Of a DNA stretch of 64,000 nt, positions 1 through 64,000 are shown piece by piece. The DNA is from Aggregatilinea lenta (GTDB lineage Bacteria; Chloroflexota; Anaerolineae; Aggregatilineales; Aggregatilineaceae). The position numbers and the translations under genes were made by a program. The stretch spans positions 2,356,001 to 2,420,000 of the forward strand of contig NZ_BFCB01000003.1 of assembly GCF_003569045.1 (NCBI RefSeq), written 5' to 3'. The stretch's first letter is position 1. Each line of letters opens with the position of its first letter. Under the pieces are notes generated by a model, which worked only from the letters and a program-made list of their open reading frames with translations, had not been told where the DNA came from and did not search any database.

Positions 1-377
<377 letters not shown>

Positions 378-420
378 TTTTCCGCGTACATCATCACGCG
401 GACCGAACGATGAGAACTTG

Positions 421-456
421 GCAGGCCCGGAACACATCTCGTTGTTCCGGGCCTGC
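421..456 (+). terminator. Strong hairpin between eno and pyk
   Basis: A perfect 14-bp stem (421-434 pairing with 443-456) with an 8-nt loop lies 44 bp after the enolase stop and 20 bp before the pyk start. No T-run follows it. It may therefore act as an RNA-stabilising or attenuating element rather than a classical intrinsic terminator. Confidence 0.5.
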
Positions 457-476
457 TGTGTAAACAAGGGGATGGC

Positions 477-1946
477 ATGGAATCGCACCTGGACTACCAC
501 AAGCGGACCAAGATCGTAGCGACCATTGGGCCGGCATCGTCTGATGTCGGCATGCTGCGGGCGATGATCCGCGCCGGGATGGACGTCGCGCGCATCAACT
601 TCAGCCACGGGGATTACGAAACGCACGCCCGTAATATCGCCAACATCCGGCATGTGGCGGCGGAGGAAGATGTAGTCGTCGCGATCATCGGGGACCTGCA
701 AGGACCCAAGCTGCGGCTGGGTGACCTCGCAGTCGATCCGCTTGAGCTGACCGAAGGCGACGAACTGACGCTGTCCCCGCATGAAAACGCCGATCCCGAG
801 CAGCCGTTCCTCGTGCCGATGCCGCATCCCGACGTTCTGCGCGATCTCAAGTTGGGCGACCGCATGCTGGTGGACGACGGCCAGATGGAGTTCGTGGTGC
901 GCAGCAAAAAGGGCGACACGGTCGTTATCGAGGTGCTGACGGGCGGCATGCTGCATTCGCGCAAGGGCGTGTCGTTGCCCGACACGAGCCTGACGCTCTC
1001 CGCTATCACCGACAAGGATCGCGAAGACGTCAAGTTTGCCATCGAGCAGAAGGTCGATTTCATTGCCATGTCGTTCGTGCGCTCCGCCGATGACCTGCGC
1101 GAGCTGGGCTGGCTGGTGCGCCACCTGAACGGCGATGTGGCGCTGATCGCCAAAATCGAAAAAGCGGAGGCCATCGTCAATTTCGAGGGCATCCTGGAGC
1201 ATTCGGATGCGATCATGGTCGCGCGCGGCGACCTGGGCGTGGAGACGCCCGCCGAGCGCGTGCCAGTCTACCAGAAGACGATCATCCGCCGCTGCAATCA
1301 GGTCGGCAAGCCGGTTATCACGGCGACGCAGATGCTCAACAGCATGATCGAAAGCCCGCGTCCCACCCGCGCCGAGGCCAGCGACGTGGCGAACGCGATC
1401 TTCGACGGCACGGACGCGGTCATGCTCTCCGGCGAGACGGCGGTGGGCAAATATCCGCTGCAATCGATCGAGATTATGACGCGCATCGCGCATATTGCGG
1501 AACAATACCTGCGCGAGCATCACGAGAGTCAGCCCAAGCTGACGCTGGACGAACTGCATACCGAGCAGCGCCGCAGCGTGTCGGCGGCGATCAGCCACGT
1601 CACGGACGAGATCGCGGATCTGCTTGACGCCAAGCTGATCGTGGCGAGCACGTGGACCGGCTACACGGCCCGGCGCGTGGCGCGCGAGCGCCCCTATACG
1701 CCGATCCTGGCGGCGACGCCCAGCCGCATCACGTATAACCGGCTGGCGCTGGTCTGGGGCGTGCGCCCGATGCTGGTGGACGAATTCCGCACCATCGACG
1801 AGATGACCGAGGTGATCATGCGCACGGCAGGCGAGCAGGAGATGGTCGAGCCGGGCGATCTGGTCGTGATTATCGGCGGTGTGCCCTTTGGCGTGGGCAA
1901 CCAGACCAATTTCATGAAGGTGCTTCGCGTCGGCGAACGAGAGTAG
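477..1946 (+). CDS. pyk: Pyruvate kinase
   Basis: Transfers phosphate from phosphoenolpyruvate to ADP, giving pyruvate and ATP in the cytoplasm. At 489 residues it has the length of the standard bacterial enzyme without the extra C-terminal PEP-utiliser domain. Visible signatures are KIVATIGPAS near the N-terminus, the active-site segment IAKIEKAEA, MVARGDLGVE and the K/Mg region ITATQMLNSM. The ATG follows an AAGGGGATGG ribosome-binding stretch. It is 100 bp downstream of enolase and 15 bp upstream of the transporter gene, so these probably form one glycolytic transcription unit, possibly modulated by the hairpin at 421-456. Confidence 0.97.
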   Translation: MESHLDYHKRTKIVATIGPASSDVGMLRAMIRAGMDVARINFSHGDYETHARNIANIRHVAAEEDVVVAIIGDLQGPKLRLGDLAVDPLELTEGDELTLSPHENADPEQPFLVPMPHPDVLRDLKLGDRMLVDDGQMEFVVRSKKGDTVVIEVLTGGMLHSRKGVSLPDTSLTLSAITDKDREDVKFAIEQKVDFIAMSFVRSADDLRELGWLVRHLNGDVALIAKIEKAEAIVNFEGILEHSDAIMVARGDLGVETPAERVPVYQKTIIRRCNQVGKPVITATQMLNSMIESPRPTRAEASDVANAIFDGTDAVMLSGETAVGKYPLQSIEIMTRIAHIAEQYLREHHESQPKLTLDELHTEQRRSVSAAISHVTDEIADLLDAKLIVASTWTGYTARRVARERPYTPILAATPSRITYNRLALVWGVRPMLVDEFRTIDEMTEVIMRTAGEQEMVEPGDLVVIIGGVPFGVGNQTNFMKVLRVGERE

Positions 1947-1961
1947 GATCGGTAGGGGGCA

Positions 1962-2879
1962 ATGGCCGATCTGCTTTCGGTTCTCTATAACGTCATCAGT
2001 CCCATCTTTATTGTTGCAGGCGTTGCATGGGTTGCGGACCGCCGGATTGGCCTCGATCCGCAGCCGCTGTCGCGCGCGCTCATTTACGTGTTCTCGCCCT
2101 GCCTGGTGCTGAACAGCCTCGTGCATTCCGACATGGGCGGCGACGAGGCGCTGTCGCTGGCCGCGGTGGCGTTCTTCGGGTCGATCGGGATGGCGCTGGT
2201 AGCGTGGGGCGTCGCGCGGGCGTGGGGCTTCGACCAGCGGCTGGAAAGCGCATTTATGCTCGGCGTGGTGCTGATCAACGCCGGAAACTACGGGTTGCCG
2301 CTCAACCGCCTCGCGTTCGGCCCTGAGGGTGAATCGCGGGCGATGATCTACTTCATCGCCACATACATGATCTCCAATTCACTCGGCGTATTTCTGGCCG
2401 CACGCGGCAGCCGCTCGACGTGGGAAGCGGTGCGCACGGTGTTTACGATCCCGCTGCCTTACGCCGTGTTTGCGGGCCTGTTCCTGAACGTGACGAAAGT
2501 GCCGCTGCCAGGGCCGGTGAACGAAACGGTCGGGCTGCTGGCGCAGGCGTCGATCCCCAGCATGCTCGTCGTACTGGGCATCCAGCTCTCACGGGCGCAC
2601 TTCGCGGGGCGGATCGCGCCGATGCTGGCGGCTGGCGGCTTGCGGCTGCTCGTGTCGCCGCTGATCGCGTTGGGGCTGGTGCTGCTGTTGGGGCTGACGG
2701 GCGTCACGCGGCAGGTGGCGATCATCGAGGCGGCGATGCCGTCCGCCGTGATCAGTAGCGTGTTGGCAACCGAGTTCGGCGCGGATTCCGACTTCGTGAC
2801 GGGCGTCGTGCTCCTGACGACGCTGGCGAGCATCCTCACGCTGAGCGTGCTGCTGCTGCTCGTCGGGTGGAGTGGGTAA
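1962..2879 (+). CDS. AEC (auxin efflux carrier) family transporter
   Basis: A 305-residue integral membrane protein with about ten hydrophobic segments in the two-half arrangement of the AEC family (bacterial members export organic acids such as malate). The N-terminal ISPIFIVAGVAWVADRR and the helix-breaking NAGNYGLPLN segment near residue 110 are typical. The ATG follows pyk by only 15 bp, with an AGGGGG ribosome-binding sequence. Substrate cannot be read from sequence; placement after eno-pyk would suit export of a carboxylate, which is inference. Confidence 0.85.
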   Translation: MADLLSVLYNVISPIFIVAGVAWVADRRIGLDPQPLSRALIYVFSPCLVLNSLVHSDMGGDEALSLAAVAFFGSIGMALVAWGVARAWGFDQRLESAFMLGVVLINAGNYGLPLNRLAFGPEGESRAMIYFIATYMISNSLGVFLAARGSRSTWEAVRTVFTIPLPYAVFAGLFLNVTKVPLPGPVNETVGLLAQASIPSMLVVLGIQLSRAHFAGRIAPMLAAGGLRLLVSPLIALGLVLLLGLTGVTRQVAIIEAAMPSAVISSVLATEFGADSDFVTGVVLLTTLASILTLSVLLLLVGWSG

Positions 2880-2930
2880 AAGCAGCCGTTTGCAATTGGC
2901 TGTTAGCCGTTAGCAAGAGCAAAAACTGAT

Positions 2931-3020
2931 CTCACCTCCGGCATTTCTCCAATCAAGTTGGAGGGGGAGACAACCGTGATTCGGTGCGGGCGTAGGGGCG
3001 TATCGCGATACGCCCCTACG
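2931..3020. repeat. Intergenic palindromic repeats, including a perfect 30-bp palindrome
   Basis: Two elements lie between convergent genes. Positions 2931-2974 hold a hairpin of the type 'ctcacctccgg... ctccaa tcaag ttggag'. Positions 2991-3020 are a perfect 30-bp inverted repeat with no loop, arms ending in GTAGGGGCGTAT. Close relatives of both occur at 34561-34806, 37921-38065, 43975-44137, 54210-54290 and 56513-56605. The 30-bp palindrome could also stop transcription from both sides, but it lacks T-runs. Confidence 0.75.
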
Positions 3021-3047
3021 CGATCAAGGGCAGGTGTTCGGCGGACG

Positions 3048-4904
3048 TCAGGAGCCGGTCACGCCCCACAGGTGGATCGTGCTGCCCGGCCCCTCGTACG
3101 TGATGAACGCCAGCGTCGTGGCGTCCGGGCTGAGGATCAGGCTGCGAACCGCCGCGCCCGGCTCCGCGCCGAGATCGGCCAGCGTGCCGACCTGTTCGCC
3201 CGTGGTGATATCCCTCAGGTGCAGCGTCGTGTCGCTTTCGGTGTCCGCTGCCGCGCCGCCCGCCGTCGCCAGGATGTTCTCCTCGAGGCCGAAGGTCAGC
3301 GCCAGCACCGGATCGGCGTGGCCTTCCAGCACCAGCGACTGATCGGTCCCGATCTCCCACAGCCGCACGAGGGCGTCGTCTCCGGCGGCGGCCAGCCACG
3401 TGCCATCCGGCTTGAACAGCACGGCGCGCACGGGCGCGGTCGCATCATCATAGGTGGCCGCCAGCGTGCCGCTGATCACGTCCCACAGCCGCACGGTGTT
3501 GTCCACGCTGGCGGACGCCAGCAGGGTGCCGTCCACGTTGAAGGTGAGATCGGTCACCATGCCCGTGTGTCCTTCCAGCATGGCGATCGCGTCGCCGGTA
3601 GTGGCGTTCCACAGCCGGATCTCGCTGCCCTCGCCGGTGTCTTCATCCCCGCCCGCCGATGCCAGCACCGATCCGTCCGGGCTGAAGGCGACGGCGCGCA
3701 CGGACGCCGTGTGCCCCTGGAGCACGGCGATCTGCCCGCCGATGGAGGTGTCCCACAGGCGGACCGTGCCGTCGGCGTGGGCGGTTGCCAGGATGCCGGT
3801 CACCGTGTTGAACGCGGCATCGTAGACGGGGCCGTTGGGCACGCTCAGCAGGCGCGGCGCAAGGTCGAAGTTGGTCGTGCCGAACAGCCAGACGCCCTGT
3901 GCTGCCGTGATCGCCAGCGTGCCGCCGTCTGGTGACCACGCGATCTGCGTCACTTCGTCGTTCAGCGTCAGGGCCTGGAAGTTGGTCAGGTTCTCGAAGT
4001 TGTCCAGCGTCAGCGGTTCGCGGTCGGCGGGCAGGTCGTACTGCGCGCTGTCCAGCGGCGTGACCGTGCCCGGTGCGGGCACGACAGCTTCCGCCGCTTC
4101 CGTTCCGGCAGGCTCAGCGGATTCGGTCCCCGCCGGGGCAGCAGCGGGCGGCACGCCTTCTGGCGCGAAGGCGTAGTCGTCGGCGGTGCCTTCGGACACC
4201 CAGCCGACCATCGAGTCGTACTCGATGCGCCACCACGCCTGCGACTCGGCGCACTGCGGGCCGTCGAGCACCGTTACTACGTCGCCCGGCGTCACCTCAC
4301 CGATGACGGCGCTGCTGCTGTTGGGCGCGCTCCACATCACCGGCGCGGCGAGGTCGGCATTGGCACTCGCTTCGCCGCCTGCCACCAGCCGCGAGGCGGG
4401 CGCATCGGGGCAGATGTCGATGGCTTCAAACGTCGCGTCGGGATCGACCGTGCCCGTCACGCTGACGTTGGGCAGCGCGGTGGGCGCAGGCGTCAGCGTG
4501 GTCGCCCCGGATGGTGTGGCCGCGGTTCCCGGCGCGGCAGTGGCGGCAGGGGTCGGCGTGGTCTGGGCTGCAGCCTCGCCCGCGCACAGGATCAGCGTGC
4601 CCCCGGCGGACGGGACGCGGTAGTCGTAGGCGACGCCGTTATAGGTGAGCAGGAAGCGGTACGCATTCACGGATCCCTGCGTCGCGTTGGCGGCGGCATA
4701 CGCACAGCCGAGGCTGGAATCGGGATAAGTGACCTGATCCCAGCGCCACGTTTCCAGCGTATCGAGCGTGACGGTCGCCCCGACACGTCCGCTGAGATCG
4801 GCCAGCACGTCGTCGAGCACGGCGGGCGGGTCCTGCGCGGAGACGATCGCGACCGGGACGAGCAGTACCAATACGAACACAACCAGAGCCGTTCGTCGTA
4901 ACAC
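3048..4904 (-). CDS. Secreted SH3-like and WD40 beta-propeller protein
   Basis: About 618 residues. A hydrophobic signal segment (RRTALVVFVLVLLVPVAIV) is followed by an N-terminal domain, a Thr/Pro/Ala-rich linker, an SH3-like domain (around VIGEVTPGDVVTVLDG ... WWRIEYDSMVGWV) and a C-terminal beta-propeller. I count about seven WD40 blades, with repeats such as ADGTVRLWDT, ASVDNTVRLWDV and DDALVRLWEI. The start chosen is GTG at 4904 because GAGGAGG lies 5 nt before it; a longer form from a TTG at 4928 is possible but has no such site. Probably an extracytoplasmic interaction scaffold; ligand unknown. Confidence 0.85.
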   Translation of the reverse strand: MLRRTALVVFVLVLLVPVAIVSAQDPPAVLDDVLADLSGRVGATVTLDTLETWRWDQVTYPDSSLGCAYAAANATQGSVNAYRFLLTYNGVAYDYRVPSAGGTLILCAGEAAAQTTPTPAATAAPGTAATPSGATTLTPAPTALPNVSVTGTVDPDATFEAIDICPDAPASRLVAGGEASANADLAAPVMWSAPNSSSAVIGEVTPGDVVTVLDGPQCAESQAWWRIEYDSMVGWVSEGTADDYAFAPEGVPPAAAPAGTESAEPAGTEAAEAVVPAPGTVTPLDSAQYDLPADREPLTLDNFENLTNFQALTLNDEVTQIAWSPDGGTLAITAAQGVWLFGTTNFDLAPRLLSVPNGPVYDAAFNTVTGILATAHADGTVRLWDTSIGGQIAVLQGHTASVRAVAFSPDGSVLASAGGDEDTGEGSEIRLWNATTGDAIAMLEGHTGMVTDLTFNVDGTLLASASVDNTVRLWDVISGTLAATYDDATAPVRAVLFKPDGTWLAAAGDDALVRLWEIGTDQSLVLEGHADPVLALTFGLEENILATAGGAAADTESDTTLHLRDITTGEQVGTLADLGAEPGAAVRSLILSPDATTLAFITYEGPGSTIHLWGVTGS

Positions 4905-4958
4905 GACACCCTCCTCATTACAACCCAATATGAACGTGTTCGCTTCAGATTGTAAGGG

Positions 4959-5510
4959 TTAGAAAGCGTCGTCGTCTACAAACTCGACCGGGCTATCACC
5001 CTCCGGCACGGTATCGTAGTCGGGTGGTGGGGCGACCACAGCCTGCCGCCGGGCGGTGGATCGGGCTTCGCCGGGCGCGATCTGCGGTGTGGCGCAGTAG
5101 GGGCACAGGTTCCAGGGGAGCTCAAGGAGCTGGCCGCAGTTTACGCACGGCTTGCGCAGCTTGGTGTGGCAGTAGGGGCAGACCTGCCAGTCGGTGTGGA
5201 CCGGGCGACCACAGCCGGGGCAGATCGGTTTTTCCTCAATGTTCTGGAGCAGGGCTTCCTCTTCGAGCGAGCGCTCGTAGGCTTCAGCCAGCGTCTCGCT
5301 GGGGCGCAGCAGGATGTAGACAATCAGACCGAAGACGCCCAGCACGGCGACCAGCAGCGTGGACGCGATCTGTGCCAGCGGATCGCGCGAGCGGCGGTGC
5401 ATATCGCGCCAGGTCCAGATGATCAGCCCCAGCCAGATGGCGGTGGCGACAGCGCCCGTGACGGTGATGGCGACCAGCAGAATCGTGTTTAGGCTGTCCT
5501 GATCAAACAT
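4959..5510 (-). CDS. Membrane-anchored double zinc-ribbon protein
   Basis: A 183-residue protein with two hydrophobic helices in the first 70 residues (about 8-30 and 46-68), a short acidic linker, then two zinc ribbons. The cysteine pairs are CPGC, CPYC, CVNC and CPYC, enough for two Zn sites. The tail is acidic. Such double zinc-ribbon proteins are common in Chloroflexota and mostly of unknown function; the ribbons would face the cytoplasm if the helices form a hairpin. It lies between two other envelope genes on the same strand. Confidence 0.75.
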   Translation of the reverse strand: MFDQDSLNTILLVAITVTGAVATAIWLGLIIWTWRDMHRRSRDPLAQIASTLLVAVLGVFGLIVYILLRPSETLAEAYERSLEEEALLQNIEEKPICPGCGRPVHTDWQVCPYCHTKLRKPCVNCGQLLELPWNLCPYCATPQIAPGEARSTARRQAVVAPPPDYDTVPEGDSPVEFVDDDAF

Positions 5511-5585
5511 CGCGTTCTCTCTTTTCCACAGGTGTGCGCATCGTCATGGTGATGGTGACCATCTGGGCGTGACATCCTGGCGATC

Positions 5586-5616
5586 GTCAGTCCTGATCAT
5601 CAGTCCTGATCGTCAG
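5586..5616. repeat. 13-bp tandem repeat, about 2.4 copies
   Basis: The unit RTCAGTCCTGATC is repeated at 5586-5598 and 5599-5611 and then begins a third time. It lies in the gap upstream of the zinc-ribbon gene and just after the stop of the next minus-strand gene. It could be an operator or a small slippage repeat. Confidence 0.6.
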
Positions 5617-5626
5617 TATAGCGTCG

Positions 5627-6934
5627 TCACTGCGTCAGAGCGACGATCGTGTTGGACGTGGGCAGCGTCGCCAGCAGCGAGACTTCGTCCACCAGCACGT
5701 CGAAGCGGTGGCCCGACGCGTAAAACTCGATACTCGTCACCGTGCCGGGGCGGTACGCCGCCGGGATCTTGGCGAACAGATCGCCCTCGTACGTATACCA
5801 GGCGCCGCTATTGATGCGATCGTGATCTTCGTAGCACGAGTCGCACTTGGTCAGCCCGCCGACGTTGGGCGTGAAGTTAACGTAAAAGCCATGATACCAG
5901 TCGCGGTCGGTGCCGTCGATGTCCTTGTAGGTCATGTGCAGCATGAGCGGGCACTCCGAGCCGACCTGCCCGCAGCCGCTCAGGTACTGCTCCAGCACCA
6001 TGAGGCGCACGCGCAGCGTCAGGCTGGTGTAGGGCGCCACTTCTAGCCCGGTTCCCGGCTCGCCCAGGGTTTGAATGCAGCCGATCGCGCCGGGATCGTA
6101 GCTGGGCAGCAGGCGCTCCAGGCTGATCACGGACAAACCGTCGAGCCGTTCGAACTTGAAGTCACCCTCAGGCGCGTTGGGCGCGTCCGACGAGGGCCGC
6201 CAGCCGCAGCTCCACCCGACCGGCCATTCGCTTTCGTTAGCCTGAACGAACTGGCTGTCGGTCAGCAGGTTGAGCGGCGCGTTGCCGATGCGAATGCTCT
6301 GGTCGCTGGCGAGCAGCAGCGCTTCGCTACCCGCCGCGACGTGCTGCGTGCGCCGGTCCGCCGCGATCAGCGTGGCGCTGCCCTGCTGCGTGCTGATTTT
6401 TATGTAGGTGGGCGTGCTGTCGATCAGGTACATGCCGCCCTCGCTGATGCGGATCGTGCCCAGCGGCCCGTTGATGTCGAAGCGCATTTCGCGATCGAGG
6501 CCGTCGCGCAGCCAGACTTCCAGGCGACCGTTCGTGCCGCCCAACTGGATCGCGTAGGGGTTGTCGCTGAGGCTGAAGCGGGGCCGGACGGCGTTTTCCA
6601 TCGTGACGACGCTGCTGCTGTCGATGGTGACGGTGGCGAGCATGTCGCCGGAGTAGGGGTCGGCGAACGAGAGATAGCCCTCGGCGAGATTGTCCGTGCT
6701 CAGGCGATAGTGCCGTCCTACCTGCGCGTCTTCCTTGATGGCGGATTCGCCGTCGGAATCGGGCCGGGCCAGGCTGATCGTGTTGCGTCCCACGTGAAGC
6801 ACGACGCTTAGCTGAGTCGGCGATTCGAGCAGCAGCCAGCGGGTGAAGACGATCGAGCCGCCGCATAACAGACTGAAGATCGCCAGCCCGCTCAACATGG
6901 TGAGCCAGGCCAGACGATGGGGATTATTCAGCAT
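5627..6934 (-). CDS. Membrane-anchored protein with FecR-like region
   Basis: A 435-residue protein with one N-terminal transmembrane helix (about residues 11-34). Its middle region (about 80-215) has the alternating small beta-strand pattern of FecR-type domains, ending in a 'V.AGSEALL' element like the AG motif of that family. The C-terminal 200 residues look like a beta-sandwich and contain several cysteines (CGQVGSEC, CDSC) that could form disulfides outside the cell. GAGG precedes the ATG. No partner sigma factor is visible in the window, so the FecR assignment is tentative and the role is unknown. Confidence 0.55.
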   Translation of the reverse strand: MLNNPHRLAWLTMLSGLAIFSLLCGGSIVFTRWLLLESPTQLSVVLHVGRNTISLARPDSDGESAIKEDAQVGRHYRLSTDNLAEGYLSFADPYSGDMLATVTIDSSSVVTMENAVRPRFSLSDNPYAIQLGGTNGRLEVWLRDGLDREMRFDINGPLGTIRISEGGMYLIDSTPTYIKISTQQGSATLIAADRRTQHVAAGSEALLLASDQSIRIGNAPLNLLTDSQFVQANESEWPVGWSCGWRPSSDAPNAPEGDFKFERLDGLSVISLERLLPSYDPGAIGCIQTLGEPGTGLEVAPYTSLTLRVRLMVLEQYLSGCGQVGSECPLMLHMTYKDIDGTDRDWYHGFYVNFTPNVGGLTKCDSCYEDHDRINSGAWYTYEGDLFAKIPAAYRPGTVTSIEFYASGHRFDVLVDEVSLLATLPTSNTIVALTQ

Positions 6935-7070
6935 AACGCCTCAGAAAAACAGCGGTTAGCGATCAGCCATTGGCGTTTAGCGCAGGCAAAGAACGGATTC
7001 CGGCGAGTCTGTGGGCGTTCTTGCGTTTGATTGGGCTAATCGCCAACTGCTAACGGCTAATTGCTCGCTC

Positions 7071-7367
7071 TCAATACCGGATATTGAACCCGCCGAACTC
7101 GCCCGTCGCGCGGTCGTAGTGGCGCTCGACGCGTTCCACCTCGGCCAGACGCGGCCCCCGGTGCAGGAAGCGTTCCAGCGCCTGGACCTGGCTGCGCGGC
7201 CCTTCCGCGACGACCTCCACCGTGCCGTCGAAGCGGTTGGTCACCCAACCCGTCAGGCCGAGCTGCGCGGCTTCGCGCTGCGTGTTGGCCCGGAAGTTGA
7301 CGCCCTGCACCAGCCCGTGAATCACGGCATGCAGCCGGACGCGATCGTCCTGATGTTCGCTCGACAT
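7071..7367 (-). CDS. acyP: Acylphosphatase
   Basis: A 98-residue cytoplasmic enzyme that hydrolyses acyl phosphates such as carbamoyl phosphate and 1,3-bisphosphoglycerate. It shows the family signatures GLVQGVNFR, with the phosphate-binding arginine, and GWVTNRFDGTVEVVAEG, with the catalytic asparagine. The more usual form of the first motif is G.VQGVGFR, so Asn for Gly is a mild deviation. The C-terminal FNIRY matches the family end. A sigma70-type promoter lies upstream at 7400-7428. Confidence 0.93.
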   Translation of the reverse strand: MSSEHQDDRVRLHAVIHGLVQGVNFRANTQREAAQLGLTGWVTNRFDGTVEVVAEGPRSQVQALERFLHRGPRLAEVERVERHYDRATGEFGGFNIRY

Positions 7368-7399
7368 GATCTGACTCTGTTCAGCGATATTGAGTGCCC

Positions 7400-7428
7400 A
7401 TTATAACAGGGGGCAGAAGGTGGAACAA
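7400..7428 (-). promoter_or_regulatory. Sigma70-type promoter for acyP
   Basis: On the minus strand TTGTTC (7423-7428) and TATAAT (7400-7405) are separated by 17 bp. The -10 is perfect. It would start transcription about 25 bp before the acyP ATG. Confidence 0.6.
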
Positions 7429-7499
7429 CGCCGGGCGCGGCGGGGAAGGGGCCGCCTGCCTGGGCCACGCGAGGCCGCAGGCAGGGCGCGGTGAGGGCG

Positions 7500-8066
7500 T
7501 TAGTCGGACGCCGAGTGATCGGTGGGTTGGTTGCGCAGCTCATCCACGCGGCGGCGCATGTTGTGCGCATCCTCGTCGTTCGGGTTCGTTTCCAGCGCGC
7601 GAGTGAAGGCGGCGAAGGCCTCGTTCCACTCGCGGCGGTCGATGTGGATCAGGCCCACATTGTAGTGCACGTTCGGATAGCTCGGATCAAGCTCGATGAC
7701 GCGCGCATAGGCCGCCAGCGCGCGCGCGCGCCGCTCGGCGTTGGCCGTGATCAGCTTGCCCAGGTAGGCTGCGCCGAGGTTGGACCACACGGCGGGGTTT
7801 TCCGGGGCCAGCTCGGAGGCGCGCTCCATCAGCGGCACGGCGTGGCGGTGACGCTCGGCCAGGATGTAGGCTCCGGCGAGGTTGGTCAGCACGTCTACGT
7901 CGTCCGGGTGGAATTCCAGGCATTCTTCCAGCAGCGGGATCGCCTCGCGGCTACTGCCGTGCGTCAGCAGGAAGGCCGCCTGGCGCATCATGCGGCGGAA
8001 GGCTTCTTCGTTCATGGGCGGCTTCTGAGGCTGGTCAGAAGTCGAGTTCGTAGCGTTTTCGGCCAT
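7500..8066 (-). CDS. Tetratricopeptide repeat (TPR) protein
   Basis: A 188-residue soluble protein with about four TPR units between residues 25 and 170; examples are the repeats around AIPLLEECLEFHPDDVDVLT, AVPLMERASELAPENPAVWS and ALAAYARVIELDPSYPNVHY. TPRs are protein-interaction scaffolds. No signal peptide or membrane helix is seen, so it is probably cytoplasmic. GGAG lies 8 nt before the ATG. It follows the HEAT-repeat gene on the same strand, and a shared scaffold role is possible but unproven. Confidence 0.85.
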   Translation of the reverse strand: MAENATNSTSDQPQKPPMNEEAFRRMMRQAAFLLTHGSSREAIPLLEECLEFHPDDVDVLTNLAGAYILAERHRHAVPLMERASELAPENPAVWSNLGAAYLGKLITANAERRARALAAYARVIELDPSYPNVHYNVGLIHIDRREWNEAFAAFTRALETNPNDEDAHNMRRRVDELRNQPTDHSASD

Positions 8067-8187
8067 ATCAGGTGCTCCAGGCTTGAGTCGATCGGGTGCA
8101 GGCTGCTCAGGGCAGCAAACGGTCGTCCGGGGATAGCTGCTGCCCGGACGACCGGCAAGTTACAGGGAACGGAAGCGATGCGCCCGG

Positions 8188-9288
8188 CTAGAAGCGATAG
8201 TCTTCCTCGTCACTGGCCCAGGCTTCGTCATCTTCCTCTTCGTAATCCTCTTCCTCGTCCTCATCTTCGTCTTCGTCGCGCAGCAGGTCATAGCCGAGAT
8301 CGTCGTCATCGTCGTCCTCGTCGAGGTCGCCGAAGTCGAACAGCGGCAGCAGATCCTGCCCGGCGAGCGTCGCCATCGACTGCGCCTCGGCGATCGCGTC
8401 GTTGAGTTCGTCGTCGCCCGCGTCGTCGGCCAGCGCGGCCAGTTCGTTGAGTACCTTGCGCGCGGTGCTGCCGCCGATCTCGCCCATCGCCCAGATCGCG
8501 GCCTCCTGGATCTCGCGGTCGTCGTCGTAGGCCAGCTCGATCAGGCGGGGCAGGGCCTTTTGCAGCTCCAGCTCGCCGGAGGCGCGGGCCGCTTCGTAGC
8601 GCAGTTCCGGCTCGTCGCTGGACAGCTCGTCCAGGATCTGCTTGGCCCACGTTTCGTCGCACGACCGGCCCATCGCATAGACCGCGCTGACGCGCATTGG
8701 CAGATCGTCGGACTGGTACGCCTCGTGGATCAGGTCCTTGACGCCTTCGCGTCCGCAGTTGGAGATGGCCTCCAACGCGCGGCGGCGCACGTCGAAGTCC
8801 TCGTGGAGGTCGTAATAGAGCGCCAGCACGGCGTCTTGCAGGCGAGTGTTGAAATAGTCGGGCAGCTTGCCCAGCTCGCCCCGCAGCACGAACAGCCCCA
8901 GCGTGCGGGTCGCCGCGGCGCGCACGTCCGAGAACGGATCGTGTAGTGCCATCTGGATCACGCGCTCGATGGTGTTCATCGCGGCGTCTTCAAGCACGCC
9001 TTCCACCGCGCTGCGGCGCACTTCGGAATCGGGATCTTGCAGCGCCATGTGAATGATCGCGCTGAAGTCCAGCTCAAAGTTTGTCTCAGCCGTTTCGACC
9101 AGCCGCAGCACGAGGTTGCGGCGCCGTTCGGCAGAGAGGTCGGGCCAGGCCGCGCGGAATGCGTCCCACTGTGCCCCGTCCAGATCCGACAGGCTGTAGA
9201 TCGCCTCGGCGGTGAACGAGGCGTCGGGATCGCGCAGCAGGTTCAGCGTGCGCCCAAACTTTGACGTGGTTGTCTGCTTGGTAACCAT
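8188..9288 (-). CDS. HEAT-repeat protein with poly-acidic tail
   Basis: A 366-residue helical-repeat protein. HEAT units run from about residue 60 to 290, with repeat cores such as DPDSEVRRSAVEGVLE, DPFSDVRAAATRTLG and DDREIQEAAIWAMGEIG. The last 50 residues are almost all Asp and Glu. HEAT solenoids bind proteins and the acidic tail could bind a basic partner or mimic nucleic acid; neither is shown here. A Pho-box-like array sits directly upstream (9310-9357). No signal peptide is visible. Confidence 0.85.
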   Translation of the reverse strand: MVTKQTTTSKFGRTLNLLRDPDASFTAEAIYSLSDLDGAQWDAFRAAWPDLSAERRRNLVLRLVETAETNFELDFSAIIHMALQDPDSEVRRSAVEGVLEDAAMNTIERVIQMALHDPFSDVRAAATRTLGLFVLRGELGKLPDYFNTRLQDAVLALYYDLHEDFDVRRRALEAISNCGREGVKDLIHEAYQSDDLPMRVSAVYAMGRSCDETWAKQILDELSSDEPELRYEAARASGELELQKALPRLIELAYDDDREIQEAAIWAMGEIGGSTARKVLNELAALADDAGDDELNDAIAEAQSMATLAGQDLLPLFDFGDLDEDDDDDDLGYDLLRDEDEDEDEEEDYEEEDDEAWASDEEDYRF

Positions 9289-9309
9289 GCGCAGTGTGTG
9301 TCCTCTTGG

Positions 9310-9357
9310 TTTAACCTGCGTTTAACGTACTTATCGGGCTTAACCTGGACTTAACCT
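9310..9357. promoter_or_regulatory. Pho-box-like array of four TTAAC octamers
   Basis: On the plus strand TTAAC occurs at 9311, 9322, 9340 and 9351, giving two pairs with exactly 11-bp spacing. The second pair reads CTTAACCT GGA CTTAACCT (9339-9357). Direct repeats one helical turn apart are how PhoB/OmpR-family dimers bind, and CTTAACCT is the octamer described for cyanobacterial Pho boxes. The array lies between the rseP stop and the HEAT gene start. The regulator is not in this window. Confidence 0.55.
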
Positions 9358-9378
9358 TTGTCCGGGTTGCCAGGTGGT

Positions 9379-10785
9379 TTACTTCAGGCTCCCAATGTCA
9401 ATCGGGTTGATGATGTCGTTGATGACGGTGAAGGCGATCAGTCCCAACAACAGCAGCAGGCCGATAAGGTGGATCAGGCCCTCGCGCTCCGGCGCCATCG
9501 GCTTGCCGCGAATCAACTCGATGACCACGAACAGAATGCGCCCCCCGTCCAGGCCGGGGATGGGCAGCAGGTTTGTGATCGCCAGCGAAATGCTGATGAT
9601 CGCCGCGAACATCACGATCGGGTAGGCCGCGTTCTGGTCCAGGCTCTGCTCGAGCACCGGACCGCCCAACTGGCCGATGCCGATGGGGCTGACCGGGCGC
9701 GCCGCCGACAGGGCGATGTCGCCGGTGAACAGGTCGTGCACGAAGTCGTACAGCAGCTCGAAGGTGCTGGTGAACTGGTCGAACCCGGTCCGCAGCGCCT
9801 CGCCGACCGGCAGCGCGCGTGTGTACGTTTCCGTGTCGCGGTTGACGGCGGTCAGGCCCACGGCGGCGGGCTTCAACCCGGCGATCTCGATGCCGATGCG
9901 GACCACGCCGTCCGAGTCTTCGCGCGGGGTAACCGGAACGGTGAGCTGCTCGTCACCGCGCAGCACGGTGACTTGAATCTCGTCGCCCTCGTGGTCCTGC
10001 GTGTAGCGCTGCAACTGCCCAATGCTGGTGATCTGGATGTCATCCACCGCGATGATCAGGTCTTCGATTTGCAGCCCGGCATCGTAGGCAGGCATGCCTT
10101 CGGTGAGGCCGGTGATGTAGGCGCGCTCGCCGTCGGTCGAGAGGCTGGCGTCGGCGGTCATGGTGACGTCGAACTGCTCGTCGCCGCGCTGGATTTGCAG
10201 CGTCATCTGCTCGCCCTGGTGATCCGCGATCCAGTCGTTGAAATCGGCGGCGGAGTCCAGGTGATCGCCGTTGACCGTCTCGATGATATCACCCTGCTGC
10301 AAACCCGCATCGTCGGCGGGGGAGCCGGGGATCAGGTCGTACACGGCGATGTCGGCGCGCGCGTAGGGCTGGCCGACCAGCGCCACCACGATGAACAGCA
10401 GCAGCGCGGTCAGAAAGTTGATGCCCGGTCCGGCGGCCATGAAGAACATGCGCTGCCACGGCCCGGCCTCGTTGACGCTCTTGGGGTTCTTGATCCCGCG
10501 CTCTTTGATTTCCTGGCGGTCGGTGGAAAGCTCAGCCTCGGTTTTGGGTTTGACCATGTCTTCGCCAAAGGGCCGGACGAAGCCACCGATGGGCAGCCAG
10601 TTGAGCGTATAGATGGTATCGCCCTTGCGGAACAGCACGGCAGCGCGCGGCGGAAACCCGATGCCGAATTCCAGGACGGTGATCCCCGACAGCTTGGCGG
10701 CGATGAAGTGTCCGAACTCGTGAATGATCACGAGCGGAATCAGCACCAACATAAACGACGCAATGCCCAACACGAAACTATCCAT
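9379..10785 (-). CDS. rseP: RIP metalloprotease (site-2 protease)
   Basis: An intramembrane zinc protease that cleaves membrane-bound anti-sigma factors or signal peptides. From the ATG at 10785 it is 468 residues. It has the first-helix HEFGH zinc motif at residues 22-26, two PDZ domains in the middle (around residues 130-290), and the C-terminal transmembrane NLLPIPGLDGGRIL with the third zinc ligand. A GTG two codons earlier is possible, but AAGG fits the ATG better. It has its own promoter at 10883-10911. Its substrate may be elsewhere in the genome. Confidence 0.95.
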   Translation of the reverse strand: MDSFVLGIASFMLVLIPLVIIHEFGHFIAAKLSGITVLEFGIGFPPRAAVLFRKGDTIYTLNWLPIGGFVRPFGEDMVKPKTEAELSTDRQEIKERGIKNPKSVNEAGPWQRMFFMAAGPGINFLTALLLFIVVALVGQPYARADIAVYDLIPGSPADDAGLQQGDIIETVNGDHLDSAADFNDWIADHQGEQMTLQIQRGDEQFDVTMTADASLSTDGERAYITGLTEGMPAYDAGLQIEDLIIAVDDIQITSIGQLQRYTQDHEGDEIQVTVLRGDEQLTVPVTPREDSDGVVRIGIEIAGLKPAAVGLTAVNRDTETYTRALPVGEALRTGFDQFTSTFELLYDFVHDLFTGDIALSAARPVSPIGIGQLGGPVLEQSLDQNAAYPIVMFAAIISISLAITNLLPIPGLDGGRILFVVIELIRGKPMAPEREGLIHLIGLLLLLGLIAFTVINDIINPIDIGSLK

Positions 10786-10882
10786 ACCCACTGCCTTTGC
10801 TGCTCACGGAAGGGTAAGCAAACCGGGCGTCAGATCGACGCCCAGAAGACTGCTGATCATTCGGTGAATATCCTATGTCGGA

Positions 10883-10911
10883 ATTATAACGGTGCGGGGT
10901 GGTCCGGGCAA
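10883..10911 (-). promoter_or_regulatory. Sigma70-type promoter for rseP
   Basis: On the minus strand TTGCCC (10906-10911) and a perfect TATAAT (10883-10888) are 17 bp apart. The predicted transcript begins about 90 bp before the rseP ATG. The rest of the gap to 11081 shows nothing I can name. Confidence 0.6.
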
Positions 10912-11080
10912 GGTGGGCGGGACGCACGGGGCGATCTCTAAGGCGACTCTAACGTTCGGGAGAGGCAGGTATTGGAAACATCCGCAATGTGTGTAGAACG
11001 GAGACGTGGGAGAGTTAGGCGGACGAACGCGTTAGCGTTGGTCGAGCAGCGGTCAAACCCATCAATGGGGGTCACGGCAA

Positions 11081-11545
11081 TTAGCCGCTGAATACTTCTA
11101 CATAGATGACATAGCTTTCCTGGGTGCTTGTGTCGATCAGAATGTGCTGAGAAAAGCGAAGGGTCTCATATTTCCCATACAAGTGCGATGGGAGGTTTGT
11201 AGGGAAATATGAACTTGTTGGCATTTCTTCCATAGAAAAAGGCCCTTCAATCCGTGTGCTGGCGATGAATGTATCCAGATCACTAGGATCTATTTCGAAA
11301 CGTGCGTGACCACCCCAACCTTGAAATCCAAAACAGGAAGACACGAGATTGCGATAACCAGGCGGGAGTTTAAACCAGGCAATATCTTCTATCTCCCTCG
11401 GATTTGTGGGTTCACATGCCTCAGATAATTCTCCTAAATCAGACACAGATTTGGTTACAACCCATAACCGGAGTCCGCAGGCAACAACAACCAACGCGAA
11501 TACACTCACCACGATGGATCGCGTAAAAAAGCGGCGGGCGAACAT
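11081..11545 (-). CDS. Hypothetical protein with N-terminal membrane segment
   Basis: A 154-residue protein I do not recognise. One hydrophobic helix (about residues 10-28, SIVVSVFALVVVACGLRLWV) is followed by an extracytoplasmic domain with two further cysteines. The VVACG sequence is reminiscent of a lipobox but its position and context are only fair. GAGG lies about 7 nt before the ATG. Its base composition is clearly more AT-rich than its neighbours, suggesting recent acquisition. Confidence 0.55.
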   Translation of the reverse strand: MFARRFFTRSIVVSVFALVVVACGLRLWVVTKSVSDLGELSEACEPTNPREIEDIAWFKLPPGYRNLVSSCFGFQGWGGHARFEIDPSDLDTFIASTRIEGPFSMEEMPTSSYFPTNLPSHLYGKYETLRFSQHILIDTSTQESYVIYVEVFSG

Positions 11546-11654
11546 CTTTGTTTCCTCAGGTAGAGCGTTGTGATAAGTTCATGGTAGACGTAACCCCGGC
11601 TTGCTACAAGCACTCAGGTGCAAGTCAGGACTTAGCCTGTAACACGCTCGACCT

Positions 11655-12248
11655 TCAGAACTTCGAGATGCGCTTGCGGTAGGCGGTGGGCGACTTGTCG
11701 AAGCCGAACGTATTGATGCGCTTGCCGCGCTCTTCGGCCCAGGCCAGCGCGTGCGCGACGAAATCGACGGCGGCGGTGCGGTTGTGCAGCGGAATCAGCA
11801 GATCGAGCGTCGCGCCGCTGGTGGGCACGATCAGCAGATGGAACGAATAGTCCATCGTGTACTGGTTGTCGGCCATGCCGTCGCGGTTGTCGTCGGCGAA
11901 GCGGAAGCCGGGCTGCATGCGGATGCCGATCCCGCCGATCCGGTCCCAGCCCAGCCGGCTGAGGCTGTGGTTCGCGCCACGCCGCGCTTCGATGCCCTCC
12001 GGCGTGACGATGTAGCGCCGACCGTCGGGCGCGTCCCACGTCAGCGTGGCGACCGAGCCGATGCGCGGCTTCACCTGCTGGTAGCGTTCCACGACCTGCG
12101 ATAGTGTCAGGTGGCACAGCCGGTAGGCCAACGGCGACGATCCGCGCGCCAGCTCGGGGTGGCGCTGGAGGTAGTTCAGGGCCTGGACCACCACGCCGGA
12201 GATCGCGGCGAGCAGGAGGACAGCCGTCAGAAGGGGCACGAGCAGCAT
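11655..12248 (-). CDS. Hypothetical membrane-anchored protein
   Basis: About 197 residues from the ATG at 12248, which opens directly with a membrane helix (LLVPLLTAVLLLAAISGVVV). An in-frame extension to 12338 overlaps the mevalonate kinase gene and is unlikely to be used. The soluble part is predicted to be mixed alpha/beta, with no motif I recognise. It is the third gene of the minus-strand run UbiA, mvk, this gene, with only 11 bp between mvk and its start. Confidence 0.6.
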   Translation of the reverse strand: MLLVPLLTAVLLLAAISGVVVQALNYLQRHPELARGSSPLAYRLCHLTLSQVVERYQQVKPRIGSVATLTWDAPDGRRYIVTPEGIEARRGANHSLSRLGWDRIGGIGIRMQPGFRFADDNRDGMADNQYTMDYSFHLLIVPTSGATLDLLIPLHNRTAAVDFVAHALAWAEERGKRINTFGFDKSPTAYRKRISKF

Positions 12249-12258
12249 CGCCGGAGCC

Positions 12259-13248
12259 TTACCCGCTTGGCTCGACGGTGGTTTGCAGCACGCTGACCGC
12301 GCCTGCCTCGCGCAGCGCCGCCGCGACAGGGTCCGCATGCGCCGCGTCTACCAGCGCGATCACATTGCCGCCGCGCCCACCGCCGGAGAACTTCGCGCCG
12401 AGGGCGCCCGCATCGCGTGCCGCCGCGCATAAGCGATCCAGTTCCGCCGAGGAGACGGTGAGTACGTCCAGCAGGGCGTGATTCTTGTCCATCAGCGCGC
12501 CGAGGTACACGAGCGCGCCGGTTTCCAGCGCGGCGCGGGCTTCGTGGACGAGCGCCCCAATCCGCGCCAGCACCGGATCGATGCGGGCGGGATCGGCCTC
12601 GTGCAGGGCGCGCACGTCGCCCACGGTGACGCGCGTCGAGCTGCTGATGCCCGAATCCGCGACGAGCAGCGTGACGGGGCGCGCGACGGCAACGCGTTCC
12701 ATCGGCGCGCCGCGCACGAAATAGACCGGGCGCTCGTAGACGATGGTCGTGTTGTCCAGGCCGCTCGGCGTGCCGTGATGGCGCTTTTCGACCTCGTACA
12801 CGAGTGGATTCAGCGCATCATCGGCTATGGGCGAGTCCAGCGCGGCGCACACCGCACGGATGATCGCGGCGGCGAGGGCTGCCCCGCTGCCCAGGCCGGA
12901 CGCGACCGGGATCGTGGAGCGCACGGTCAGCGCCAGATCGGGCGGGGCGGTCACGCGCAGCGCGCGCAGGGCGAGCTGCGCGGGGTAGGCGAGCGCGTCG
13001 AACAGCGGCGACTCGCTCGATTCGGTGAGGTCGGGCACGGCGATCGTCGTATTGAGCGCGGGCAGAGCGATCGTCAGTCCGGCGTCCGGGGCAGCAGGCG
13101 CGGCCTCGACGCGGACCTGGACCGCCAGCAGCGGCGCAGCGATGGCGGGCTGGCCGTACACGACGGCGTGCTCTCCGAACAGGATGATTTTGCCCGGCGC
13201 GTGTCCGGTCGCAGTGCGGACGCGCATCAAACGATCGCTAGGCGGCAT
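12259..13248 (-). CDS. mvk: Mevalonate kinase (GHMP family)
   Basis: Phosphorylates mevalonate with ATP in the mevalonate route to isopentenyl diphosphate. About 329 residues. GHMP motif 1 is APGKIILFGEHAVVYG near the N-terminus, motif 2 (ATP-binding) is PVASGLGSGAAL, and motif 3 is KFSGGGRGG close to the C-terminus. The start at 13248 overlaps the UbiA stop by 11 bp; an ATG at 13227 is an alternative. Pairing with a UbiA-type prenyltransferase points to an isoprenoid-lipid operon. The rest of the mevalonate pathway is not in the window. Confidence 0.9.
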   Translation of the reverse strand: MPPSDRLMRVRTATGHAPGKIILFGEHAVVYGQPAIAAPLLAVQVRVEAAPAAPDAGLTIALPALNTTIAVPDLTESSESPLFDALAYPAQLALRALRVTAPPDLALTVRSTIPVASGLGSGAALAAAIIRAVCAALDSPIADDALNPLVYEVEKRHHGTPSGLDNTTIVYERPVYFVRGAPMERVAVARPVTLLVADSGISSSTRVTVGDVRALHEADPARIDPVLARIGALVHEARAALETGALVYLGALMDKNHALLDVLTVSSAELDRLCAAARDAGALGAKFSGGGRGGNVIALVDAAHADPVAAALREAGAVSVLQTTVEPSG

Positions 13249-14161
13249 AGAGCAGTATCCCCACGGCCACAACCCACAGCGTCACGTCGGCCAGCAGCGG
13301 CATATCCTTGAACAGCAGCTCGTCGGGCGCGCCGCCGAGGCCCTTGACGTGGATCAGGTACAAATAGCGAAAGATGCCATAGACCACGAACGGCACGGTG
13401 AGCAGCATCCAGTGGTCTTCGGAGCGGATGGTCTGCGCCTCGATGGTGTAGAGCATGTAGGCGACGGTGCAGCTGGTGGTGACCAGCCGCAGCATATCGT
13501 CCAGCAGGGCCATGTTGTAGTCGCGGTAGGTCGCGCGCACGTTCTGCGCGTCCTCGGCCAGCAGGATCAGCTCTTGCCGCCGCTTGCCGACCGCAAGGAA
13601 CAGCGCCAGCAGACCCGCACAGGCATAGAGCCAGGGCGAGAAGTTCGTCACGTGGATCACGACCACGCCCGCGATCAGCCGCAGCACGAACCCGGCGGCG
13701 ATGGCGAAGACGTCGATCAGCACGATGTTCTTCAGCCAGAACGAGTACGCGATGTGCAGCGCGAGGTACGCCAGCAGGATCAACGCCAGCGGCGGGCTGA
13801 AAACCACGCCGATCGCCAGCGCCACTACGGGCAGGATCACGGCGGCGACCTGCGCCCAGCGCACCGGCAGTTGGCCCGACGGCAGGGCGCGCTGGCGCTT
13901 TTTGGGGTGCAGACGGTCGCGCTCGATGTCGACCAAATCATTCACCAAGTAGATCGTACTGGCGACCATGCACAGCAGCACGAACGCGAGCACGACCCGC
14001 GCGAACGGCTCCGGCTCGAAAAGCTGCTGGTCGAACAACAGCCCGGCAAACACAAATCCATTTTTGGTCCACTGCTTGGGCCGCATGGTGCGGATCAGAC
14101 CGCGCACCGGCCCAGGAAGAGTCAGCCAGATCGTCTTGAGGCGGTCAAAAACAGCCTTCAA
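13238..14161 (-). CDS. UbiA-family prenyltransferase, decaprenyl-phosphate phosphoribosyltransferase-like
   Basis: A polytopic membrane protein of 307 residues with about eight helices. The start is taken as TTG at 14161 because GGGGAGG lies 5 nt before it. It shows RPKQWTKNGFVFAGLLF near the N-terminus and the Mg-binding aspartate motif NDLVDIERDRLHPKKRQRALPSG-type segment, which match the branch that moves phosphoribose onto polyprenyl phosphate (DPPR synthase) better than quinone enzymes. That would supply a lipid-linked pentose donor for cell-surface glycans. Substrate is inferred from family resemblance. Confidence 0.8.
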   Translation of the reverse strand: MKAVFDRLKTIWLTLPGPVRGLIRTMRPKQWTKNGFVFAGLLFDQQLFEPEPFARVVLAFVLLCMVASTIYLVNDLVDIERDRLHPKKRQRALPSGQLPVRWAQVAAVILPVVALAIGVVFSPPLALILLAYLALHIAYSFWLKNIVLIDVFAIAAGFVLRLIAGVVVIHVTNFSPWLYACAGLLALFLAVGKRRQELILLAEDAQNVRATYRDYNMALLDDMLRLVTTSCTVAYMLYTIEAQTIRSEDHWMLLTVPFVVYGIFRYLYLIHVKGLGGAPDELLFKDMPLLADVTLWVVAVGILLYAA

Positions 14162-14206
14162 AACAGCCTCCCCAACAGGCAAAAACCAGAATAGTGGTGC
14201 GCCCGG

Positions 14207-14235
14207 ATTATACCGGTAAACCGGGCGGGCGCGAA
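14207..14235 (-). promoter_or_regulatory. Probable promoter of the UbiA-mvk operon
   Basis: On the minus strand a perfect TATAAT (14207-14212) lies 17 bp from TTCGCG (14230-14235). The -35 is weak. It points toward the TTG start at 14161. Confidence 0.5.
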
Positions 14236-14310
14236 CCCGCATTCCGTTCTGGCGGCGGGTGCGGTAGACTGGTGGCACAGAGAAATCGAGGAACTCAATG
14301 GCGGACGGTG

Positions 14311-15147
14311 ATGGTAGATAAAGTACGGCTCGACGTGCTGCTGGCCGAGCGACATCTGGCGCCCAGCCGCGAGGTGGCGCGGCGTTTGATCATGGCGGGC
14401 GAAGTGCGCATCGACGGCGAGATCCGAGACAAGCCGGGCATGCGCGTCCCGCGCGACGCCGCGGTGCAGGTGCAGCCGGCGCGGCGCTTCGTCAGCCGGG
14501 GCGGGGACAAGCTCGCCGGGGCGCTGGCGGCCTTTCCGGTGACGGTCGAGGGGCGCGTGTGCGCCGACGTGGGCGCGAGTACGGGCGGCTTCACCGACTG
14601 CCTGCTTCGCGCAGGTGCGGCGCGCGTGTACGCGATCGACGTTGGCTACGGCCAGCTCGACTATCGCCTGCGCATCGATCCGCGCGTGGTGGTGATGGAA
14701 CGCACCAACGCACGCTACGTGACAGCGCTGGACGAGCCGGTCAGCCTGATCGTGGTGGACGCGTCGTTCATTTCGTTGAAGCTGCTGCTGCCAGTGCTGC
14801 GCGGTTGGACGACCCCCGCCGCCGAGGTGATCACGCTGGTCAAGCCGCAGTTCGAGGCGGGCAAGGGGCAGGTGGGTAAGGGCGGTGTGGTACGCGACCC
14901 GGCGGTGCACGAGCGTGTGCTGCGCGACGTGCTGGACGACGCGGTGGCGGACGGCTTCACGCCGCGCGGGCTGATCGTCTCGCCGCTGAAGGGTCCGGCG
15001 GGAAACATCGAGTTTCTGGCGTGGTTAACGCTGGGACAGGACGCGGAAACGGCGCTGCTGGATAATCTGGTGGCGGGCGCGATGGACGCGGCCCAGGCCG
15101 GTGACGTGGAGGATGTCAGGTCAGAGTCCCCAACACCAGACGATTGA
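14311..15147 (+). CDS. tlyA: TlyA family rRNA 2'-O-methyltransferase
   Basis: A 278-residue member of the TlyA (so-called hemolysin A) family, which adds 2'-O-methyl groups to 16S and 23S rRNA. An N-terminal S4 RNA-binding domain (VRLDVLLAERHLAPSREVAR) is followed by an FtsJ-like SAM-binding domain with ADVGASTGGFTDCLL and a catalytic segment around LVKPQFE. The ATG at 14311 gives the normal N-terminus; an upstream in-frame extension has no family counterpart. Its last 32 bp overlap the convergent receiver gene. Confidence 0.92.
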   Translation: MVDKVRLDVLLAERHLAPSREVARRLIMAGEVRIDGEIRDKPGMRVPRDAAVQVQPARRFVSRGGDKLAGALAAFPVTVEGRVCADVGASTGGFTDCLLRAGAARVYAIDVGYGQLDYRLRIDPRVVVMERTNARYVTALDEPVSLIVVDASFISLKLLLPVLRGWTTPAAEVITLVKPQFEAGKGQVGKGGVVRDPAVHERVLRDVLDDAVADGFTPRGLIVSPLKGPAGNIEFLAWLTLGQDAETALLDNLVAGAMDAAQAGDVEDVRSESPTPDD

Positions 15148-15514
15148 TGGTGGCCTCGACGGCCTGATAGCGCACCGGCTTCTGGATGAAGGCGTGGCAG
15201 CCCGCGCTCAGCGCCGCGCTGCGGTCGGCGGGCAGCGTGAACTCTGCCATAGCGACCAGCGAGGTATGCGCACACAGCGGGTGCTGGCGCAGCAGCCGGA
15301 TGAAGTCCAGGTTAGACGGATCGCTCTTGCTGCGGGGCCGCAGATCGAAGAACACGATGTCCGGGCGTTCCAGTGGGATGCTGTCGAAGGCTTCGTCCAG
15401 CGAGGCATAGACGTACAGATAATTGTCAAACCCACGGGCGCGTAGGGTTGCCGCGATCTGTTCGAAGCCGAAGCGGCTCGTCTTGTCGTTCTCAATGCAG
15501 GCAATATAGAGCAT
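15116..15514 (-). CDS. Stand-alone response-regulator receiver domain
   Basis: A 132-residue single-domain receiver with no output domain. The phosphoacceptor is probably the Asp in DIVFFDLRP, the acidic pocket is in IENDK near the N-terminus, the Thr/Ser switch is in HTSLVAMAE, and the conserved Lys is in FIQKPV. Such proteins relay phosphate or act by protein contact. No histidine kinase lies nearby. The 3' end overlaps the convergent tlyA. Confidence 0.8.
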   Translation of the reverse strand: MLYIACIENDKTSRFGFEQIAATLRARGFDNYLYVYASLDEAFDSIPLERPDIVFFDLRPRSKSDPSNLDFIRLLRQHPLCAHTSLVAMAEFTLPADRSAALSAGCHAFIQKPVRYQAVEATINRLVLGTLT

Positions 15515-15551
15515 AGAAAGCTCGCAGGCGCGACCGGATCAGAAGCTTAAG

Positions 15552-15581
15552 ACCATAGCGTATCGGAGCGCACATCCGCAA
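15552..15581 (-). promoter_or_regulatory. Possible promoter of the receiver gene
   Basis: On the minus strand TTGCGG (15576-15581) and TATGGT (15552-15557) are 18 bp apart, about 40 bp before the ATG at 15514. On the plus strand a perfect TATAAT at 15695-15700 without a clear -35 may serve the FHA gene. The 264-bp gap shows nothing else. Confidence 0.35.
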
Positions 15582-15778
15582 GTTTTGAGACGTTCCTGGG
15601 ACGTTGTGCACGTTTGGCGCTGTAAGTTGTCAGTTCTAGAGTGATAACACGCGAGCGGGCGCGGTGTTGCCCGTGTGCAAAAAGATCGCCCGTGTATAAT
15701 TTAGATCAGGTGCGGGGGCCACCAGCAGTTTGTGCGCGCCTGCTCACAAGGGTCACCACGCCAATAAGGACGTGCACC

Positions 15779-16279
15779 ATGCAGACCTGTCCCAACTGCG
15801 GAAAAGAAAACCCGTCCTCGGAGACGTACTGTTACGCTTGCGGTCACATCTTGCCTGCCGGGCTGGGGGAGCTTTCGACGCAGCGGCTGGAAGATCCTTA
15901 TAAGGCCCTGGAACCCCGGCGCCGGTGGGGCACCGCCTATTTCGACCAGAACAGCCGCCTTCAGTTGTCGATGCGCGACGCTGGCGAAGAGATCGTGGTC
16001 GTGGTGGGCAATGGGCTGGTGCTGGGCCGCTTCAGCGACGAGGTTCCGCCCCAAGTGCGCGCGCTGGACCTGACGCCGTACGGCGCGGTCGAGCAGGGCG
16101 TCTCGCGGCGGCACCTTGAGATCACCCGCCAGCACGACACCATCTTCGTTACCGATCTCGGCAGCGCCAACAGCACCTACCTGAACGGCCAGCGCCTCAT
16201 CCCGCGCGAAGCACGTATTTTGCGCGACAACGACGAGCTGCGCCTGGGCCGCCTGGTCATCCGGGTCGCATTTGTGTGA
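15779..16279 (+). CDS. Zinc-ribbon and FHA domain protein
   Basis: A 166-residue cytoplasmic protein. It opens with a single zinc ribbon (CPNCGKENPSSETYCYAC) and ends with a forkhead-associated domain (about residues 75-165) showing the phosphothreonine-binding features GRFS, SRRHLEI and GSANSTYLNG. FHA domains dock onto Thr-phosphorylated partners, so it probably acts downstream of a Hanks-type kinase such as the one at 33476. AGGA lies 9 nt before the ATG. Confidence 0.9.
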   Translation: MQTCPNCGKENPSSETYCYACGHILPAGLGELSTQRLEDPYKALEPRRRWGTAYFDQNSRLQLSMRDAGEEIVVVVGNGLVLGRFSDEVPPQVRALDLTPYGAVEQGVSRRHLEITRQHDTIFVTDLGSANSTYLNGQRLIPREARILRDNDELRLGRLVIRVAFV

Positions 16280-16388
16280 GGCCGCCTGCCGCGCATTTGC
16301 CTCCACCCTGAAACGGGCGGCTTTGCGCTATAATTCTAACCATTCCATCGAGATTGTTGGCTTTGCGCCTGGGTTGAGGGGGATAGAC

Positions 16389-16862
16389 ATGAGCTTGCGT
16401 ATGCCAGCCGTCGCGGTCTTGCTCCTGGTCACCGGATTGGCGATCAGCGGCTGCGGCGGTCCTGACGAGAACAGCCCGGAAGGGGTCGTGGAGCGGTTTT
16501 TTGAGCGCGTGGACGACCAGGATGCCGGGGCTGTGCAGGCGGTGCTGTGTGAGGACTTCCGGCAGAATGTCAACTTCGAACTCGGTCCGCACGAGGAGGT
16601 CGATTTCGACTTCGACCTGGATTACGAGGGCGAGGGCGATGAAGAAACCGGTGGGGATACCGCTGAGGTCCTCGCGTGGGGCAAGATCGAGCGCACGCTG
16701 CGCACCGACGAGGTGCGGCAGGAAGTGCGTGTCCAGCGCAGCCAGGACGCGCCCTGGGTGCTGAAGACCTTCCGTGTGAACGGTCAATGGCGCGTGTGCG
16801 GCGGCGACGCGTTTATCCTGGGGCTGCTCGATACACCGGCGGCCTTCAGAGAGATCGAATAG
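16389..16862 (+). CDS. Putative lipoprotein
   Basis: A 157-residue protein with a lipoprotein signal peptide ending in the lipobox LAISGC (Cys about residue 22). The mature part is very acidic in its middle (EEVDFDFDLDYEGEGDEE) and resembles the small NTF2-like lipoproteins with a DUF4878-style layout (EGVVERFFERVDDQDAGAV), but that match is tentative. A TATAAT at 16329-16334 precedes it. Probably anchored on the outer face of the cytoplasmic membrane; function unknown. Confidence 0.7.
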   Translation: MSLRMPAVAVLLLVTGLAISGCGGPDENSPEGVVERFFERVDDQDAGAVQAVLCEDFRQNVNFELGPHEEVDFDFDLDYEGEGDEETGGDTAEVLAWGKIERTLRTDEVRQEVRVQRSQDAPWVLKTFRVNGQWRVCGGDAFILGLLDTPAAFREIE

Positions 16863-16896
16863 CGCGCGGGCGCTGCGGCGCGGTGGGGATTCGTCC

Positions 16897-16970
16897 GCGG
16901 CGGCAGCGTGGTAAGCGTGTGCCGCTTGCGGCGGCAGCGTGGTAAGCGTGTGCCGCTTGCGGCGGCAGCA
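16897..16970. repeat. 31-bp tandem repeat, about 2.4 copies
   Basis: Near-identical 31-bp units begin at 16897 and 16928, and a third starts at 16959 and breaks off. The unit contains GTGGTAAGCGTGTGCCGCTT. It fills part of the gap before rnc and may be length-variable between strains. Confidence 0.8.
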
Positions 16971-17047
16971 TCGTTGGGTGGGGCAATCCGGTCCGTGCTG
17001 GATCGGAGGCTCCTGTAAAGGAATGAACACAGAGGTTTGAATAAGTC

Positions 17048-17764
17048 ATGTCGGATCTAAGCGTGATTCAAGAGCGGCTGGGCGTCACGTTTGACGATCT
17101 TTCGCTGCTCCAGCGTGCCCTCACGCACCGGTCGTACCTGAACGAACACCCTGAGCACAGGCTCGAAGATAACGAGCGGCTGGAGTTTCTGGGCGACGCG
17201 GTGCTCGATTTTGTGTCGGGAGCGTGGCTGTACAACCGCTTCCCGGAAATGAACGAAGGTCAGCTCACCCGGCTGCGCGCCGGATTGATCCGCACCGAGA
17301 CCCTGGCACGCTTTGCGCAGGATTACATGATCGGCCAGGTGCTGTTGTTGGGACGCGGTGAGGACGAATCCGGCGGGCGGACGCGCGCGCGCAACCTGTG
17401 CGGGTCGTTCGAGGCGGTGATCGGCGCGATGTACCTGGACCAGGGCATGGACGCGGTGCGGCAGTTCATCGAGCCGCTGTTCGTCCCGGCGCTGGAAGAC
17501 ATCCTGCGGCGCTCCGCCGACAAGGACGCCAAAAGCCTGCTGCAAGAATGGAGCCAGGCCACGGTCGGCGAGACGCCCGTCTACCAGACGGTTGCCAGCG
17601 AAGGGCCGGACCACGCCAAAGAGTTCACCGTGGCGGTCACCATCGGCGTGACGGAAGTCGCGCGCGGAGTGGGGCGCAGCAAGCAGTCTGCGGCGCAGGA
17701 AGCGGCGCAGCATGCCCTCGACGCGATCGAGTCCGGGCAGGTCGCCGTCCCCCAGGTGGAGTAG
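17048..17764 (+). CDS. rnc: Ribonuclease III
   Basis: A double-strand-specific endoribonuclease that matures rRNA and some mRNAs. At 238 residues it has the N-terminal nuclease domain with the signature NERLEFLGDAVLD and the second acidic cluster (GSFEAVIGAMYLD), then a C-terminal double-stranded RNA-binding domain ending in GRSKQSAAQEAAQHAL. The downstream reductase gene starts 5 bp after the stop, indicating co-transcription. Confidence 0.96.
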   Translation: MSDLSVIQERLGVTFDDLSLLQRALTHRSYLNEHPEHRLEDNERLEFLGDAVLDFVSGAWLYNRFPEMNEGQLTRLRAGLIRTETLARFAQDYMIGQVLLLGRGEDESGGRTRARNLCGSFEAVIGAMYLDQGMDAVRQFIEPLFVPALEDILRRSADKDAKSLLQEWSQATVGETPVYQTVASEGPDHAKEFTVAVTIGVTEVARGVGRSKQSAAQEAAQHALDAIESGQVAVPQVE

Positions 17765-17769
17765 GCCGC

Positions 17770-18633
17770 GTGGCCCGGCTGCTGATCACGGGCGCGAGTG
17801 GGACGCTGGGCGGCCCGCTTTCGCTGCTGGCGCGGCAAGCCGGGTGGGATCTCTATGCCGGCTACTTTTCCCGGCCCGACCGCGTGCGGGCCGGGCGACC
17901 CTGCCCGATCGATCTGCGCGATGCGCAGGCGGTGCGGGAGGCCGTGGACGAGATCCGGCCCGACGTGATCGTGCACGCCGCCGTGACGGAGCGCAGCGGG
18001 CCGGGCTACGACGAGGCGATCCGGCAGGCGGCGCAGAACGTCGCGCAGGCGGCCAAAACGTCCGGCGCGCGGCTGATCGCGCTCTCCACTGATCTCGTGT
18101 TCGACGGCACGAGCGCCGCATCGTACACCGAAGAATCCCCGGTGCGGCCCCTCGAAACCCACCTCTACGGACTGGCTAAAGCCGACGCGGAAGCGGACGT
18201 GCTCGCGCGGTGTCCCTCGGCGTTAATCGTGCGCACCAGCCTGATTTACGACTTCCACGTGCAGAACGCGCAGATGGCATGGATGCTGCGCGCGATCGAG
18301 CGCGGCGAGCCGCTGCGCCTGTTCACCGATCAGTTCCGCAGCCCGGTGTGGGTGTGGACCCTCGCGGCGGCGCTGCTGGAACTGGCCGAGCTGGACCTGA
18401 GCGGCGGGGTGCTGCACGTCGCCGGACCCGCGCCGGTCAGCCGGTATATGCTCGGCATGGCGCTGCTGACGGCGTTGGGTGTCGATCCCGCGCCGCACGT
18501 GCAGGCGGCGGCGTGTCCCGATACGCAGGCGAAGCGCATCGTGCTCAGCGTAGATCGCGCGCGCGACCTGCTGCGCACGCCGCTGATGTCGCTGGCGCAG
18601 GCGCGGGTGGCGGCGGGGGAGATCGCTAACTGA
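17770..18633 (+). CDS. RmlD-like NAD(P)-dependent reductase
   Basis: A 287-residue extended short-chain dehydrogenase. The N-terminal Rossmann motif is ITGASGTLGGPL. STDLVFDG and a YGLAKADAE segment holding the catalytic Tyr and Lys are like dTDP-4-dehydrorhamnose reductase (RmlD). The start is a GTG only 5 bp after rnc, with weak spacing. No other rhamnose genes are near, so the substrate is uncertain and it is best called RmlD-like. Confidence 0.82.
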   Translation: MARLLITGASGTLGGPLSLLARQAGWDLYAGYFSRPDRVRAGRPCPIDLRDAQAVREAVDEIRPDVIVHAAVTERSGPGYDEAIRQAAQNVAQAAKTSGARLIALSTDLVFDGTSAASYTEESPVRPLETHLYGLAKADAEADVLARCPSALIVRTSLIYDFHVQNAQMAWMLRAIERGEPLRLFTDQFRSPVWVWTLAAALLELAELDLSGGVLHVAGPAPVSRYMLGMALLTALGVDPAPHVQAAACPDTQAKRIVLSVDRARDLLRTPLMSLAQARVAAGEIAN

Positions 18634-18767
18634 GTTGACGCTTGCCCGGTTGGCTTGTTCAGGTTCCTCAGCGGATTTTTCCATCTGAAACCAGCTCTAT
18701 CGCATTTGCGGCGCTTGCCGCTTCCCACCAGCGGGCGCTGCGACGAAAGACGGCGGAGATCCTTACG

Positions 18768-19310
18768 ATGAAAATCGATGAAATCAAGCTGATGTATGAC
18801 TACAATGACTGGGCCGATGCACGCATCCTGGCGGCTTGCGCCAGGGTCAGTCCGGCGCAGTACGCCGCCCCGACGTCCCTGGGGACCGGGCGCGAAGGGC
18901 TGCGCGCCACGATGATCCACATGCTGGACAACATGTGGCAGTGGCGGATCACGCTCCAGGGGTATTACAAGGAAGCTCTGGCCGACGAGGCGGCGTATGA
19001 CGCGACCGAGCTTCACGAAGATGCCTTCCCAACGTTCGCCGCGCTGCGAGAGCGTTGGATGACGGAACAACGGGAGTTGTGGGCTTATATTGACACCTTG
19101 ACCGAGGACACGCTGAACAGCAAGATCCGCTATGTCATCCCCGGTGCTGTGCGCGAACATGTCGTGTGGCACATCTTGCTGGACGTTATCCTGCATGCCA
19201 TGCAGCACCGCAGCGAGGCCGCCGCGCTGATGACCATGTACGGCCAGTCGCCGGGCGACTACGACTTCACCCTGTTCCTGAATGAGCGTTCTGCAGCAGG
19301 ACGATCCTGA
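18768..19310 (+). CDS. DinB family protein
   Basis: A 180-residue four-helix-bundle protein of the DinB/YfiT type. The N-terminal YDYNDWADARILAAC is the typical first helix. Metal-ligand histidines are seen in MIHMLDNMWQW, in REHVVWHILL, and in HAMQHRSEAAALM, which is the characteristic last helix with its terminal His. Members act as metal-dependent thiol transferases or have unknown roles. A longer in-frame start at 18642 lacks a family counterpart. Confidence 0.85.
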   Translation: MKIDEIKLMYDYNDWADARILAACARVSPAQYAAPTSLGTGREGLRATMIHMLDNMWQWRITLQGYYKEALADEAAYDATELHEDAFPTFAALRERWMTEQRELWAYIDTLTEDTLNSKIRYVIPGAVREHVVWHILLDVILHAMQHRSEAAALMTMYGQSPGDYDFTLFLNERSAAGRS

Positions 19311-19401
19311 CCAAAACCGATCGATCGCCAATTTCGGCGGCCTGTGCATTTGCCCCCCCCTTCGGTGCTGCTGGCGCTGTTACAGGCGCGGGAGGAGAGC
19401 A

Positions 19402-19842
19402 ATGCTGTTGCAGAGCGGTGGCGGCAGGGGGAAGATGATGAGTTACAGGACGATGGTTTTAATCCCCGACCAGCAAGAGCTTACTTTTTCAGATCTGGCT
19501 AGCAAGCTTCAATCACGATTTGTGCGGATGAACGACATCGACATCACGCTCGAAGGTGCGCACCGGCTCATCCTTCATCATGGTGAATGGTCCTTAGCCG
19601 TGGAGTGGGAGGCTGCTCCCGAAGTCGCAGTCGAGTCCGCAGACATTGCCCGGTTATTCGCCAGCGAAGTGGCAGATCGAGCTGTGATTGCATCGTGCTC
19701 GACACGCATAACCATTGCGGCACAGTTCGACCCGACGATGCGCTACTTCAACGATTACGTTTTTGTGTTAGAAGTCCTTGAGGCGATCCCGGGTCTTTTC
19801 TTGTTCGACCCTGAAGAGGGAACGATTCGAAAGACGGCGTAG
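19402..19842 (+). CDS. Hypothetical protein
   Basis: About 146 residues from ATG 19402, which has GGAGGA 5 nt upstream; ATG 19438 is an alternative start with GGGGGA upstream. No signal peptide, helix or motif I recognise. The protein is acidic and looks alpha/beta. The gene is more AT-rich than its neighbours. A strong terminator at 19884-19917 ends the transcript. Confidence 0.6.
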   Translation: MLLQSGGGRGKMMSYRTMVLIPDQQELTFSDLASKLQSRFVRMNDIDITLEGAHRLILHHGEWSLAVEWEAAPEVAVESADIARLFASEVADRAVIASCSTRITIAAQFDPTMRYFNDYVFVLEVLEAIPGLFLFDPEEGTIRKTA

Positions 19843-19883
19843 ATGCGACTCTGAATCGATTTCCAATGGATCTATGAGCAGAG

Positions 19884-19917
19884 GAGGGGCGTACACTGTG
19901 TACGCCCCTCGGTTTTT
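19884..19917 (+). terminator. Intrinsic terminator
   Basis: A GC-rich palindrome (arms 19884-19896 and 19898-19910, GAGGGGCGTACAC and its complement) is followed by GGTTTTT. It ends the plus-strand gene at 19402 and lies 36 bp from the end of the convergent acetyltransferase gene. Confidence 0.88.
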
Positions 19918-19945
19918 CCTGTCGGAGGATGTGCGTCCTGGCGGC

Positions 19946-21220
19946 CTAGTAGATCTGGGTGATGAACGCCTCGGCGCGGGGGAACAGCGTGTCGATCAGC
20001 GGCTGCGACTGGCCCCAGCACGAGACGTCGGGATAGGTTTGGCGCAGATCGCGCCACGTGCGGTAGCCCAACGCCAGCGGCGCGAGTTGGAGCGGCGGCA
20101 GGCTGACGTCGCCGCCTTCGCTAAAGCCCACGGACTCGACGGCCTCAATCTTGCCGTTCACGAAACGGATCTCGACCGTCTCGCGATAGAGCTGCACGCG
20201 TACGGCGCGGGTCAGCCCGGCGAACATGCTGCACGCGATGCGGCGCTCGAAGACGGGGCCGAGCGTGCGCAGGAGGCGCGCCGCGTCGGGCACGTGGATC
20301 TGGAACGCGTAGTGCTCCATCTCGCGCGCACCCCAACCGCGTGCCGTCTGCACTAGCGGATTGTCGCCGGGCAGCCCCAGGCGGATGTATGCCTTGTCGC
20401 GCTCGACGGCGGCTTGCTTGAGCCAGTGCAGCGCCTGCACCGCGAACTCGTGCGGCAGCGGTGAGCACTCGGCCACGTTCAGCCCGGTACCGAAACCCGC
20501 CAGCTCGATGCGCCAGTAGCCAATGATCTGCTGCGCGCCGTCCAGGGCCAGCCACGTCTCGTGCGCGGTCGCGGTCGCGGGAGTGATGTCGATCAGATAG
20601 CGCCACGTGGCTTCGTCACGCCCGGTATAGAGGCCGGTCGAACGCAGCATGTCCGCGTAGAACCGCATCAGGTCCGGGATGTCGTCCGGCGTGGCGGGGC
20701 GCACGGTGAGATCCGGCGCGGCAGGCGCCTCGGCGGGCATGTCGTGCAGCTCGACGCGCCACTCGAGCAAGAGCGGCAGCGCGTACTCGTAGCCGAACTG
20801 GCGGTAGTAGTACGGGATGCCCTGGATGTGGCTGACGTCGTACTCGCCCTCGGCCAGCAGTTCCTTGAAGCGCTCGACCAGCGCGCGGATCAGCCCGCGA
20901 TTGCGATACGCCTCGGCAGTGCCCACGATGCCCATCTCGCCCACCTTGAGCGTGACGCTTTCGAAGCGCCACTGCCAGGGGATCAGGGCGATGGACGAGA
21001 CGGTTTCCCCGGTGGCGGTATCCTCGACGAACAACCAATGTTCGGGACGGGTGTGCGGGTGGTGCAGAATCAGCGCGCGCGTCATGGCGTCGATGCCGGG
21101 TTCGCCGTGGATGGCGAGATTGAAGGCCGCAAGGCGCTCGATTTCGTCCGGCGTGCTGATGGATTTCAGGACCAGATTGTTACCCAGGTCGCGGGTGTAA
21201 GGCATGGTGGTACTTAACAT
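19946..21220 (-). CDS. Eis-like GNAT N-acetyltransferase with SCP2-like C-terminal domain
   Basis: A 424-residue protein with an N-terminal GNAT fold (acetyl-CoA segment VGTAEAYRNRGLIRALVERF), a second GNAT-like middle region, and a C-terminal sterol-carrier-like domain. This three-part layout is that of the Eis family, whose members acetylate amines including aminoglycosides. The ATG at 21220 follows AGGAAGGG at good spacing; an extension to 21313 has no family counterpart. Substrate unknown. The 256-bp gap to 21476 shows nothing else. Confidence 0.82.
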   Translation of the reverse strand: MLSTTMPYTRDLGNNLVLKSISTPDEIERLAAFNLAIHGEPGIDAMTRALILHHPHTRPEHWLFVEDTATGETVSSIALIPWQWRFESVTLKVGEMGIVGTAEAYRNRGLIRALVERFKELLAEGEYDVSHIQGIPYYYRQFGYEYALPLLLEWRVELHDMPAEAPAAPDLTVRPATPDDIPDLMRFYADMLRSTGLYTGRDEATWRYLIDITPATATAHETWLALDGAQQIIGYWRIELAGFGTGLNVAECSPLPHEFAVQALHWLKQAAVERDKAYIRLGLPGDNPLVQTARGWGAREMEHYAFQIHVPDAARLLRTLGPVFERRIACSMFAGLTRAVRVQLYRETVEIRFVNGKIEAVESVGFSEGGDVSLPPLQLAPLALGYRTWRDLRQTYPDVSCWGQSQPLIDTLFPRAEAFITQIY

Positions 21221-21476
21221 GGGAGACCCTTCCTCATGGATGGTGAAACGGCGCAATTTGGGCCGGATGGTTTCCGGGCTGCGATGAGTTGGTTTGGAAC
21301 ACAGGAACGACAAACTACGCTGCGCGTTTCAGGCCACGCGGCGCGATCACATGAGGGGGTGCCGGGTGTGGCTCCGGCTAGAGGACTTGGGCCTTACGCA
21401 TTGTTAACATACGGCCATTATACAAGGGTGAAGCGAGATGAGACAAGGGAAAAAGTTGTAAAAATGCCGGGCGGGA

Positions 21477-21917
21477 TCAGGCCGGGTCGAAGTCTGTCAG
21501 GAGCTTGAGCGTTACGCCTGCACTTACGGCAGCTTGAGCTTGTTTCTGATCAACCGTGACGAAGGGGTAGCCGGACTCAATCGCCAGTACGATAGGCACT
21601 GCATCGTAGATCGAGAGTGTGTGCTCCAACCCGATTTCTAACGCCTTCGGCAGCCGTGGGGCTGCGGGATGGATGCTTAACGGCAGCGCAAGAAGATTAC
21701 GCAGGGCGAGTTCCGCATCGGCCCGAGCCGTGCCGTAGAAGCGCACCTGCTTCCAGAGCACATTCGCACACTCGGCCAGCGCAAATTCAGGGACGTGGAT
21801 TTCATCCCTGTCATCCCTGGCAAGCGTTGCTATCAAGTTGAGCGCATGACTGGAAAGAGAGTCTTCGATGTAAGCCTGGATGAGAGCACTCGTGTCCACG
21901 ACCCAGTGATGGGTCAC
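21477..21917 (-). CDS. PIN-domain ribonuclease, VapC-type toxin
   Basis: A 146-residue PIN-domain protein. The four acidic residues expected of the active site are present: Asp8 (VVDTS), Glu49 (FALAEC), Asp105 (SIYDA) and Asp123 (VTVD). VapC toxins cleave tRNA or rRNA when released from their antitoxin. The start is a GTG that overlaps the upstream small gene by 4 bp (GTGA), the tight coupling usual for antitoxin-toxin pairs. Confidence 0.88.
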   Translation of the reverse strand: MTHHWVVDTSALIQAYIEDSLSSHALNLIATLARDDRDEIHVPEFALAECANVLWKQVRFYGTARADAELALRNLLALPLSIHPAAPRLPKALEIGLEHTLSIYDAVPIVLAIESGYPFVTVDQKQAQAAVSAGVTLKLLTDFDPA

Positions 21918-22132
21918 CGCTCACGATCCTGGCGCAGCAGATCGAGTGTGGAGGGTTGGTCCTGTTCGCGCTTGATGAGGCTCTTGCGCATCGACGCCAC
22001 AACTTCTTTGACGGTAGGCGCATCTGAGCGGCGCGCTTCTGGATCGATGCGTGCTTCACGCGCCTCGATCACGGCTTCGATCAACGCCTTAAGCTCGTCT
22101 ACGGTCAAATCACCAACTCGGTTGGTCGCCAT
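21914..22132 (-). CDS. Putative antitoxin partner of the PIN toxin
   Basis: A 72-residue, highly charged, helical protein directly upstream of the PIN gene and overlapping it by 4 bp. Its N-terminal part (LTVDELKALIEAVIEA) has the look of small antitoxins that neutralise PIN toxins, but no classic AbrB or RHH motif is evident. A TATACT at 22157-22162 on the minus strand may be its -10 and would lie at the end of the upstream gene. Confidence 0.75.
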   Translation of the reverse strand: MATNRVGDLTVDELKALIEAVIEAREARIDPEARRSDAPTVKEVVASMRKSLIKREQDQPSTLDLLRQDRER

Positions 22133-22167
22133 CACACGCTTCTCCGTTTTGCTCCAAGTATACTGCG

Positions 22168-24321
22168 CTACGGCTGGCAGGTCACACCCTGGCGGCGACC
22201 GACCGCGACAATCGCCGGGCGGTGGTCGGAGGCGTGGACCGCTTCGGGACTGTTGTCGATGATCGTGCCGACGGTGGGCAGATTGAACACCCACAGGTAG
22301 TCGTAGCGCGCGGAGGTGCCATCGACCAGCGAGAGCGTGGCGGCGCTTTCGGTGCGCAGCCCGGCGAATGGGTCCTGAATGGCCGGGTTTTCGAGTTCTT
22401 CCATGCGCAGCCGCTTGTACTGCGGCGAATCGGGGCCATAGTTGAACGTGCCGCCCAACAGAATGCGGTCGGTCCAGTTGGGGCCGTGCTCCTGCGCGAT
22501 CCACGCCAGCAGCGAGTCCATCTGCCGGTTCTGGTCCTGGTCCGCCTCGGCGATGACCGCACCGCTGCGCTCCGCGACGCGGAAGCTGAGCCACACGTTG
22601 TACAGGTGCAGCCCGCCGATGCCTGCCGCGTTCGGATCGTTCGCCAGCGCTTCAGGATCGAGGATGACGTGCATAGCGGCGGCCTGGTTGCCGTCGCTGG
22701 GCAGCAGCAGGCTTTCGGTGCTGTCGATCGGGACGCGGCTGAGCACGGCCAGCCCCTGCAGCGCCTCGTTTTGCGGGAAGAAGGTCGCTTCCATGTGCAG
22801 CCGCTGCGCCAGCCAGTACACCTGATCGACGCCGAAGCTCGCCATGCGGCCCGTCTCGATTTCCTGCAGCAGCACGACGTCCGCGCCATCCAGTTCGATC
22901 AGGTCCGCGACGCGCTCCAGGTTAGGGTCGAAGAACTGCGAATAGCCACCGTGGATGTTATAAGTTGCCACGCGGAAACAGTCGGCACTGACGGGGCGGC
23001 GCACGGCTTCAGGCGCGGCAATCGCTGCGCCGCCAACGCTGACGGCGATGACCATCACCAGGGTAAGCAGCGTCACCATCACCGGGCCGCCGCGCCAGGG
23101 GATGCGCCGCCGCGCGAGGATGATCGGGATCGACACCAGCAGCGCCGCGATCAGGGCGAGGGCGAGGCCCGTGCCCCGGAACGAGCGCAGGAACTCCGAG
23201 AGCTGGTCGTAGGGCGCGCTGAAGTCGCGCACGTAAGCGTAGTCGTAGCTGAAGTAGTCGCCCACGGCCAACCCGCCAAAGACCAGCGCGGCGAGGATGA
23301 CCATCAGGCCGGTCAGGTTGACACGGAACGTGCCGACCTGGATCAGCCACCACAGCGTCAGGCCGACCAGGAACTGCGCGAAGACCAGCGCGATCCCGGC
23401 GGGCAGCCCGTCGTAGCGGCGGCCCACCACCAGCAGCAGCGCCAGCAGCAGCGCCCACAGCCAGCCACGATAGACGCCGTCGAACATGCCCGCGAAGCGC
23501 CGCGCGAGGTCGCGCACTTCCGGCACGAGGGGCAAGGCGGTCGCGGCCAGCAGCCACGGCACGATGCTGGCGTAGCTGGTGTCCGACCAGCGCGCGATGA
23601 CGTTGGGCAGGCCGAGCACGGTAAATTCGAGGAACAGGGCCGCGCCGAGCGCGATGCCACCCCACAGGTTGAGCATGCCGCGCTGCGGGGGCGCGTCGCT
23701 TTCGGGCTTTGGCTCGCGTGCATCGACGGCCCACACGATCAGCGTGAGCACGATCAGCGCCAGCGACACCAGCGGAATGAGCAGATCCATTTGCAGATCG
23801 ACGCGGCCCGCGATGTCGAGCGTGTAGCCGCGCTGCCACGTGTGGTCGTAGGTGTCGCCCAGGATGCGCACGATCTGGTCGCCGGTGAAGCCGAGCAGCA
23901 GCACCGCCGGGAAATAGGATGGGCGGCGGATGATGATCAGGGCGAGGTAGAGCAGGCCCGCGCCGATGACCAGCGCCGCGCCCGGCACCTGAAGATCGGC
24001 GGTTTGCAGCGCCATCGAGCGGCCCAGCGCCACGAGCAGCACGGCCAGCGAAAAGCTGGCGCGCCAGCGGCTGATCAGCAGGGCGAGCAGCGGCAGCAGC
24101 AGCAAAATGCCCAGCGTCAGGACCTCAGTGCGGACCGTCGCGCTCTCCACGACGCCCGGTGCGTCGAGCAGGGCGGTGGGGTTGGTGGTGCGCCCGACGA
24201 GGTCGGCGCTGCTGGCGCGGGCGTACAGGGTCGCATAAACAAAGCGGACCGCCTGCACGAAGAACAGCCCAACGATCCCGGCTTCAAGCGAACGGAGCAG
24301 ATCCCGTCGGAGTTGCGACAT
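22168..24321 (-). CDS. Membrane protein with C-terminal endonuclease/exonuclease/phosphatase domain
   Basis: A 717-residue protein. The first 450 or so residues form about twelve transmembrane helices. The last 250 form an EEP-superfamily domain with ATYNIHGG (Asn), VVLLQEIET (Glu) and the terminal SDHRPAIVAV (Asp-His). The usual GDFN element reads GGTFN, so the Asp is replaced by Thr; this may weaken catalysis. Family members cleave phosphodiesters in nucleic acids or lipids. The ATG at 24321 is preferred over an upstream TTG. The domain should face one side of the membrane, probably outside. Confidence 0.75.
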   Translation of the reverse strand: MSQLRRDLLRSLEAGIVGLFFVQAVRFVYATLYARASSADLVGRTTNPTALLDAPGVVESATVRTEVLTLGILLLLPLLALLISRWRASFSLAVLLVALGRSMALQTADLQVPGAALVIGAGLLYLALIIIRRPSYFPAVLLLGFTGDQIVRILGDTYDHTWQRGYTLDIAGRVDLQMDLLIPLVSLALIVLTLIVWAVDAREPKPESDAPPQRGMLNLWGGIALGAALFLEFTVLGLPNVIARWSDTSYASIVPWLLAATALPLVPEVRDLARRFAGMFDGVYRGWLWALLLALLLVVGRRYDGLPAGIALVFAQFLVGLTLWWLIQVGTFRVNLTGLMVILAALVFGGLAVGDYFSYDYAYVRDFSAPYDQLSEFLRSFRGTGLALALIAALLVSIPIILARRRIPWRGGPVMVTLLTLVMVIAVSVGGAAIAAPEAVRRPVSADCFRVATYNIHGGYSQFFDPNLERVADLIELDGADVVLLQEIETGRMASFGVDQVYWLAQRLHMEATFFPQNEALQGLAVLSRVPIDSTESLLLPSDGNQAAAMHVILDPEALANDPNAAGIGGLHLYNVWLSFRVAERSGAVIAEADQDQNRQMDSLLAWIAQEHGPNWTDRILLGGTFNYGPDSPQYKRLRMEELENPAIQDPFAGLRTESAATLSLVDGTSARYDYLWVFNLPTVGTIIDNSPEAVHASDHRPAIVAVGRRQGVTCQP

Positions 24322-24553
24322 GGCTGCGGCTGCCTCTCTAGGTCGCGGCGCGGATACAACCAGACTTAACCAAATCAATCTAACTCAAAGTACGCGTATG
24401 ATTGTACGCAAACTTGGGCGACTTGCCAGCGCGGGTCCTTGGGGCCAGGATACGTTTCTCATGCGGCGATTCGCAACGGCCTTCACAATCGGCTGTCCCG
24501 CAGGACGGATCGGGCTATAATACGCGGAATTTTAATGAAAGGACGAGAGACTT

Positions 24554-26542
24554 ATGCCTCAAGTGGATACCCTGCTGGTCGGCGGTGTGGTGCTGACTAT
24601 GAACGGCGCGCTCGATCTCTATCGCGACGGCGCAGTGGCGATCAAAGGCGACCAGATCGTCGCGGTGGGGCCTGCCGGGCTGGTGCAGGCTGAGTATACG
24701 GCGGACGAGGTGATCGACTGCCGGGGCAAGATCGTCATGCCGGGGCTGGTCAACGCGCACACGCACGTGCCCATGACCCTGCTGCGCGCCATCGCGGACG
24801 ACCTGCGCCTGGACGTGTGGCTGATGGGCTACATGATGCCCACCGAGCGCGAGTTCGTGACGCCGGAGTTCTGCCGCCTGGGAACCAAGCTCGCGTGCGC
24901 GGAGATGATCCGGGGCGGCACGACGCTGTTCGCGGACATGTACTACTACGAGGCGGACGTGGCGGCGGCGACTGCCGAGGTCGGGCTGCGCGCGCTGTGC
25001 GGCGAATCGATCCTGAAGTTCCCCACGCCGGACGCCGACAGCTATGACGAGAGCCTCGCCTATACGCGGGAGTTTATCGAGCAGTGGAAGGGCCACCCGC
25101 TGATCGTGCCGTGCGTCGCGCCGCACGCACCGTACACCACCACCGACGAGATCCTGCGCGCCTGTGCGGATCTGGCCGTCGAGTATGACGTGCCGCTGCA
25201 AGTGCACCTGGCCGAAACGCGGCTGGAAGTGGACGAAAGCTGGGCGCAGTTCGAGAAGCGCGTGGTCACGCGCGTGGCGGACCTGGGCGTATTCAACGCC
25301 AAGACGCTGGCCGCTCACTGCGTGCACGTCGATTCGGAGGAGATCCGGCTGCTGCACAAGCACGGCGCATCCGTGGCGCACAACCCGTCGAGCAACCTCA
25401 AGCTGGCGAGCGGCATCGCGCCGGTGGTCGAGATGCTGGAACGCGGCGTGAAGGTCGCGGTGGGCACGGACGGCCCGGCCAGCAACAACGACCTGGATAT
25501 GTTCGAGGAAGTGCGGCTGGCGGCGCTGCTGGCGAAGGGCGCGACGTTCGACCCGACCGCGCTGCCCGCCAAGCAGGCGCTGTTGCTCGCCACCCGGCAG
25601 GGCGCGGAAGCGGTCTACATGGGCGACATCACCGGCAGCCTGGAACCCGGCAAGCGCGCCGACGTGATCGTGGTCGATCACGCGCCGCTGCACAACAGCC
25701 CGCACTTCGAGCGCGACCCGGACAGCGTGTACTCGCAGATCGTGTACGCCAGCCATTCGTCGGACGTGGAATCCGTGATGGTCAACGGGCGGTGGCTGAT
25801 GCGCGACCGGGTGCTGCTGACCGTGGACGAGGCCGCGATCCGGCAGGAAGCCGAAGTCGTGGCGCGGCAGATCGACCGCTTCCTGATCGCGCGCGAAGGC
25901 AACGTGGTCAATAAGCTGGTGGCGATCGGCGGCTTGCAGCAGGAAGAGAGCTTCGAGATCCAGGTCAAGGCGATGGTGGATGATGCCAGCCTGATCGAGC
26001 GGCTGCTGCAACACCCGGCGGTGCAGCTCGTCAAGCACAACCATTACCGCCAGTACGACACCTATTTCCTGTTCAACGGCGAGGAAGATGGCCGCGTGCG
26101 CTACCGCGAGGACGACTTCATCGACGAGCAGGGCAACGTGACGGCCAACGTCCGCACGCGCCTGACGTACACCATCCCCGAAAAGGCGCGCGAGTTCGAC
26201 GAGGCGGTGCTGCTGTCGCATTCGCGCTTCATCGCGCCCGCCGACCGTCCGCTGCGCTTCTACCGCGAGTACTTCCAGGCGCTCAAGGAGTGCGAGGTGC
26301 ACAAGGACCGCATGCGCTGGCACGTGCTGTACAAGGGCGTGCTGTTCTACGTGAACCTGGACCAGATGATTTTGCCGGAAGCGCCAGAGCGGTACATCGA
26401 GATCAAGTCGCGCACGTGGTCGCAGCGGGACGCGGAGTACAAGGCGGGCCTGACGAGCGAGATCCTGAACGACGTGCTGGGCATCCCCGCCGAGGCGCGG
26501 GTGCGCATGGAGTACGTGGACCTCTGCACGATGGGGGCGTAG
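24554..26542 (+). CDS. MtaD-like amidohydrolase fused to a CYTH-like domain
   Basis: A 662-residue fusion. Residues 1-445 are an amidohydrolase of the 5-methylthioadenosine/S-adenosylhomocysteine deaminase type: metal-binding NAHTHVP (69-71), VHLAET (His218), AHCVHVD and GTDGPASNNDLD (Asp306). Residues 466-645 resemble a CYTH/class IV adenylyl cyclase domain: FEIQVK at 467-472 (an ExQxK form of the ExExK motif), RVRYRED, RTRLTY and EIKSRTW at 616-622. MtaD alone is normally about 430 residues. A TATAAT lies at 24516-24521. Both parts are confident to moderate; the joint function is unknown. Confidence 0.85.
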   Translation: MPQVDTLLVGGVVLTMNGALDLYRDGAVAIKGDQIVAVGPAGLVQAEYTADEVIDCRGKIVMPGLVNAHTHVPMTLLRAIADDLRLDVWLMGYMMPTEREFVTPEFCRLGTKLACAEMIRGGTTLFADMYYYEADVAAATAEVGLRALCGESILKFPTPDADSYDESLAYTREFIEQWKGHPLIVPCVAPHAPYTTTDEILRACADLAVEYDVPLQVHLAETRLEVDESWAQFEKRVVTRVADLGVFNAKTLAAHCVHVDSEEIRLLHKHGASVAHNPSSNLKLASGIAPVVEMLERGVKVAVGTDGPASNNDLDMFEEVRLAALLAKGATFDPTALPAKQALLLATRQGAEAVYMGDITGSLEPGKRADVIVVDHAPLHNSPHFERDPDSVYSQIVYASHSSDVESVMVNGRWLMRDRVLLTVDEAAIRQEAEVVARQIDRFLIAREGNVVNKLVAIGGLQQEESFEIQVKAMVDDASLIERLLQHPAVQLVKHNHYRQYDTYFLFNGEEDGRVRYREDDFIDEQGNVTANVRTRLTYTIPEKAREFDEAVLLSHSRFIAPADRPLRFYREYFQALKECEVHKDRMRWHVLYKGVLFYVNLDQMILPEAPERYIEIKSRTWSQRDAEYKAGLTSEILNDVLGIPAEARVRMEYVDLCTMGA

Positions 26543-26575
26543 GGACGGCGAGTAGGGTACGGTTGCGGAACGAAA

Positions 26576-26612
26576 AGCCCGCCTGCGGGGACCTGTAGGC
26601 GGGCTGGCTTTT
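26576..26612 (+). terminator. Intrinsic terminator after the amidohydrolase gene
   Basis: An 11-bp stem (26576-26586 with 26595-26605, one G-T pair) is followed by GGCTTTTT, 34 bp after the stop codon. Confidence 0.88.
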
Positions 26613-27080
26613 TGCTTAGCCGATAGACAGATATAATTGTTGTCAACTTGTGTTATCCACATTAGTATGAATGGATGTGGGATATATGATTAGTCGAAGA
26701 ACTGCTCTCAAGTTGGGCGGATGTTATCAATCGAGTTTTAGCCGGCGCAGTAACAGCAGAACCTATTCGGAGACAATAGTAGACAGGAGTGGACTATACG
26801 ATTTTCTTTTTGAACGCGACTACGACGCTTGGTTTTGCAACAAGGCGTCAAAGTTATCATATGCGGAACTCAGTAGTCGAGTAGTTAAAGAGTTTATAAT
26901 GAAGCTTCATACGGGTGAAACCGTTCTGGATGTAACTCCAGATTGGACGTGGGAGCAGAGATCTCAACTCGGACAGAGGTACCTCAAGGATTTATCTCTA
27001 GATATGCTTAAACATAAAAAGAATGAGTTACATAAGGAGCCATTCAAAGATCTCCTGAGTTGTCTTGAACTTGATGGCTA

Positions 27081-27086
27081 TAGCTA
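27081..27086. repeat. Target-site duplication, left copy
   Basis: TAGCTA at 27081-27086 is repeated directly at 28080-28085, flanking the insertion sequence. Removing the element and one copy restores a single reading frame. Confidence 0.92.
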
Positions 27087-28079
27087 ACCCGATGTACAGG
27101 TTTATGGACTGACAAAAAAAGGAGCTGCTTGTAGGATCTGAGGTAGCTGACACCAAAAATCCGACCAAGGAGCTCCAAGATGGATCATATCACGTTTATG
27201 GTCACGATCTTCTGCTACATTGACGACTGGCTCAAGACGCAGCCGCGCGTGCGACAGCGCGGACCGCAGCCGATCCTGGCCGACAGCGAAGTGCTGACGA
27301 TGGAAATCGTCGGCGAATACCTGAGCATCGATACGGACCACGCGATCTATCAGCATTTCTGTCGCCACTATAGTGAGTGGTTTCCAAAGCTGCGGCAGGT
27401 AGACCGGGTCACATTTGTGCGTCAAGCGGCGAATCTGTGGCGGGTCAAAGAGCGACTGTGGCAGCATCTGCTGACGCAGGTGGCATTTGACCCGGCGCTG
27501 TCGGTGGTGGACAGCTTTCCCCTGCCGGTGTGCCGTTTTGGGCGCGCGTACCGCTGCCGACGACTGCGCGAGTGGTCGGCATGGGGCTACGACGATGTGG
27601 CCAAGCAGCGTTTCTTCGGGATGCGGGTGCATGTCCGCATCTGCTGGCCCGGCGTGATTGTGGGACTGGCCGTCTTTCCTGCCGATGTGCATGACCGCTG
27701 GGCGGCTGAAGACCTGCTCGCCAACGCCCACGGCTGGGTCCTGGGGGATACCAACTACTGGAGCCCGATGCTGCGTGACGATCTGGTCCGGCAAGGCGCT
27801 TGCCTGCTCGCCCCGCGCAAAACATCGGTCAAGCGTGACCATCGTCCCTGGCCGCGCTGGCTGACCCAGACCCGCCGCCGTGTCGAAACCGTCATCGGCC
27901 AATTGGTCGAGCGCTTTCAAGGCAAGCGTGTCTGGGCCCGTGATCCCTGGCATTTGTGTTCGCGCTGGTTGCGCAAGCTGCTCAGTCATACGTTTGCGGT
28001 TTTCCTGGCTCAGCAGGCTGGCTTGGCGTCGCCGCTCCAGTTCGCTGCCCTTCTGTCCGATTAAACTTGTACATCGGGT
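27087..28079 (+). mobile_element. Complete IS982-family insertion sequence, 993 bp
   Basis: Bounded by terminal inverted repeats: ACCCGATGTACA at 27087-27098 and its complement at 28068-28079, continuing with one mismatch to about 18 bp (GTTTA). It is flanked by 6-bp direct repeats TAGCTA. One intact transposase gene fills most of it. The ACCC ends, the length near 1 kb and the transposase type fit IS982. The intact ends, target duplication and open frame suggest a recent insertion. Confidence 0.93.
27180..28064 (+). CDS. IS982-family DDE transposase
   Basis: An intact 294-residue transposase that cuts and re-joins the element's ends. The N-terminal PILADSEVLTMEIVGEYL and RQAANLWRVKERLW are hallmarks of the IS982 family. 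Likely catalytic acids are the Asp in VVDSFPLPVC, the Asp in VLGDTNYW and the Glu in ETVIGQLVERF. GGAGCTCC precedes the ATG by a few bases. The stop is 15 bp from the right end of the element. GC-rich, unlike the gene it interrupts. Confidence 0.94.
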   Translation: MDHITFMVTIFCYIDDWLKTQPRVRQRGPQPILADSEVLTMEIVGEYLSIDTDHAIYQHFCRHYSEWFPKLRQVDRVTFVRQAANLWRVKERLWQHLLTQVAFDPALSVVDSFPLPVCRFGRAYRCRRLREWSAWGYDDVAKQRFFGMRVHVRICWPGVIVGLAVFPADVHDRWAAEDLLANAHGWVLGDTNYWSPMLRDDLVRQGACLLAPRKTSVKRDHRPWPRWLTQTRRRVETVIGQLVERFQGKRVWARDPWHLCSRWLRKLLSHTFAVFLAQQAGLASPLQFAALLSD

Positions 28080-28085
28080 TAGCTA
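28080..28085. repeat. Target-site duplication, right copy
   Basis: The right TAGCTA, directly after the right inverted repeat of the insertion sequence. The split gene resumes here. Confidence 0.92.
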
Positions 28086-28593
28086 TCAGAATGAGCGCTT
28101 GCTGTTTTCAGAGAGTGACGTTCTTGATGTTCAAGAAGATGAGGGCATTTTACGAACACTCTACAAGAATCTTGCGCTGCAAGGAAACGAAGTAACCTTC
28201 CATCATTTGGAACTCACCGAGCAACACTATCTTTCTGGTAACTGGGGAGACACAATTTCTAACTCCCGGAATTTCCTGGAGAATGTGCTCCGCGAAGTTG
28301 CGCGAGCACACAGTTTGCACTGTCAGGGCGCGGAGCTGTCTGATTCGGTTTACACAGTGGCTTGGAAGATTCGAGATTACCTACAAGAACAGGGGTTGCT
28401 TGAGCAAAAAGAAAAGGTGACACTAAAGGAAGTTTTTGGTCTGTTGAGCGAGACTGGCAGTCATCCATATATCGCGGAAAAAGATCAAGCACGTCTGATG
28501 CGCCATTTGGCACTAACCTTTGCGCAGTTCGTGATGCTGCGATATCAGGGTTTTTTGAATGCTCAAGGAAAATAGTCTGCCAGCAATTCTCCT

Positions 28594-28667
28594 GTTGCTG
28601 AAAAACCTGTGAATTAATGCGCAGAGCTTCTCCACCCGTATGAGATTTCCCCTATAAGGAGCCTTAC
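28594..28667. repeat. Dispersed repeat B, copy 1
   Basis: About 74 bp starting GTTGCTGAAAAACCTGTGAA. It is roughly 85 percent identical by eye to 30650-30725, where it forms the promoter region of the SH3 gene. Here it stands alone after the split gene, with a CTATAAGG in place of the -10. Confidence 0.8.
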
Positions 28668-28685
28668 TGAATTTGGCGGATGGCG

Positions 28686-28722
28686 GAAGAGTCAACAAAC
28701 CATCGGGGTGGCGAGGGCTGCC
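28686..28722. repeat. Dispersed repeat A, copy 1
   Basis: About 37 bp containing CAACAAACCATCGGGG and GGCGAGGGCTGCC. Near copies occur at 30478-30519 and, in terminator form, at 32640-32683. It lies 45 bp beyond the stop of the glycosyltransferase gene, which is thus bracketed by two A copies. A run of seven T at 28730-28737 follows. Confidence 0.75.
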
Positions 28723-28766
28723 TTGGCGGTTTTTTTGTTGCGTGGGGCGACGTGTGTTTCCGCGCG

Positions 28767-30377
28767 TCACTCGTTGCGGCGATACACCGGCCACTCCTCG
28801 ATCCCGATCCGCTCCACGAGGCGGTAGTTTGCGGCGACGTAGTCCGTGATCCGCTGCATGCCGGGAATCGACTGGTAATCCCCGACGCACTTCCAGCCCG
28901 TTTTATCGTAGACGAAGATCTGCTCGATCGAGGGCATGATCGGGTTCGAGGCGGATGTGTCGACGATCAGCAGCGGCGCATTGGCTTGCAGATCCGCGAG
29001 GAAAGCGTCGATCTGCGCGGCGCTCTGGTAGCCGGTCGTGAACAGGGGATACTGGTATGGGTAACGTGAGGGGCTGTCGCGCTGTGTCAGGAAATTGATC
29101 CCGACTTCCGCACCCCACAGCAGCACGGTGTCGTGCTCGGTCGTCGTGGCTTCGATGTACGTGATGGTCGCCTGCTTCTGCGCCTTGGTTCCATCGTACA
29201 CGATGTCGGGATGCGCCAAACTGTTGATCCAGTAGCCGGCAGGCATGAAGACCAGCCATAACAAAATGACGACGAAGGCAATACGCCATATCGATTTCAT
29301 GACCCTGGCGTTTGGGGGCCTGAGCTTCAGAAAAGAAGTGAAGAAAAAGGCTGCTAACACCGCCAGGACGGGCAGAAGGGGCACGAGGTAATGGAAGTAT
29401 GGCCTCCCGGAGAAAAAGGCCAGGCCCACTTCGAGCGGAAGATTTACCAAGCAGAAGCCGATCAGCGGCGCCTGAGCCGGAGTACGCCGGGGGCGGTTCA
29501 GGGCCAGGGAAAACCACGCGACGAGGCCAATCGCGGGCAGCGCGGACAGCAGAAGACGGTTGATCTGCTCGCTGATGGTATAGGCGCGGCACGCCATGGA
29601 AGCCGACGAGTAGGCAAAATTGTAGACGAACGCGGCATCCCAGAGGTCGGCGAGGCTGTGCCGGAGCGCGAAGTAGACGGCTACCACGCCTAGAATACTC
29701 AAACATCCGAGTGCCATCGCCAGGGCTTCTCTGGCAAGATAGCCCCAATCTCGCCTTGGAAACGTGGTGGCGAGCATAATCGCGGCGATGGTGACCGGCA
29801 CGCCGATCAAATTGGGCCGCAAAAGAGTCAGGCCCGCAGTCAAGACGCCGATGATAAAACGAGGGAAAAGCTGGGAAGAAGCGCGGTATTTCCAGAACAC
29901 GAGTAAGCTCAGGAATTGAAGGGGGAGGGCAAACTCCTCGGTGTAATTTCCTCCGCCCCAAATGAGGATCAAGTAAGCCGTCCACGACAGTGAAGCAAAC
30001 CAGGCGGTAGTCTTACCAAATGCATCTTTGAACAGGATGTAAGCCGTCTTGATGCAAACGGCTAAGCTGATGACCTCCAGCAGCCAGACGCCCCATGTTG
30101 CGCGCCCCGCGATCCAAAGTCCCAGGGCATTAATGTAAAAGATCGCGGGCGCTTTGTGGTCCCAAATATCCCGGTAGGGGAGCTTGCCATCCAGAATCTG
30201 ATCGCCGATGTAAAGAAAAAGGCCGGAATCTCTCGACGGGATCGGCTCGTGGAAAAGGCTGTCAGGGAATGTTAGCAGGGCCGCGAGAACGACCAGGAAT
30301 CCTGTCGCCGCCAGAGCAGCCAAGGATGTGCGGGAGCGTTCCTGAAAAACCGTGTGAGAGATTGAAGGACCCGGCAT
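28767..30377 (-). CDS. Glycosyltransferase family 39-like membrane protein
   Basis: A 536-residue polytopic protein with about twelve helices. The first periplasmic loop holds PSRDSGLFLYIGDQILDG and PYRDIWDHKAPAIFYI, matching the DE-type aspartate motif region of GT-C enzymes (PMT/ArnT), which transfer sugars from polyprenyl phosphate to proteins or lipids outside the membrane. The C-terminal 100 residues form a soluble domain. GC content is a little lower than the average here. Donor and acceptor unknown. It sits between two copies of repeat A. Confidence 0.8.
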   Translation of the reverse strand: MPGPSISHTVFQERSRTSLAALAATGFLVVLAALLTFPDSLFHEPIPSRDSGLFLYIGDQILDGKLPYRDIWDHKAPAIFYINALGLWIAGRATWGVWLLEVISLAVCIKTAYILFKDAFGKTTAWFASLSWTAYLILIWGGGNYTEEFALPLQFLSLLVFWKYRASSQLFPRFIIGVLTAGLTLLRPNLIGVPVTIAAIMLATTFPRRDWGYLAREALAMALGCLSILGVVAVYFALRHSLADLWDAAFVYNFAYSSASMACRAYTISEQINRLLLSALPAIGLVAWFSLALNRPRRTPAQAPLIGFCLVNLPLEVGLAFFSGRPYFHYLVPLLPVLAVLAAFFFTSFLKLRPPNARVMKSIWRIAFVVILLWLVFMPAGYWINSLAHPDIVYDGTKAQKQATITYIEATTTEHDTVLLWGAEVGINFLTQRDSPSRYPYQYPLFTTGYQSAAQIDAFLADLQANAPLLIVDTSASNPIMPSIEQIFVYDKTGWKCVGDYQSIPGMQRITDYVAANYRLVERIGIEEWPVYRRNE

Positions 30378-30477
30378 CTTGATGTTGCCTCTTGGCAGCG
30401 AGATAGACGGCAGTCATTCTACTCCCGATTTGATCTCGGCGTTTGGCGCGGCAGCTTCGGGTTTAGGACTGTGCGGG

Positions 30478-30527
30478 GAAGAGTCAGTCAACAAACCATC
30501 GGGATGGCGAGGGCTACCCCGATGGTT
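30478..30527. repeat. Dispersed repeat A, copy 2, with hairpin
   Basis: Copy of the A repeat that also includes a perfect 10-bp stem (AACCATCGGG at 30494-30503 with 30518-30527). It matches the terminator at 32647-32683, so it is probably a duplicated terminator for the truncated FHA gene copy next to it. Confidence 0.75.
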
Positions 30528-30554
30528 ATATGTGTGTGCAGAGGATGTGCTGCG

Positions 30555-30645
30555 TTAGCCTTGTTCCAGGCGGAAGCCGTGGCCGCGTACGGTGACGATG
30601 TACTGGTGCGCGGGATTGACTTCGGCGAGGGGGTCGCGCAGGCGG
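30555..30645 (-). pseudogene. Truncated copy of the FHA-winged-helix gene 3' end
   Basis: The last 29 or so codons repeat the C-terminus of the regulator at 32710 (RLRDPLAEVNPAHQYIVTV against RLRDRLAEVDPAHQYIVTV, then GHGFRLEQG and stop). The similarity continues past the stop into the terminator and breaks at about 30646. With copy 2 of repeat A it shows a duplicated block of about 165 bp. Confidence 0.9.
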
Positions 30646-30649
30646 GCGC

Positions 30650-30725
30650 GTTGCTGAAAAACCTGTGAATTTATGCACAGAGCTACTCCACCGGTAAGAG
30701 ATTTCCCCCTATAATGAGCCTTAAG
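30650..30725 (+). repeat. Dispersed repeat B, copy 2, with promoter -10
   Basis: Second copy of the B repeat. It contains a perfect TATAAT at 30711-30716, about 35 bp before the start of the SH3 gene. No good -35 is visible. It probably belongs to the promoter region of that gene. Confidence 0.75.
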
Positions 30726-30750
30726 GGTTTTGTACTTTGAGGGGGAAAAT

Positions 30751-32613
30751 ATGATGGGTCGTCTTATTGCCGCCGCCGTGATCACCACGGCGCTCCTGTT
30801 CGCTATCTATCTGCCCGTTATTTCTGCACAAGGAGACTGTCCCGGCGCGCCGCCCAACTACCTTTCCGTAGGCATGACCGCCTGGGTGATGGCGGGCCAG
30901 CAGCCCAACAACGTCCGGTCCGGGGCGGGGGCGGGCTATGGCGTCGTGACCAAAGTGTACGCGTCGCAGCCGTTCTCGATCATCGACGGGCCAGTGTGCG
31001 CGGACGGCTACCGCTGGTGGCTGATCCGCGACCAGAGCGGAATGCAGGGATGGACCGCCGACGGGACCGGGGGCCAGCGCTGGCTCGAAGGCAGCAGCGC
31101 CCCTGGCGGCGCGGTCCCGACACCCGCGCCAGTTCCAACGACCGCACCGGTGCCAACGACCGCGCCTGCGCAGCCTGTCGCACAACAGGGCGCGCTGCGG
31201 GTGATCAACGAATCGTCCACGAACGTATGCGGCGTCTACGTGTTCGGTCCCGGTTACGCCGGACCGACGAATGTTCTGCCGTCATCGAGCCAACCTATTT
31301 GGCCGGGCGGGACGTCGCCGGACATGACGGTGTGGGGCGGCACGTATGATATCGAGCTGCGCGACTGCGCCTCGCCGGGCGGCTACCTGACGAACTTCGA
31401 CGACGCGCTGATCCCGGTGGGGCAGGTAACCACGATCACCTTCCGCGCGGCGATGCTGCCCAGCGCGCCGGAGGCGGTGCCCGGCTACTTCACCGTCAGC
31501 AACGAGTCCTCGACACCGATCTGCGGCGTGTACGCGACGCTGTCCGGCATGACCGAGCGGTCGCAGACAAATTTGCTCGGCGGGCAAACGCTCAGCCCGG
31601 GCGGGATGTCCAGCTCGCTCGAAGTCGAGTCGGGAAGTTACTGGGACGTCGATATCCGCGACTGCAACCAGGTCACGGTGGGGCAGTACACGGGGCAGTA
31701 CGTCGCCCCGAATACGGCGGTGGTACTGTACGTATTTGATCCTGAGCCGGTGATCAATGATGCGGACGGCGATGGCCTCTCGGACGAGGACGAGCTGTGG
31801 CTGGCCCAGACGTTCAATCCCTACTACATCTTCGACGAGAACGAGTCCGTGAATGTCTACAACGACGTAGTGATGTTGTATCAGGTCTCGTCCACGCCGG
31901 ATATTCCCGGCTGTACGGCGCTGCTGACGTACATCCCGCACTTCCCCGAAGACGCCGGTGACGAGGCCGACCTGGGGTTTGGCTATCATGTGGGCGACAA
32001 TGAAGCGGTGCGCGTGTGCGCCGTGCACGATACGGCCCGGCAAACATGGTGGGCCTACAGCATCGTGATCCACCGTCACTTTGACGCGCCCGCCGGATAC
32101 GTGCGGAACGGGGAGTACATGTTCTCCGGTATTACGCACGGGATCAGTATCGATACGATTTACTTCCGCGATGGCGAGCACATCATCCTGTACGTGAGCA
32201 AGGACAAGCACGCCGCCTATCCGACGTCCGAAGAGTGTGAGGCATACCATACCGTTCCCGGCGCGCCGGACGCCTGGGACTTTGAGGACTGTGGCGGCGG
32301 CGCCCAAATGTACCTGGAAGTGCGCCCGGAATTGAACGTCGGCGAGCGGAACGATCCTGCGTTCAACTGGGGCAGCGAATCGGGCAACAGCTTCCTGATG
32401 TCGCGCTGGCCGGACGAGTGTTTCTGGTGCGCGCAGGACTTCTGCGCCGGGGTGGTGAGCAATACCTGCGCGGGGTCGACTGGCGGCAAGTGGTGGCCGA
32501 CCTACGACTATGACACCGGGTCGGTCAATTTCCAGCAAAACAGCACGATCATCTCGCAGGTGCTGTGTGGCAGCCAGTACCAGGACGTGGCCCCAGAGTT
32601 CTGTCCGGCCTAG
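30751..32613 (+). CDS. Secreted SH3-domain protein with repeated beta domains
   Basis: A 620-residue exported protein. An N-terminal signal sequence (about residues 3-27) is followed by an SH3-like domain (about 40-110; NNVRSGAGAGYGVVTKVY ... WWLIRDQSGMQGWT), a Pro/Thr linker, two copies of a Cys-containing beta domain (NESSTNVCGVYVFG and NESSTPICGVYATL), a DADGDGLSDEDELW calcium-like motif, and a C-terminal 250-residue domain resembling Vps62-type proteins. GGGGGAAAAT lies directly before the ATG. Cysteine-rich, so probably disulfide-bonded. Function unknown. Confidence 0.8.
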   Translation: MMGRLIAAAVITTALLFAIYLPVISAQGDCPGAPPNYLSVGMTAWVMAGQQPNNVRSGAGAGYGVVTKVYASQPFSIIDGPVCADGYRWWLIRDQSGMQGWTADGTGGQRWLEGSSAPGGAVPTPAPVPTTAPVPTTAPAQPVAQQGALRVINESSTNVCGVYVFGPGYAGPTNVLPSSSQPIWPGGTSPDMTVWGGTYDIELRDCASPGGYLTNFDDALIPVGQVTTITFRAAMLPSAPEAVPGYFTVSNESSTPICGVYATLSGMTERSQTNLLGGQTLSPGGMSSSLEVESGSYWDVDIRDCNQVTVGQYTGQYVAPNTAVVLYVFDPEPVINDADGDGLSDEDELWLAQTFNPYYIFDENESVNVYNDVVMLYQVSSTPDIPGCTALLTYIPHFPEDAGDEADLGFGYHVGDNEAVRVCAVHDTARQTWWAYSIVIHRHFDAPAGYVRNGEYMFSGITHGISIDTIYFRDGEHIILYVSKDKHAAYPTSEECEAYHTVPGAPDAWDFEDCGGGAQMYLEVRPELNVGERNDPAFNWGSESGNSFLMSRWPDECFWCAQDFCAGVVSNTCAGSTGGKWWPTYDYDTGSVNFQQNSTIISQVLCGSQYQDVAPEFCPA

Positions 32614-32646
32614 TCCTTGCGACTGGGTATAAGCCATGGATTTAGC

Positions 32647-32683
32647 AAACCATCGGGGCAGCAGTCTGCCACCCCGATGGTTT
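32647..32683. terminator. Bidirectional terminator
   Basis: A perfect 12-bp stem (AAACCATCGGGG at 32647-32658 with 32672-32683) separates the convergent SH3 and FHA-winged-helix genes; the loop itself can form a small GCAG/CTGC hairpin. Short A and T tracts flank it on each side. Confidence 0.8.
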
Positions 32684-32709
32684 GTTGTGTGTGCGAGGGA
32701 TGTGCTGCG

Positions 32710-33369
32710 TTAGCCCTGTTCCAGGCGGAAGCCGTGGCCGCGCACGGTGACGATGTACTGGTGCGCGGGGTCCACTTCGGCCAGACGGTCGCGCAGGCGG
32801 CGCACCAAGGCGTCGATGGCCTGCTCGCTGACGCCTTCACCGACCGCGTCCGGCCAGACGGCTTCGATCACTTCGTCGCGCGTGCGAACCGCGCCCGCGC
32901 CGTCGTAGAGCAGCTCCAGCAGGCGGTACTGCGGCAGGCTCAACGGCGGATCGACTTCCACGCGGTCGATGAAGACGCGCCGCGAGTCGCGGTTGAGCTG
33001 GAGGCGTCCCAGGACGCCGGGCAGCTCGTCCACCATCAGTGGGGCGGTGGCTTCTGAGCCGACAAAGGTAATTTTTACGGCCAGCGCGATCTGGACCTCG
33101 TCGCCGTCGCGCAGGGGCACGGTGGTCGCCTTGACCTGCTTGCCATTGACCCACGTGCCGTTCTTGCTGTCGAGGTCTTCAAGGTAATAACTGTTGTCGG
33201 TGCCGCGATAGATGCGGATGTGCTCGCGCGAGACCTGGCGCTCTGGCAGCACGAGGTCGCACTCGCCGCCGCGCCCGATCACAATCTGGTCGTCGCGGAC
33301 GGTCCAGCGAGTCCCGGCCTTCTCCCCTTCGTGGATAATGAGGACAGGTTTATCTGCTCCATTTGGCAT
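32710..33369 (-). CDS. FHA domain-winged helix transcriptional regulator
   Basis: A 219-residue protein. Residues about 10-95 form an FHA domain (IGRGGECDLVLPERQVSREH and DLDSKNGTWVNG) that reads phosphothreonine. Residues about 125-219 form an OmpR-type winged helix (LPQYRLLELLYDGAGAVRTR, then RLRDRL and the wing VRGHGF), without a receiver domain. The ATG at 33369 has GGAAG six bases before it. It is divergent from a Ser/Thr kinase 107 bp away, with promoters for both in between. This suggests a kinase-controlled transcription factor. Confidence 0.9.
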   Translation of the reverse strand: MPNGADKPVLIIHEGEKAGTRWTVRDDQIVIGRGGECDLVLPERQVSREHIRIYRGTDNSYYLEDLDSKNGTWVNGKQVKATTVPLRDGDEVQIALAVKITFVGSEATAPLMVDELPGVLGRLQLNRDSRRVFIDRVEVDPPLSLPQYRLLELLYDGAGAVRTRDEVIEAVWPDAVGEGVSEQAIDALVRRLRDRLAEVDPAHQYIVTVRGHGFRLEQG

Positions 33370-33380
33370 GGCACACTTCC

Positions 33381-33409
33381 TTGACATTTTGCATGCGCCG
33401 GGCTATGGT
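33381..33409 (+). promoter_or_regulatory. Promoter of the Ser/Thr kinase gene
   Basis: A perfect TTGACA (33381-33386) and TATGGT (33404-33409) are 17 bp apart. It overlaps the upstream region of the FHA regulator on the other strand. Confidence 0.75.
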
Positions 33410-33460
33410 GAGCGCACGCCGTCGATAAGCGCTGCTGCCCCGTTAAGCGATCTGAAATGG

Positions 33461-33489
33461 AGTATAGCGGAAGTCATGGCTCGCCTCAA
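33461..33489 (-). promoter_or_regulatory. Promoter of the FHA-winged-helix gene
   Basis: On the minus strand TTGAGG (33484-33489) and TATACT (33461-33466) are 17 bp apart. It reaches into the start of the kinase gene, so the two transcripts overlap and would interfere. Confidence 0.65.
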
Positions 33490-34483
33490 GCCCGGCGATC
33501 TGCTCCGGGAACGGTACAGAATCGTCGAGATGATCGGCCAGGGGGGAATGGGCTGTTTGTACAAAGCCGCCGACACCCGCCTGGAAGGTCGCTTCACCGC
33601 GATCAAAGAGATTCAGCCTGACCCGAACAGCACCCCCGAAGACCGCGAGCAGGATCGCCGCCAATTCCAACGCGAAGCCAATATCCTGGCCCGGCTTGAC
33701 CACCCAAACTTGCCGAAAGTCTCAGATTATTTCTTCGACGACGACAGCGACTTTCTCGTGATGGATTTTGTGCCAGGTTACGATTTAAGGCAAGTCCTCG
33801 CGCAGGCCGCCGAGCGAGGGGATTTTCTGGCCGAAAGCGACGTGCTGGACTGGGCACGGCAGATCACCGGCGCGCTGCACTACCTCCACACGCAGCCGCC
33901 GCTCGTGCTGCACCGCGACATCAAGCCCGCCAACATCAAGCTGACGCCCAACGGCGCGATCAAGCTGGTCGACTTCGGGCTGGTACAGGTTGCGTCCACC
34001 GACGAAGGCCGCACGGTCACCATGATCCAGGGGCGGGGCACGGCGCATTACACGCCGCTGGAGCAGTACGGGGGCGACCTCGATCACACTGACGCGCGCA
34101 GCGACCTGTATGCGCTGGGCGCGACGCTGTACCATCTGCTGACCAACGAACTGCCGCCCGACGCCAAGCAGCGCTTCCTGGCCCCGCGCGCGCTGCGCGA
34201 CCCGCGCGACATCAATCCGGCCATCTCCGACCGGACGGCGCGCGCCGTGCTGTGGGCGATGTCGATGCATCCCGACGACCGTCCGCCGGATGCCGAGACG
34301 CTGATGCACGCGTTGTTCGGAGCTGGGGCGATGTCCGCGCCGCGCGCGGTGGTCCGCACTGACGAGACGGAACCGCTCACGCGCGCGAGGCTCGGCGCGC
34401 CGCCCTTCGCGCAGGGCAACATCGCGCTGGCGATCCTGGCGGCGGTGCTGCTCGTCGTGGCGCTGGTGGTGACGGTGGTGTGA
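33476..34483 (+). CDS. Hanks-type Ser/Thr protein kinase, membrane-anchored
   Basis: A 335-residue kinase. Glycine loop IGQGGMGCLYK, ATP-binding Lys in FTAIKEI, catalytic loop LHRDIKPANIKL, DFG in LVDFGLV, and an activation segment rich in Thr are all present, so it should be active. One C-terminal membrane helix (NIALAILAAVLLVVALVVTVV) ends the protein with no extracellular PASTA or sensor domain. It is divergent from the FHA regulator and is the obvious candidate to phosphorylate a partner that regulator binds. Confidence 0.92.
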   Translation: MARLKPGDLLRERYRIVEMIGQGGMGCLYKAADTRLEGRFTAIKEIQPDPNSTPEDREQDRRQFQREANILARLDHPNLPKVSDYFFDDDSDFLVMDFVPGYDLRQVLAQAAERGDFLAESDVLDWARQITGALHYLHTQPPLVLHRDIKPANIKLTPNGAIKLVDFGLVQVASTDEGRTVTMIQGRGTAHYTPLEQYGGDLDHTDARSDLYALGATLYHLLTNELPPDAKQRFLAPRALRDPRDINPAISDRTARAVLWAMSMHPDDRPPDAETLMHALFGAGAMSAPRAVVRTDETEPLTRARLGAPPFAQGNIALAILAAVLLVVALVVTVV

Positions 34484-34560
34484 TCCGGACCCTCATTTCC
34501 TGACCCAGGGGAAAGCGGGACCAGGGATTAGGGATGAGGGATCAGGGAAAAACAAGAGCA

Positions 34561-34806
34561 GACCTCACCCCCGGCCCCTCTCCAGTCTGGGCTGGAGAGG
34601 GGAGACAAGCAAAATGCCCGGTGGTTTTGTAGAGGCGGGTTTGCAACCCGCTCTGGCGACTCCTTCAAAAAAACCCCGACGAAAAGTGTGTCGATCTGAC
34701 GCGCTGGTACAGCGATGCAGAAGTAAGCCGGTGGTATTTCGTAGGGGCAGGACTTGCCCCCGCCCGTTGGGAGAAAAGCCGGGTAGGGCAAGCCCTACCC
34801 CTACGG
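34561..34806. repeat. Palindromic repeat cluster in a 462-bp gap
   Basis: The gap 34484-34945 has no credible gene. It holds an 11-bp hairpin (CCCCTCTCCAG at 34575-34585 with 34592-34602), a second at 34631-34654 around GCGGGTTTGCAACCCGC, and a third block at 34740-34806 with GTAGGGGC...CCCTACCCCTACG. These belong to the family listed at 2931-3020. Confidence 0.75.
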
Positions 34807-34945
34807 TTATCGCCGCTTGCGCGTTGCCTTAACGTCAGGGGCAACAGTCGCAGATGCCCCGTTAGCCAAACGCTTCTGGGCTGCAAACGCGCTTGGGGGT
34901 ATCCTTCAGCGGTCGTCCCGACGAAATGTGAGCCAATCTAACACG

Positions 34946-37774
34946 CTAGCGCGCGGCGCGCACCGTGCGGCGCACGGCCCACCACGTGATCAGCAGGCCG
35001 AGCAGCCCCGCGCCGAGCGTACTGAGGGTGGGGGCCAGCTCGTTCACCGCGTCGTGCAGCGCGCTTGCGCCGGGTCCGCCGACCGCGTAGTAGATGTAGC
35101 CCACCAGCCCCGCGACCACGCTGCCGAGCACGACCCGCAGCCCGCCGTTCACGCTGAGCGACGCCGACAGCCCGGCGATGAAGCCCAGCGTGCCCATCAG
35201 CGCCAGCCCAAACAGCGACACTACCAGATCGAAGCCGTCGAGATAGGGTTCGCGCGGATCGTCGGCGACGACGTTGCCGTCCGGCGTATCGGGTTCGGGC
35301 GACGCCGAGGCGCCAGCTTCCGGGCCGCTCTCGCTGGCGGGGGGCGGCGGCGTGGAGGGAATGTCCGAGGCGGTGACCTCGTTCGAGGCGCTGCTGTCGC
35401 CCAGAATCACGAGCTGGATCTCGGACGAGCGCACGGCGTCCGCCGCCGAGGCCGACACCACGGCGCGGCCCGTGCGGTTGGGCGTGAAGCTGATCGTGGC
35501 GATGCCGTCCAGCGTCGTGCCGCGCTGCCGGATTTGCAGGTTGTCCAGGGTGAAGGTCAGCGTGAACTCGACCAGCGTGTCGTCGGGCACGCGGTGGCCG
35601 TTGCGGTCCAACACTGGACCGGTGCGGAAGGTCAGCTTGTCGCCCAGGTAGGCGGTCACCAGCTCGCGCGGGGTGGAGATCGGGCGGCTGCCGATCGATT
35701 CGAGCACGACATCGATCTGCTGGCCGGGATCGGGCGAGGTAGCGTGCGCCAGATCGTAACCGACGGCGGGCAGGCTGATCGGCAGTGCGCCACTGAAGGT
35801 GCTCTCCTGAAACAGCGCGCGTACCGCCGCGTCGATGTAGGGCGTGGCGCTGCTGAACAACGCGACATACACCGCGAGCTTGCTGATCTCGGTCGAGGAC
35901 AGGTATACCGGCGCGCCGAGCGTGATCACGGCGAGCTGCGTGCGCGTGGCGGAAGGTTCCTGGCTCAGGAACTGCATGATCGCCGAGGACGTCTCGACCT
36001 GCGGCGACACGTCGACCATCACGAACACGACCCAGTCCGCGCCGCGTAGGGCTGCGCCAATACGCTGGTTGGTGCGCAGCACGCTGCTGCCCGGCGGCTG
36101 GTCGGCGCCGCTGCCGTTCAGGTAGGTCTGGAGCTGGCTGAACGAGAAGCTGACGATCTGGTCCGAATCGACCTGGGCGTCGGCGCGCGGGCCGTACATG
36201 CGCTCGATGGCGGCTTCGAGCGCGTTCAGCGGCACGATGGGGTAGGTCGCGCAGTAGGAGCACTGCTGCGCCAGCCGCACGTCGGTGAAGATCACGATGT
36301 CGTCGTCGCGCGAGGGCGGGGTGGGCAGCGCCTCGCGGCGCGGTGCGAGCAGCGTGGTGCTGGCCTGCGCGACGCTGTAGATCGGCGCGCTGGACGTGCC
36401 CACCGTCTCGACGCCGACCGGCTGCTGGTTCACGTTTTCCAGAGAGAGATCGCCGTCGTAGAGCGCCAGCTTGAGCCGCAGGATGCGCGTCAGCGACTGG
36501 TCCACGCGCACGCGGAAGACCGGGTCGTTCTCGTAGCGCTCCGCGAAGAACTCGATCACGTCGATCACGTTGGTCAGCGGATCGTCGCCGGGTGTGGTGG
36601 CGAAGCCGGCCAGGTAGAGGATGTCGTTGCCCGCCAGGAACGCTTCACGGGCGACCTGCCGGTGCGGGAACGGGTCGATGTTGTAGGCGCGGCGGATGGC
36701 GTCCGACCCCAGCGCACTGCTGACGATCACCCCGCGCTGCCGCCAATCCCCGAAGGCGTCCAGCTTGAGCAGCCCGTCGGCGGCCTGCCCGTCGAGGCAC
36801 AGCGGCCCGGTGATGGAGCGTACCGTCTCGCCCTGGTAGCGCACGTTAGCGCATTGAAGACCATCCGCGCGGGCGGGCGTGGTCCCGGCCTGCCCGGTGA
36901 CGGCGGCGTAAGGGATCAGGTCGAAGGCGGCCAGCTCGGCGGCGGTGCGCGGCAGGACCGGGATCTGCTCGTCGGGCGCGGAATCGGCCAGACCCAGGCC
37001 GGGGAAGTTCTGCGCGATGACGGCGATCCGGCTGGTGCTGCCTTCGTGCACGCCCTGGATGTAGGCTTGCGCCAGTTTGCCGACCCAGTGCGGCTCCCCG
37101 CCGAACGACCCAACGCCCAGGTCCAGCGCCTGCTCGCCGGGCGCGGCCTGCTGCACGTCCAGTGCGGGACCGAGCAGCATGTTGATGCCCATCGCGCTCA
37201 GCTCGCTGCCCGCGATCTGCCCGACCTGCTGCACCAGCGATGTGTCCCACGTCGCGCCGAGCGCCATCTGGCTGGGCAGCGGGGTCGTGCCGAGCGCGAT
37301 CTGCGTGCCGCTCGGATCGCCGGAATGGCTGGTAGCGACGAACAGCGGCACGAACGAGCGCGGCGTTTCGCGGCCCTGGGTGGCGGTGGCCGCGTCGTAG
37401 GCGTGCTGCTGGATATCGGTCGTCAGCGAGAGCACGCGCTGCGGAGTGTTGAGCTGGCCGTTGATGTTGTCGTTGCCGGCCAGCAGGACCACGCCGCCGA
37501 TGTTGTACTCGTCAATCAGCCGGACCAGCGCGGCGTCGGAGGAGAGATAACTGCCCTCGAACGTGACCAGCATCAACTGCCCGACGCGCTCCTGCGAGGT
37601 CAGCGAGCTGAGCATACGCGCGATGCGATCCACGCTGGCGTCGTCCGTCTCGGGACGTGCGTATACTGGCAGGGCGGATGCCACCGTCCCCAGCAGAAGG
37701 TTGCCGATCAGCAGAGTTGTCAGAAATGCGCGCATGGCTGGTTGCACTACTCGTCGTCGCCAGATGATGTTCAT
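34946..37774 (-). CDS. Glycoside hydrolase family 3-like envelope protein, probably inactive
   Basis: A 942-residue protein. After a signal sequence (about residues 14-38) comes a GH3/NagZ-like barrel (residues about 45-470; LGPALDV, NFPGLG). NagZ enzymes have KHFPGHG here and a nucleophile Asp in SDDL; this protein reads AQNFPGLG and VSSALGSDAI, so the catalytic His, Lys and Asp seem lost. Then follow a second alpha/beta region, a beta-sandwich (about 700-800) and about four C-terminal membrane helices. It may bind peptidoglycan or sugars without cutting. Confidence 0.8.
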   Translation of the reverse strand: MNIIWRRRVVQPAMRAFLTTLLIGNLLLGTVASALPVYARPETDDASVDRIARMLSSLTSQERVGQLMLVTFEGSYLSSDAALVRLIDEYNIGGVVLLAGNDNINGQLNTPQRVLSLTTDIQQHAYDAATATQGRETPRSFVPLFVATSHSGDPSGTQIALGTTPLPSQMALGATWDTSLVQQVGQIAGSELSAMGINMLLGPALDVQQAAPGEQALDLGVGSFGGEPHWVGKLAQAYIQGVHEGSTSRIAVIAQNFPGLGLADSAPDEQIPVLPRTAAELAAFDLIPYAAVTGQAGTTPARADGLQCANVRYQGETVRSITGPLCLDGQAADGLLKLDAFGDWRQRGVIVSSALGSDAIRRAYNIDPFPHRQVAREAFLAGNDILYLAGFATTPGDDPLTNVIDVIEFFAERYENDPVFRVRVDQSLTRILRLKLALYDGDLSLENVNQQPVGVETVGTSSAPIYSVAQASTTLLAPRREALPTPPSRDDDIVIFTDVRLAQQCSYCATYPIVPLNALEAAIERMYGPRADAQVDSDQIVSFSFSQLQTYLNGSGADQPPGSSVLRTNQRIGAALRGADWVVFVMVDVSPQVETSSAIMQFLSQEPSATRTQLAVITLGAPVYLSSTEISKLAVYVALFSSATPYIDAAVRALFQESTFSGALPISLPAVGYDLAHATSPDPGQQIDVVLESIGSRPISTPRELVTAYLGDKLTFRTGPVLDRNGHRVPDDTLVEFTLTFTLDNLQIRQRGTTLDGIATISFTPNRTGRAVVSASAADAVRSSEIQLVILGDSSASNEVTASDIPSTPPPPASESGPEAGASASPEPDTPDGNVVADDPREPYLDGFDLVVSLFGLALMGTLGFIAGLSASLSVNGGLRVVLGSVVAGLVGYIYYAVGGPGASALHDAVNELAPTLSTLGAGLLGLLITWWAVRRTVRAAR

Positions 37775-37920
37775 AGAAGCGGCGCGTGGCCCAAAGTCCC
37801 ACCGTCAGTATACCCGTCCCGGCGTGCAGCAGCGATTTACCGGCGCGTCATGCTCCATGCTCCCCATCCCCTGACCCCTTGCCTCACGCAAGCGACACTG
37901 TTGGCGAATTGGTTTTGTAA

Positions 37921-38065
37921 GGGCAGTTCATGAACTGCCCCGACCGGGCGGGTTCCTAACCCGCCCCTACGAAACAACACCGTGTCGCGTGCGCCAACCG
38001 TATCGCAAGCGGCGGGAAGGGGAACAAGGCAAGAGGCGGGCGGAGCAAGCCCGGCCCCTACGAAA
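37921..38065. repeat. Palindromic repeat cluster in a 349-bp gap
   Basis: The gap 37775-38123 holds the palindromes GGGCAGTTCATGAACTGCCC (37921-37940) and GGCGGGTTCCTAACCCGCC (about 37947-37965), then GGGCGGAGCAAGCCCGGCCC at about 38038-38060. No gene is seen there. Confidence 0.75.
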
Positions 38066-38123
38066 CGCGGGGTAACGAGCGTATGGGAAACCCTTTCTCT
38101 CGCTAAGATACGCATAACACGCT

Positions 38124-40415
38124 CTAGCGCCGCGTCAGCCGGATAGTGAGATCGACCGGGCTGGGCGTGGTGTCGTTGACCTCGATACCGTCCGCGCTGA
38201 CCGGCAGGTAGCCTTCGGCCTGGACCAGCACGCTGTACAGCACCGGCTCGTCCTCGGTGCCGCGCGGCAGCAGCACGGGGATCTGGAAGCGGCCCTCGCT
38301 GTCGGCCATCGAGCTGCCGAGCACCTGGGTCTGGTCCCAGGTGAAGTCTTCGACGCTGAATTCCGGTTCGAGCACGATGAACATGGCACCGGGGACGCCC
38401 TGGCCGGTTTCGGCGTCGTAAATGTGCCCGCTCATCTGCACGCCCTCGGCGCTGGCGAACGTATCGACCGGGAGCTGGCCCAGACCGACGCGCGCCGTTA
38501 CGGTCAGCAACTGCACGTTGGCGATCCAGATTTCCAGCCCATAGGTCGCGTCCGGCAGGGTGGTGTCGCTGGTCAGGCTGACGAAGAAATTCTCCCCGTC
38601 CGATGGCGCGGTCCACGGCTCGGTGACCTCGTACATGACCTCGCTGTCCACCGTCCAGCGCCGCGTCCACAGCGTGCCGGGGGCCATCAGGTGCCAGTCA
38701 AAGAACGCGTAGAGCGCGCTGATCCCGGACTGGAACTCGGTGCGCGCCACGATTGCGGCGTCGGTGCTGAGCGCGTTTTCGGTCGAGAACCGGAAGTCGT
38801 CGAAGATCGTCGTGGACGTGCCCGACGCGCCGCCCGCGATCACGAAGTCCGCCGTGGCGCTCAGCGTGTTGTTGAGGTACAGCTCCAGGCGATACTGGCC
38901 GGGGATGAAATCGGCAGCGGCAGTGATGATGCGCGTGCCCTGCACGTCGCCGTCCCAGCTTTCGTCGCCGCGTGCGATCTCTTGCCGCCCGTAGAACCAG
39001 CGGTAGGTCCAGGCCGTGCCGGGCTGCATGCTGCGGTAGTTGAAGCGGGCCTGTACGGCGCTGCCTTCGGGCAGGACGTAGTTGGTGCCTTCCAATGCGC
39101 TCTGATCGGTGTTGGGCAGTCCGAAGACGAGGTCGGAAAAGGCGGGGTTTTCCTGCGCGCTGCCGCCCACGGTGATGCTCTGGCTGGCGGCCTCGCGCCC
39201 CTCAATGAACAGGCGGAAGAAGTAGACACCGTTGGGCCAGGACATGCTGGCGCTGCCGATGTACCACAGCCCGGTGCCGCCGCCGCTCCACGTGGTCGCG
39301 GGCAGGCTGTACGTGTCGCTGGTGTTCTCGTCGATGGTCACGCGCAGCTCGTAGACGGTGCCATCGGTCATGTTGTCATAGTCGAAGAACAGGTACAGGC
39401 TGGTCGTGCCGGACGGCACGCTGCTAACCACGTTGGCGGGCTGGTCGGCCTCGTTGACGCGCGTGGAGAAGAACAGGCGGCTGAAGCTCGGCTGGGCGTC
39501 GCTGGCCTGCGTGGTGGTTGGCGCGGCGTTTTCGCCCTGGCGGATGCCCAGGGCCGCCGCGCGGATCATGCCGCGCGCCATCCCGGCGGGACGCAGTGCG
39601 CTGATGAACCCGCCGACCGGCACGCAGCCGTCGGTGCGGTCGATGCGCCCGTCCTGGTTGGTGTCCTGAATGCTGCGGCACTCCGCCGCGGGCGCGCTCG
39701 GCTGGAGTGGGGCGATGGTCGGGATGCCGATCAGCGTGCCGTTGCGGTCGTAAGCGCCGCCGCCACTCATCGTGCCCTGCACGACGACGCTGCTGCGGAT
39801 CCAGGCGTGGTCGCCCATGCGCGCCTCGGCGGTGAAGCCGCTGACCGTGCCACGCGCCACGCTCACCGGGTCGTCACCCATCGTGGGATAGCCGATGATG
39901 GTGATCGTGTCGTCGAGGCTGACGGTGGACGAGTCGCCGAGCGTGACGTAGGGCAGTTGCAGCGTGCCCGCCGTGATCAACCGCCCGTCGAGGTAGCCGT
40001 TGATGCGCAGTACGGCGAGGTCCGTGCCCAGGTTGGCATTCACGACCTCGGCGGTGTAGGTCGGCACGGGCGGCTCGTCCAGCCGGACGGTCACGGCGAC
40101 CACCAGCCGGTCGGAGCGGCAGGTGTCGCTCGACAGGGCGGTGTGGGCGTTGGTCAGGATCAGCCCGTCCGCGCTGACCAGCGTGCCGGAGCCGATGCAC
40201 GAGATGATCGGCTCACCGAGGTTCTGGTAAGTCTGCATCACGAAGACGGTGGCGCGCTTGAGCGTCTCTTCGTTCAGCTCGACGGGCGGCGCGTCCGACT
40301 GGGCATGGCCCCGGACGAGCGGCAGCAGCGGCAGGCCCAACCCGGCCAACAGCCCGACCAGGACCAGCGCGCACAGCAGGGTAAACAAGCGAGTGTTTCT
40401 TCGCAGCATGGGCAT
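38124..40415 (-). CDS. Secreted trypsin-like serine protease with beta domains
   Basis: About 763 residues. An N-terminal membrane or signal helix is followed by a chymotrypsin/HtrA-like domain (about 45-250) with His91 (LTNAHTA), Asp132 (GTDLAVL) and Ser217 (GTMSGGGAYD), so it should be active. A calcium-loop-like DTNQDGRIDRTDG follows, then three repeats of a beta domain (each with a 'W.YRW' or 'LWTRRW' core), and a C-terminal carboxypeptidase-regulatory-like domain (YDAETGQGVPGAMF). Probably acts outside the cell. Neighbours on the same strand are also envelope proteins. Confidence 0.85.
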   Translation of the reverse strand: MPMLRRNTRLFTLLCALVLVGLLAGLGLPLLPLVRGHAQSDAPPVELNEETLKRATVFVMQTYQNLGEPIISCIGSGTLVSADGLILTNAHTALSSDTCRSDRLVVAVTVRLDEPPVPTYTAEVVNANLGTDLAVLRINGYLDGRLITAGTLQLPYVTLGDSSTVSLDDTITIIGYPTMGDDPVSVARGTVSGFTAEARMGDHAWIRSSVVVQGTMSGGGAYDRNGTLIGIPTIAPLQPSAPAAECRSIQDTNQDGRIDRTDGCVPVGGFISALRPAGMARGMIRAAALGIRQGENAAPTTTQASDAQPSFSRLFFSTRVNEADQPANVVSSVPSGTTSLYLFFDYDNMTDGTVYELRVTIDENTSDTYSLPATTWSGGGTGLWYIGSASMSWPNGVYFFRLFIEGREAASQSITVGGSAQENPAFSDLVFGLPNTDQSALEGTNYVLPEGSAVQARFNYRSMQPGTAWTYRWFYGRQEIARGDESWDGDVQGTRIITAAADFIPGQYRLELYLNNTLSATADFVIAGGASGTSTTIFDDFRFSTENALSTDAAIVARTEFQSGISALYAFFDWHLMAPGTLWTRRWTVDSEVMYEVTEPWTAPSDGENFFVSLTSDTTLPDATYGLEIWIANVQLLTVTARVGLGQLPVDTFASAEGVQMSGHIYDAETGQGVPGAMFIVLEPEFSVEDFTWDQTQVLGSSMADSEGRFQIPVLLPRGTEDEPVLYSVLVQAEGYLPVSADGIEVNDTTPSPVDLTIRLTRR

Positions 40416-40572
40416 CACATGACAACGACTAGGGCATCTGCCGGTCCCGGCGTCTGCGGCGAGACCTTCACCCCCTGGCCCTTTCCAATTAAGTTAAAGA
40501 GAGGGAACAAGGCAAGGGGACAGGGCGCATTTTCGCGCAAGCGCTGATTCACAGAGCGGGCATCCGCCTCGG

Positions 40573-41178
40573 CTAGAAAATTTCGAGCGTTTGTAACAGG
40601 TTCTCGAAGCGGTACAGGTTGTCGTCGAACGCGCCGCGCTCCTCGCGGTAGGTGACGATGACCGCCTGCACGCCGCGCAGAATCACGACGTCCACGCCTT
40701 CCACGGCGATGGTTGGGCTTTCGAGAAACGGGTTCGATTCGGACTGCGCGTAGGTGTACGTCATGCGGATGGCGGTCGTGCCGTCGCGCAGGGTCTGCTC
40801 GGTTTGCGTCATGCGCCGGTAGGCCGAAAACTGCTGCGCGCGCTGGATGTTGATCTGGTCCACCACGTTGCGCGGCGTCGCGTCCGGCCCGACGGGGATG
40901 ATCGACACCTGAAGCAGCGTTTTGAACGGCGTCGCGGCGGCGTCTTCGGCGCGGAAGACCACGTCGGCGTCGCGGCTGTCCACTAGCCACCTGTTGGGGA
41001 TTTGGGCGCGGATGCCTGACTCCAGGTCCTCGAACGTCACCGTCGCGTTGAGCGCGTTGTTGCGCAGCGTCACACCCACGAACAGGGCCACGACCGCCGA
41101 AAACAGCGCGAGATAGGTGTTCCAACGCTGGCGGAAGTTCAGCTCGGTTGGCTCCTCGCGGATCAGGATGCGCGTCAT
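40573..41178 (-). CDS. Hypothetical single-pass membrane protein
   Basis: A 201-residue protein with a membrane helix at about residues 20-40 and an extracytoplasmic domain whose pattern (ARIPNRW-like IRAQIPNRWLVDS and the terminal NLYRFENLLQTLEIF) resembles PsbP/DUF1795-type small beta proteins. The ATG overlaps the stop of the upstream PrsW-like gene by 4 bp, so the two are translationally coupled. Role unknown. Confidence 0.65.
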   Translation of the reverse strand: MTRILIREEPTELNFRQRWNTYLALFSAVVALFVGVTLRNNALNATVTFEDLESGIRAQIPNRWLVDSRDADVVFRAEDAAATPFKTLLQVSIIPVGPDATPRNVVDQINIQRAQQFSAYRRMTQTEQTLRDGTTAIRMTYTYAQSESNPFLESPTIAVEGVDVVILRGVQAVIVTYREERGAFDDNLYRFENLLQTLEIF

Positions 41179-42065
41179 ATGAGCTGCCTCCTGCCGGTGA
41201 GCGCTTCCATGCGCGTGTCGGCGCTTTCAATCAGGAAGGCCATGCTCAGCAGGACCGCGCCGATCACGCCGACCGCCAGCAGCAGACCCCGGAAGGGCGC
41301 GGCGTTCAGGCCGCTGACCACGGCCAGCGCGTGAAAGGCGTAGTAAAAGCCGCCGAACAGGGCGGTCAGGAACAGGCCCCCCGGGATCCAGAACACGGGC
41401 GGGCGGCCCAGGCGCAGCTCGGACAGGAAGTAGCCGAGGATCACGCCGAGGGCCATGTGCTGGAACGTGTTGCTGGCGACGCGCAGCGCCGTGGCATAGA
41501 GTGTCATGTCGGCGTTCAGCGCGACGTGCACGTTGTAGGCGGTCGCGAAGCCTATCGACACGGCCAGCCCGTAAGCCACGCCGTCCAGGCGCTGCTGGAA
41601 GTGCTGCGGCCAGAGGGTGTAGCGCATGACGGCATACTTCAAGAACGCGGCGGTGAAACCGATGGTGAAGGTATAGCCCAGCGCGCGCCCGAAGAAGCCG
41701 GTCGCCAACAGCCAGCGGTCCGGCAGGAATAGTTGTTCTTCGAGCGGGATGGCGACGCCGTTCGCTATCAGACCGCCCAGAATCAGCAGGCGCAGCAGGC
41801 CGAAGCGCGGCTCCGGCGCGGTGTGCTCGGCGCGGTACGAGATGCCCAGCCAGGCCGCCAGCGGCAGCAGCGCCAGGCCCATTTTGGGCAGCGGCGCGGT
41901 ATAGGTGGCGGGCAGCACGCCGACGAAATCGGTCAGCACGACAATGGCCGCCACGACCACCGTCAGCACGCCGACCTCCAGCCAGGTGGTCGGCCAGACG
42001 CGCCGGTAAGGGTACGCCTCGATGACCTCTTCTTCCGGCGCGAGCAAAATCGGCTCGAACGACAA
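41175..42065 (-). CDS. PrsW-like membrane protein
   Basis: A 296-residue protein with about eight helices. The segments FLKYAVMRYTLWP, DGVAYGLAVSIGFATAYNV and NTFQHMALGVILGYF line up with the PrsW glutamic intramembrane protease family, including the Asp/Gly helix and the late His. The paired glutamates (EE) that normally precede the first motif are absent, replaced by FTAAFLKY. It may therefore be a non-proteolytic relative. It leads the coupled pair with the gene at 40573. Confidence 0.65.
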   Translation of the reverse strand: MSFEPILLAPEEEVIEAYPYRRVWPTTWLEVGVLTVVVAAIVVLTDFVGVLPATYTAPLPKMGLALLPLAAWLGISYRAEHTAPEPRFGLLRLLILGGLIANGVAIPLEEQLFLPDRWLLATGFFGRALGYTFTIGFTAAFLKYAVMRYTLWPQHFQQRLDGVAYGLAVSIGFATAYNVHVALNADMTLYATALRVASNTFQHMALGVILGYFLSELRLGRPPVFWIPGGLFLTALFGGFYYAFHALAVVSGLNAAPFRGLLLAVGVIGAVLLSMAFLIESADTRMEALTGRRQLI

Positions 42066-42114
42066 ACGTGCACACTCCTGTTGACGTTGGCAGCGACCGG
42101 TAGCAACGGGGTTG

Positions 42115-42143
42115 TTGATGATGATCGGGCGCAGTGGTAGACT
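42115..42143 (+). promoter_or_regulatory. Promoter of the ABC importer operon
   Basis: TTGATG (42115-42120) and TAGACT (42138-42143) are 17 bp apart, about 125 bp before the substrate-binding protein gene. Confidence 0.5.
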
Positions 42144-42272
42144 GTTCTCCGCTGCGCGGGAGCGATTCTACCGCACCTGCGCCAATGTGCCATGCGACCG
42201 GGGCGGCGATCCCGGCTGAGTGGCTGCGCCGCAGACGTCACCGGGACGACGACCACATCACAGGGCAGGTTT

Positions 42273-43922
42273 ATGGACGCTGACAGAGTGCGCCGACGCG
42301 GACCGCTGCGGTTCGGCGTATTAGGGATTTTGATGGTGGTCTGCTGCCTCGGCGTGGCCGTGGCAGCGGTCTTTTTGCTGCGCGACGAACCGGAAGATGC
42401 CGCCGTCAGCGGCCCCAGCATCGTGTATGGCCTGACGCTGAACCCGTCCGGCTTCGACCCGCACATTCATTCCTCGTCGGAACTCGGCATCCCGTTCTAT
42501 TCGGTCTACGACACGCTGGTGTACCGCCATCCGCAAACGATGGACTTCGTGCCCGGCCTTGCGGCGGCGCTGCCGACCATGTCCGAAGATGGCCTGACGT
42601 GGACGTTCACGCTCAAGCAGAACGTCACGTTCCACGACGGGACGCCGTTCAACGCGGAGGCGGTGGGGGCCAACCTCGACCGCATCATGAACGACGAGAT
42701 CGGCTCGCGCAAGGCGCGCTATCTGCTCGGCCCGTACACCGGCTACGAGATCCTCGACGACACCACCATCCAGATCAACCTGTCGGAGCCGTACGCGCCG
42801 CTGCTGGACGCCTTCAGCCAGGTCTACCTGGGCATCGCCAGCCCGACCGCGCTGCAGGAATACACCAAGAACACCTACCAGTGGCATCAGGTCGGCACAG
42901 GGCCGTATAAGCTGACCGAGTTCGTGCCGGGCGATCATCTGGTGTTGGAACGCAACGAGGATTACACGTGGGGGCCGGTGTTCTACGCGCCACCCGACGA
43001 CGGCACGCTGGCGCGCATCGAGTTCCGGTTTTACGAAGATCCGCCAACGCGCAGCCTCGCGCTGGAAAGCGGCGCGGTGCAGGTCGTAGGCGAGCTGCTG
43101 CCCACCGACGTGGACGATCTGGCGGGCACCAATCAGGTGCGTGTGTTCCGCGTGACGGTGCCGGGCACGCCGCAGCAGTTTTTCCTGAACACGTCGCGCG
43201 CGCCGCTGGACGATCTCAACGTGCGGCAGGCGCTGCTCTACGCCACGAACCGCACGGCGATCATCGACACGGTGTTTCACGGCGAGTCGCCCGTGGCCTA
43301 CGGGCCGCTGGCCTCGGCCAACCCGTTCTACAGCGCGGACGTGGTGGAGGGGCAGTATCCGTACGACACCGAGTACGCGCGCTCGCTGCTGGCCGGCGCG
43401 GGCTTCGCGGACTCCGACGAGGACGGCGTGCTCGACCGGGACGGTGTGCCGCTGTCGCTGCGCATGGTCTTCGCGCCGTGGAACGAGATGGACGGCGTCG
43501 CACAGCTCATCCAAAATCAGTGGGCGGACCTGGGCATCGAGCTGGAACTGGTGCAGGTCGCCAACTTCGTGGAGCTGAGCGATTACGCCAGCCGGGGCGA
43601 GTATGACCTGATCGCGCTGTATGACTTCGGCGTGGACGCGAGCATCATGAACCAGTATTACGAGACGGTCGGACCGAGCAACTGGTCGCACTTCAGCGAT
43701 CCGGAGGTGGACGAGTGGCTGGCGGAGGCGACGCGGCAGGCGTCGCCGGACGTGCGCACCGGGCTGTACCTGTCCGTGCAGCAGCGCGTCATGGAGCAGG
43801 CGGTTGTGCTGCCGATCCGCGAGTACGTCGATCTGGTGGGCGCTTCGACGCGGCTGGACGGCGTGATCTTCAGCGCGCAGGGCTGGTGGCCGCTGCTGTA
43901 TAACTTTAGGGATAGTCCTTAG
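42273..43922 (+). CDS. ABC transporter substrate-binding protein (family 5, peptide/nickel type)
   Basis: A 549-residue solute receptor for an oligopeptide-type ABC importer. It starts with an uncleaved-looking signal anchor (VLGILMVVCCLGVAVAAVFLL) and has the SBP_bac_5 landmarks: PHIHSSSELGIPFYSVYDTLV, LTWTFTLKQNVTFHDGTPFN and LYATNRTAIID. GGCAGG precedes the ATG at 42273. It is followed by two permease genes after a 338-bp gap. Ligand unknown. Confidence 0.9.
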   Translation: MDADRVRRRGPLRFGVLGILMVVCCLGVAVAAVFLLRDEPEDAAVSGPSIVYGLTLNPSGFDPHIHSSSELGIPFYSVYDTLVYRHPQTMDFVPGLAAALPTMSEDGLTWTFTLKQNVTFHDGTPFNAEAVGANLDRIMNDEIGSRKARYLLGPYTGYEILDDTTIQINLSEPYAPLLDAFSQVYLGIASPTALQEYTKNTYQWHQVGTGPYKLTEFVPGDHLVLERNEDYTWGPVFYAPPDDGTLARIEFRFYEDPPTRSLALESGAVQVVGELLPTDVDDLAGTNQVRVFRVTVPGTPQQFFLNTSRAPLDDLNVRQALLYATNRTAIIDTVFHGESPVAYGPLASANPFYSADVVEGQYPYDTEYARSLLAGAGFADSDEDGVLDRDGVPLSLRMVFAPWNEMDGVAQLIQNQWADLGIELELVQVANFVELSDYASRGEYDLIALYDFGVDASIMNQYYETVGPSNWSHFSDPEVDEWLAEATRQASPDVRTGLYLSVQQRVMEQAVVLPIREYVDLVGASTRLDGVIFSAQGWWPLLYNFRDSP

Positions 43923-43974
43923 TCGTTAGTTGTTGGTTGTTAGTCAAGACAAGAGCAAAAGCGAAAAGACGGGC

Positions 43975-44137
43975 CGGGGTGAGCGCGCGAGGCGTGGGGG
44001 GGCTTGCTCCGCCCGTCACCAGGAAAGCCGGGTAGAGCTTGTACTACCCCTGTGCAAAAACGGTCGGCAACGTCTGGGAAGATTCGAGCTTGCTCTTGAA
44101 CATGACGAGAAAGGGGCGTATCGCAATACGCCCCTAC
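43975..44137. repeat. Palindromic repeats in the gap between receptor and permease genes
   Basis: The 338-bp gap 43923-44260 lies inside what should be one operon. It contains GGGGCTTGCTCCGCCCGTC (about 44000-44018) and a hairpin AGGGGCGTAT/ATACGCCCCT (44112-44135), both of the dispersed family, and stretches of TTAGTNGTTAGT type near each end (also seen at 2884 and 6950). I see no gene in it. Confidence 0.7.
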
Positions 44138-44260
44138 AAAAACGCTTCCATTCGCCCGCCGTTGTTACCCGTAAAAACGGATTTTATGCGGTGTTCACTT
44201 GGTCGAAACGCTCGAAACGCAACCAACAACTAATCACGATCCACTAACGACTATTCACGC

Positions 44261-45184
44261 ATGATCGTTTATCTTGTGCAGCGGATTGGGGCTGCGTTAG
44301 TCGTCGCCTGGCTGGCGGTGAGCCTGGCGTTCGTGGCGCTGCGCCTCGCGCCCGGCGACGCGCTTGACGCGACAATGGCGCGCGGCGGCGTGGACCCGTC
44401 CGCGATCCAGGCGGAACGCGCGCGGCTGGGTCTGGACGATCCGCTGTGGCAGCAGTACGCCGCGTATCTGGGCAGGCTCGCGCGCGGCGACCTGGGCGAG
44501 TCGCTGGTATCGCAGCAGCCGGTCGCGGAGATGATCGCGCAGAACGCCGGGCCGACTCTCGCCCTGGCACTGGGCGCGCTGCTGGTCGCGGTGGCGCTGG
44601 GCGTCGGATTGGGCGTGCTTGCGTCCGCCGCGCCGTGGGGGGGCGGACGCGCCGCCGCCGACGCGGTGATCGCGCTGATGCTGTCCACGCCCGCCTACTG
44701 GACCGCGACGCTCGCTATCTACCTGCTGACGGTGGCCGTGCCAGTGTTTCCGGGCGTGGGCGGGATGGGACCGCAGGCGGTGATCCTGCCGGTGCTGGTG
44801 CTGGGCTTCCACACCGCTGGGGGCATCGCGCGGGTCACGGCGGAAAACGTACGCGCGGAGATCGGGCAGGACTTCATCCGCACGGCGCGCGCCAAGGGTC
44901 TGCCGGAAGCGGACGTGCTGGATCATACATTGCGCGTGGCGCTGCTGCCGGTCGTCGCGGTGATCGCACTGCAGCTCGGCTTTCTGCTGGGCGGCACGGT
45001 AATCACGGAGACGATCTTCGTGCGGCGCGGGCTGGGGCGTGTGCTGCTGCTGGCGGTCGATAACCGCGACTATCCGGTGATCCAGGGGCTGGTGATCGTC
45101 TCGGCGCTGGTGTATACCGGGCTGAACGCGGCGGCGGACGTTGTGTTCCGGCTGGCCGATCCGCGCGTGAGGATCGAGCGGTGA
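44261..45184 (+). CDS. ABC transporter permease (DppB-like)
   Basis: A 307-residue inner-membrane permease with about six helices. It has the DppB N-terminus (VQRIGAALVVAWLAVSLAFV, APGD) and the EAA-type cytoplasmic loop (IRTARAKGLPEADVL). Its stop overlaps the next gene by 4 bp. It should pair with the permease at 45181 and the receptor at 42273. Confidence 0.92.
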   Translation: MIVYLVQRIGAALVVAWLAVSLAFVALRLAPGDALDATMARGGVDPSAIQAERARLGLDDPLWQQYAAYLGRLARGDLGESLVSQQPVAEMIAQNAGPTLALALGALLVAVALGVGLGVLASAAPWGGGRAAADAVIALMLSTPAYWTATLAIYLLTVAVPVFPGVGGMGPQAVILPVLVLGFHTAGGIARVTAENVRAEIGQDFIRTARAKGLPEADVLDHTLRVALLPVVAVIALQLGFLLGGTVITETIFVRRGLGRVLLLAVDNRDYPVIQGLVIVSALVYTGLNAAADVVFRLADPRVRIER

Positions 45185-45999
45185 GCACGCGGCTCCGGCT
45201 CACCCGGCGGACGGCGGCGCTGCTGCTGCTCGGCGCGCTGATCGCGCTGTCGGCGTTCGCGCCTGTGCTGGCGCCCGACGATCCGCGCGACACGGACGCG
45301 GGTGTGCCATACCAGGGGCCGTCGTGGGCGCACCCGCTCGGCACGGATCTGCTGGGGCGCGACGTGGCGAGCCGCGCCCTGTATGGCGGGCGGCGCACGC
45401 TGGCGCTGGCGCTGCTGACGATCGCGGTGACGTTCGTGCCGGGGGCGGCGGCGGGGCTGCTGGCGGGCTACTTTCGCGGCTGGATTGACACGGCGCTGAT
45501 GCTGCTGATGGACGCGCTGCTGGCGTTCCCCGCGCTGCTGATGGCGCTGGCGCTGATCGCGGTGTTGGGCAGTGGTCCGGCGCAGATCGCGCTGGCGGTG
45601 GGTATCGCTGGCGTTCCGGCGTACGCGCGGGTGACGCGGGCGGCGGTGCTCGAAGCGCGCTCGCGGCTGTTCGTGGAGGCGGCGCGGGCGGCGGGGGCGC
45701 GGCCCGGCTGGATCCTGCTGCGGCATGTTGTGCCGAGTATCGCGCCGACGCTGCTGTCGTTCGCGGCGGTGTCGCTGAGTTGGGCGATTTTGAACAGCGC
45801 CGCGTTGATGTTCCTGGGCTACGGCGGCGACATCGGCGCGCCGGAGTGGGGCGTGATGCTGGCGGATGGGCGCTACGGGTTCCGCAGCGCGCCGTGGGCG
45901 GCGGTCGCGCCCGGCGTCGCCCTAAGCCTGACCGTGTTCGCCATCAACCTGCTCGGCAGCGACACGTCGCGCGGCGGGGTAGGACGTGAAGGGCGCTGA
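45181..45999 (+). CDS. ABC transporter permease (DppC-like)
   Basis: A 272-residue permease that partners the preceding one. It has the DppC landmarks HPLGTDLLGRDVASRALYGG and the EAA loop VEAARAAGARPGWIL. The GTG start overlaps the previous stop. No ATPase gene (DppD/DppF) follows; the next gene is unrelated, so the ATP-hydrolysing subunits must come from elsewhere. Confidence 0.92.
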   Translation: MSTRLRLTRRTAALLLLGALIALSAFAPVLAPDDPRDTDAGVPYQGPSWAHPLGTDLLGRDVASRALYGGRRTLALALLTIAVTFVPGAAAGLLAGYFRGWIDTALMLLMDALLAFPALLMALALIAVLGSGPAQIALAVGIAGVPAYARVTRAAVLEARSRLFVEAARAAGARPGWILLRHVVPSIAPTLLSFAAVSLSWAILNSAALMFLGYGGDIGAPEWGVMLADGRYGFRSAPWAAVAPGVALSLTVFAINLLGSDTSRGGVGREGR

Positions 46000-46035
46000 A
46001 CTCTTACGTTCTGTAAGAACGGAGGGAGAAATGAT

Positions 46036-46725
46036 ATGGCTAAGTACGTGTTTCATGTGCTTACTTTTGAGCGACTTACGTCTGATGTTATTCCCGGTGT
46101 GTTCCAGCTACCGAGCATAGAAAGTCTCGTTTTCCCGGCCCGGCTCTCCCTCTCAGGCTCTAGAGTGGGGCTTCTTTCGCATCCAGATGACTTTGACCTT
46201 TCGCTGGCGCCGAAAGCTTTCCAAAGGGATATCAGCTTCGTATATCTTGCAGGTCGCCATGGCATTAAACTCTCCATTACCATTTATTTAAACCGACTGA
46301 TTACGCCAAACGTACTGGTTATTGAATTCAATAGCGACCACCTCCAGAACGAGATAATCGATCTGCCTTTCCTGAGGCGTCTGATCGCTGAAACCGTACC
46401 GGTCTTGAGATCCAATAGGGCGGTTGTGTATGCGGAAGCGGATCGCCCCTATGAATGGCCGCGCGCTTTTTTAGGGCCAAATGAAGATTACTATGGGATT
46501 CAAATGGGATGGATTTCTTACTTCGGCAAAGCATTGGTCGACCATCTGGGCATCGAGCGATTCACATCGCTGAAGGCGTGTGATGAGGTCGTTCCGATCC
46601 ATGACGGTTTACTGGTTATTTTGACCTCTGAACCCTTCGATCCAGACAATGAAAGCCACTGGGAACGCGAAGCAAAAGCAATTGAGGAACTCGGACTCAG
46701 GCGCTTCCCAAAGAAATATATCTAG
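46036..46725 (+). CDS. Hypothetical protein, AT-rich
   Basis: A 229-residue soluble protein I do not recognise. GGAGGGAG lies 7 bases before the ATG and an inverted repeat GTTCT/AGAAC (46008-46020) lies just upstream, a possible operator. Its codon use is much more AT-rich than the flanking genes. The size and solitary, foreign-looking setting are like some immunity proteins of polymorphic toxins, but nothing in the sequence proves it. Confidence 0.6.
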   Translation: MAKYVFHVLTFERLTSDVIPGVFQLPSIESLVFPARLSLSGSRVGLLSHPDDFDLSLAPKAFQRDISFVYLAGRHGIKLSITIYLNRLITPNVLVIEFNSDHLQNEIIDLPFLRRLIAETVPVLRSNRAVVYAEADRPYEWPRAFLGPNEDYYGIQMGWISYFGKALVDHLGIERFTSLKACDEVVPIHDGLLVILTSEPFDPDNESHWEREAKAIEELGLRRFPKKYI

Positions 46726-46787
46726 ACCACATGTGGGCGGATTTCTGGTCCGGTTCTTGTCGAATTTACCGGGCGGCGTTGTTTGGC

Positions 46788-47522
46788 CTACCCAGTCACC
46801 GTGAACCGCTCTTCGTTGGAGCGGACCTCGCCGGTCCACACGCCCTGAATCGGCGCGGGCGGCGCGAGGCCGTTGGGGATGGCCGGGGTGGCGGTTGCGT
46901 TGGGCACGGCGGTGGCCTGCGTCCCGGCGTCGGCGTTGCGGTAGATGGCGCGCACGCGGTAATCCGTGCCTGCGCCCAGCCCGATCTCGGCCATGCGCTG
47001 CGGCGTGAGCGTGATCGTGACGCTGCACCGCGCGCGCGATCCGAGCAGGTGCAGGTCCGCGTCGTCGAAGGCGGTGATCTGGGGCAGGTGCGCGCCGGAC
47101 GGGTCGTTGAGCACGCCGCCGTCGCTGGCGCGGGTGAACTCGACGTTGAGGCCGATCGTGCCGCCGTCGTTGGTCAGCAGCGGATCGACGTCGGGCAGGT
47201 AGAGGATGATTGGCCCGATGTCCTCGTTGATGAAGGTAACGGTGAGGTCCGCCGTCTGCCCGGACGACACCGGGTCGTCAATGCGGACGTCGAGGCCCAG
47301 GTTCTGCGTATCGTCCCCGGAATAGGACAGCGCGGAGCGGTTGTTGCCGCCCAGCGGCGCGGCCAAGTCGATGCACTGGATGCCCTGCTGCCCGGTCGGA
47401 TAGACGCGGGGCAGGGCGATGACGCCCACCAGGATCAGCCCGGCTATGGCGGCGAACAGCGTGGTGGCGTTCACCGTATTGAAGCGGTCGCGGACGCGGC
47501 GGCTGCTATCGCGAAACACCAT
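46788..47522 (-). CDS. Hypothetical single-pass membrane protein
   Basis: A 244-residue protein with a membrane helix at about residues 21-39 (TTLFAAIAGLILVGVIALP) and an extracytoplasmic beta-rich domain (DLTVTFINEDIGPIILYLPD) that looks like an immunoglobulin-type sandwich. A Pro/Ala/Thr stretch (AVPNATATPAIPNGLAPPAP) comes near the C-terminus. It starts 7 bp after miaA stops, so the two are co-transcribed. Function unknown. Confidence 0.65.
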   Translation of the reverse strand: MVFRDSSRRVRDRFNTVNATTLFAAIAGLILVGVIALPRVYPTGQQGIQCIDLAAPLGGNNRSALSYSGDDTQNLGLDVRIDDPVSSGQTADLTVTFINEDIGPIILYLPDVDPLLTNDGGTIGLNVEFTRASDGGVLNDPSGAHLPQITAFDDADLHLLGSRARCSVTITLTPQRMAEIGLGAGTDYRVRAIYRNADAGTQATAVPNATATPAIPNGLAPPAPIQGVWTGEVRSNEERFTVTG

Positions 47523-47529
47523 CGTGTGG

Positions 47530-48582
47530 TTAATCCTCTCCTGCGGCGAGCCAGGTGCGGATCAAATCGAACGCGCCGTCCAGGTTCCCGGTTTCCACAT
47601 TCACCCAATGAGTGCCCGAATTGTGCCTCTTGAACCACGTGTACTGGCGGCGGATATAAGCGCGCGTATCGCGGCGGATCGCGGCGGCGGCCTGCTCGAC
47701 CGGCGCGTTCTGCTCGAAGACGGGCCGCCACTGCGCGTAACCCAGACCGGACATGGCCGGATGCTCCCAAGTATAGCCCGCATCCAGCAGCGCGCGCACT
47801 TCGTCCGCGAGTCCCTCGGCCAGCATGCGGTCGATGCGGGCGTCCACGCGGGCGTAAAGCGCCTCGCGGGGGAGCGTCAGGCCGATTTGAAGGATGCGGT
47901 AGGGCGGCGGCTGTTTCTGCTGCAAGACGCTGATCGGCGTGCCCGATTCGAGGAAAACTTCCAGCGCGCGCACGACGCGGCGCACGTTGCGGAAGTCGAT
48001 CCGGTCGGCGGCGAGGGGATCGGCCTCGCGCAGGCGGGCGTGCAGGGCGGCTGCGCCGTGATCGGCGGCGAAGTCTTCCAGCTCGCGGCGCAGGCGGGGG
48101 TTAGGCAGCACTTCAGGGATGCCCCAGCCCTCGACGACCGCCGTAATGTACTGCCCGGTGCCGCCGACCAGCAGCGGGAGTTTTCCGGCGGACTGGATCG
48201 AGTTGATAGTGCGGTAGGCTTCGCGCTGGTATTCGGCGGCGGTGAAGGTCTGGTCCGGCGCGACGATGTCGATCAGGTGGTGCGGGGCGGCGGCGCGCTC
48301 GGCGGGACCGGGCTTGGCGGTGCCGATGTCCATGTGGCAGTAGATCTGGCGACTGTCCGCGCTGACGATCTCGCCGTCGAACGCGTTTGCCAGTTGGATC
48401 GCCAGGGCCGTCTTGCCGCTGGCAGTCGGGCCGAGCAGCACGACCAGCGGCGGTCGGCTGGCCTCGGCGCTCGCGGGTGCCGGGCGGGGCGTCGTTTGCG
48501 TGCCGGGCAAACTCGTCGAGCCGCCGCCCAAAAGCTGAGGCGAATAAACGACCGCAGGCTGCCTGTTACCAATTAAGTGCAT
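47530..48582 (-). CDS. miaA: tRNA dimethylallyltransferase
   Basis: Adds a dimethylallyl group to A37 of tRNAs that read UNN codons. About 350 residues. The P-loop is LLGPTASGKTALA, followed by SADSRQIYCHMDIGTAKP and LLVGGTGQYI, all MiaA signatures. There is an N-terminal extension of about 45 residues rich in Pro/Ala ahead of the P-loop, longer than usual; a later start may be used. The 5' end overlaps yraN by 17 bp. The isoprenoid donor links it loosely to the mevalonate kinase above. Confidence 0.95.
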   Translation of the reverse strand: MHLIGNRQPAVVYSPQLLGGGSTSLPGTQTTPRPAPASAEASRPPLVVLLGPTASGKTALAIQLANAFDGEIVSADSRQIYCHMDIGTAKPGPAERAAAPHHLIDIVAPDQTFTAAEYQREAYRTINSIQSAGKLPLLVGGTGQYITAVVEGWGIPEVLPNPRLRRELEDFAADHGAAALHARLREADPLAADRIDFRNVRRVVRALEVFLESGTPISVLQQKQPPPYRILQIGLTLPREALYARVDARIDRMLAEGLADEVRALLDAGYTWEHPAMSGLGYAQWRPVFEQNAPVEQAAAAIRRDTRAYIRRQYTWFKRHNSGTHWVNVETGNLDGAFDLIRTWLAAGED

Positions 48583-48967
48583 GCTGAATGATTTCCAGTG
48601 CAAAAGTCCCGCTCGTGCAGCCCACCGCTGCGACGTCTACGCGCCATGCCATGTCGTTCAGGTCGTGCGCGGCGAGATACGCCTCCGCGAGCTGCGCGAG
48701 GCGCGCCTGCTTGCGCGGGCCGATGCTTTCCAGCGCCAGCGCGATGGCTGTGCTGACCGGGCCGCGCCGCGTGCGTACCTCCACGAACACGATCTCGTCC
48801 CCCTGCCGGGCCACGATGTCCAGCTCGCCCACGCCAGTCAGACGCCAGTTGCGGTCGAGCACGGTGTATCCGGCGCGCGTCAGGGTCGAGGCGACGAAGG
48901 CTTCGCCCTGCTGGCCCAACCGGCGTCGCGGGTCGGGAACGATGTTGCTCGGTGCACGTTGATTCAT
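48566..48967 (-). CDS. YraN family (UPF0102) protein
   Basis: A 133-residue protein with the restriction-endonuclease-like core of the family: GEAFVASTLTRAGYTVLDRNWR, then GELDIVARQGDEIVFVEVRTRR, giving the acidic residues and the ExR of a PD-(D/E)xK site. Its physiological role is poorly known. The ATG at 48967 is chosen; a GTG at 48985 adds six residues. Overlaps miaA at its 3' end and diverges from cinA. Confidence 0.88.
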   Translation of the reverse strand: MNQRAPSNIVPDPRRRLGQQGEAFVASTLTRAGYTVLDRNWRLTGVGELDIVARQGDEIVFVEVRTRRGPVSTAIALALESIGPRKQARLAQLAEAYLAAHDLNDMAWRVDVAAVGCTSGTFALEIIQHALNW

Positions 48968-49065
48968 GGTACGATCCGTAGACACTAGGCTGAATTGTAG
49001 CGATTTTTTGCGGCGAGGCGAACCACCGCGCCGCTGGCATGCAGACAGGTCGGAGGGCTTTCACT

Positions 49066-50301
49066 ATGAATGCCGAGGTAATCAGTATTGGGACGGAACT
49101 GCTGCTGGGCGAGATCGTGGACACGAACTCGGCCTACATCGCGCGGCAGTTGCGGGACATCGGCATGAATTTATTTTACCTGACCACGGTGGGGGACAAC
49201 CTGGAGCGCAGCGCCGCCGCGATCCGCGACGCGCTGGGGCGCGCCGACGTGGTGATCACGACGGGCGGACTGGGGCCGACTGTGGACGACATGACGCGCC
49301 AGGCCGTCGCCAGGGCGACCGACCGCGAGCTGGAGTTCCGCCCCGATCTGCTCGAGGAGATCGCGGAGCGCTTCCGGCAGATGGGCGCGATTATGAGCGA
49401 CAACAACCGCCTGCAGGCGTACATTCCCGCCGGGGCGATCCCGATCCACAACCGGACCGGGACCGCGCCGTGCTTCATCGTCGAGGCTCCGCAGGGCACG
49501 GTGATCAGCCTGCCGGGCGTGCCGCACGAGATGAAGGACATCCTGGCCGCCTCCGTGCTGCCCTACCTGCGCGAGCGGGTGGGCGGGCAGGGCATCATCA
49601 AAGCGCGGGTGCTGCGCACGGCGGGCATCGGCGAAAGCCAGATCGACGCGCGCATCACGGATCTGATGGCGTGGAGCAACCCGACCGTGGGGCTGGCCGC
49701 GCACACCGGGCAGACCGACATCCGCATCACAGCGCGCGCCGACAGCGAGGCCGAAGCGGACGGCATGATCGCGGAGGCGGAGGCAGTCATCCGCGAGCGC
49801 GTGGGCGACTTCATCTACGGGACCGGGCAGGAGCCATTCAACGCGGCGTTCGCGCGGCTGCTGCGCGACAACGGCCTGACGCTGGCGGTGAGCTACACCG
49901 GCCCGGACGGCGCGACCGTCGCGGCGCGGCTGCGGGAAGCGTTGGAGGCGGACGAAACGGTGCTGCCGCACGTCGAAACCGGCGACGTGGACGCGCTGCT
50001 GGCGCGTTTGGACTGGACCGAGGCGGACTTCGACGCGGCGCACCGCGATTACTGCACGCTGTCTCAGTCGGAAGCGGAACGCCTCATCGGGGCGACCGGG
50101 GCCAGCGTGGTGCTGGCCATGGTGACGGACGCGGACGGCACGGGTATCACCGCGCAAGCGGGCGACCAATCGCGCAGCCGCTGCTATGGGTACGGCGTGG
50201 TCGAGGGCGAAAAACCGTTCTGGGCGGAAACGTGGGCCATGAGCATGGCGTGGCGGCTGCTGCTGCAAACGGGCCTGATTCGCGCCCGGTCGGCGGAGTA
50301 G
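49066..50301 (+). CDS. cinA: CinA-family protein with divergent C-terminal domain
   Basis: A 411-residue protein. The N-terminal 250 residues form the MoaB/CinA-type domain (VISIGTELLLGEIVDTN, TTGGLGPTVDDMT, LPGVPHEM), which in characterised members hydrolyses ADP-ribose. The C-terminal domain should be the PncC nicotinamide-nucleotide amidase, whose motif is AESCTGG; here the corresponding place reads AVSYTGPDG, lacking it. GGAGG precedes the ATG. It is followed 4 bp later by the PRTase-like gene. Confidence 0.88.
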   Translation: MNAEVISIGTELLLGEIVDTNSAYIARQLRDIGMNLFYLTTVGDNLERSAAAIRDALGRADVVITTGGLGPTVDDMTRQAVARATDRELEFRPDLLEEIAERFRQMGAIMSDNNRLQAYIPAGAIPIHNRTGTAPCFIVEAPQGTVISLPGVPHEMKDILAASVLPYLRERVGGQGIIKARVLRTAGIGESQIDARITDLMAWSNPTVGLAAHTGQTDIRITARADSEAEADGMIAEAEAVIRERVGDFIYGTGQEPFNAAFARLLRDNGLTLAVSYTGPDGATVAARLREALEADETVLPHVETGDVDALLARLDWTEADFDAAHRDYCTLSQSEAERLIGATGASVVLAMVTDADGTGITAQAGDQSRSRCYGYGVVEGEKPFWAETWAMSMAWRLLLQTGLIRARSAE

Positions 50302-50305
50302 GTGC

Positions 50306-50911
50306 GTGGGTGCTGGCGAACCTCTGGCACTGAGGCTGGCGCAGGAGAGCCTGATCCTGTTTGGGCGGTTCATGCAGGCGGACGGCAGTGCGTGGCCGGT
50401 CGCGCTGCGCCTGGGCTGGCTGCCGTCCTATCCGGCGCTGCTGCGGGACGTGGCGCTGGCCCTGAACCCGCTCGTGGCGGCGAGCGGAGCGGATCGCATC
50501 CTGACCACCGCCGAAGAGGTGCCGCTCGGCGTGGCGCTGGGGCTGGCAGCGGATCGTGTGGTGCTCACGCCTGCCGCGAACCCGCCGGAGGGCGCGGCGT
50601 TTGCCATCGAGGGCGCGTACGATATCGGCCACCAGACTGTGCTGCTGTCCGATACCCTGCTCGACCGGGCACAGGCGGACGCGATCCGGGCGCTGGCGGG
50701 CCGGGTCGGACTTGAGATTCATGCGGTCGTCGCGGTGATCGATCTGGGATTGGGGGCGCGAGCCGCGTTGCAAGCCGCTGGGTTTGAGGCGGCGGCGCTG
50801 TTCACATTGCGCGAGATGCTGCCGGTGCTGGAACAGCACGCGATTCTGCCGCCGCGAATGCGGGCCAGCGTCGAGACGTGGTTGGACGAAAACGCCGGAA
50901 CTGGACTGTAA
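50306..50911 (+). CDS. Orotate phosphoribosyltransferase-like protein, divergent
   Basis: A 201-residue protein whose plan follows OPRT: an N-terminal ALRLGWLPSYPALLRDV segment, ILTTAEEVPLGVALGLAADR, then IEGAYDIGHQTVLLSDTLLD where OPRT has the PRPP-binding DDVxTTG loop, and VVAVIDLGLGARAALQAAG. The PRPP motif is degenerate (LSDTLLD), so it may bind rather than convert a nucleotide. The start is a GTG with GGAG 7 bases upstream, 4 bp after cinA. Confidence 0.6.
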   Translation: MGAGEPLALRLAQESLILFGRFMQADGSAWPVALRLGWLPSYPALLRDVALALNPLVAASGADRILTTAEEVPLGVALGLAADRVVLTPAANPPEGAAFAIEGAYDIGHQTVLLSDTLLDRAQADAIRALAGRVGLEIHAVVAVIDLGLGARAALQAAGFEAAALFTLREMLPVLEQHAILPPRMRASVETWLDENAGTGL

Positions 50912-50968
50912 CGAGCGGAAGTATAGAGTGGGAAGGGCGGGGTGCTGCGACCAGCGCCCCGCCGTCGT

Positions 50969-51553
50969 TTAGGACCGTTCGTGGAGCGACGCCCGGCGGA
51001 GTTCGAGGGCGTCGCGTGTGAGGATCATGGTGCGTTTCAGGCCGTTGGCCCAGACATGCTCGACCTGGAAGCCGAGCGATTGGGCCATGTGCAGGGCGCG
51101 CTCGTTGCTGACGGGCACGTCCAGGCGCAGCGCGCCGCAGCAGCCGCTCTTAAACACCGCGTCTGCGTAGGCCAGCACCGCTTCGGTGGCGAAACCCTGG
51201 CCCCACAGGGTCGTTTCGCCAATCGCGATGGAAAAAGTGACGCAGCCGGGACGGTCGTCGCAGGCGATGTAGAACTCGCCAATGGGCGTTTCGTCCGCGT
51301 CGCGCAGGCAAATGACGAAGTGCCGGGCCTCGGTGCGCCCGTCCACGTGGCGGCAGAACCAGTTGTCCATGTCCGTTTCGTCATAGTTCTGCATGCCGTC
51401 GCCGCTGCCGGATGGCCCCATAATGGCCGGGTTGTTCCACCACTGGCGGAGGTAGGGCGCGTCGGCGCGCGTCGTGGGTCGGATCACGAGACGCTCGCTG
51501 GTGACGTGCTGAGGGATAGGTTGGGGGGCGCTGTGTTGCCTGTCGTTAGTCAT
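50969..51553 (-). CDS. GNAT acetyltransferase, RimJ/RimL-like
   Basis: A 194-residue N-acetyltransferase. [22 protein letters not shown] is the usual start of the RimJ-like type, the acetyl-CoA loop is in [16 protein letters not shown], and the C-terminal [16 protein letters not shown] is the family end. It overlaps the upstream lepA by 8 bp, so they share a transcript. Substrate unknown. Confidence 0.85.
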
Positions 51554-53351
51554 CGTCGTCTAACCTCAAGACTGCCATGAATGCTTCCTGTGGGACTTCG
51601 ACGTTACCGATCATCTTCAGGCGTTTCTTGCCTTTTTTCTGCTTTTCGAGCAGTTTTTTCTTGCGCGAGATGTCGCCGCCATAACACTTGGCGAGCACGT
51701 CTTTGCGCAGGGCTTTGACGTTGGCACGGCTGACGATATGTTTACCGATCGCGGCCTGGATCGGCACTTCGTAAAGCTGGCGCGGGATCAGGCGCTTGAG
51801 CTGCGTCACGAGCCGCTGGCCCTTGTGGAACGCCTCGTCCTCGTGCACGATCATCGCCAGCGCGTCGACGGGCTGCTTGTTGACCAGCACGTCGAGCTTG
51901 ACCAGTTTCTCGGCGCGGTATTCGTCCAGGTGATAGTCCAGGCTGGCGTAGCCGCGCGTGGCGGCCTTCAGGCGGCTGTAGAAATCGATGATCATCTCGG
52001 CCAGCGGCAGCCTGTACTTCAACAGCACGCGCATCGGGTCGAGATACTCCATGTTTACGTACTCGCCGCGCTTGGACGTGACCAGCTCCATGATCGCGCC
52101 GATGTACGCTTCCGGCGTGAAGATCTCGATCGACATCCACGGCTCGCGGATCTCGTCGATGACGCTGGGGTCGGGCAGGTCGGCGGGGCTGGTGATGGTG
52201 ACGACCTCGCCGTCGCGCATCAGGAGCTGGTATTCGACGCTGGGCGCGGTCGCCAGGAGGTCGAGATCATATTCACGCTCCAGCCGTTCCTGCACGATCT
52301 CCATGTGGAACAGGCCCAGGAACCCGACGCGGAAGCCGAAGTTCAGCGCCTGCGACGTCTCCGGCGTGTAGCTCAGAGAGGCGTCGTTGAGCTGGAGCTT
52401 TTCCAGCGCGTCGCGCAGATCGTTATAGTCGTCGTTGTCGGATGGGTAAAAGCTGGCGTAGACCATCGGCTTGATGTGCTTGTAGCCGGGCATCGGCTCG
52501 GTCGCGCCGCCCTGCGCCAGCGTGATCGTGTCACCGACGCGGCACTCGCGCACCGTTTTCAGGCCGGTGGCGATGTAGCCGACTTCGCCCGCTGCCAATT
52601 CGGGGACCGGCTTCATAGTGGGGCTGAATACGCCGAGTTCGAGCGGCATGGTCTGCGCGCCGGAAATCATCAGCTTGAGTTCCTGGTTGGCCCTGAATGT
52701 GCCTTCGGCCACGCGCACGTAAGCGATCACGCCCTTGTACGAGTCGTAGTGGCTGTCGAAGATCAGCGCGCGCGGCGGCAGCGTGGCGTCGCCTACGGGC
52801 GGCGGGATGCGCTTGACGATGGCTTCGAGGATCTGGTCAACGTTGATCCCCGTCTTGGCACTGACGCGGATCACGTCTTCGGCGGGATAGCCGAGCACGT
52901 CTTCGATCTCCTGGGCGATGTCGTCGGGCATCGCGCCGGGCAAGTCGATCTTGTTGACGACCGGTATGATCTCCAGGTCGTGTTCCAGCGCCATATACAG
53001 GTTGGCGAGCGTTTGCGCTTCGATGCCCTGCGTGCTGTCCACGATGAGCAGTGCGCCTTCGCATGCCTGCAGCGCGCGGGAGACTTCGTAGGAAAAGTCC
53101 ACGTGACCGGGCGTGTCGATCAGGTTCATTTCGTAGGTTTCGCCATCGGACGCGGTGTACTGCATGCGGACGGCGGAGGCCTTGATGGTCACGCCGCGCT
53201 CGCGTTCCAGGTCCATGCTGTCGAGCACTTGTTCTTGCATATCGCGCTCGCTGATCGTGCCCGTAATCTGCAGCAGGCGGTCGGCAAGCGTACTCTTGCC
53301 GTGATCGATATGCGCGATAATTGAAAAATTGCGGATGTGCGATTTGTCCAT
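51546..53351 (-). CDS. lepA: Elongation factor 4 (LepA)
   Basis: A 601-residue ribosomal GTPase that rescues or back-translocates stalled ribosomes and helps 30S assembly. G1 is [10 protein letters not shown], the switch [10 protein letters not shown], and NKIDLPGA the guanine-specifying motif. EF-G-like domains III and V and the LepA-specific C-terminal domain ([36 protein letters not shown]-type basic end) are complete. Length is normal for the family. Confidence 0.97.
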
Positions 53352-53427
53352 GTGGGCGTCTGAGTAGCCTGCTATGCGCTTGCGCGCTTAACGGTAGGGT
53401 GTGGGAATCGAGTGGCGAATTGACCCT

Positions 53428-53456
53428 AGTATAACGCGGTTAGGGCAGGTTGAACA
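53428..53456 (-). promoter_or_regulatory. Possible promoter of lepA
   Basis: On the minus strand TATACT (53428-53433) is 17 bp from TGTTCA (53451-53456), about 75 bp before the lepA ATG. The -35 is weak. The rest of the gap to 53640 shows nothing recognisable except GAGGAGGAGG before the Rieske gene. Confidence 0.4.
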
Positions 53457-53640
53457 TAGCCTGGCCTACGCCCGCGCGCCGGTTCCGGCTGCTGGACACG
53501 GCACCTCAATTTTACCCTAGCGCAAAGCCGCCTCCAGGACAAGTGAGTTTTGGCAGGTCGGTGACCGCAGCAACAACTTACCCGGTTCCGCCGTAATAGA
53601 GTGTAGAACGTTCCGTAGGGATGAGGAGGAGGCTGCTGAC

Positions 53641-54141
53641 ATGTCCGACCTGTTGAATCAGAGGCTCTCGCGGCGAACGCTGCTGCGCATCGGCGGGTGC
53701 GCGGTCGTGACGGCAATGGCCGGGGGCGCTGGCGCGATCGTCGCCACGCAAACCGACCTGCTGGACCGGCTTCAGGGGGTGACCGATACGGAAGTGCTCG
53801 CCCGCGACGCCTGGGATTACGCGGACGGCACGCTGACCATCGACCTGGAGCGCGTGCCCGACCTTGCCGCGCTGAACACCGCCCTGCGGCTGGAAGACGA
53901 CGCGATGCCGGAGCCGCTGCTGATCGTGCATGGCGCGGACGACGACTATTATGTGTTCGTCAACCTCTGCTCCCATAACCAGCGCAAGGTCGATCCGGTG
54001 GAGGGCATGCTGAAATGCGTGTGTCCCAGCCACTCCACCTTCGACTATGCGGGCACAGTCCTGTCCGGCCCGGCCAAGACAGGGCTGACGACCTATGCCG
54101 TGACACAGGCAGGCGAAAGTCTGGTTGTGACGCTGAGCTAG
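53641..54141 (+). CDS. Tat-exported Rieske [2Fe-2S] protein
   Basis: A 166-residue protein with a twin-arginine signal (SRRTLLRIGG at about 10-19, then a hydrophobic stretch). The C-terminal Rieske fold has both cluster-binding boxes: LCSH (Cys-x-His) and CPSH (Cys-x-x-His) about 17 residues apart. It is an electron carrier folded before export, sitting at the outer membrane face. It is not next to cytochrome genes, so its redox partner is unknown. GAGGAGGAGG precedes the ATG. Confidence 0.9.
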   Translation: MSDLLNQRLSRRTLLRIGGCAVVTAMAGGAGAIVATQTDLLDRLQGVTDTEVLARDAWDYADGTLTIDLERVPDLAALNTALRLEDDAMPEPLLIVHGADDDYYVFVNLCSHNQRKVDPVEGMLKCVCPSHSTFDYAGTVLSGPAKTGLTTYAVTQAGESLVVTLS

Positions 54142-54209
54142 GCGCCGTACGCGTGCCGGTAGTACATCGGGGCATAAAACTATCTCTGGTTACGTGGGAG
54201 TAGAGCTTA

Positions 54210-54290
54210 CTCTACCCGGTAGGGGCAGTTCATGAACCGCGCCTACACACAAACGGGCGGAGCAAGCCCCGCCCCTACGGAACGCGGGTC
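54210..54290. repeat. Palindromic repeat cluster in a 350-bp gap
   Basis: The gap 54142-54491 includes GGTAGGGGCAGTTCATGAAC (about 54221-54240) and GGGCGGAGCAAGCCCCGCCC (about 54256-54275), members of the dispersed family. Farther on are the ftsY promoter and three copies of GCTATAG at 54416, 54427 and 54433. Confidence 0.7.
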
Positions 54291-54368
54291 CATTAGAGTG
54301 TGAGAAACCGGTCACCTCGCGCCAAAAGTGCAAAACAGGCTTTGCGCCGGGCGGCAGCCTACGGGGTC

Positions 54369-54397
54369 TTGCCGCGCCCCCGGCAACTCACTATACT
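54369..54397 (+). promoter_or_regulatory. Promoter of ftsY-prfB
   Basis: TTGCCG (54369-54374) and TATACT (54392-54397) are 17 bp apart. The three GCTATAG repeats lie just downstream in the leader, at 54416-54439. Confidence 0.55.
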
Positions 54398-54491
54398 CTG
54401 CGGCGGTCAAAATCGGCTATAGTCTTGCTATAGCTATAGTCTCCATAGCAACACCCCCAAATTGGCATCCAGGCACGGAAGGTGAGGCAGC

Positions 54492-55403
54492 GTGGGATCG
54501 CTACGCAAAGGCTTGGGCCGGACGCGGCAGTCCTTCTTCGGGCGGATTGCGCAGGCGTTTGGCTCAACAGAAATAACCGAAGAGACATGGGACGACGTGG
54601 AGGCGCTGCTCATCCAGGCGGATGTCGGCGTGCCCACGACGCTGAAGATCATCGACAATATGAAGTCGCGCGTGCGACGCGAGGGCATCACGCGCCAGCC
54701 GCAGCTCATCGAGGCGCTCAAGGACGAGCTGCGCGGCCTGCTGAAGGAGCCGACGCCGCTCAACTTGAGCGGGCGTAAGCTGTCCGTGATGCTGATCGCG
54801 GGGGTGAACGGGTCCGGCAAGACGACCTCCATCGGCAAGATCGCATACCGTATGCGGCTCAACAACCGCAAAGTGCTGGTCGCGGCGGGCGACACGTTCC
54901 GCGCGGCGGCGATCGAACAGCTCCAGATGTGGGGCGAGCGCGCGCAGGTGCCGGTCATCGCCGGGCGGCCCAACAGCGACCCGGCAGCCGTGGTGTACGA
55001 CGCGGTCAACGCGGCCACGGCGCGCGGCGTCGAGGTGCTGATCGTGGACACTGCCGGGCGTCTGCACAGCAACACGAACCTGATGAGCGAGCTGATCAAG
55101 GTGCGGGACGTGCTGCGCCGCGTGGTCCCGGACGCGCCGCACGAGGCGCTGCTGGTACTGGACGGCACGACCGGCCAGAACGCGCTGACGCAGGCCAAAA
55201 AGTTCCAGGAAGCGATCGACATTACCGGCGTAGTCGTGACCAAGCTCGACAGCTCCGCCAAGGGCGGCATGCTGTTCGCCATCCAGCAGGAGCTGGGTCT
55301 ACCGATCCACTACATTGGCATCGGCGAAGCCATGCACGATCTGGTGTTCTTTAACCCGGCAGCGTTTGTAGACAGCCTGTTTGAAAACGGCGACGAGGAG
55401 TAA
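54492..55403 (+). CDS. ftsY: Signal recognition particle receptor FtsY
   Basis: A 303-residue SRP receptor GTPase that docks ribosomes to the membrane for co-translational insertion. It has the NG domain: AGVNGSGKTTSIGK (G1), DTAGRLHSN (G3) and TKLDSSAKGG (G4), with FRAAAIEQL. The acidic A-domain of proteobacterial FtsY is missing, as in many short forms. GTG start with GGTGAGG before it. prfB starts 4 bp after the stop. Confidence 0.96.
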   Translation: MGSLRKGLGRTRQSFFGRIAQAFGSTEITEETWDDVEALLIQADVGVPTTLKIIDNMKSRVRREGITRQPQLIEALKDELRGLLKEPTPLNLSGRKLSVMLIAGVNGSGKTTSIGKIAYRMRLNNRKVLVAAGDTFRAAAIEQLQMWGERAQVPVIAGRPNSDPAAVVYDAVNAATARGVEVLIVDTAGRLHSNTNLMSELIKVRDVLRRVVPDAPHEALLVLDGTTGQNALTQAKKFQEAIDITGVVVTKLDSSAKGGMLFAIQQELGLPIHYIGIGEAMHDLVFFNPAAFVDSLFENGDEE

Positions 55404-55407
55404 AGAC

Positions 55408-56494
55408 GTGGAAGACTTGATCAGCCGCCTGAACGAAATGCGCGAAACGTTAGACCAGCTCATGGAGCGTCTTTGACCTCGCTTCACAGCGTGACGAAGC
55501 TGCGATCTTAGAGGAAGAATCTGCCCAGTCGACGTTTTGGGACAATCCGCAGGACGCCCAACGCAAGATGCGGCGGCTGGCGCGGCTGAAGGCCAACGTC
55601 GAGCAGTGGGACAGTGCACTGCGCCGCATCAACGACGCGATCGAGCTGGCGGAACTGGGCGACGAGGATTTCGCGCCGGAGCTGACCGCCGAGACGGATG
55701 CGCTGGCAGCGGTGGTCGACGATCTTGACTTCCGCGCCAAGCTCAGCGGCGAATACGACACGGAAGACGCCTATCTCGCGATCCATTCGGGCGCGGGCGG
55801 CACCGACGCTGCCGACTGGGCGGCGATGCTGCTGCGCATGTTCGTGCGCTGGGCGGAGCGGCGCGGGTTCAAGGTCGAAGTGGTGGACGAGATGCCGGGC
55901 GACGAGGCCGGGATCAAGAGCGTCACGCTGGCGATTCAGGGCGATTACGCTTACGGCTACCTGAAGTCCGAGCGCGGCGTGCACCGGCTGGTGCGGCTCA
56001 GCCCGTTCGACTCGGCGCACCGGCGGCATACGTCGTTCGTGCTGGTCGAAGTGTGGCCGGACGTGCAGGAGGAGATTGACCTGGAGATCAAGGACAGCGA
56101 TCTTCAGATCGACACCTACCGGTCGGCGGGCGCGGGCGGCCAGAACGTGCAGAAAAACGAGACGGCAATCCGCATCACACACGTGCCGACGGGCCTCGTC
56201 GTGACGTGCCAGAACGAGCGCAGCCAGGCGCAAAACCGCGAGCGCGCGATGCAGGTGCTGAAGTCGCGCTTGCTGGACCTGGAACGGCACAAGCAGGAAG
56301 AGGAGTTCGCGGAGCTGAAGGGCGAGCACATCAGTGCCGGGTGGGGCAACGCCATCCGCTCCTACGTGCTGCATCCGTACCAGCTCGTGAAGGATACGCG
56401 CACCGGGCACGAGAGCGGCAACACGCAGGCTGTGCTCGACGGCGACCTGGACGCGTTTATGGAAGCGTACCTCTCCGCGCGGGTCGGCGCGTGA
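55408..56494 (+). CDS. prfB: Peptide chain release factor 2, with programmed +1 frameshift
   Basis: Release factor 2 ends translation at UGA and UAA. The reading frame starts at GTG 55408, meets an in-frame TGA at 55474 after 22 codons, and continues in the +1 frame from 55475 to give 361 residues. The second part holds the anticodon-like SPF (LSPFDSAHRRHTS) and the catalytic GGQ (GAGGQNVQKNETA). The frameshift lets RF2 level control its own synthesis. Cotranscribed with ftsY. Confidence 0.97.
55464..55477 (+). promoter_or_regulatory. Programmed frameshift site of prfB
   Basis: GGAG, three bases, then CTT TGA C: the internal Shine-Dalgarno-like element and the slippery CUU UGA C stretch are arranged as in Escherichia coli prfB. 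Confidence 0.92.
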
Positions 56495-56512
56495 CGGGCG
56501 CCGTGCGCTGAG

Positions 56513-56605
56513 TGCCCCATCCCCTAGCCCCTTTCCCCGCAAGGAGGGATGGGGAACCAGGAAAAGGCAAAAGCCGGGCGGAGCAAGTCCCGCCCCTACG
56601 GATCG
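56513..56605. repeat. Palindromic repeats in the 293-bp gap
   Basis: CCCCATCCC at 56516-56524 pairs with GGGATGGGG at about 56546-56554, and GGGCGGAGCAAGTCCCGCCC lies at about 56577-56596. Both belong to the dispersed family. A possible CHAT promoter is TTGCGT (56707-56712), 16 bp, TATAAC (56729-56734). Confidence 0.7.
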
Positions 56606-56787
56606 AGGGGTCAGTGGGCGGGCGAAAAAATACGGTGCTCGCAGTAAAAAAGCGCGTAATGCGCTCAAGAGATGACGACCACTTCCCGGCACGGTTCGCC
56701 GGGAAGTTGCGTTATGGACTAAGATAAGTATAACCTTGAGATGAGTTTTTCACGGTAGTAACACCAGGCGGGGGACTGCGTACGCCG

Positions 56788-58875
56788 ATGATCACAGGCC
56801 GACCCTATCTCGACTTCGAACTGCGGATCGACGATCTCGGCGGTGGGCGCTACCGTGCGACCGTGGCCGAGATGCCGCTGGGCGAGGGCCAGGTCTCCAA
56901 CGAGTTCACGCTGCCGTTGGCGGACGACGATCTGCGGCGCACACTGGCGATCCTCAGCGGGACGACCAACGCACCGGAAGCCGTCCGCGACGCCACGGCG
57001 CGCAGCTTTGGCGAGGCGCTGTTCGGCGCGGTGTTCGACGGGCCGGTGTACACCGTCTATTTCTCCAGCCGCGACCGCGCCAGTGACGCGGCGGGGCTGC
57101 GCGTCAAGCTCTCGCTGGACAACGCGGGCGCGCTGGCGACCCTGCCGTGGGAGTTTCTGCGCGACCCGGCGGTGGATTACCTCGCGCTGTCGAGCCGGAC
57201 GCCGCTGGTGCGCTATCCGCGCCGCCTGACTCAGCGGCCCAAGCCCAGCTTCGCGCTGCCGCTGCGAGTGCTGGTGATGATTTCCAGCCCGCGCGACATG
57301 CCCCCGATCGACGAACAGGCCGAATGGGACCGTTTGCTGGCGGCCACCGAGCCGCTGCGTAAGCGCGGCGTGCTGGAACTGGTCCTGCTCGAAGATGCCT
57401 CCCTGCGTACGCTTCAGCGCGTGCTGCGCAGCGGCGAATTTCACGTGTTCCACTACATCGGCCACAGCACGTACGATCCGGTCACGCATCAGGGCATGAT
57501 CGCGCTGGAAGATCCGTACGGCGAGGGCAGCAGCTTCCCCGTGCGCGGCGAAGATCTGGCGCGCGAGTTGAGCGAAGAGAACGCGATCCGGCTGGCCGTC
57601 CTGAACTCGTGCCAGAGTGCGACGGAGCCGGGCACCGATCCGTTTGCGGGCATCGCCAGCAGCCTCGTGCAGCGCGGCATCCCGGCGGTGATCGCCATGC
57701 AGACGGTCATCGGCGAAGAAGCGGCCCGCGCCTTTTCGGAAGAGCTGTATCGCGCGGTGGCAGAAGGGCTGCCCGTGGACGCGGCGCTATCCGAAGCCCG
57801 GCGCGCGATCGATCACGCTGTCGGCGGGATCGAGTGGGCGACGCCCGTGCTGTACATGCGCGCGGCAGACGGCGTGTTGTTCGAGATCACGGCGGCGCGC
57901 GCGACCCATCGCCCGGCGTGGCGGCAGCAGGGCGTGATTCTGCCGGTCGCGGCGGTGCTGGTCATGATGGCGCTGGTGGCCGGGCTGCTGCTGGTGTTCC
58001 GTCCCGGCGGCGATACGCCCGAACCGACCCCGAACGCGGCGCTGGATCTGGTGATCGACAGCATCGAGGTGTTCCCGCCGAATCCCTTACCCGGCGAAAA
58101 GGCGGCAGTCATCGTGCACGTGACCAACGGCGGATCGGGGCCGGTGGGGCCATTCAGCTATGACTTCAGCCAGGACGTGCTCGACGCGACGCCTAGCTTC
58201 ACCGGCGAGAGCACCGGGCTGGCCGCGGGCGACAGCGCCTCGCTGTTCATCCCGCATGCATTCAACTGGTGGGGCGCGTTCGTGTCGGAAGTCCGCATCG
58301 ACGTAACCAGCGCCGTGCCCGAAACGGACGAGTTCAACAACACCGCGCGCTATCCCGTGGTGACCGCCGACGGCGACTTTCTGCTGACGTTCGACACGCT
58401 GCCGGGCGGCATCCAGGTTGAAGCGTCGATGCCGCTGCCCGCCGACGCGTTCAGCAAGTGGGGCTTCCGCTTCGAGGTCGTGCCGGGCAGCGACGAGGAA
58501 TGCGAGGGGGCCGTGCCGTGGATCGTCGTGGAGGGCGAATCGCGGCACCTGGGCACCGGCCTGCCGGACTCGCCGGACGTGTGCACGAGCGGATCGCTGG
58601 TGTTCGTGGACGAGCGCAGTCCAGTCAGCGGCGTGATCGCGACGTTCGACGTGCCCCGGACCACGACGTACCGCATGACGGCGTTCAACACGTTGGGCAC
58701 GGAAATCGACATCGCGGCGGACGAGATCGGACCGGGGCAGGGCACGCTCGAAATTTCGGGCGGGTTCCCGACGCGGCTGGAAATCGCGCGCGCGGTGATC
58801 GCGCCCATTGACGACGGGCCGCTGCGCATCAAGCAGATCGATCTGGCACAGCCCGCGCGCCTCTCAACGCGCTGA
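56788..58875 (+). CDS. Transmembrane CHAT-domain protein with CARDB-like ectodomain
   Basis: A 695-residue protein. Residues about 80-360 form a CHAT (caspase-like) domain with the His/Cys pair in FHYIGHS (His226) and VLNSCQS (Cys275), so it is probably a protease. One membrane helix lies at about 383-404. The rest is outside: a CARDB-like beta domain (about 415-530; PLPGEKAAVIVHVTNGGSGPV) and a further beta domain with two cysteines. It thus resembles a receptor with a cytoplasmic protease. It precedes rpoC with a 570-bp gap. Confidence 0.85.
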   Translation: MITGRPYLDFELRIDDLGGGRYRATVAEMPLGEGQVSNEFTLPLADDDLRRTLAILSGTTNAPEAVRDATARSFGEALFGAVFDGPVYTVYFSSRDRASDAAGLRVKLSLDNAGALATLPWEFLRDPAVDYLALSSRTPLVRYPRRLTQRPKPSFALPLRVLVMISSPRDMPPIDEQAEWDRLLAATEPLRKRGVLELVLLEDASLRTLQRVLRSGEFHVFHYIGHSTYDPVTHQGMIALEDPYGEGSSFPVRGEDLARELSEENAIRLAVLNSCQSATEPGTDPFAGIASSLVQRGIPAVIAMQTVIGEEAARAFSEELYRAVAEGLPVDAALSEARRAIDHAVGGIEWATPVLYMRAADGVLFEITAARATHRPAWRQQGVILPVAAVLVMMALVAGLLLVFRPGGDTPEPTPNAALDLVIDSIEVFPPNPLPGEKAAVIVHVTNGGSGPVGPFSYDFSQDVLDATPSFTGESTGLAAGDSASLFIPHAFNWWGAFVSEVRIDVTSAVPETDEFNNTARYPVVTADGDFLLTFDTLPGGIQVEASMPLPADAFSKWGFRFEVVPGSDEECEGAVPWIVVEGESRHLGTGLPDSPDVCTSGSLVFVDERSPVSGVIATFDVPRTTTYRMTAFNTLGTEIDIAADEIGPGQGTLEISGGFPTRLEIARAVIAPIDDGPLRIKQIDLAQPARLSTR

Positions 58876-58997
58876 GCTGGCGGATCCCATCCCGGCGCAC
58901 CTGGTTGCGTCGCGCGGGGGATCGTGCTATAACGAAATCACTGTGGGGACATCCGATGAGTCTCAAGGCAAGAAAGCAAGCCGGTTGTAAAAAAGGC

Positions 58998-59025
58998 TTG
59001 ACTTCTTGCCTATGTCTGCTATACT
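58998..59025 (+). promoter_or_regulatory. Promoter upstream of rpoC
   Basis: TTGACT (58998-59003) and TATACT (59020-59025) are 16 bp apart. Predicted start of transcription is about 59032, which leaves a leader of about 410 nt before the rpoC start. Confidence 0.7.
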
Positions 59026-59032
59026 CAGGCAT

Positions 59033-59445
59033 TGGCGCAATTGCGGTGTAAACGGGCGTATTGTCGTAAAGTCAACGGGAGGGCGTGGTGCTGGTAGCTC
59101 CCGATGCTCGCAATGCCGGTGAAATAAGGCCCTTGGTCGTGGGACGCTTCGTTCAGGGTTGTGAAGACTGGGTAGGGCGGTAAGACCAGGGTTTCGGGCA
59201 GGTGCGGACAAGTGAGACTTCTCCCCCAATTGGAAATGGGATAAGGGACCAGGCGCAGAAACAACAGGTTTCGTGCGCTGTTTTGCTTTGGTACCGGGAT
59301 TGATGCCGGTGCCGGGACAATCTGGGAATCCGCAGTTGGCCTTGGTCTGTTTCCTGATCGGTTCCACTCTCTACTATCAACGCGTTACATTCGTTATGTC
59401 CTTTCAGTTGGATAGGTAACACCCGAGCGCAGAGGAGGGCACGCC
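59033..59445 (+). other. Long untranslated leader of rpoC
   Basis: No convincing coding frame on the plus strand. It contains possible hairpins, such as GGTACCGG at about 59289-59296 with CCGGTGCC at about 59304-59311. I do not recognise it as RNase P, tmRNA or SRP RNA. AGGAGG lies about 8 bases before the TTG start. Confidence 0.45.

Positions 59446-64000
<4,555 letters not shown>

Follow-up and report, generated by a model that had tools for sequence, protein, structure and literature searches.

Why should a nucleoside-type amidohydrolase and a triphosphate tunnel domain share one polypeptide? The question is raised by a frame in the 64,000-nucleotide stretch of DNA analysed here (the window), part of the genome of Aggregatilinea lenta (6,202,555 bases in five contigs). 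The frame runs from ATG to stop without an internal stop and encodes both domains (Table 1). A preliminary description had proposed an amidohydrolase and a CYTH-like domain in one protein, and this pairing was confirmed by profile comparison, by a fold model, and by conservation of the fusion in relatives. On the reverse strand, a long open frame (24515-26662) overlaps the fused gene.

Table 1. Coordinates in the window of the fused gene, its domains, and its conserved motifs. Counts refer to the collected sequences.
Feature	Position	Strand	Basis or conservation
Whole fused gene	24554..26542	+	662 aa plus stop; architecture common to the collected set of 98 sequences
Amidohydrolase domain, residues 1-441	24554..25876	+	Pfam PF01979, NCBIfam PRK09045, PDB 4f0r
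H69-x-H71	24758..24766	+	H in 94/94 ungapped rows
H218 and E221 (HxxE)	25205..25216	+	95/95 ungapped rows
H255	25316..25318	+	96/96 ungapped rows
D306 (GTDG)	25469..25471	+	96/96 ungapped rows
Junction, residues 415-467, length nearly fixed	25796..25954	+	W414-E468 spacing
CYTH / triphosphate tunnel domain, residues 446-662 (predicted)	25889..26539	+	AlphaFold2, 2een_A match, hhalign
Strand-1 motif E468-x-Q470-x-K472 (usual ExExK)	25955..25969	+	E 97/97, Q 97/97, K 98/98
Basic tunnel strand R514-x-R516-x-R518-E519-D520	26093..26113	+	R516, R518, D520 98/98; E519 97/98; R514 88/98
Conserved block R568-F-Y-R-E-Y-F574	26255..26275	+	R568, F569, Y570, E572, Y573 98/98; R571 92/98; F574 97/98
Basic tunnel strand K584-x-R586-x-R588	26303..26317	+	each 98/98
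Strand-8 motif E616-x-K618-x-R620-T-W622 (usual ExE)	26399..26419	+	E616, K618, R620, W622 98/98; T621 97/98

The two domains might have been joined artificially, by a frame error or a chimeric assembly. The set of 98 sequences comprises the window copy, eight loci found by scanning named genomes, and 89 copies that come from 88 further genomes. Both ends of the frame lie inside the available stretch in 92 of these, and all 92 are fused, with both domains in the same joined frame; the other six touch an edge, and the rows gapped over the amidohydrolase are only copies cut in this way. Two such copies, L092 (a 186-residue frame with the CYTH part only) and L109 (a 347-residue frame with a partial amidohydrolase), are not to be taken for free-standing domains. 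W414 and E468 lie 54 residues apart in 94 of the 97 sequences in which the spacing could be measured and 55 apart in the remaining three. This constant junction and the recurrence of the continuous frame argue against an artefact, for which the chance appears negligible and which we regard as ruled out.

How widespread the fusion is, a question posed with the preliminary description, was addressed by a survey of 400 Chloroflexota genomes. The tunnel domain was found in 89 of them, as a single copy except in one genome with two. Within the window's class, Anaerolineae, 50 of the 55 listed genomes were positive, and the other 39 belong to five families outside the class; the scan of named genomes, which used a single-protein query reaching close relatives only, returned eight loci, all in Chloroflexi. 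When the amidohydrolase half alone was searched at E 1e-90, 41 of 201 genomes matched, and 39 of the matches lay inside a fused frame. G142 carries its amidohydrolase match in a 415-residue frame on a different contig from its tunnel domain, and G019 has an unfused relative at 38% identity. The pairwise identities of the two halves correlate strongly (r 0.94 over 4,465 pairs), as expected of any co-inherited domains. Taken across the collected sequences, the fusion is evidently old and stable. Candidates for further fusions among low-scoring CYTH proteins of 570-660 residues were rejected in eight genomes by their CHAD domain (G010, G027, G037, G049, G051, G060, G109, G115); that of G031 appears, by eye, to be a short CYTH domain behind a spurious frame. 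A 697-residue frame in G058 (L185) was used only in the motif control described below.

The amidohydrolase half is readily placed at the level of the superfamily. Pfam Amidohydro_1 (PF01979) matches residues 60-414 with E 2.4e-73 (247.8 bits for the whole protein, against a cut-off of 25), and the HxH, HxxE, H, and D ligands of the superfamily are all present. The closest NCBIfam model is the TRZ/ATZ hydrolase PRK09045, at 469.7 bits against a cut-off of 540; matches were also obtained to PRK06038 (415.8 against 609), the 5'-deoxyadenosine deaminase PRK07228 (353.3 against 522), and the MTA/SAH deaminase PRK15493 (323.3 against 779), and PRK08393, likewise among the nearest families, scored below its own cut-off. 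Each of the 25 NCBIfam families listed scored under its curated cut-off, those of MTA, SAH, or 5'-deoxyadenosine deaminases included. The closest solved structure is PDB 4f0r, named as a methylthioadenosine/SAH deaminase (E 8.3e-100). The likeness to 4f0r, 4dyk, and TM0936 (1p1m), all MTA/SAH deaminases, covers the full-length amidohydrolase domain, whereas their chains of 406-451 residues have no space for the extra domain of the fused protein. The nearest relatives thus appear to be MTA, SAH, and 5'-deoxyadenosine deaminases, a kinship that falls short of proven membership. H69, H71, H218, and D306 are presumably metal ligands, and E221 is, we assume, the catalytic glutamate. Because these five residues and H255 are invariant in the ungapped sequences, a working deaminase-type active site is likely. 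The A. lenta genome encodes two more relatives (L010 and L011, 36% identity), neither with a CYTH match.

The C-terminal half was less readily recognized by profile. Pfam CYTH (PF01928) aligned to residues 468-624 with 19.1 bits in the whole protein and 22.4 in the domain alone, against a cut-off of 23.2; among 27 fused copies from 121 genomes, 12 matched at E 0.001 and eight exceeded the cut-off, at up to 31.1 bits. Searches of PDB sequences gave no match up to E 1 with the 98-row domain profile, and five matches with unrelated names, the best at E 0.62, with the single domain. AlphaFold2, given nine sequences of the domain alone, predicted an eight-stranded tunnel (pLDDT 85.0, pTM 0.82). Its best solved match is the archaeal CYTH protein PH1819 (2een_A; Z 18.0, rmsd 2.3 over 170 residues), followed by class IV cyclases, SaTTM, thiamine triphosphatase, and ygiF. 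By hhalign, the profile of the 98-sequence family matched 25 Chloroflexota CYTH domains with a probability of 97.4% (E 4.7e-11) and 10 Chloroflexota VTC domains with 0.2%, whereas in a control the VTC profile found the CYTH profile at 96.3%; membership in the VTC family was rejected on this comparison. We regard the predicted tunnel fold of residues 446-662, and their place in the CYTH superfamily, as settled. Of the two outcomes that would have refuted the preliminary description, a fold unlike a tunnel and a frame error, neither was borne out.

The sequence of the tunnel departs from that of its relatives at defined places. According to PMC4641920 and PMC8233210, CYTH proteins are marked by two motifs, ExExK (strand 1) and ExE (strand 8), the second of which serves to define tripolyphosphatase and thiamine triphosphatase TTMs (PMC8233210). 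The fused sequences have ExQxK in place of the first motif (97 of 97) and ExK in place of the second (98 of 98). As a control, a CYTH profile was made from 25 members of a set of 40 other Chloroflexota CYTH loci (31 + 9), and the whole set was aligned to it; 39 loci matched, the exception being L187 with no match at E 1e-5, and all 39 keep Glu at both the Q470 and the K618 places. The motifs named in the preliminary description are present, as E468-I-Q-V-K472, R514-V-R-Y-R-E-D520, R534-T-R-L-T-Y, and E616-I-K-S-R-T-W622; its view of the fold and the pairing stands, whereas its reading of ExQxK and EIKSRTW as ordinary CYTH features does not, both being departures from CYTH. Beyond the motifs of Table 1, D502, Y504, R558, N601, and D603 are each conserved in 98 of 98 sequences. 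Across 95 sequences, 28 of 210 domain columns are invariant, among them 11 Arg or Lys and eight Asp or Glu, in a set that includes close kin (six pairs at least 98% alike in the domain) and in which domain identities reach down to 35%. Because so many columns are invariant, 11 of them basic, the remodelled tunnel is to all appearance conserved and not decaying.

Two assignments within the superfamily were rejected. The W/YxRxR motif of thiamine triphosphatases is absent, position 514 being Arg in 88 of 98 sequences and Trp and Tyr in one each. A class IV cyclase, as suggested at the outset, is made unlikely by the absence of the HFxxxxExExK motif (His in 2 of 98 at position 462, Phe in 0 of 98 at position 463), and a class IV adenylyl cyclase was rejected on this ground; nor does the family show the small residue at the first Arg or the Ala in ExE that mark these cyclases, R516 and K618 each being present in 98 of 98.

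Published structures give the replaced positions a meaning. In ygiF, metal site 1 is formed by Glu-160 and site 2 by Glu-4, Glu-6, and Glu-162, as described in PMC4641920. The first Glu of ExE binds metal 1 together with the substrate, and in tripolyphosphatases the attacking water is placed near metal 2, which activates it (PMC4641920 and PMC8233210). Hydrolysis is impaired when Glu-6 is changed in ygiF, or when Glu-2 or Glu-4 is changed in AtTTM3 (PMC4641920). In our correspondence, which was drawn from sequence profiles and covers the three site-2 glutamates without the fourth Glu of the acidic patch (Glu-90 of AtTTM3), Glu-160 of ygiF equates to E616, and Glu-4, Glu-6, and Glu-162 equate to E468, Q470, and K618. 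The replacements at Q470 and K618 would thus take away two of the three glutamates, and so the greater part, of the catalytic metal site 2 described in the literature, and the Glu of metal site 1 appears to be kept.

The pairing itself also differs from known arrangements. The known partners of CYTH domains, where these do not stand alone, are CHAD, nucleotidyl kinase, HD, and exopolyphosphatase domains (PMC8233210). The open-access literature that we searched holds no description of a CYTH-amidohydrolase pair, in agreement with the preliminary description, which knew of none; a domain database may nevertheless list it, especially for members that exceed the Pfam cut-off. Among the structural relatives, the archaeal SaTTM (7ns9) shares the eight-stranded tunnel (Z 15.8, rmsd 2.6, 166 aligned) and is a tripolyphosphatase with ExE at E135/E137 (PMC8233210), in contrast to the ExQxK and ExK of the fused protein. 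Escherichia coli YgiF (Z 14.0, rmsd 3.0, 173 aligned) is likewise a two-domain CYTH protein, and its site-1 Glu has its counterpart here; however, its CYTH domain precedes its CHAD domain and it is active as a tripolyphosphatase, whereas the fused protein has CYTH last and appears to have lost most of site 2. Arabidopsis TTM1 and TTM2 (fold match to 7z67: Z 15.1, rmsd 4.4, 178 aligned) resemble it in joining CYTH to another enzyme domain and in the loss of ExExK and ExE, but their partner is a kinase and, according to PMC8233210, their group is found in Viridiplantae and Amoebozoa. They differ also at the W/Y of W/YxRxR, which is mostly Arg in the fused family.

We examined gene neighbours for indications of function at 92 loci, that is, the 98 minus six (including the window) at which the target ORF was missed by our gene finder; this finder is crude, and ORFs outside the families named here are unreliable. 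The neighbours vary by lineage. At 25 loci the fusion has a CinA-like gene upstream in the same orientation, and GlgA-like and MalQ-like genes are neighbours at eight loci each. A CoaE-like gene is nearby at 20 loci; at 19 it is the next ORF on the same strand, and by our own gene calls it overlaps or lies at most seven bases away in 14 of these. For each of the four families one representative was confirmed by Pfam, that for CoaE at L115. At L107, L108, L111, L115, L117, L119, L120, L121, L127, L128, L130, and others, the fused gene ends just inside or almost at the beginning of this dephospho-CoA kinase-like gene, a spacing that looks as if the two genes were translationally coupled. No pathway is named by the genes beside the fusion at the 92 loci.

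Salvage genes elsewhere in the genomes were similarly unselective. The SAH hydrolase family is present in 197 of 201 genomes, MTA phosphorylase in 187 (162 over the cut-off), and MtnA in 152 (139 over the cut-off). These families occur with or without the fusion, and the 201 genomes gave no clear pattern of replacement. Since SAH hydrolase and MTA phosphorylase are found in most genomes either way, neither substrate is singled out; the presence of SAH hydrolase in all 40 fusion genomes among the 201 makes a need for SAH deamination doubtful. MtnA went unmatched in four of the fusion genomes, G046, G064, G144, and G160; in all of these but G144, MTAP was matched only weakly (E 1e-14 to 1e-17). 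In one lineage (L097, L098, L102, L105, L106, L122), the other strand carries an IF-2B/MtnA-like gene at a position three genes upstream of the fusion; the IF-2B/MtnA-like gene in G034 and G102 falls below the MtnA cut-off.

Several other features of the surroundings were recorded. In the window, the ORF that follows the fused gene (26671-27087) has no Pfam match and precedes a DDE transposase (27180-28064, forward strand); the transposase lies before a gene for a protein with FHA and Trans_reg_C domains (32710-33387, reverse strand), of a kind that adjoins the fusion in some relatives. Members of a cluster of similar-looking FHA-type proteins are encoded within two genes of the fusion at seven of the 92 loci, adjacent at L002, L005, L061, L077, and L081 and two genes off at L004 and L074. 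On the other side, a 736-residue protein (22168-24378, reverse strand) has an N-terminal part that looks membrane-spanning by eye and a C-terminal endonuclease/exonuclease/phosphatase domain that also matches a PGAP2IP nuclease-like model. A PIN-domain protein (21477-22150, reverse strand) comes after a short ORF that has no Pfam match, in the layout of a VapBC-like toxin-antitoxin pair. Elsewhere in the same genome, a 310-residue open frame (L134; G000 contig 2, about 31508-32116) encodes a VTC-family protein of the polyphosphate polymerase type.

The reading that we favour, with a probability of roughly 45%, is that the protein is an adenosine-type deaminase whose attached tunnel is a binding site for a triphosphate-type ligand, which it does not hydrolyse in the standard way, and regulates the deaminase or docks its substrate. 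The N-terminal half would carry out metal-dependent deamination of an adenosine-type nucleoside, such as 5'-methylthioadenosine, 5'-deoxyadenosine, or a relative. The C-terminal tunnel would stay permanently attached to it and would hold a triphosphate-type anion (PPPi, short polyphosphate, or a nucleotide tail) with one metal ion. This ligand would not be hydrolysed in the standard way, and the ligand-bound tunnel would regulate the deaminase or dock a phosphorylated substrate. Binding of triphosphate or polyphosphate is plausible because the basic walls of the tunnel and the metal-site-1 Glu are retained; standard hydrolysis is not expected because two of the three site-2 glutamates are missing, an expectation drawn by analogy from published structures. 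The near-constant junction fits a rigid placement of the two domains, and so physical coupling, although a full-length model was of too low confidence (pLDDT 51.3, pTM 0.39) to reveal a tunnel-deaminase interface. The ligand, the deaminase substrate, and the regulatory or docking role are what we infer, the last being the most economical use for such a tunnel.

The best rival to this reading holds that both halves are active enzymes, the tunnel cleaving a phosphate compound (PPPi or PPi) through an alternative chemistry in which Q470 and K618 take part. A second activity would fit the strict conservation of the tunnel, and it has precedents: pyrophosphate is still cleaved by AtTTM1/2, which lack ExExK and ExE, and in class IV cyclases, which are active, the second Glu of ExE is replaced by Ala (PMC8233210), so partial loss of site 2 is no proof of inactivity. 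Nevertheless, two of the three site-2 glutamates are replaced, one of them by Lys, in every sequence, and changes at these places impair known tripolyphosphatases, and we think a second activity unlikely. Alternatively, the tunnel could be purely structural or serve oligomerization. The Mediator subunits Med18/20 have this fold, are not known to be catalytic, and are represented among our fold matches, and a near-fixed junction would suit a scaffold; however, the 11 basic and eight acidic residues among the invariant columns are more than a scaffold should need, which leaves this role with a rather small chance. Smaller still is that of a polyphosphate-synthesizing or -holding module like Vtc4. 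K618 stands at the place of an acidic-patch Glu, as do basic residues in Vtc4p, which has metal site 1 without site 2 (PMC4641920), and Chloroflexota VTC domains have ExK on strand 8. Against this, the VTC profile, which readily finds CYTH, does not match the fused tunnel, E468 and a CYTH-like DxY are kept, and A. lenta has a separate true VTC protein; that no Vtc4 entry is among the best 50 solved fold matches listed is uninformative either way.

We therefore return to the deaminase with a ligand-binding tunnel, for which the invariant replacement of the cutting site suggests a built-in sensor or docking site. A more specific version, which we consider doubtful, is that a CYTH enzyme has evolved into a receptor that binds triphosphate or polyphosphate without hydrolysing it and that sets the activity of the deaminase; this would be a fixed link, across much of Chloroflexota, between the phosphate or energy state of the cell and the disposal of adenosine-type by-products of SAM metabolism. 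The fusion adds a nucleoside-type amidohydrolase to the partners of CYTH and a new, strictly conserved form of the domain in which Gln and Lys have taken the place of catalytic acids. Should the tunnel prove to be a receptor, it would offer a direct example of a triphosphatase fold converted to sensing, and the small anion that it reads would become testable.
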